Positions 1 to 21,679 of a DNA stretch of 21,679 bases are shown here, piece after piece. The notes below the pieces were generated by a model. The model worked only from the letters and a program-made list of their open reading frames with translations, did no database searches and was not told the DNA's origin. Numbering within the stretch: the first letter of the stretch is position 1; the number at the start of each line of letters is the position of its first letter. Made by a program: the position numbers and the translations under genes. The stretch spans positions 1 to 21,679 of the IMG/VR virus record IMGVR_UViG_3300036770_008274; one strand, 5' to 3'. This DNA is from a virus.

Positions 1-324
1 GAACCATCTGTTCCGCTTGTTCCTGATGAACCATCTGTTCCGCTTGTTCCTGACGAACCATCTGTTCCTGAAGTTCCAGAAGAACCATCTGTCCCGCTTG
101 TTCCTGATGAACCATCTGTTCCGCTTGTTCCTGATGAACCATCTGTTCCGCTTGTTCCTGACGAACCATCTATTCCTGAAGTTCCTGATGAACCATCTGT
201 CCCGCTTGTTCCTGAAGAACCATCTGTTCCGCTTGTTCCTGATGAACCATCTGTTCCGCTTGTTCCTGACGAACCATCTGTTCCTGAAGTTCCAGAAGAA
301 CCATCTGTCCCGCTTGTTCCTGAA
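1..324 (-). repeat. Three tandem copies of a 108-bp higher-order repeat in the collagen-like gene
   Basis: The 27-bp unit (9 codons, Gly-X-Y three times) is arranged in blocks of four. The blocks start at 1, 109 and 217. Copies 1 and 3 differ only at their last base, and copy 2 differs from them at a few positions. Repeats closer to the gene start are more diverged. Confidence 0.85.
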
Positions 325-1349
325 GAACCATCTATACCGCTTGTGCCTGAGCTACCGTCTGTCCCTGAAGTTCCAGAAGAACCTGAACTACCATCAGTTC
401 CATCAACACCACTTATACCTGAGGTTCCAGAAGAACCATCAATTCCCGAAGTCCCACTTGAACCATCTGTCCCACTTGTTCCTGAAGAACCATCAACACC
501 CGAAGTCCCACTTGAACCATCTGTCCCACTTGTTCCTGAAGAACCATCAACACCCGAAGTCCCTGAAGAACCATCTATTCCTGAGGTTCCTGAAGACCCA
601 TCTGTTCCTGAGGTTCCTGAGGTTCCTGAAGACCCGTCAGTTCCAGACGTTCCTGATGAACCATCTGTTCCACTTGTTCCGCTTGACCCATCAATACCTG
701 AAGTTCCTGAACTACCATCAACACCACTTGTTCCACTTGAGCCATCGATACCTGAGGTTCCTGAAGACCCGTCAGTTCCAGATGTTCCTGATGAACCGTC
801 GGTTCCACTTAAACCAGATGTTCCTGATGAACCATCAGTTCCCGAAGTTCCTGATGACCCGTCGGTTCCGCTAGTTCCTGATGAACCATCTGTTCCACTT
901 GTTCCGCTTGACCCATCAATACCTGAAGTTCCTGAACTACCATCTGTTCCACTTGTTCCACTTGAACCATCAATACCCGAAGTTCCTGATGAACCGTCAG
1001 TTCCAGATGTTCCTGATGACCCGTCGGTTCCGCTAGTTCCTGATGAACCATCAATACCCGAAGTTCCTGATGAACCGTCAGTTCCAGATGTTCCTGAGCT
1101 ACCATCAGTTCCACTTGTTCCGCTTGAACCATCAACACCTGACGTTCCTGAAGACCCGTCAGTTCCATTTGTGCCCGAAGTTCCAGATGAACCACTAGTT
1201 CCTCCCGTAATAGAGGCTGTTAATGCTGAAAAAGTTATTTGTCCAGAGGTTCCTGATGTTCCTCCGCTGTAATCTGTTACTATATATAGTAAATCTTGAG
1301 GGGACGCTCCTGATACTATAGGTAAGTCGGTTATTCTAGTTGTTGCCAT
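1..1349 (-). CDS. Collagen-like Gly-X-Y repeat virion protein (3' end outside window)
   Basis: The frame is open from an ATG at 1349 down to base 1 with no stop, at least 449 codons, so the C-terminus lies outside the window. The N-terminus (MATTRITDLPIVSGASPQDL) resembles the non-repetitive start of phage tail-fibre and appendage proteins. After a short spacer, from about residue 64 on, glycine occupies every third position in triplets such as GTD, GSS, GTS, GID and GVD. This is a collagen-type pattern, but it is rich in Thr, Ser and Asp and lacks proline. Such phage proteins are thought to form trimeric fibrous stalks. It follows the Thr/Pro-repeat gene on the same strand and looks like the distal part of the same appendage module. 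The overlapping plus-strand proline-rich frame is an artefact of the repeat. Collagen-like composition is seen directly; the fibre role is inferred. Confidence 0.85.
   Translation of the reverse strand, partial: MATTRITDLPIVSGASPQDLLYIVTDYSGGTSGTSGQITFSALTASITGGTSGSSGTSGTNGTDGSSGTSGVDGSSGTSGTDGSSGTSGTDGSSGTSGIDGSSGTSGTDGSSGTSGTDGSSGTSGIDGSSGTSGTDGSSGTSGIDGSSGTSGTDGSSGTSGTDGSSGTSGTDGSSGTSGLSGTDGSSGTSGTDGSSGTSGIDGSSGTSGVDGSSGTSGIDGSSGTSGTDGSSGTSGTDGSSGTSGTSGTDGSSGTSGIDGSSGTSGVDGSSGTSGTDGSSGTSGVDGSSGTSGTDGSSGTSGIDGSSGTSGISGVDGTDGSSGSSGTSGTDGSSGTSGIDGSSGTSGTDGSSGTSGTDGSSGTSGTDGSSGTSGTDGSSGTSGTDGSSGTSGIDGSSGTSGTDGSSGTSGTDGSSGTSGTDGSSGTSGTDGSSGTSGTDGSSGTSGTDG
445..552 (-). repeat. 54-bp direct tandem repeat in the collagen-like gene
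   Basis: Two identical 54-bp copies (445-498 and 499-552), each equal to two 27-bp units, followed by the start of a third. They keep the reading frame and the Gly-X-Y register. Confidence 0.8.
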
Positions 1350-1352
1350 AGC

Positions 1353-1361
1353 TTATAAATA
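1353..1361 (-). promoter_or_regulatory. Candidate phage promoter or initiation element TATTTATAA before the collagen-like gene
   Basis: The coding strand reads TATTTATAA, ending 3 bases before the ATG at 1349. The identical 9-mer precedes the genes starting at 9048 and 17937. No Shine-Dalgarno sequence is present. If it is a -10-type element at this spacing, the transcript would be leaderless or nearly so. Function is inferred from recurrence only. Confidence 0.4.
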
Positions 1362-1390
1362 TTTTATGTTAGTGGTTTTTTTGATTTTTT

Positions 1391-2587
1391 TTATGGGGCA
1401 TCTTGTTGTGCGATTATAGAATTACTATCCTGTGTAATTAATTCCAACCCATCTTGAGTGAGTAAAAATATCTCGAAAATAGCCGGAGTTTCTGTTGGAG
1501 TTGGTGTTATTGTAGGTGTGGGCGTTTCTGATGAAGTTGGAGTCAACGTAGGTGTTATCGTAGGTGTAACTGTTGAAGTTGGCGTAGGTGAAATTGAACA
1601 TCCATTAGGGTCTACTGATGTAACCAATCCTGAACCTCCTGTAACTTCATACCAAGCAATTCCGTTAGAATAATATCCATCAGCAACTGTAGTTGTTAAC
1701 GATGAATCGGTATATAATGTTTCTCCAATGTTCGGACCCGGTCCATCACCTGGTTGTCCATATACCGTGATTGGTGAAGTTGTAAAATTGTTACATGCTG
1801 TTTGAGGAATCGTTGAATCGAAACCTAAAACATACTCCCAATATGCTCTAGACGTAGTTGGAGTAATTGTAGGTGTTGGTGTCACTGTAGGAGTTGGTGT
1901 TTCAGTCTCGGTTACTGTCGGAGTTGGGGTCGGTGTTTCAGTTTCCGTAACGGTAGGTGTAGGAGTTTCAGTAGGAGTTTCTGTTACAGTAGGCGTAGGA
2001 GTCTCAGTAGGAGTTTCAGTTACTGTTGGAGTAGGGGTTGGGGTTTCTGTTTCAGTTACTGTCGGTGTTGGAGTCTCGGTTGGTGTTTCTGTTGTTGTCG
2101 GTGTTGGAGTCTCGGTTGGTGTTTCTGTTGTTGTCGGTGTTGGTGACGCTCCTGGTGTTCCTGTTGTTGTTGGTGTTGGCGTGTTTGTTGGTGTCTCGCT
2201 CGGAGTTATTGATATAGTCGGTGTTGGAGTAGGAGTTTCAGTCTCAGTTACGGTTGGAGTTGGTGTATTTGTTGGGGTTTCAGTTGGAGTGACTGATATC
2301 GTAGGAGTCGGCGTTGGCGTTTGTGATGTCGGAGTTGGTGTCGGTGTTGGTGTTATACATGGTCCAAGTTGGACTTCGACACCATCAATCATTTGAGTCC
2401 TTGTCTGTGCAGAATATATTGGTGTTGACCCTGTTGTATCAACATAGACGTTAAAAGGGCCAATAGCATTTGAATTGGAAGTGAGTCTTACAATATAAGT
2501 TGTGCAAGCGGTGACGGTAAGTTGTTGTTCAATTTCTGTGCCGCAACCAGGTGCTAAGTTTGTTACAATTATGGAGTATAATGACAT
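1391..2587 (-). CDS. Thr/Pro-repeat stalk protein with internal globular domain
   Basis: 398 residues in three kinds of segment. Residues 1-77 are a small beta-rich, Cys-containing N-terminal domain. Residues 78-245 are almost purely Thr-Pro/Thr-Glu repeats (TPTPTPTVTETPTETPTPT style), with a second short Thr-Pro linker at 333-368. Residues 248-331 form a compact aromatic-rich domain containing YWEYVLGF, LYTDSSL and GYYSNGIAWYE. The last 30 residues (369-398) contain LLTQDGLELITQDSN, a motif I recognise from phage tail-appendage proteins. Thr-Pro runs make extended, protease-resistant linkers, so a surface-exposed spacer carrying a binding domain is likely. It sits between the Cys-repeat protein and the collagen-like gene, in the probable host-contact module. 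No catalytic motif is seen. The start is the first ATG after the intergenic gap. Confidence 0.8.
   Translation of the reverse strand: MSLYSIIVTNLAPGCGTEIEQQLTVTACTTYIVRLTSNSNAIGPFNVYVDTTGSTPIYSAQTRTQMIDGVEVQLGPCITPTPTPTPTSQTPTPTPTISVTPTETPTNTPTPTVTETETPTPTPTISITPSETPTNTPTPTTTGTPGASPTPTTTETPTETPTPTTTETPTETPTPTVTETETPTPTPTVTETPTETPTPTVTETPTETPTPTVTETETPTPTPTVTETETPTPTVTPTPTITPTTSRAYWEYVLGFDSTIPQTACNNFTTSPITVYGQPGDGPGPNIGETLYTDSSLTTTVADGYYSNGIAWYEVTGGSGLVTSVDPNGCSISPTPTSTVTPTITPTLTPTSSETPTPTITPTPTETPAIFEIFLLTQDGLELITQDSNSIIAQQDAP
2061..2132 (-). repeat. 36-bp tandem direct repeat in the Thr/Pro coding region
   Basis: Two identical 36-bp copies (2061-2096 and 2097-2132) followed by a partial third. 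Each encodes 12 residues of the TTTETPTETPTP type. The rest of 1860-2360 is a more degenerate array of similar 6- to 12-codon units. Confidence 0.8.
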
Positions 2588-2602
2588 CCGCGAATTTTTA
2601 TT

Positions 2603-2611
2603 AAATAAATA
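2603..2611 (-). promoter_or_regulatory. Candidate element TATTTATTT before the Thr/Pro-repeat gene
   Basis: It lies 15 bases before the ATG at 2587, in the 84-base gap 2588-2671. It is a variant of the TATTTATAA element seen before other transcription-unit starts. The gap is AT-rich and holds no clear terminator hairpin or Shine-Dalgarno sequence. Confidence 0.3.
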
Positions 2612-2671
2612 CCGCAGATATATTGTTTCAGTAAACTTTATTTCAAAAACTTATGATTAACTTTTCAAACA

Positions 2672-3007
2672 CTATGTCGTGGTGACAATATTGAAATCAC
2701 AATCCGATTCACTAATAGAAATATTAACGATACAATTTGCTTCTTGAATTGTTATTTGGAATGTGCAACCAAAAGTGCAGTCTAATAATTGGAAAGTTTC
2801 ACAACCCGCAGAATCTCTTAAAATGAGCATTATTTGCGGTGCAGTATAAAATAAACTTGGAATACTTGTATTAAAGTTTACTTGAGGCGGGACGGGACCT
2901 GATGATATAGTTCCAATTAAGGTTTGGTTATTTCCATAATAATCAGCAATAAAAACTGAAATTGGATATATCGCTCCTGTTATTCCCTCTATTCTTACCT
3001 GAACCAT
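2672..3007 (-). CDS. Small virion-associated protein with 11-residue Cys repeats
   Basis: 111 residues, family not firmly recognised. Residues 1-70 look like a small beta-sandwich (PISVFIADYYGNNQTLIGTI, then LILRDSAGCETF). The C-terminus is an 11-residue repeat beginning with Cys: CTFQITIQEAN (81-91), CIVNISISESD (92-102) and a shortened CDFNIVTTT (103-111), with alternating hydrophobic residues typical of beta strands. There is no signal peptide or membrane segment. The start lies 1 base past the stop of the SprB-repeat gene, so the two are almost certainly co-translated. A part in the adhesin or appendage assembly is inferred from position. Confidence 0.75.
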   Translation of the reverse strand: MVQVRIEGITGAIYPISVFIADYYGNNQTLIGTISSGPVPPQVNFNTSIPSLFYTAPQIMLILRDSAGCETFQLLDCTFGCTFQITIQEANCIVNISISESDCDFNIVTTT

Positions 3008-3008
3008 A

Positions 3009-5156
3009 TTAACAATTTATATCGTAATTGATTATCAATTCTATAACTATTTTTTGACTTGTGATAGTCGTGTTGTTAGGGTCTGTAGAAATTGATAACT
3101 CGTTGTTTATTGGGTCAACCACAACATTCGAAATACCAGGTATTGTTAATAACAAAGTTTTTACGGTATCATACCATAGGTTGTCTGAAGGTGCTATGTT
3201 AAGTGTTGTTCCTGTGTAAAAAGATTGTTGATTTGAAAGTCCACCAGGTTCTGTAGAAACTTTCGCAGTGTAAACCGCACTTATCAAATCACAATTCGTA
3301 TTACCTTGTATTAAATCTTGATATCCATCATTTAACATTTGTAGTAAACCACACTGAGATTGAGATTGAACTGTCAAAGCTTCTGAACCCATCAAGTATG
3401 TTTGATATGAAACAAAATTAGCGTCACAAGATATGACCGAAGTTCTTTGATATGAACAAGCATTTGCATCCACGATTGTTAAAGTATATGTCCCCGCACT
3501 TAATCCCGAAACTGATATTTGCTGAGGGTTTCCTGTAACGTTATTTGACCAATTGAATGTAAATGGCGGAGTTCCTGAAGATATGAATGCTGTTAACACA
3601 CCTTCATTTCCTGTCCCACAACTTTCAGAGTAAAGTGAGAATGTTAATAGGGGTTGAGATGTAACTACAACTTGTTGAGTTTGAGTGCAACCTGTTGAAT
3701 CTGTTACTGTTATAGTATGTTGTCCTGCAGAAACATTTGAGAATGTTATTGCAGATAAAGAGGTGTCTAATATAATTTGGTCATCATCCAAAGAGAAGTC
3801 ATAAGGACCTGTTCCACCTGTTGTTCTGATAACCTGAACTGTTCCATTGTTTGCTCCACAAGTTGTTCCTGTAATTGATGTTGATATTGTGAATGTGTCT
3901 TGAGCAAAGATATATACTTCTTGGCTTGTTCCACAACCTGTTGCATCGGAAACAAATACTGTGTAAGTTCCTTCTTGTAATCCTGTGTAAACTTGTAAAG
4001 GTTGAGCCGATTGTGTGTTTAAAGTGTCACCATTTGGTTTAATTAACGTGTATGTATATGGTGTGCTACCTTGTGAAACCGCAACTGTGATTGAACCGTC
4101 GTTTGAAGAACAATTTGAATTGGTTGATGATATGTCAACTGATGCTATACTTTGCGGTGATTGTAAACTTGTTGTTACGTTTATATTACAGAGACCCGCG
4201 TCTGTAACCGAAACACTATATGTTCCTGAAGGAAGTGAACTTAAGGTAAATTGTTGAAGATAACTTACCTCAACGTTTCCTGTCGATGCAGAATAATAAT
4301 AAGGTGCTGTTCCTCCTGTTATATATAAAGTGAGTGAACCATCACTATTAAAACAGGTTGGTGTTGCTGCGGACCAATAACCAAAAGCCAATGGACTTAC
4401 TGTTGTTATTTCAGCAGATTTGCTGGTTTGACACCCATAAGCATCTGTTACTGTGCATGAATAAACTCCCGCTGTTAAACCTGTAAGAGTTGAACCTGTT
4501 GAAGTTCCTACACTCCAATTATACGTATAAGGTGGGGTTCCCGTAACTCCTGTAACAAATAACTTTCCATTAGTTTGATTCGAACCACAATTTGAATTTG
4601 GAACAACATAGAAACCAAAGTCTAATGGTGTTGAATTTTCAACAATAAAACTTTGAGTTCTTGCACTACATCCACCTAAATCAAATGCAATTAAATTATA
4701 AGTCCCCGCACTCAGGTTATCAAAAACAACATCTTGAACTGAAGTTGTTGCAGACTGTAACAAAGTATCACCCGAATCAACAAGATAAAATAATGTTGAA
4801 GAATAGTTTGAATTTGAAGAGCCTGTTACAGCTCCATTGAAAAAATTACAAGTTGTATTTTGAACTTGGGCAATTGATGCACAAACTCCATTAGATACAG
4901 GTATGTTTACAATAAACTGACTGTTTTGTGGGAGGGAACTATCATTTATTCTTACAGAATAAGTTCCACCAACTACTCCAAATTTTTCACAAAGACCTGC
5001 AGAATTTACACATGGTGAAAAATCTTGCCAATCAAATGAATAAGGAGGAGTTCCTCCACTTACGAAGATGGAAATAATACCCGAAGAAGTATTACTACAA
5101 TCTCCAGTAACGGATACTGAATAATTTAAAGGGTTAATATTTGGTGGTAATGCCAT
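3009..5156 (-). CDS. SprB-repeat adhesin-like virion protein
   Basis: About 715 residues. I place the start at MALPPNINPL (ATG at 5156, TGATG overlap with the upstream gene). ATGs at 5159 and 5174 are alternatives. It carries seven SprB-type repeats, with pattern Cys, a GS-rich strand, GGTPPYTYNW-like turn, L-x-GLSAGTYTVTVTD and a closing GC. They lie near residues 18-85, 95-170, 190-245, 265-325, 350-410, 430-490 and 510-570. SprB repeats are known from Bacteroidota cell-surface adhesins linked to gliding. In a phage they probably form a rod-like binding fibre. Residues 622-715 match the C-terminus of the preceding 994-residue protein, with identical 94-residue spacing between boundary cysteines. 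Repeat identification is from sequence pattern; the adhesin role is inferred. Confidence 0.82.
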   Translation of the reverse strand: MALPPNINPLNYSVSVTGDCSNTSSGIISIFVSGGTPPYSFDWQDFSPCVNSAGLCEKFGVVGGTYSVRINDSSLPQNSQFIVNIPVSNGVCASIAQVQNTTCNFFNGAVTGSSNSNYSSTLFYLVDSGDTLLQSATTSVQDVVFDNLSAGTYNLIAFDLGGCSARTQSFIVENSTPLDFGFYVVPNSNCGSNQTNGKLFVTGVTGTPPYTYNWSVGTSTGSTLTGLTAGVYSCTVTDAYGCQTSKSAEITTVSPLAFGYWSAATPTCFNSDGSLTLYITGGTAPYYYSASTGNVEVSYLQQFTLSSLPSGTYSVSVTDAGLCNINVTTSLQSPQSIASVDISSTNSNCSSNDGSITVAVSQGSTPYTYTLIKPNGDTLNTQSAQPLQVYTGLQEGTYTVFVSDATGCGTSQEVYIFAQDTFTISTSITGTTCGANNGTVQVIRTTGGTGPYDFSLDDDQIILDTSLSAITFSNVSAGQHTITVTDSTGCTQTQQVVVTSQPLLTFSLYSESCGTGNEGVLTAFISSGTPPFTFNWSNNVTGNPQQISVSGLSAGTYTLTIVDANACSYQRTSVISCDANFVSYQTYLMGSEALTVQSQSQCGLLQMLNDGYQDLIQGNTNCDLISAVYTAKVSTEPGGLSNQQSFYTGTTLNIAPSDNLWYDTVKTLLLTIPGISNVVVDPINNELSISTDPNNTTITSQKIVIELIINYDINC

Positions 5157-8140
5157 CATGATACTGTCGTGCAATTAATTGTGAATGAAATTCCCGCGTT
5201 TAGACTGATTACTTCATCAATATAAATAGGTGTAGCGGTCATACTCATAATTTTTATTATATTACCCTGAATGAAAAAAGTATACCCATAATTGTATAAA
5301 TTAGGAAGATACTGTAACAAAGCATTTCTCCACTCGGTTGCTGTTGGCACATCTGTATTACCATATCCTGTAAAGAATGGTTCTTGGATAATTGTGTTAG
5401 AACCGATTTTTAAATCAACATACCAAGTCGAAACAACAGAATTCAAATCACATTGGGTTGATAACAATCCTTGACTTGTAAAGTAGTTTGATAAGACCTT
5501 ATTCAATATCGCCTCGAAACTTGATACTTGAACGTCCCCATTAAGCCATGGATATATTGAAAAATCCACAAATTCGGAGGCACAATCGGTAGGAAATATT
5601 TCAGCATCCAATGAACAAGGTAATTTCGGAACAGGAACAAATTGACAACCTCTTTGTCTTCTATAAACAAATTTTTGTCTATGGAAAATTGAGTTTTCGT
5701 ATTTAACTCCACCCATCCAAATTGTAGTTGCAGGAATCATTTGTTCAATCAACTTTGTCCAATAAGGTCCTAAGTTCTCAACATAATCAATTAGTTTTTG
5801 ATATGTGTATTTGTTGTTTGGAATACCAACAGTTTGTTCTGATTCCAAATATTTCCAAAAGATTGATTGTAATACAGGATATCCTCCTGTCTTACCATCA
5901 GTGATATATTGTCTGTTTCTAACATTAATCATGTTCTCCCAAAACGTTTGTGAAAATTCGAAAAACGTTTTCTTCTTTGGCTCTGGATTTATAAAAGTCC
6001 AATCGACACCACCAGGAACAGGATATCCTACCGTTAACCCTGATTCAGGAATAGGGTAATCATATTCAACTGATTCTCTCCAAACGTCATACACAAAACC
6101 TTGTGCGGGATTCAAGAATAAATCCACATTCTTTACGTTAAGAACTAACTTCTCATTAGAAACATAATAATATGCATTATAATCACCTTGTGTTGAAACC
6201 CTAATCTTCTCGTCATCTGATAACCATGATTTGTTGTTATCTACAACCTTTCTCAACTTGAACCCTTCGGTCATATATGGAAAATCAGTATATCTGTCAA
6301 GATATGGTTGTCCATAAGTGAATGGTTGTAACTGAGTTTGAATATTATAATTCTGTCCTGTAAACACGTTTCCTGTTACTTGAACTTCGTCAGGACTTCT
6401 GTGTTGTGGGGTTGTTTCATACCAACCAGAACCTATTTGGAAGAAATATGTTTCTGTGTCTCTTGGAGCTTTAGGATATCCTTCAGCATCAATTGGATAT
6501 TCATTTCTTAATATTCTTGCAGTTTGGTATGTTGTTGTTGAGGTATATGCACTGAACGTCTGTCCTTTAATTTTGAAGGTTGTATTAGGTAGATATGATG
6601 GAGTTTGTTCAACATACGTTCCACCAGAGATTTGAGCCCACTGAGTATCAAATCTTTCTAAATCTATTCTTTGGTCAGCCAAGTAAATGTGTTCATTATA
6701 TTCAATCAAAGAATCAGGTGCTCCAATCAATCTAAGAAGAAATTCAACAGACCTTCTTGTTCCTTTTGATTTGAAAAGATATGCAGCATTTAAAATTAAA
6801 TTTCTATAGTAGGCGTAGTTTAATTCTGTTGGGGTTAACGCTCTTGCATAACCAGGATAGTTTGTATTACTTTGATTTCCAAAAACAGAAGTTAAGAAGT
6901 CTTCTTCAGTTATTGGAGAAAAGTTTGATTGCCAACCTAATGTTTGAGATAAGTTAACCAATAACTGAGATGGTATGTCATTTCCAACATTATAGTTAAC
7001 AGAGTTCATGTATCCCAACGTGTCGATGAACTGTTTTACTTGGTCAAAACTTCTTCCATATATTTGGAATATTTTTTCAACTTTTTGTCCAAGAGTATCA
7101 AACTCTTTTAAGGAATCAGTCACCAAAAATCTTGAAATCAAATTCGTTTTGAATGAATCAAGATTGACAGCAATTTCTTGAAGTTGTTCAAGGTATTGGT
7201 CGAAAGATATTCCACGAATATTCAAATTCCAAGGACCTTCTTTTGGCCAAGTAACTTGTGTAAACTGAGTATAATATTGTCCCGCTTCGTTTTGTTGTGG
7301 GACTTGGAAAAACGCAGTATATTCAGGAACTATAAGCCTATTCAATAAGAATTTCTCAACCTCATCAAAGTTTTCTGAAAAACTTTTATCAACAATGTAA
7401 TCACTAGGTCTTATTGTAAAATTGTCTTCGAATGTTGTGGCTGTTGTTCCAAAAGGCGCACCCGAAACATAAAATTCAATGTATCCTGAAGTAAGTGAAT
7501 CTGATGGATTAAAAGAAACCACGGGATATGACCTACCACTAAGATTTATGACATAATCAAGATATGTTTCAGTCAAGTTTCTGAGTGGTGATACAGTAAT
7601 TTCTCTTAAAGATAAGTTCGTTGACGCACTTATAGTGTAATCAATACCAAACGGATTGAATATTCTATCGAGGTTTACTCTGAAAAATGTTTCATCTTCT
7701 AAAGCACTATATGATATGTTAACCGCAGTTTCTCCTGTTAAGAAGTTTTCTGTTTCATATTGAACATCAAGTGAAGCTGGGAAATAGTTGATAATCTTAG
7801 TTATGGAAACACTGAATCTTTTGGAAAGTGAACCATACATTGTAAAGTTAAGAACTTGAGACACGTCATAGTTCGGATAAACTTGGAATTGTGTCGCTTG
7901 TATTCTCCTACTTTCAGTTAAATCATCAATACCTAACCCCTCCAAACTAATAAGTTCAGAAAACGCACCTACATTAAAGAATCTGTTAACCTTTTCAGTA
8001 ACTACAGTATTAAAGTCAAATGTTCCGAGCGTGAGACCCCCTCCATTAACTGTTTGTAATCCAACAATGTTATCGGAAAATGTCCCCGCACCATTACCTG
8101 GTCTCGGAGGGTAAAAATATTTGCTTCTTGATGTTGCCAT
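5156..8140 (-). CDS. Large tail/baseplate protein, tail-protein-I-like core with shared C-terminal cassette
   Basis: 994 residues starting MATSRSKYFYPPRP; the ATG overlaps the upstream stop as TAATG. The central part has long helical stretches (about 315-480) ending in LFKSKGTRRSVEFLLRLIGA at 455-474, which resembles the motif of phage tail protein I (P2 gpI family), a baseplate component joining wedge and fibres. The region 790-830 contains QMIPATTIWMGGVKYEN and HRQKFVYRR, a pattern I associate with large tail proteins of Bacteroidota phages. Residues 897-990 form a Cys-bounded cassette repeated in the next gene. It is translationally linked to neighbours on both sides. A structural virion role is well supported; equating it with gpI is tentative. 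Confidence 0.78.
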   Translation of the reverse strand: MATSRSKYFYPPRPGNGAGTFSDNIVGLQTVNGGGLTLGTFDFNTVVTEKVNRFFNVGAFSELISLEGLGIDDLTESRRIQATQFQVYPNYDVSQVLNFTMYGSLSKRFSVSITKIINYFPASLDVQYETENFLTGETAVNISYSALEDETFFRVNLDRIFNPFGIDYTISASTNLSLREITVSPLRNLTETYLDYVINLSGRSYPVVSFNPSDSLTSGYIEFYVSGAPFGTTATTFEDNFTIRPSDYIVDKSFSENFDEVEKFLLNRLIVPEYTAFFQVPQQNEAGQYYTQFTQVTWPKEGPWNLNIRGISFDQYLEQLQEIAVNLDSFKTNLISRFLVTDSLKEFDTLGQKVEKIFQIYGRSFDQVKQFIDTLGYMNSVNYNVGNDIPSQLLVNLSQTLGWQSNFSPITEEDFLTSVFGNQSNTNYPGYARALTPTELNYAYYRNLILNAAYLFKSKGTRRSVEFLLRLIGAPDSLIEYNEHIYLADQRIDLERFDTQWAQISGGTYVEQTPSYLPNTTFKIKGQTFSAYTSTTTYQTARILRNEYPIDAEGYPKAPRDTETYFFQIGSGWYETTPQHRSPDEVQVTGNVFTGQNYNIQTQLQPFTYGQPYLDRYTDFPYMTEGFKLRKVVDNNKSWLSDDEKIRVSTQGDYNAYYYVSNEKLVLNVKNVDLFLNPAQGFVYDVWRESVEYDYPIPESGLTVGYPVPGGVDWTFINPEPKKKTFFEFSQTFWENMINVRNRQYITDGKTGGYPVLQSIFWKYLESEQTVGIPNNKYTYQKLIDYVENLGPYWTKLIEQMIPATTIWMGGVKYENSIFHRQKFVYRRQRGCQFVPVPKLPCSLDAEIFPTDCASEFVDFSIYPWLNGDVQVSSFEAILNKVLSNYFTSQGLLSTQCDLNSVVSTWYVDLKIGSNTIIQEPFFTGYGNTDVPTATEWRNALLQYLPNLYNYGYTFFIQGNIIKIMSMTATPIYIDEVISLNAGISFTINCTTVS

Positions 8141-9048
8141 TAACTAGTAATTGTTGTAAAGTTTTTACTGAAATCGATATTATTTCCACGGTTTTGTCTA
8201 ACCTCATAAAGAAGAGCGTTATATTGGTCTCTAATTTCATAAAGGTTGTATTGTCTGTAGATATTGTTTTCAGAATCATAGATTGTGTAGATACCATCAT
8301 CAATAGATTTCGTCTGATTACCATAAAGAGCAATCGCAAGAGATGACACATCGTATTCAACCATTTCAATCTCAATAGATACAGGGTTAAAGAAAGTATT
8401 TGAAATAATAATGTTTTGGTCAGGCTGTCCGATGAATGGTGTAGCATTTGGGTTATTAGTTGGTGATGAAGAAGGTGATAATGTTAAAAATAATAAGTTA
8501 GCAGAACCATCAACATATCTATATCTAATTGCTTTTTGTGTTGTATTAACTTCGTTTGTTACAACTGGTTCGCAGAAAAAACATGAAGTAACTACTCTGA
8601 AGAAATTCGGTATTTTTGTTCCGTCACTATTCAAATATTCAACTCTGAAACCAACAAGACCTTGAGGAACAAAGTTATTTTGGAATTCAGTTGGAACATT
8701 TGTAACGTCGATGATAATACCTTTAACATTCGGAAGTGCATTTAAGACACCACAATCTGTAATCACAGTTCTAATCTGTGCAGGTCTTAGGTATAATGTA
8801 TAAATTCCAATTGCATTGAATTGTTCGGCGGGTAATGTAAGATTGTATAATCCACCAAGAACTTCAACACCAGTGTTTCCACCTGTTGCTGAGTTATTGA
8901 AGTATGGTCTTAATATTGTCGGTGCATCGAGTGTTGTTAATGTGAAATCTTCTGTCACATCTCTCGATGGTGTATAGACCATTTGTATTTCCACATCTTC
9001 GGGTGAAACATCACTTGGTCTAATTGTTCCGTATGAGCCTATTGCCAT
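8140..9048 (-). CDS. Virion structural protein of unknown family
   Basis: 302 residues beginning MAIGSYGTIRPSDVSPEDVE. It is mostly beta-rich, with paired cysteines in SCFFCEPV (around 159-164), a Ser/Asn/Pro linker around 192-205 and a more helical C-terminus (YNLYEIRDQYNALLYEVRQN). No enzyme motif, signal peptide or membrane segment is visible and I do not recognise the family. It is the first gene after a short gap carrying a TATTTATAA element, and its stop overlaps the next start as TAATG. It is therefore probably co-expressed with the 994-residue tail protein and may assemble with it at the baseplate periphery. Confidence 0.75.
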   Translation of the reverse strand: MAIGSYGTIRPSDVSPEDVEIQMVYTPSRDVTEDFTLTTLDAPTILRPYFNNSATGGNTGVEVLGGLYNLTLPAEQFNAIGIYTLYLRPAQIRTVITDCGVLNALPNVKGIIIDVTNVPTEFQNNFVPQGLVGFRVEYLNSDGTKIPNFFRVVTSCFFCEPVVTNEVNTTQKAIRYRYVDGSANLLFLTLSPSSSPTNNPNATPFIGQPDQNIIISNTFFNPVSIEIEMVEYDVSSLAIALYGNQTKSIDDGIYTIYDSENNIYRQYNLYEIRDQYNALLYEVRQNRGNNIDFSKNFTTITS

Positions 9049-9060
9049 GTTTTAGTTTTT

Positions 9061-9069
9061 TTATAAATA
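9061..9069 (-). promoter_or_regulatory. Candidate phage promoter element TATTTATAA before the 302-aa gene
   Basis: It sits in the 23-base gap between stop (9072) and start (9048), 12 bases before the ATG. The same 9-mer at the same 12-base spacing precedes the 1768-residue gene. The complementary strand reads TATAAATA, the T4 late-promoter string, but in the wrong orientation for these genes. Confidence 0.45.
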
Positions 9070-9071
9070 GT

Positions 9072-10157
9072 TTAGTCCTTATTTTCAACGTTAAAAAATC
9101 CATATCCATAATTAATCATATCTCCAAGGTTGTCAACCTCTCCTAACCTTTGAACTCTCTCATATGCACTGTTCTTACCTCTTTCAACAAACACATCAGT
9201 TTGAATCTGTGGTTGGTCCATAACCTTTAATAAAGCCTCATTCTTTGTGATTGGAACTGCGGTCAAATTATCACTTGTGAATCCATAAGATTGTTCGAAA
9301 AATATTGTTGTCCCTCCACTGAAATCATAATAATCAACTGTGTTGATTGTGTATGCCGTAAATAAAGGGTCTATGTTTGTAATCGTTCCCCATATCTGTC
9401 CGTTTTGGATGATTGGTAATCCGATTCTTTGTTGTGGTGTAAGATTACCGTATGGCTTAAGTTCATTAAGTCTTGAAACTGTCAAACCTGAAATGGTATA
9501 TGGAACTGTTATGTAATTATATGATTCTTGAGGTTGAACTTCGTTAACAGCATCACCTGAAAATATATAATTGTAACTAACAGGTGTGGCACTCCAATTT
9601 CCATTATTTGAAACGAAATATGCAGTTCCTTGTGGGTTAGGTGCAACAACTTCAGTGTATGGTGTGTTCACTGTTTTTTCAACAATCGTGACACCCCAAG
9701 GGTTTATCTGTCTTACTGTAATTTTATATTGGTCAGCTGTATTGGTTGGGTATTGATGTGAGATATAATTAGGTATTGTTTGTGGGAATGCTTGAATCTG
9801 AGAACCATCTCCCCAATCAATTGAATATTGTGATAACTCTAAGAACTTTTGGAAATCACTTGAAGTGTTATAAACATAATACGTGTATGGATTTCCTGTT
9901 GTTGATGAAAATATAAAATTAGCAACAACATCTTTCTGTAAAATTGCTCCGTCAAATGGTGAATAATATCCCGCATCAACCGCTGTCTGTGTTAGAAGAA
10001 TATTAACACTTAATCCAGTCAAGATTGAACTTCCATTAGGACCTGCAGTCAAAATCTGAGTCATTCCTGAGTAGACACCAACAGGCTTGTTCTCGTAGTT
10101 GACTGTTACAAGGTCTCCTTGAATATTCTCGGGTGATATAATAAAATTATAATCCAT
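9072..10157 (-). CDS. PKD-like-domain virion/baseplate protein
   Basis: 361 residues; the ATG overlaps the upstream stop as TAATG. Residues 111-150 carry a PKD-like signature: SIDWGDGSQ at 112-120, SHQYP at 133-137 and YKITV at 144-148. This is an extracellular beta-sandwich common in surface and virion proteins of Bacteroidota and their phages. The C-terminal segment with ERGKNSAYERVQRLGEVDNL followed by GDMINYGYGFFNV resembles a recurrent ending of tail proteins in these phages and may be a docking segment. No membrane segment or catalytic residues are seen. It closes a run of overlapping virion genes that begins at 17937. Precise position in the virion is unknown. Confidence 0.78.
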   Translation of the reverse strand: MDYNFIISPENIQGDLVTVNYENKPVGVYSGMTQILTAGPNGSSILTGLSVNILLTQTAVDAGYYSPFDGAILQKDVVANFIFSSTTGNPYTYYVYNTSSDFQKFLELSQYSIDWGDGSQIQAFPQTIPNYISHQYPTNTADQYKITVRQINPWGVTIVEKTVNTPYTEVVAPNPQGTAYFVSNNGNWSATPVSYNYIFSGDAVNEVQPQESYNYITVPYTISGLTVSRLNELKPYGNLTPQQRIGLPIIQNGQIWGTITNIDPLFTAYTINTVDYYDFSGGTTIFFEQSYGFTSDNLTAVPITKNEALLKVMDQPQIQTDVFVERGKNSAYERVQRLGEVDNLGDMINYGYGFFNVENKD

Positions 10158-10960
10158 TATTGTGGTGGGTTAACATATTCATACCATTTTATCGGGTTGG
10201 TTGGTAATCCAACTCTCTGATTGTTACTATTGAAAACTTCGTAAGTTTGAGTGTCGTAATTCAATTTAACGGGATAATAGAAGTTTGTTAAAGTATCAAA
10301 ATTGAAAGGGTTTGCAACTATGTTGAACTGTCCTTGATTCATCATTTTAACAAAATATCCTTTCTCCGCATTAAAGAATTTGGCTGTCATGAAAAAGGTG
10401 TCAATATTCAAAAATGTTCTTTTCTTCAACCAATAAATAAAAAACCCTTCCTTATCTCCAACATAATCCAAAGTGAACTTTGGCATTTTAATCTCAACAG
10501 GAGTTCTTTGCATCATCGCTGGCATCTTATACCCTTGTTGTGTTGGTATTATAATTGTGAGATAATTAATTTGACTCTTCTCATCTCTACTATCATAGAA
10601 GTCTAACTTAAAAAATGAATTGGTAAAATTATTATTATAATAATAAATGTCTTGAACACTGAATCCTTCAGCAGTATAATCCATTTTCCAATTCGTAGAA
10701 GAACTTAAAGTTCCTCCTGAATAAAAATAAAACTCATAATTGATTTCTGTGATTATCTGAGTGAGACCAGAATAAAACTGATTGGCAAATCTTGTTACTT
10801 CGAAGTCTCTACCAATACCAATCACTTCAGTGATAACTTCTTGTTCGTAAACCTCAATACTTTGGTCATTTCCCAAATAATCCCAAGATAGTTGCACAGG
10901 AATATTGATTAGTCTATCAGCCCCTTGGTTCGGTGTCATTATATACTTATTCACATCCAT
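10157..10960 (-). CDS. Virion structural protein of unknown family
   Basis: 267 residues from my preferred ATG at 10960 (MDVNKYIMTPNQGADRL), which overlaps the upstream gene by 14 bases. An earlier ATG at 11005 would add 15 residues (MEISLVLLTQKNHLS) encoded inside conserved-looking upstream sequence, so I consider it less likely. The protein is rich in Tyr, Phe and Asn and looks beta-structured throughout (for example MPKFTLDYVGDKEGFFIYWL). I do not recognise the family. It sits between the 566- and 361-residue virion genes with overlaps at both ends, so a stoichiometric role in the same baseplate or tail subassembly is likely. No enzyme motifs are seen. Confidence 0.75.
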   Translation of the reverse strand: MDVNKYIMTPNQGADRLINIPVQLSWDYLGNDQSIEVYEQEVITEVIGIGRDFEVTRFANQFYSGLTQIITEINYEFYFYSGGTLSSSTNWKMDYTAEGFSVQDIYYYNNNFTNSFFKLDFYDSRDEKSQINYLTIIIPTQQGYKMPAMMQRTPVEIKMPKFTLDYVGDKEGFFIYWLKKRTFLNIDTFFMTAKFFNAEKGYFVKMMNQGQFNIVANPFNFDTLTNFYYPVKLNYDTQTYEVFNSNNQRVGLPTNPIKWYEYVNPPQ

Positions 10961-12647
10961 CGATAAGTGGTTTTTCTGGGTAAGCAATACCAAGGAGATT
11001 TCCATTGAAATTGGAACCTTCAGGTATTAATCTAAATATTATCCCACGATATGGGTAGTGGGCACTGTTTAAGAATGGATAGTCAACTCCTCTCCCTAAG
11101 TTATCAACGAATCCATAAGTATATAGGTCTCTCCATCTGAACTGTTGGTCAGCATTCGAAAAGAAACAATATGATGGAACATTTTCAACCTGTCCAACAT
11201 TGCCTGTTTCAATGTAATCAGAGAATGTTCTGAGTGTCATACTATTATGTGGTTCATAATAATAACCTGGAGCATTAGTATCAGGAAACTGAGTGGTTGA
11301 AAATATATTTTGATTAAACTTAATCTTTTGGATATATGGCGAAATAACTCTTTCAAGTTGTTCATAGTCATTCCATTCACAAAAATCACCATCCATAATA
11401 TCATCCTTCTTTAGGTCTCCGTTATAATAGAAAGTTTTGGTAACTCCGTTCGTTTTGGTATAAGATGATAATGGAACCGTTGTGTTCGATTCAACAAAAC
11501 TTTGGTCCCAATAAAAGTTTGGTGATGATGATAAATTAAACTTCCACCCTTGTTTCAATCCAACACCATTTGATGGTTCATTAAACCAACCTGTGTAACC
11601 TTTAAAAACAATCGTTAAGAATATTTCAGAAAGAGGTCTTTTTTGATTATCAGTAACTCCACTAAAATTGAAGTCAATTGCAGATGAGACGTTATAAGCA
11701 TTACTACTTGTCTTTTGACTGATTCTTGTAACGTTGTTTGGGGTCAGTGAACTTAACTCAAGTTTTTTCTCTTCGTTGAAAACATTCTTTTCAAACCCTG
11801 ATTTAGTTATTATTAGGTCGTCTAAGTTAGTAATGATTTTATGTTTTCTCACATAATATTTCGATGTTGTTTCCAATAAATTGTCAGGATTAAGAACCCT
11901 CTTAAAAGTTCCAACTTTACCATTTAAAAATGTGTTTCCTGTAAATCCATTATTGAAAATATTAAAAATATATGGTTGACTATCAAATGTATCATTACCT
12001 AAGGAGTATACTTCAAAAACATCATTCTGTTTATAACTGAAAGATAATTGAACAAACTCTCCAATAGCTAGTCCATGAGGTGCAACACATTCAAACCTGA
12101 TAACTCTACTACCATTTGATTGAGCATTACTAATTGTAAATGGAATACCATTTTTAGCAATCCAACTATTTTGACTTGATAGTGTTGTATACAACTTTTT
12201 ATTTTCGTCATTTTCAAATGCATAAGAAACATAGTATGTCCAATTATATGTGTAGGCACTTTTTGCTTTATAATCCAAATGTTGGTCACTTATGTTCGGT
12301 CTGTAAAAATCAAATTCATAGTATTGTGGATATCCTTTCCACACCCCATTTTGTATTGATGCGTCTGCACCTACATAAAATAAGTTATTTTTGAAAGGAA
12401 TATATTCAGTTGTTCCAGTTACAACATTACCATACAAATAAGTTATTTTGAATGTAGGTCTGAAAATAGTGCAACCTTGTCTTTCACTATCAAAGACTTC
12501 CGCTAAACTGATTGTAGAACTTCTATCGTATTCAGTAATTTCCTGTTGTTTTTGCTCCAAAGTTATAGATACTTCTTGGTCATTTGCAGGAGCCGACTTA
12601 TACTCTTGTGAACTTGGTATGAGTGTAAACTTATTCATTTCTTCCAT
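10947..12647 (-). CDS. Virion/tail structural protein with PHGL motif
   Basis: 566 residues from the ATG at 12647. A second in-frame ATG at 12638 (MNKFTLIPSS) is equally possible and has GGAAGAA just before it. Both overlap the end of the 1768-residue gene. Residues 187-200 (CVAPHGLAIGEFVQ) match the APHGL-x-x-G-(D/E) motif that recurs in phage tail and baseplate beta domains. The rest is aromatic-rich beta-type sequence with repeated mentions of YY and FY pairs and no membrane segment. No close family is recognised. Gene position two steps after the gp6-like gene suggests a baseplate wedge or arm protein, comparable in location to the gp7/gp8 region of T4, but sequence homology to those was not evident to me. 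Confidence 0.77.
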   Translation of the reverse strand: MEEMNKFTLIPSSQEYKSAPANDQEVSITLEQKQQEITEYDRSSTISLAEVFDSERQGCTIFRPTFKITYLYGNVVTGTTEYIPFKNNLFYVGADASIQNGVWKGYPQYYEFDFYRPNISDQHLDYKAKSAYTYNWTYYVSYAFENDENKKLYTTLSSQNSWIAKNGIPFTISNAQSNGSRVIRFECVAPHGLAIGEFVQLSFSYKQNDVFEVYSLGNDTFDSQPYIFNIFNNGFTGNTFLNGKVGTFKRVLNPDNLLETTSKYYVRKHKIITNLDDLIITKSGFEKNVFNEEKKLELSSLTPNNVTRISQKTSSNAYNVSSAIDFNFSGVTDNQKRPLSEIFLTIVFKGYTGWFNEPSNGVGLKQGWKFNLSSSPNFYWDQSFVESNTTVPLSSYTKTNGVTKTFYYNGDLKKDDIMDGDFCEWNDYEQLERVISPYIQKIKFNQNIFSTTQFPDTNAPGYYYEPHNSMTLRTFSDYIETGNVGQVENVPSYCFFSNADQQFRWRDLYTYGFVDNLGRGVDYPFLNSAHYPYRGIIFRLIPEGSNFNGNLLGIAYPEKPLIDGCE

Positions 12648-15600
12648 ACTTAGTTTTGAATTTATCCAAAGCGGTTTCTCCTTTGATTAATCCAAAGTAA
12701 AAATGATATGGTGCACCTACTAAAAACTTACTACTTTGAGACATGGTAAATGTATCGTAAGTCATGTTCTGTGGTGTGCTTGTGTTTGTTACGCTGAATA
12801 TATATCCTCTTTGAAATATATCGTATGCAGTATTGTTACCATAATAATAGTTAGGAGTTGCAACTCTTCTTCTACTTACAGCCTGATAAGGATATTCTGT
12901 AATATCACCAATGGTCGTTGCCCAGTTGTTTCTTTCACTTCCGAAGATATTAGAAACACCACCTTGTCTAAGACTCCATTGATAGAAAGGAACTAATTGT
13001 GATTTTATTCCAAATTCATATGTTACGGCAGTTTGATTTGGGTCAGGTCTGAAGTCTATAATTCCAGGTGATATATAATCTTTGTCTTGTAAATTGGAAG
13101 TTGTAGATGAGAAAAATATTCCCATTGTTGGATTACCTGGGGTTCCAATTACTCTAACTGGGTCAGTGATACTTCCTGTTGAAGGATAAAATTCTGGTGA
13201 AAACGGTATCACACCAAACTCAGAATTTATTGACATCATTTGAGCTAAATCGGCATCAATTCTTTGTCTCGGTAAAGTTGATAAACCAGTTCCATATCTG
13301 TTGAATAATTGGTTAAGAGAATTGTCACCAAGTGGTATTAATTGTTGTAAAAACTTTTCATCAGTAATTCTACTAATCACAAATAGGTTTACAATGTCTG
13401 AGGTGTCTGAATAACTTGTTGGATTTAAATTACTCATTACATAAGATGCCGTTGATGGTTCGAAAGTTATTTCATCATAAAATGAATCTTTCATACCCAA
13501 ATTGATAATTGTCGTTGGGAATAAAAGATTTCTGTTATTGACTGGGTTCAAATCATCTGTAGTTGGTCTTCCTATAAATGGATTTGATATTGATGTTGGT
13601 ATATATGGTGAACTTCTGAAATAGAAATTGTTCGTTTCTGAATCGAAGTAAATCAACTTTTTTGGGAATACAGGCGGTTCAGGTTTATTCTGACCATTAA
13701 AGTATCTGTCCACTTGAATTGGGAACATGAATAACGAACCGTTTACCCAGTTGTTTGTAAATGTTTGTGCTAAAACACCTCTACATAAAGCATAGAAGAA
13801 TCTATATCTGAATCCCCACTCTGCAAATGTTTTAAAATCTTTACCATTAAATAAATCCGTTAATGGTTTTCTTACCATTACGTAACATCCATTATCAATA
13901 GCATCACTAGCCTCACAACCTAATTCAATTCCGAAATTTGTTCCATCACCAGAGTAACAAGTCAATCCAACCATTCTATCACAATCATTAAGTGACGCTA
14001 AAACGTTACCCGCAGCATATTGTCCTTCAATATCCGCAGTAATTGTCTCAGCACCTTGACTAAAAGTTATACCCGCCACTCCGTCTCCAGAAGTCAAGTT
14101 ATACACTTGAAACCCTAAATTTTGTTGCAATAAAGACACACTTCCGTTCCAATTACCTCCGTTATCAGCATAATCTGATGAAGGTAATCTATCCGTTCTC
14201 ATAACAGTTTGAGCAGTTGTAATACTCAAAGGACTTGCACTAAATGTCGGAAGTAAAGATGGACTAAAATAAAGTTGTTCTGTTGATGCGTCATACCTAG
14301 AATATGATGCCGACCTACAACGAACAAAAATGAACGATATGTTGTTAGTGAAAGCATAATTACCATCTAAAATCGCACCTCCTGATAAATCGTCTGAATT
14401 ATTATACTTTGTTTCTGTTGTTCCGATGAAGAATCCCGGAGGGTAAGGTGAAAAATTAGTATTACCCTGAACGAACATATTATTAAGTTTACTAATTACA
14501 CCCCCATTTGATGTTGTATCTATATAATTGTTAGAATAGTAAGAATTACCTAATGCGGTGATGGAGCTAGTGTTACTATCAAGAGCCCCATAAAAACCTA
14601 CAAGTGGAGTTGAAAATCCACTGAACGTCAAACCTGGTGTGCTCACAGGAGGGTTAATCGGTCTAAAGAAATTAGACTGATAAAATATGTTACTCTGAAC
14701 GTTGTGTTGTTGAACTGTTGTTGTAGAACCCGCTGGTAGTTTTTGTATTGGCACGTTTATTCTTGTTGATGCAGTTACAACCACGTCGTCTTCATTAGTG
14801 TATCCCAAGATTCTACCAATACCATATTTGTTAACATATTGTGGCGAATATGGGTCAACACCTCTTTGTAAAATAAGAACTTTCTGTGTTTCGAATTCAT
14901 TTAAATAAGTCGCATTCAACTTTTCATAATACATTGCCGGTGGAATAGTGGCAGTTGTTGGATTCGTTCCCCAAAAATCGTTCCTACATTTATCAAAAGT
15001 AATAATTGTTGAAGGTTGAATTAATTGATTCCAAAAACTTGGATTTGCAGTAATACCATCAGAGTTGACTGGTGCTAAGTTTGGTAAAGAATATACAGGA
15101 GAATTATTGATAATTGTTTTGGTCACTGTAATCGCAGTAATAACTTGATAGTATTCAATATCCATCGGGTAGTCATATCCTCTACATTCATCCCCATATC
15201 CTGTAACAGTATAAGTTGCAAGTCCTCCTAATGAACTTAAATCAATACAATCAACATCCGTAATTGTATGAAGTCCAAGAGATTTAGTTGTTGCGCTTTT
15301 TGCACCATAACAAGTTTGATAGGAAACTTCACCAGCTTCAGTTACATTAATAGTTACACTTGTTACACAAGTAGGTGTAAGGCCTGTTGGTAACGTATAA
15401 TTCGTAGTGGCATCCGTTGTTTGAGATGTTGCATAATTAACCGTTATTGGTATTATTCCTGTTGGAACTTTTCCTGTAAGACCGTTAATTACTTTTCCTC
15501 CCATTGTCGTTCCCGTCCATCTGTAGTTAGGGTCTTGGGACAAAGCAGGATTCACAAAAGTTATTAAATCACCAGGACTATAATCACCAGATGTTAATAC

Positions 15601-17937
15601 TGTTAGAGTATTATCATAATGAAACCCTTGGTTTTGGTCGGCAGCAAAAGTCACTTTTATCTTGTTTGTATTATCGAAAAACTTTGACCTGAGATTATAA
15701 ATGTTTATTCTCTCACCAATTGGTAAGTCTAAACTAAGTCCAATCATTTCACTTTGACTATCACCATTCGCTCTTCCGAATATTTGTGAACGAGTTGTAT
15801 GATAAATTTTAGGATTCTTAGCGCTTCCTGGCACACCTGATAACGCCTGTCCATTAGCACTAGCAACAGTATTTAAAATACTGTCATAATTTTCATCACT
15901 TTGATTCGTAATATTTGTTATTTGTGGTCTCGTTGCTAAATAACCTTCTATGGTTTGAAGATATGATTCGGTTCCCGAAACTTGGGTCATTTGTGAAGGA
16001 ATTGGTGGCACGTCTTCTCTATTTGTTGTGACAGGTGTGATGTTACCGTTACTACACTGACAAGCCTGACAGTCGGGATATTGTATCATCGCCAATTTGA
16101 TAGGGTCGAAATTATAGGAAGTTAATTTATCAAAATTCTTAATTAAAGTCCTAAGTAGATATCCATAAAAACCTAATCTTAAAAAAATTGAACCTGCAGC
16201 TACAACCATATTCCAAGTAAATGGATTTCCAACCGATGCGGTAACAAAAGCATATCCTTCAATCCCAGTTTGGATTAATGCCCTTGTTACAAATCCAATC
16301 AAAATACCAATCACAACTACGGCAAAATTATTGTATAACCAAGCCACAAAGTGATAGAGGACCAATAATGGAATACCTATTATTTGTATGACTTGAAAAA
16401 TGATTGCAAACAGAAAATATAAAAAATCGAAGTTTCTAAACCCTTCATTTACAGGGAATTTATTAACAGAGTCCGCACACTCATTACTATCAATTTCTTT
16501 AATTCCAACAAACTTTCCTCTACCACCACTTTTATACTGGTCAATTAAAGCGGAGACTGTGTATACTCTGTTAAAACTGAATTGATAGAAAGTATCTTGA
16601 CAATCAATCATTTCATCCAATTTCTTAGTTCTTTGAGTTGTTGTAAACCCTTTTGTATATCCTGACCAATCTAATCCAAAGTAATATGAACTTGCTAATC
16701 TATCATTACCTCCTGTGAGATTTGGGTCCGAGGCGTTATTTGACCAACCATACTCTCTAACATTTGGGACCAAATAATATGGTCGTCTCGTTTGTTCTGA
16801 TAATTCGTTAGATTGTTGCCATTTAATTTTGAATCTATATTTTGCTTTAGTTGGAATACCAATCGTTGGGTCATTAGATAAAACTTTTTCCCCAAACTCA
16901 TTGGTAACGATGTAATCTAAGTTCATTGGTAATTCTGTCAACCATGAACCATTCCCATCAATGATATTTCCATTTTGTTCCAACCTATATTCTTCTAAAA
17001 TTGGATTCCCGTCAGAATCGATTTGTATTGTCTGTCTTATTGCCAGTATCTGTCCCGGTCCTGCTTGCAGTTGACATAAATTTCCAAAATTATCTCTTAG
17101 TTTTGCACTGAGTCCATCTCTCCCGCCCTTTATTCTAAGTGTGTCAGGTGTAGAATAAATTGACCCTATGAAAACAGATGTTGGTTGAATATCAACATTG
17201 GCGTCATCTCTTAAATCAAAATCCAATCTGTTGATGGCTATTTGACATATTGAAGGTTCTCCCCAAAGAGGTGAAATTTCAATCTGTTTATTTATTGAAA
17301 TAATTTGTGGTAATGAGTTTAAGTCCGTTGAGGTTCTGAAAGTATCACCAGCAACCTGAGCATCAGTTGCCAAACCTATCCTAATCAAATCTTGAGGTGT
17401 TAAAGAGAATTCACCTATGTCAGATAAATCCACATCCATCAAGATATTTTGAATACCAAGTGGAACACCCATAATCATGTAATCTCCACTCTCGTTTGTC
17501 TTTGCTGTGAGCTTATAATATTTGTCGTAAATGTCCACAACAGTTGTGGCAGTTAAAGCATCTATTCTTGATGGTAATGTTCCTGTGGCAGCATGTTTTG
17601 AATATGATTTCTCGTATGGAAGTAGGTTATATCTATAACCATCCTCATTTCTATCATCAACTGACCTATAAGGATAGATTGAGGTTATAATTGGATTTGA
17701 TTGGTCAACAACATCAATAGGAATAAAAACAGCAACTCGGGCATTAGGAACACCTAATCCATTATTGGCAGTAACTCTACCTACAAGAACACCATAATCA
17801 GAGCAAGCTCTAACGTATATGTCTTCTTGTTGAAGTTTGAGAGATAAAATCTCAAGAAATTCGAACTCTTGGTCTATTTGAACGTTTATCGTCTTGTTAA
17901 CACCGAGTTCGGTCCTAATCCTATACGATTGACCCAT
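12631..17937 (-). CDS. Giant baseplate-region protein with carboxypeptidase-regulatory-like domain and internal hydrophobic region
   Basis: 1768 residues, the largest gene here. Near the N-terminus, GRVTANNGLGVPNARVAVFI (53-72) and TNESGDYMIMGVPLG (147-161) bracket a carboxypeptidase-regulatory-like (CnaB-related) beta-sandwich. At 503-600 lies a strongly hydrophobic stretch of about three membrane-type segments (around 504-528, 530-552 and 575-597), then a cysteine cluster PDCQACQC at 621-628. The remaining 1100 residues look like large beta-rich virion domains ending LIKGETALDKFKTKYGRNE. It directly follows the gp6-like gene and is probably a wedge or tail-tip protein. The hydrophobic part could insert into the host envelope, as tape-measure segments do in other phages. 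Domains are read from sequence; the membrane role is inferred. No frameshift is seen. Confidence 0.8.
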   Translation of the reverse strand: MGQSYRIRTELGVNKTINVQIDQEFEFLEILSLKLQQEDIYVRACSDYGVLVGRVTANNGLGVPNARVAVFIPIDVVDQSNPIITSIYPYRSVDDRNEDGYRYNLLPYEKSYSKHAATGTLPSRIDALTATTVVDIYDKYYKLTAKTNESGDYMIMGVPLGIQNILMDVDLSDIGEFSLTPQDLIRIGLATDAQVAGDTFRTSTDLNSLPQIISINKQIEISPLWGEPSICQIAINRLDFDLRDDANVDIQPTSVFIGSIYSTPDTLRIKGGRDGLSAKLRDNFGNLCQLQAGPGQILAIRQTIQIDSDGNPILEEYRLEQNGNIIDGNGSWLTELPMNLDYIVTNEFGEKVLSNDPTIGIPTKAKYRFKIKWQQSNELSEQTRRPYYLVPNVREYGWSNNASDPNLTGGNDRLASSYYFGLDWSGYTKGFTTTQRTKKLDEMIDCQDTFYQFSFNRVYTVSALIDQYKSGGRGKFVGIKEIDSNECADSVNKFPVNEGFRNFDFLYFLFAIIFQVIQIIGIPLLVLYHFVAWLYNNFAVVVIGILIGFVTRALIQTGIEGYAFVTASVGNPFTWNMVVAAGSIFLRLGFYGYLLRTLIKNFDKLTSYNFDPIKLAMIQYPDCQACQCSNGNITPVTTNREDVPPIPSQMTQVSGTESYLQTIEGYLATRPQITNITNQSDENYDSILNTVASANGQALSGVPGSAKNPKIYHTTRSQIFGRANGDSQSEMIGLSLDLPIGERINIYNLRSKFFDNTNKIKVTFAADQNQGFHYDNTLTVLTSGDYSPGDLITFVNPALSQDPNYRWTGTTMGGKVINGLTGKVPTGIIPITVNYATSQTTDATTNYTLPTGLTPTCVTSVTINVTEAGEVSYQTCYGAKSATTKSLGLHTITDVDCIDLSSLGGLATYTVTGYGDECRGYDYPMDIEYYQVITAITVTKTIINNSPVYSLPNLAPVNSDGITANPSFWNQLIQPSTIITFDKCRNDFWGTNPTTATIPPAMYYEKLNATYLNEFETQKVLILQRGVDPYSPQYVNKYGIGRILGYTNEDDVVVTASTRINVPIQKLPAGSTTTVQQHNVQSNIFYQSNFFRPINPPVSTPGLTFSGFSTPLVGFYGALDSNTSSITALGNSYYSNNYIDTTSNGGVISKLNNMFVQGNTNFSPYPPGFFIGTTETKYNNSDDLSGGAILDGNYAFTNNISFIFVRCRSASYSRYDASTEQLYFSPSLLPTFSASPLSITTAQTVMRTDRLPSSDYADNGGNWNGSVSLLQQNLGFQVYNLTSGDGVAGITFSQGAETITADIEGQYAAGNVLASLNDCDRMVGLTCYSGDGTNFGIELGCEASDAIDNGCYVMVRKPLTDLFNGKDFKTFAEWGFRYRFFYALCRGVLAQTFTNNWVNGSLFMFPIQVDRYFNGQNKPEPPVFPKKLIYFDSETNNFYFRSSPYIPTSISNPFIGRPTTDDLNPVNNRNLLFPTTIINLGMKDSFYDEITFEPSTASYVMSNLNPTSYSDTSDIVNLFVISRITDEKFLQQLIPLGDNSLNQLFNRYGTGLSTLPRQRIDADLAQMMSINSEFGVIPFSPEFYPSTGSITDPVRVIGTPGNPTMGIFFSSTTSNLQDKDYISPGIIDFRPDPNQTAVTYEFGIKSQLVPFYQWSLRQGGVSNIFGSERNNWATTIGDITEYPYQAVSRRRVATPNYYYGNNTAYDIFQRGYIFSVTNTSTPQNMTYDTFTMSQSSKFLVGAPYHFYFGLIKGETALDKFKTKYGRNE

Positions 17938-17949
17938 TAAGATGTTTAG

Positions 17950-17958
17950 TTATAAATA
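17950..17958 (-). promoter_or_regulatory. Candidate phage promoter element TATTTATAA before the 1768-aa gene
   Basis: It lies in the 87-base gap 17938-18024, 12 bases before the ATG at 17937, with the same sequence and spacing as at 9061-9069 and a similar AACTAAA stretch around it. No Shine-Dalgarno sequence follows. Function is inferred from recurrence. Confidence 0.45.
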
Positions 17959-17960
17959 GT

Positions 17961-17990
17961 TAATGTGAATTTTTTTGGGAACACACATTA
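17961..17990. other. Imperfect inverted repeat in the 17938-18024 gap
   Basis: A 7-bp stem (TAATGTG at 17961-17967 with CACATTA at 17984-17990) encloses a 16-base loop containing a T-run. It lies just upstream of the TATTTATAA element. It is AT-rich and not followed by a U-tract on the transcribed strand, so it is at best a weak hairpin or operator-like site. Confidence 0.25.
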
Positions 17991-18024
17991 GAATTATAAC
18001 TCAATAATGAAATAAATAAACCTG

Positions 18025-19863
18025 TTAAGATAATGTTACTGTTTGGAAATTCTTCACAGATACTCTGATATCTTTATTAGGGTATCTTATTTGATAGACT
18101 TGGTTTGGTTGTGCAAAAATTGTATCATCAACAGGACCAATTGCCTTTGTTTCAGGGTTAGAATATACCATTGATGTTTCAGCAGATGAATATTGTCCTC
18201 CAACCTCATTGAACACGTCAACACTTGTTACAGTCAATACCCCATTTGAATTTTGTATTATACTCTTTAATTCTGATAGATATACGTTCTGACCAAGTTG
18301 TCTTGTCTGTGGGTTAAAGTAAGCAGAAACTTTATCAATAACATCAGAGATGACCTGTCCTGAGTTTTGTGCCGAGTCTAATACGATTGAAACATCAACA
18401 CTCAAATCAATAACTTCAGCACTTAAGATTGAAATATAGTCGTTCATCATTCTGTAGTTAGAAAGATAATTTGCAATATTTTGTCTTAAGGTATTTGACA
18501 CGATACTTGTTAACTTTCCTGATGTGTCATATGATAATATTTGAATCAAAATTTTATTATCATTTTCAGTTATGGATACCTTAGCAGGAGCACCATATTG
18601 CGATGGCATGTTTCTCAATATTGACTCATAGTCTTGAACTGTTACCGCTCTTTTCTGTGCTGCGAAGTTGAACGAGACATAGTTTCTAATTTCTTCTAAA
18701 GAAGGAATACCCGCCCCACCAATAGCAGCAGTTACGTTATTACATCTCAGAGAGTTTACCACAGCTGAGTTTGTGTTCTCAGAAGGACCATTAACGAAGA
18801 AAGTAACTGTTCCAACTTGGTTGATAATATTTGTTCCTAAGTTTGTTGCTAAACCACCCCCAACTCTATATTGAACGAACAGTGTTGAGTTAGGTGTCAG
18901 AGCAGAACCTAATGAAAGGTTATTTGAATATTTTTGTAAATCCAAGGTCGCACCAATTGTTGTAAATTGGTCTAAAGCATCTTGGGCTGTGTTTGTTCCA
19001 CCACCAAAAGTCATTTTCTTAAATCCCTCAGGGGTAAACTCTGTGATGAATCTATTTTGTGTTTGAATATATCTTCCAACTTTGATACCCGGTTGGTCTG
19101 ATACTTTCGTTGGGTCTTCAACAAATACTCTATCTTCGGCTAAAGCATCGACTTCATACCATCTGTTCTCTAAACCTAAGAATTCTGCGGTTGTTGGAAC
19201 GTTCGTATATTGTGTTCCGTTTTTCAACAACACACTTGTGATACCTAATACGTTCTTTTCGGGTAAGAATAATTCAAAGAAAGGTTTTACATCGTTTGGT
19301 GTAATAACTCTTTTGAATACTTTTGTAATACCATTAACAACAACTTCTCTTTTTGTTATTGTGTAGTTGATAAGAACTCCGTTTGCATTGAAATTTGGTA
19401 TTTTGAGTCTATTAGGGAATCCCTCTGAGTTGTATGGTGATGCAAAATCTATATCGTTCACATTTTCGAAAACGATACCGGCACCAACTACTTGAGACCC
19501 TCTAATTAATGTTCCCAAATATCTTTCATCTTCTTTATCTCCGAACGCAGGAACTGTAACTGAAAAATCTACTAATGCAACAGATGGTCTTTGTCCAGGA
19601 ATTTTTAATCCATAAGTTCTGGCAATGTTATAGATTGATGATTTTTGTTGTGCATATTGAAGAACAGTCTCTTGGATACTTCTATCAATCTGATAGTTAA
19701 GGTTATCCGCAATCGCCGCATTCAAATCAATGAAAACCGAAAATACCGATGCATCGTTAAAATCCTGAATTAACTCAGGATAATACGTTCTAACGTAGTT
19801 GAGAAGTTCGGTTCTTACTGCCTGATAATCTCTTGTTGTGTATGATATTTTACGGTTTGCCAT
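18025..19863 (-). CDS. Baseplate wedge protein, T4 gp6-like (baseplate J family)
   Basis: 612 residues, close to the roughly 660 of T4 gp6. The N-terminal region (TTRDYQAVRTELLNYVRTYY at 9-28, then FNDASVFSVFIDLNAAIADN and NYQIDRSIQETVLQYA) is typical of the baseplate J/gp6 family. So is the conserved core near 392-440 (IRNYVSFNFAAQKRAVTVQD, 392-411, followed by YESIL and a KVSITEND strand). gp6 forms dimers that make the inner ring of the contractile-tail baseplate and joins neighbouring wedges. It starts 5 bases after the gp25-like stop, reproducing the 25-6 gene order of T4-like phages. TATTTAAGA precedes its start by 3 bases. I am confident of the family assignment and moderately confident of functional equivalence. 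Confidence 0.9.
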   Translation of the reverse strand: MANRKISYTTRDYQAVRTELLNYVRTYYPELIQDFNDASVFSVFIDLNAAIADNLNYQIDRSIQETVLQYAQQKSSIYNIARTYGLKIPGQRPSVALVDFSVTVPAFGDKEDERYLGTLIRGSQVVGAGIVFENVNDIDFASPYNSEGFPNRLKIPNFNANGVLINYTITKREVVVNGITKVFKRVITPNDVKPFFELFLPEKNVLGITSVLLKNGTQYTNVPTTAEFLGLENRWYEVDALAEDRVFVEDPTKVSDQPGIKVGRYIQTQNRFITEFTPEGFKKMTFGGGTNTAQDALDQFTTIGATLDLQKYSNNLSLGSALTPNSTLFVQYRVGGGLATNLGTNIINQVGTVTFFVNGPSENTNSAVVNSLRCNNVTAAIGGAGIPSLEEIRNYVSFNFAAQKRAVTVQDYESILRNMPSQYGAPAKVSITENDNKILIQILSYDTSGKLTSIVSNTLRQNIANYLSNYRMMNDYISILSAEVIDLSVDVSIVLDSAQNSGQVISDVIDKVSAYFNPQTRQLGQNVYLSELKSIIQNSNGVLTVTSVDVFNEVGGQYSSAETSMVYSNPETKAIGPVDDTIFAQPNQVYQIRYPNKDIRVSVKNFQTVTLS

Positions 19864-19868
19864 CTATC

Positions 19869-20342
19869 TTAAATATTGATAATTATAAAATCACTCTCAC
19901 TAAATGTTTGTGAATTTGTTGCATAATCTATTTTGATTTTTGCAGTGTAATCTGCGGTTCCCTTACCAGGTAATCTATAAATGTCATACATTTTAGCATC
20001 ACCAACTGTTACAGTATTTGTTTGAGTATCTGACTCATTTGCGGGGTCTGCAGGTTCTATGGTTATTTTATTAACTAATAGATTTGGCATGTATCTTTGG
20101 ATAGAATCCCTAATGTCAGCCTCAATAGCACTAAACGTTAATCCGTCAAAAGGTTCAAATACGAATTCATAAAGTCTTGTTCCAAAATCAGGAAGATAAT
20201 ATCTTGAACCTTTTCTTGTTAACAATAAATGAATTAGGTCAGCCCTAACTTCTTGTCTTTGAAATTCGGTTAGTTGTAAATAATCCCCTTTCGTTGAATC
20301 CTGAAATGGGAAATTTAATCCATATGTAACTCCATCTGCCAT
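19869..20342 (-). CDS. Baseplate wedge protein, T4 gp25-like
   Basis: 157 residues, the usual size for gp25-like proteins. Residues 22-100 contain the family hallmarks: RADLIHLLLTRKGSRYYLPD (33-52), then FGTRLYEFVFEPFD and a following helix (SAIEADIRDSIQRYMPN). gp25 is the lysozyme-fold-like wedge component found in all contractile injection systems. It docks on gp6 and helps start sheath assembly. The next gene is gp6-like, as expected. Residues 95-157 extend past the core with an Asp/Thr-rich loop. The start has no Shine-Dalgarno sequence, but TATTTATCA lies 3 bases upstream of the ATG. Confidence 0.92.
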   Translation of the reverse strand: MADGVTYGLNFPFQDSTKGDYLQLTEFQRQEVRADLIHLLLTRKGSRYYLPDFGTRLYEFVFEPFDGLTFSAIEADIRDSIQRYMPNLLVNKITIEPADPANESDTQTNTVTVGDAKMYDIYRLPGKGTADYTAKIKIDYATNSQTFSESDFIIINI

Positions 20343-20345
20343 ATG

Positions 20346-20354
20346 TGATAAATA
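20346..20354 (-). promoter_or_regulatory. Candidate element TATTTATCA before the gp25-like gene
   Basis: It occupies most of the 20-base gap between the DUF5522 stop and the gp25-like start, 3 bases before the ATG. It is a variant of TATTTATAA. If it is a promoter, it would separate the structural genes from the nucleotide-metabolism genes and yield a leaderless message. Confidence 0.35.
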
Positions 20355-20362
20355 TACTTGGA

Positions 20363-20551
20363 TTATTTTTTTCTTAAATAGATATTACCCTTTTGAGCCT
20401 TTGGTTCAAAAGGACAATGTCTACAACCATTACCACAACAGTATCCCCTTTCTATATGATATTCCTCAGTAAATACTGTTCTACCATTTTCTTCATAAAA
20501 ATGAGAAGGGAGAAGTTTTGGCTTCTCCCTTTTTATATTTTGTAATTCCAT
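20363..20551 (-). CDS. DUF5522-like small Cys-rich protein
   Basis: 62 residues. The core HFYEENGRTVFTEEYHIERG (17-36) followed by YCCGNGCRHCPFEP (37-50) matches what I know of the DUF5522 family. The hallmarks are an aromatic-Tyr/Phe start, VFT-x-x-YH, RGYCC-x-x-GCRHCP, with cysteines 38, 39, 43 and 46 that look metal-binding. The family is mainly found in Bacteroidota chromosomes and its function is unknown. Here it starts 1 base after the reductase stop, so the two are probably co-translated. Its codons 9-17 form a strong stem-loop. It is likely a host-acquired accessory gene; any link to the reductase, such as redox or metal handling, is speculation from position. Confidence 0.8.
   Translation of the reverse strand: MELQNIKREKPKLLPSHFYEENGRTVFTEEYHIERGYCCGNGCRHCPFEPKAQKGNIYLRKK
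20501..20536. terminator. Terminator-like hairpin inside the start of the DUF5522 gene
   Basis: A perfect 10-bp stem, AAGGGAGAAG (20506-20515) with CTTCTCCCTT (20522-20531), encloses the loop TTTTGG. On the plus strand it continues into TTTTTATATTTT, and G-T pairs lengthen the stem. On the transcribed minus strand, the hairpin is preceded by an A-rich tract and followed by TCTCATTTTT, so it could terminate in either direction. It lies within codons 6-17 of the 62-residue gene, just past the reductase stop. Confidence 0.6.
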
Positions 20552-20552
20552 T

Positions 20553-21679
20553 TTATACTAATGTAATTTCACATGCTCCTCCAGCACAAGCTGCTTCACC
20601 TCTCAAATCAGTATCATCATCCATTTCAATAATTTTGGATAAATCAACATCTTTAAGTGTTTCCATTAATTCTTCATACTTTTCTTTGGTGCAGTCTTCA
20701 AATGGTGCTTGAATATATGTTCCTCCATCATAAGGGAGAACTGATAATCCATTATATGCTTCTCTATTATCCCACATCCACTCACCGACTGCTGGCCACT
20801 CATGTTCTCTAATTGAGATGGTTGCCGATACGTTATGAGCGTTGTTTCCATTTCTATGCCCTGGTTTAATCCACTCTTGTTGAACTTTCTTCACTCTCTC
20901 CAACAATTGAATTGGTGATTCGTTTCTTAAGATTGACCCCTCAGGTGCTTTCTGTGGAATTCCAATAACCGCTGTGTCATGTGGTCTAAAGTATTCATCT
21001 TCAACTAATTCAGGGTGATTAGTCTTTAAGTGTGAATAAATCGCTTCGTTCTTTCCAACTCTAACTCTTCTGATATAATAATCATTATGCCAAGCGTGGA
21101 TACCTGAAGATGTTCCTAATGTTAAAGATGTTGTTCCCGCAGGTTTAACTGTTGTTGTTCTTGCCGAAGGATTAATCTTTATTAACTCAGCAACTCTTTT
21201 GTTTTCTTCTTTAACTACCTTAGCCGCAGATTTCATATTCAAACCTAAAACCGCACCTGAACCGATACCTGTCATTGAAATTCCAATTAACGCATCTTTT
21301 TCAGTTGTTCTTTGCCAAATTGGTCTTAAATAGTGAAAGTCTGTGTATCCTGCCTGTAATGTTCCGATAAAAGAAGCTGCTCTAACTCTATCTTCATAAT
21401 CTTCTTGAGATACAACGTTAGATACGTTAACCTCTGTAAGGTTACAGAATTGGAATGGTCTTAATGCGATTTCACAACAAGGATTTGTTCCCCAATCTTT
21501 ATCGTTTGATAAGTAGATACCAGGTTCACCCGCTCCACTTGCTTCAATTCTTTTCCAAAGGTCCATGAAATAATCCTTTGTGATTTTGTGTCTCATTAAA
21601 ACTGCAGAGTTATTAGCTCTACCTCTTTGTGGATTTGTTTCCCACCATGCACCACTCTTACAACCAATCATTTCATCGT
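20553..21679 (-). CDS. nrdJ: Adenosylcobalamin-dependent (class II) ribonucleotide reductase, 5' part outside window
   Basis: The frame is open to the window edge, so only the C-terminal 375 or so residues are seen. This enzyme reduces ribonucleotides to deoxyribonucleotides for phage DNA synthesis in the cytoplasm. Numbering from the first visible Met: NPQRGRANNSAVL (13-25); NPCCEIAL (63-70), containing the catalytic Cys-x-Glu pair; QFCNLTEV (74-81), with the partner cysteine; and VKPAGTTSLTLGTSSGIHAW (175-194), a nucleotide-loop motif. The end CAGGACEITLV supplies the C-x4-C thiol pair that re-reduces the active site. The sequence NGNNAHNVSATISIREHEWP and overall layout fit the monomeric Lactobacillus-type class II enzyme rather than NrdA. 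The Gly usually between the catalytic Cys and Glu is Cys here. A DUF5522 gene follows after 1 base. Confidence 0.88.
   Translation of the reverse strand, partial: DEMIGCKSGAWWETNPQRGRANNSAVLMRHKITKDYFMDLWKRIEASGAGEPGIYLSNDKDWGTNPCCEIALRPFQFCNLTEVNVSNVVSQEDYEDRVRAASFIGTLQAGYTDFHYLRPIWQRTTEKDALIGISMTGIGSGAVLGLNMKSAAKVVKEENKRVAELIKINPSARTTTVKPAGTTSLTLGTSSGIHAWHNDYYIRRVRVGKNEAIYSHLKTNHPELVEDEYFRPHDTAVIGIPQKAPEGSILRNESPIQLLERVKKVQQEWIKPGHRNGNNAHNVSATISIREHEWPAVGEWMWDNREAYNGLSVLPYDGGTYIQAPFEDCTKEKYEELMETLKDVDLSKIIEMDDDTDLRGEAACAGGACEITLV

Follow-up and report, generated by a model that had tools for sequence, protein, structure and literature searches.

The window, that is, the whole stretch of DNA analysed here, is a 21.7-kb virus record (IMG/VR IMGVR_UViG_3300036770_008274). 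All of its main genes run along the minus strand. Read in that direction, a ribonucleotide reductase fragment is followed by a gp25-like gene, a gp6-like gene and the gene for a very large protein, P0001. A first-pass annotation had already placed this giant protein right after gp6-like, and Pfam and PHROG matches identify the two genes directly upstream accordingly:

19869 to 20342, minus strand: gp25-like baseplate wedge gene (Pfam GPW_gp25, 3.6e-13).
18025 to 19863, minus strand: gp6-like baseplate wedge gene, directly upstream of P0001 (Pfam Baseplate_J, 5.9e-7; phrog_219 baseplate wedge, 1.5e-25).
12631 to 17937, minus strand: P0001 gene, an open frame (stop included) for a baseplate-operon protein of 1768 aa.

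P0001 is followed by proteins of 566, 282, 361, 302, 994, 721, 111 and 398 aa and then by an open collagen-like repeat protein. The arrangement is a stable one. In every one of 151 loci the P0001 gene comes right after gp6, separated from it by 74-101 bp. The 566-aa gene lies downstream in 120 of these loci, usually with an overlap of a few bases. The gap itself (17938-18024 in the window) is AT-rich with TATTTATA and near-constant in length across the 151 loci; a promoter or leader may sit there. At the far end of the window, the 398-aa protein (1391-2587, minus strand) contains long TPTPTVTETPTETP repeats and is possibly a stalk or fibre. The open-ended protein beyond it (3-1349, minus strand) carries long GTDGSSGTSG collagen-like repeats and runs off the contig.

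Relatives of P0001 are encoded in more than 580 IMG/VR stretches, and extra scans using divergent members reached relatives down to about 35% identity. Their N-terminal 500 residues are strongly conserved (entropy 0.63 bits). Searches of family and structure libraries did not turn up this family: P0001 has no match in Pfam or PHROGs, no homologue in the PDB by profile or in GTDB genomes, and no Foldseek match at E <= 0.001 with its AlphaFold models. A tblastn search of isolate phages with two family members returned nothing.

The AlphaFold models are useful mainly for helices, with a mean pLDDT of 43 for residues 1-760 and 38 for residues 700-1768. The first-pass annotation had described the protein as otherwise made of soluble beta domains, a description that models this poor outside the helices do not bear out. 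One N-terminal stretch gives a hint of such a fold, offered as a suggestion only from the model:

17428 to 17805, minus strand: residues 45-170, possible CnaB/transthyretin-like or pilin-like beta fold (weak Foldseek matches to a low-confidence model, best E 0.013).

The most distinctive part of P0001 is a long hydrophobic region followed by a cysteine motif. Transmembrane segments were called with hydropathy scales, and Kyte-Doolittle (KD) values over 19 residues reach 2.58 (residues 509-527), 2.22 (538-556) and 1.58 (577-595). Elsewhere in the protein no such peak exceeds 1.2.

16138 to 16431, minus strand: hydrophobic block, residues 503-600 (mean KD 1.33 over 98 aa).

In a protein of this length a single 19-residue peak is weak evidence, since shuffled sequences reach 1.87 on average and 25 of 2000 shuffles reach 2.58. 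A lone peak is therefore unremarkable, and what carries weight is how long the block is and how well it is conserved. The mean over 98 residues was not equalled in any of 5000 shuffles, whose maximum was 1.11, so that the hydrophobic region claimed earlier for residues 503-600 holds. Conservation was assessed in 141 distinct sequences covering the region, which are metagenomic and of which only identical regions were merged before counting. In all 141, the 19-residue peak reaches 2.05 or more and PxCxxCxC lies behind it. The block and its conservation are not due to chance. A frame or assembly artefact can be ruled out as the source of the block, because all relatives keep it.

The block consists of a constant and a variable part:

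16330 to 16425, minus strand: first helix, residues 505-536, about 32 residues, uncharged and universal, with a polar stripe of Y507, Q515, Q518, H529 and N536 (hydropathy moment; modelled helix).
16138 to 16326, minus strand: second part, residues 538-600, one or two more predicted hydrophobic helices, varying in sequence and length and short in many relatives (entropy; model).

The first helix is amphipathic, with a hydropathy moment at a best period of 100 degrees per residue (permutation p = 0.001); a moment calculated from conservation on this helix is not significant (p 0.11). Within the stripe, 128 of the 141 relatives retain Q518 and 122 retain H529, and N536 was also counted as conserved. 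The second part behaves differently. In the family alignment, entropy averages 2.33 bits over its hydrophobic columns (residues 537-603), whereas hydrophobic columns average 0.53 across the N-terminal 500 residues and 1.10 across the C-terminal part. Hydrophobicity is thus retained although the residues change, as would be expected of residues facing lipid and not of residues in a core.

The first-pass annotation counted about three segments. This fits the three peaks of the window's own protein and does not extend to the family, in which hydropathy gives one segment in 27 relatives, two in 41, three in 59 and four in 14. In a quick tree built from the N-terminal 500 residues and read with an arbitrary length cut-off for short and long blocks, the block changes form 16 times, and at least 9 of these changes are forced by well-supported branches. 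From the segment counts and the repeated changes in length it follows that the constant element is one helix plus the cysteine motif, the remainder being optional. In the AlphaFold model of residues 1-760, helices at 505-568 and 575-600 are the best-modelled part (local pLDDT mostly 67-86).

The membrane-type character proposed for the segment is well supported. It is hydrophobic in all relatives, its second half drifts in sequence yet stays hydrophobic, unlike the hydrophobic core of the rest of the protein, long helices are modelled in it and almost no charge is found across some 100 residues (median charged fraction 0.049 among the 141 relatives). The further steps proposed with it, that P0001 belongs to the virion, is deployed at infection and opens a pore, may also apply.

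The cysteine cluster noted earlier as PDCQACQC lies at residues 621-628, behind the hydrophobic segments as described. Other conserved cysteines precede the block:

16054 to 16080, minus strand: YPDCQACQC, residues 620-628, with the motif PxCxxCxC (141 of 141 distinct relatives).
16477 to 16479, minus strand: Cys487, invariant, shortly before the hydrophobic block (141 of 141).
16600 to 16602, minus strand: Cys446, near-invariant, further upstream (138 of 141).

Beyond the cluster, ten cysteines are invariant or nearly so. Cys 45, 231, 288 and 487, like 623, 626 and 628 of the motif, are invariant among the relatives spanning those positions, and Cys1319, 1327, 1341, 1351 and 1385 vary little or not at all. 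Metal binding or disulfide formation is a candidate role for CxxCxC.

The position of P0001 recalls gp7 of phage T4. That gene, too, lies directly after gp6 and codes for a large, cysteine-containing protein with one hydrophobic stretch of 19 residues (L161 7061-10159; residues 886-904, KD 2.07). The stretch corrects the earlier statement that T4 baseplate wedge proteins are not known to have such segments. In the GenBank record of gp7 a "predicted integral membrane domain" is noted at the C-terminus, and the protein is nonetheless part of solved baseplate structures; hydropathy alone cannot exclude burial. The T4 stretch is, however, far shorter, with means of 1.31 over 35 residues and 0.3 over 60 compared with 2.05 and 1.7 in P0001, and no CxxCxC stands behind it. 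Profile similarity is also missing: hhalign of a 57-sequence P0001 family alignment against T4 gp7 gave a probability of 0.1%, on which the identification with gp7 was rejected. On present evidence from sequence comparison, naming P0001 gp7 appears to be wrong.

T4-type capsid and terminase genes are present in the genomes of P0001 relatives. By gp6, capsid and terminase, the nearest isolates are Microcystis phage Mel-JY01 and Flavobacterium phage immuto, together with the uncultured LR756508. Their large proteins after gp6 measure 1265-1400 aa, do not contain such a hydrophobic block and are not related to P0001 (profile probability 0.1%). Their homologue lies further down the window:

5156 to 8140, minus strand: 994-aa protein, homologous by profile comparison (E 1.9e-7 and 7.4e-7) to the large protein behind gp6 in Mel-JY01, immuto and LR756508.

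Because this protein matches that family instead, P0001 was rejected as the counterpart of immuto gp109. Among the 848 ORFs of 80 loci of the immuto type, a sister clade, none matches the P0001 family. These two results together mark P0001 as a clade-specific addition. P2 gpI was considered as a relative of the 994-aa protein and set aside; the KGT motif looks alike by eye and the comparison is not significant.

Immediately upstream of gp25-gp6, immuto-type phages encode a helical protein containing Ala-rich hydrophobic stretches (L154 10030-11142; L171 5862-6851; L223 4483-6429). It is annotated as RecN-like in immuto and may be a tail or pilot protein. A hydrophobic protein of the immuto gp115 type was rejected as a stand-in in P0001 phages: the available flanks of the P0001 loci, which often end near gp25, contain no homologue.

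The gp25-gp6-P0001 operon order suggests that P0001 is present in the virion. A hydrophobic segment and a cysteine cluster kept by every relative examined suggest in turn that the tail may insert one of its parts into a bacterial membrane. The reading favoured here, a tentative one that falls somewhat short of an even chance, is that P0001 is a tail or baseplate protein whose hydrophobic helix is shielded at first and enters the host membrane when the baseplate docks. P0001 would be a structural protein added beside gp6 in one T4-like clade, holding helix 505-536 and the optional hydrophobic part inside the particle. Docking and rearrangement of the baseplate would present the helix to the host membrane, which it would then enter. 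Helices from several copies could pack by way of their conserved polar stripes, to anchor the tail or to line a passage, while CxxCxC, Cys446 and Cys487 might fix the base of the helix by binding metal or forming disulfides. An extended version, on balance unlikely, would have P0001 copies of 1500-1850 residues form a ring around the baseplate and deploy their polar-striped helices at docking, giving a membrane ring or pore separate from the central spike.

Entry of a tail-borne segment into the host membrane at docking is proposed by analogy with phi29 gp9 and T7 gp14. In the phi29 tail knob protein gp9, an internal hydrophobic L-loop is described as coming out during infection and building a barrel of helices, a membrane-penetrating pore (PMC6542822). 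The likeness is an internal hydrophobic stretch in a tail protein, P0001 being placed in the tail by its operon. Phi29 differs as a short-tailed phage of a Gram-positive host, and its L-loop is much less hydrophobic than the P0001 block (peak KD 1.29) and shows no Cys motif. No relation between gp9 and P0001 was found in PHROGs or in the searched phage collection, which included phi29. T7 gp14 has a variable number of predicted transmembrane helices and is reported to insert in the host outer membrane (PMC8954989). Proteins of the gp14/gp16 type thus resemble P0001, with its 1 to 4 segments, in that helix number varies among relatives; they differ in being internal virion proteins of short-tailed phages encoded outside a baseplate operon, and no sequence relation was found.

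Several observations count against entry into the host membrane. The number of segments is odd in some relatives and even in others, a change that would be resisted if the membrane topology were fixed; sister phages manage without P0001; a contractile tail already owns a spike for membrane puncture; and T4 gp7 combines a predicted membrane stretch with a place in a solved, soluble baseplate. The last of these leads to a somewhat unlikely alternative, in which the helices stay out of contact with lipid, packed within the baseplate against one another or against gp6 and its neighbours. Over 19 residues the gp7 stretch is similarly hydrophobic, a conserved polar stripe and invariant cysteines would suit a packed bundle too, and helix number varies among relatives regardless of parity. 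The gp7 stretch is short by comparison with the P0001 block, however, and a second part that stays hydrophobic despite sequence drift is the opposite of a buried core. The near-absence of charge along the block also speaks against burial.

The helix might instead meet lipid in the producing cell, where it would tie a baseplate or tail under assembly to the host's inner membrane and play no part in penetration. In the thylakoid-anchored contractile injection system of Anabaena, the machine stays in the membrane through a helix of Cis13, and deleting that helix frees the particles (PMC8894136), so a tail-fibre or baseplate component can bear a membrane anchor. P0001 has no apparent signal peptide and would be made in the cytoplasm, beside the inner membrane. 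Cis13 is, however, a small trimeric fibre-like protein that acts in the producing cell and does not belong to a phage, and its helix is C-terminal, whereas the P0001 block is internal to 1768 residues. Lytic particles also need release, so that the anchor would have to let go, and such tethering seems rather improbable. Least credible, and very improbable, is a membrane-associated chaperone or exclusion factor outside the virion whose gene happens to lie in the baseplate operon. In favour of such a factor, the searches gave P0001 no homologue with a known function, and we know of no virion proteomics for this clade. The constant position of the gene after gp6, at every locus seen, counts against it, as do the size of the protein and its strongly conserved N-terminal 500 residues, which are typical of tail structural proteins.

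Little is known of the contact between a contractile-tail baseplate and host envelope lipid; most attention goes to the spike and the tape measure. P0001, a protein confined to a widespread clade of uncultured phages, provides a defined segment to test, combining a universal membrane-type helix, its polar stripe and the invariant Cys motif.

The clade consists of T4-like phages that probably infect Bacteroidota, bacteria with a Gram-negative envelope of two membranes. The window's 721-aa protein (3009-5174, minus strand) contains six SprB repeats (Pfam, 8.6e-25) and is similar to PHROGs of Hoc-like head decoration. Shine-Dalgarno motifs precede the starts of 5% of 150 family ORFs; the corresponding shares are 53% for the T4 region and 0% for that of Flavobacterium phage immuto. 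The SprB repeats and the scarcity of these motifs both point to a Bacteroidota host. One family member (L350 7001-12184) sits on a viral contig of 317 kb, so the clade may include genomes of jumbo size.
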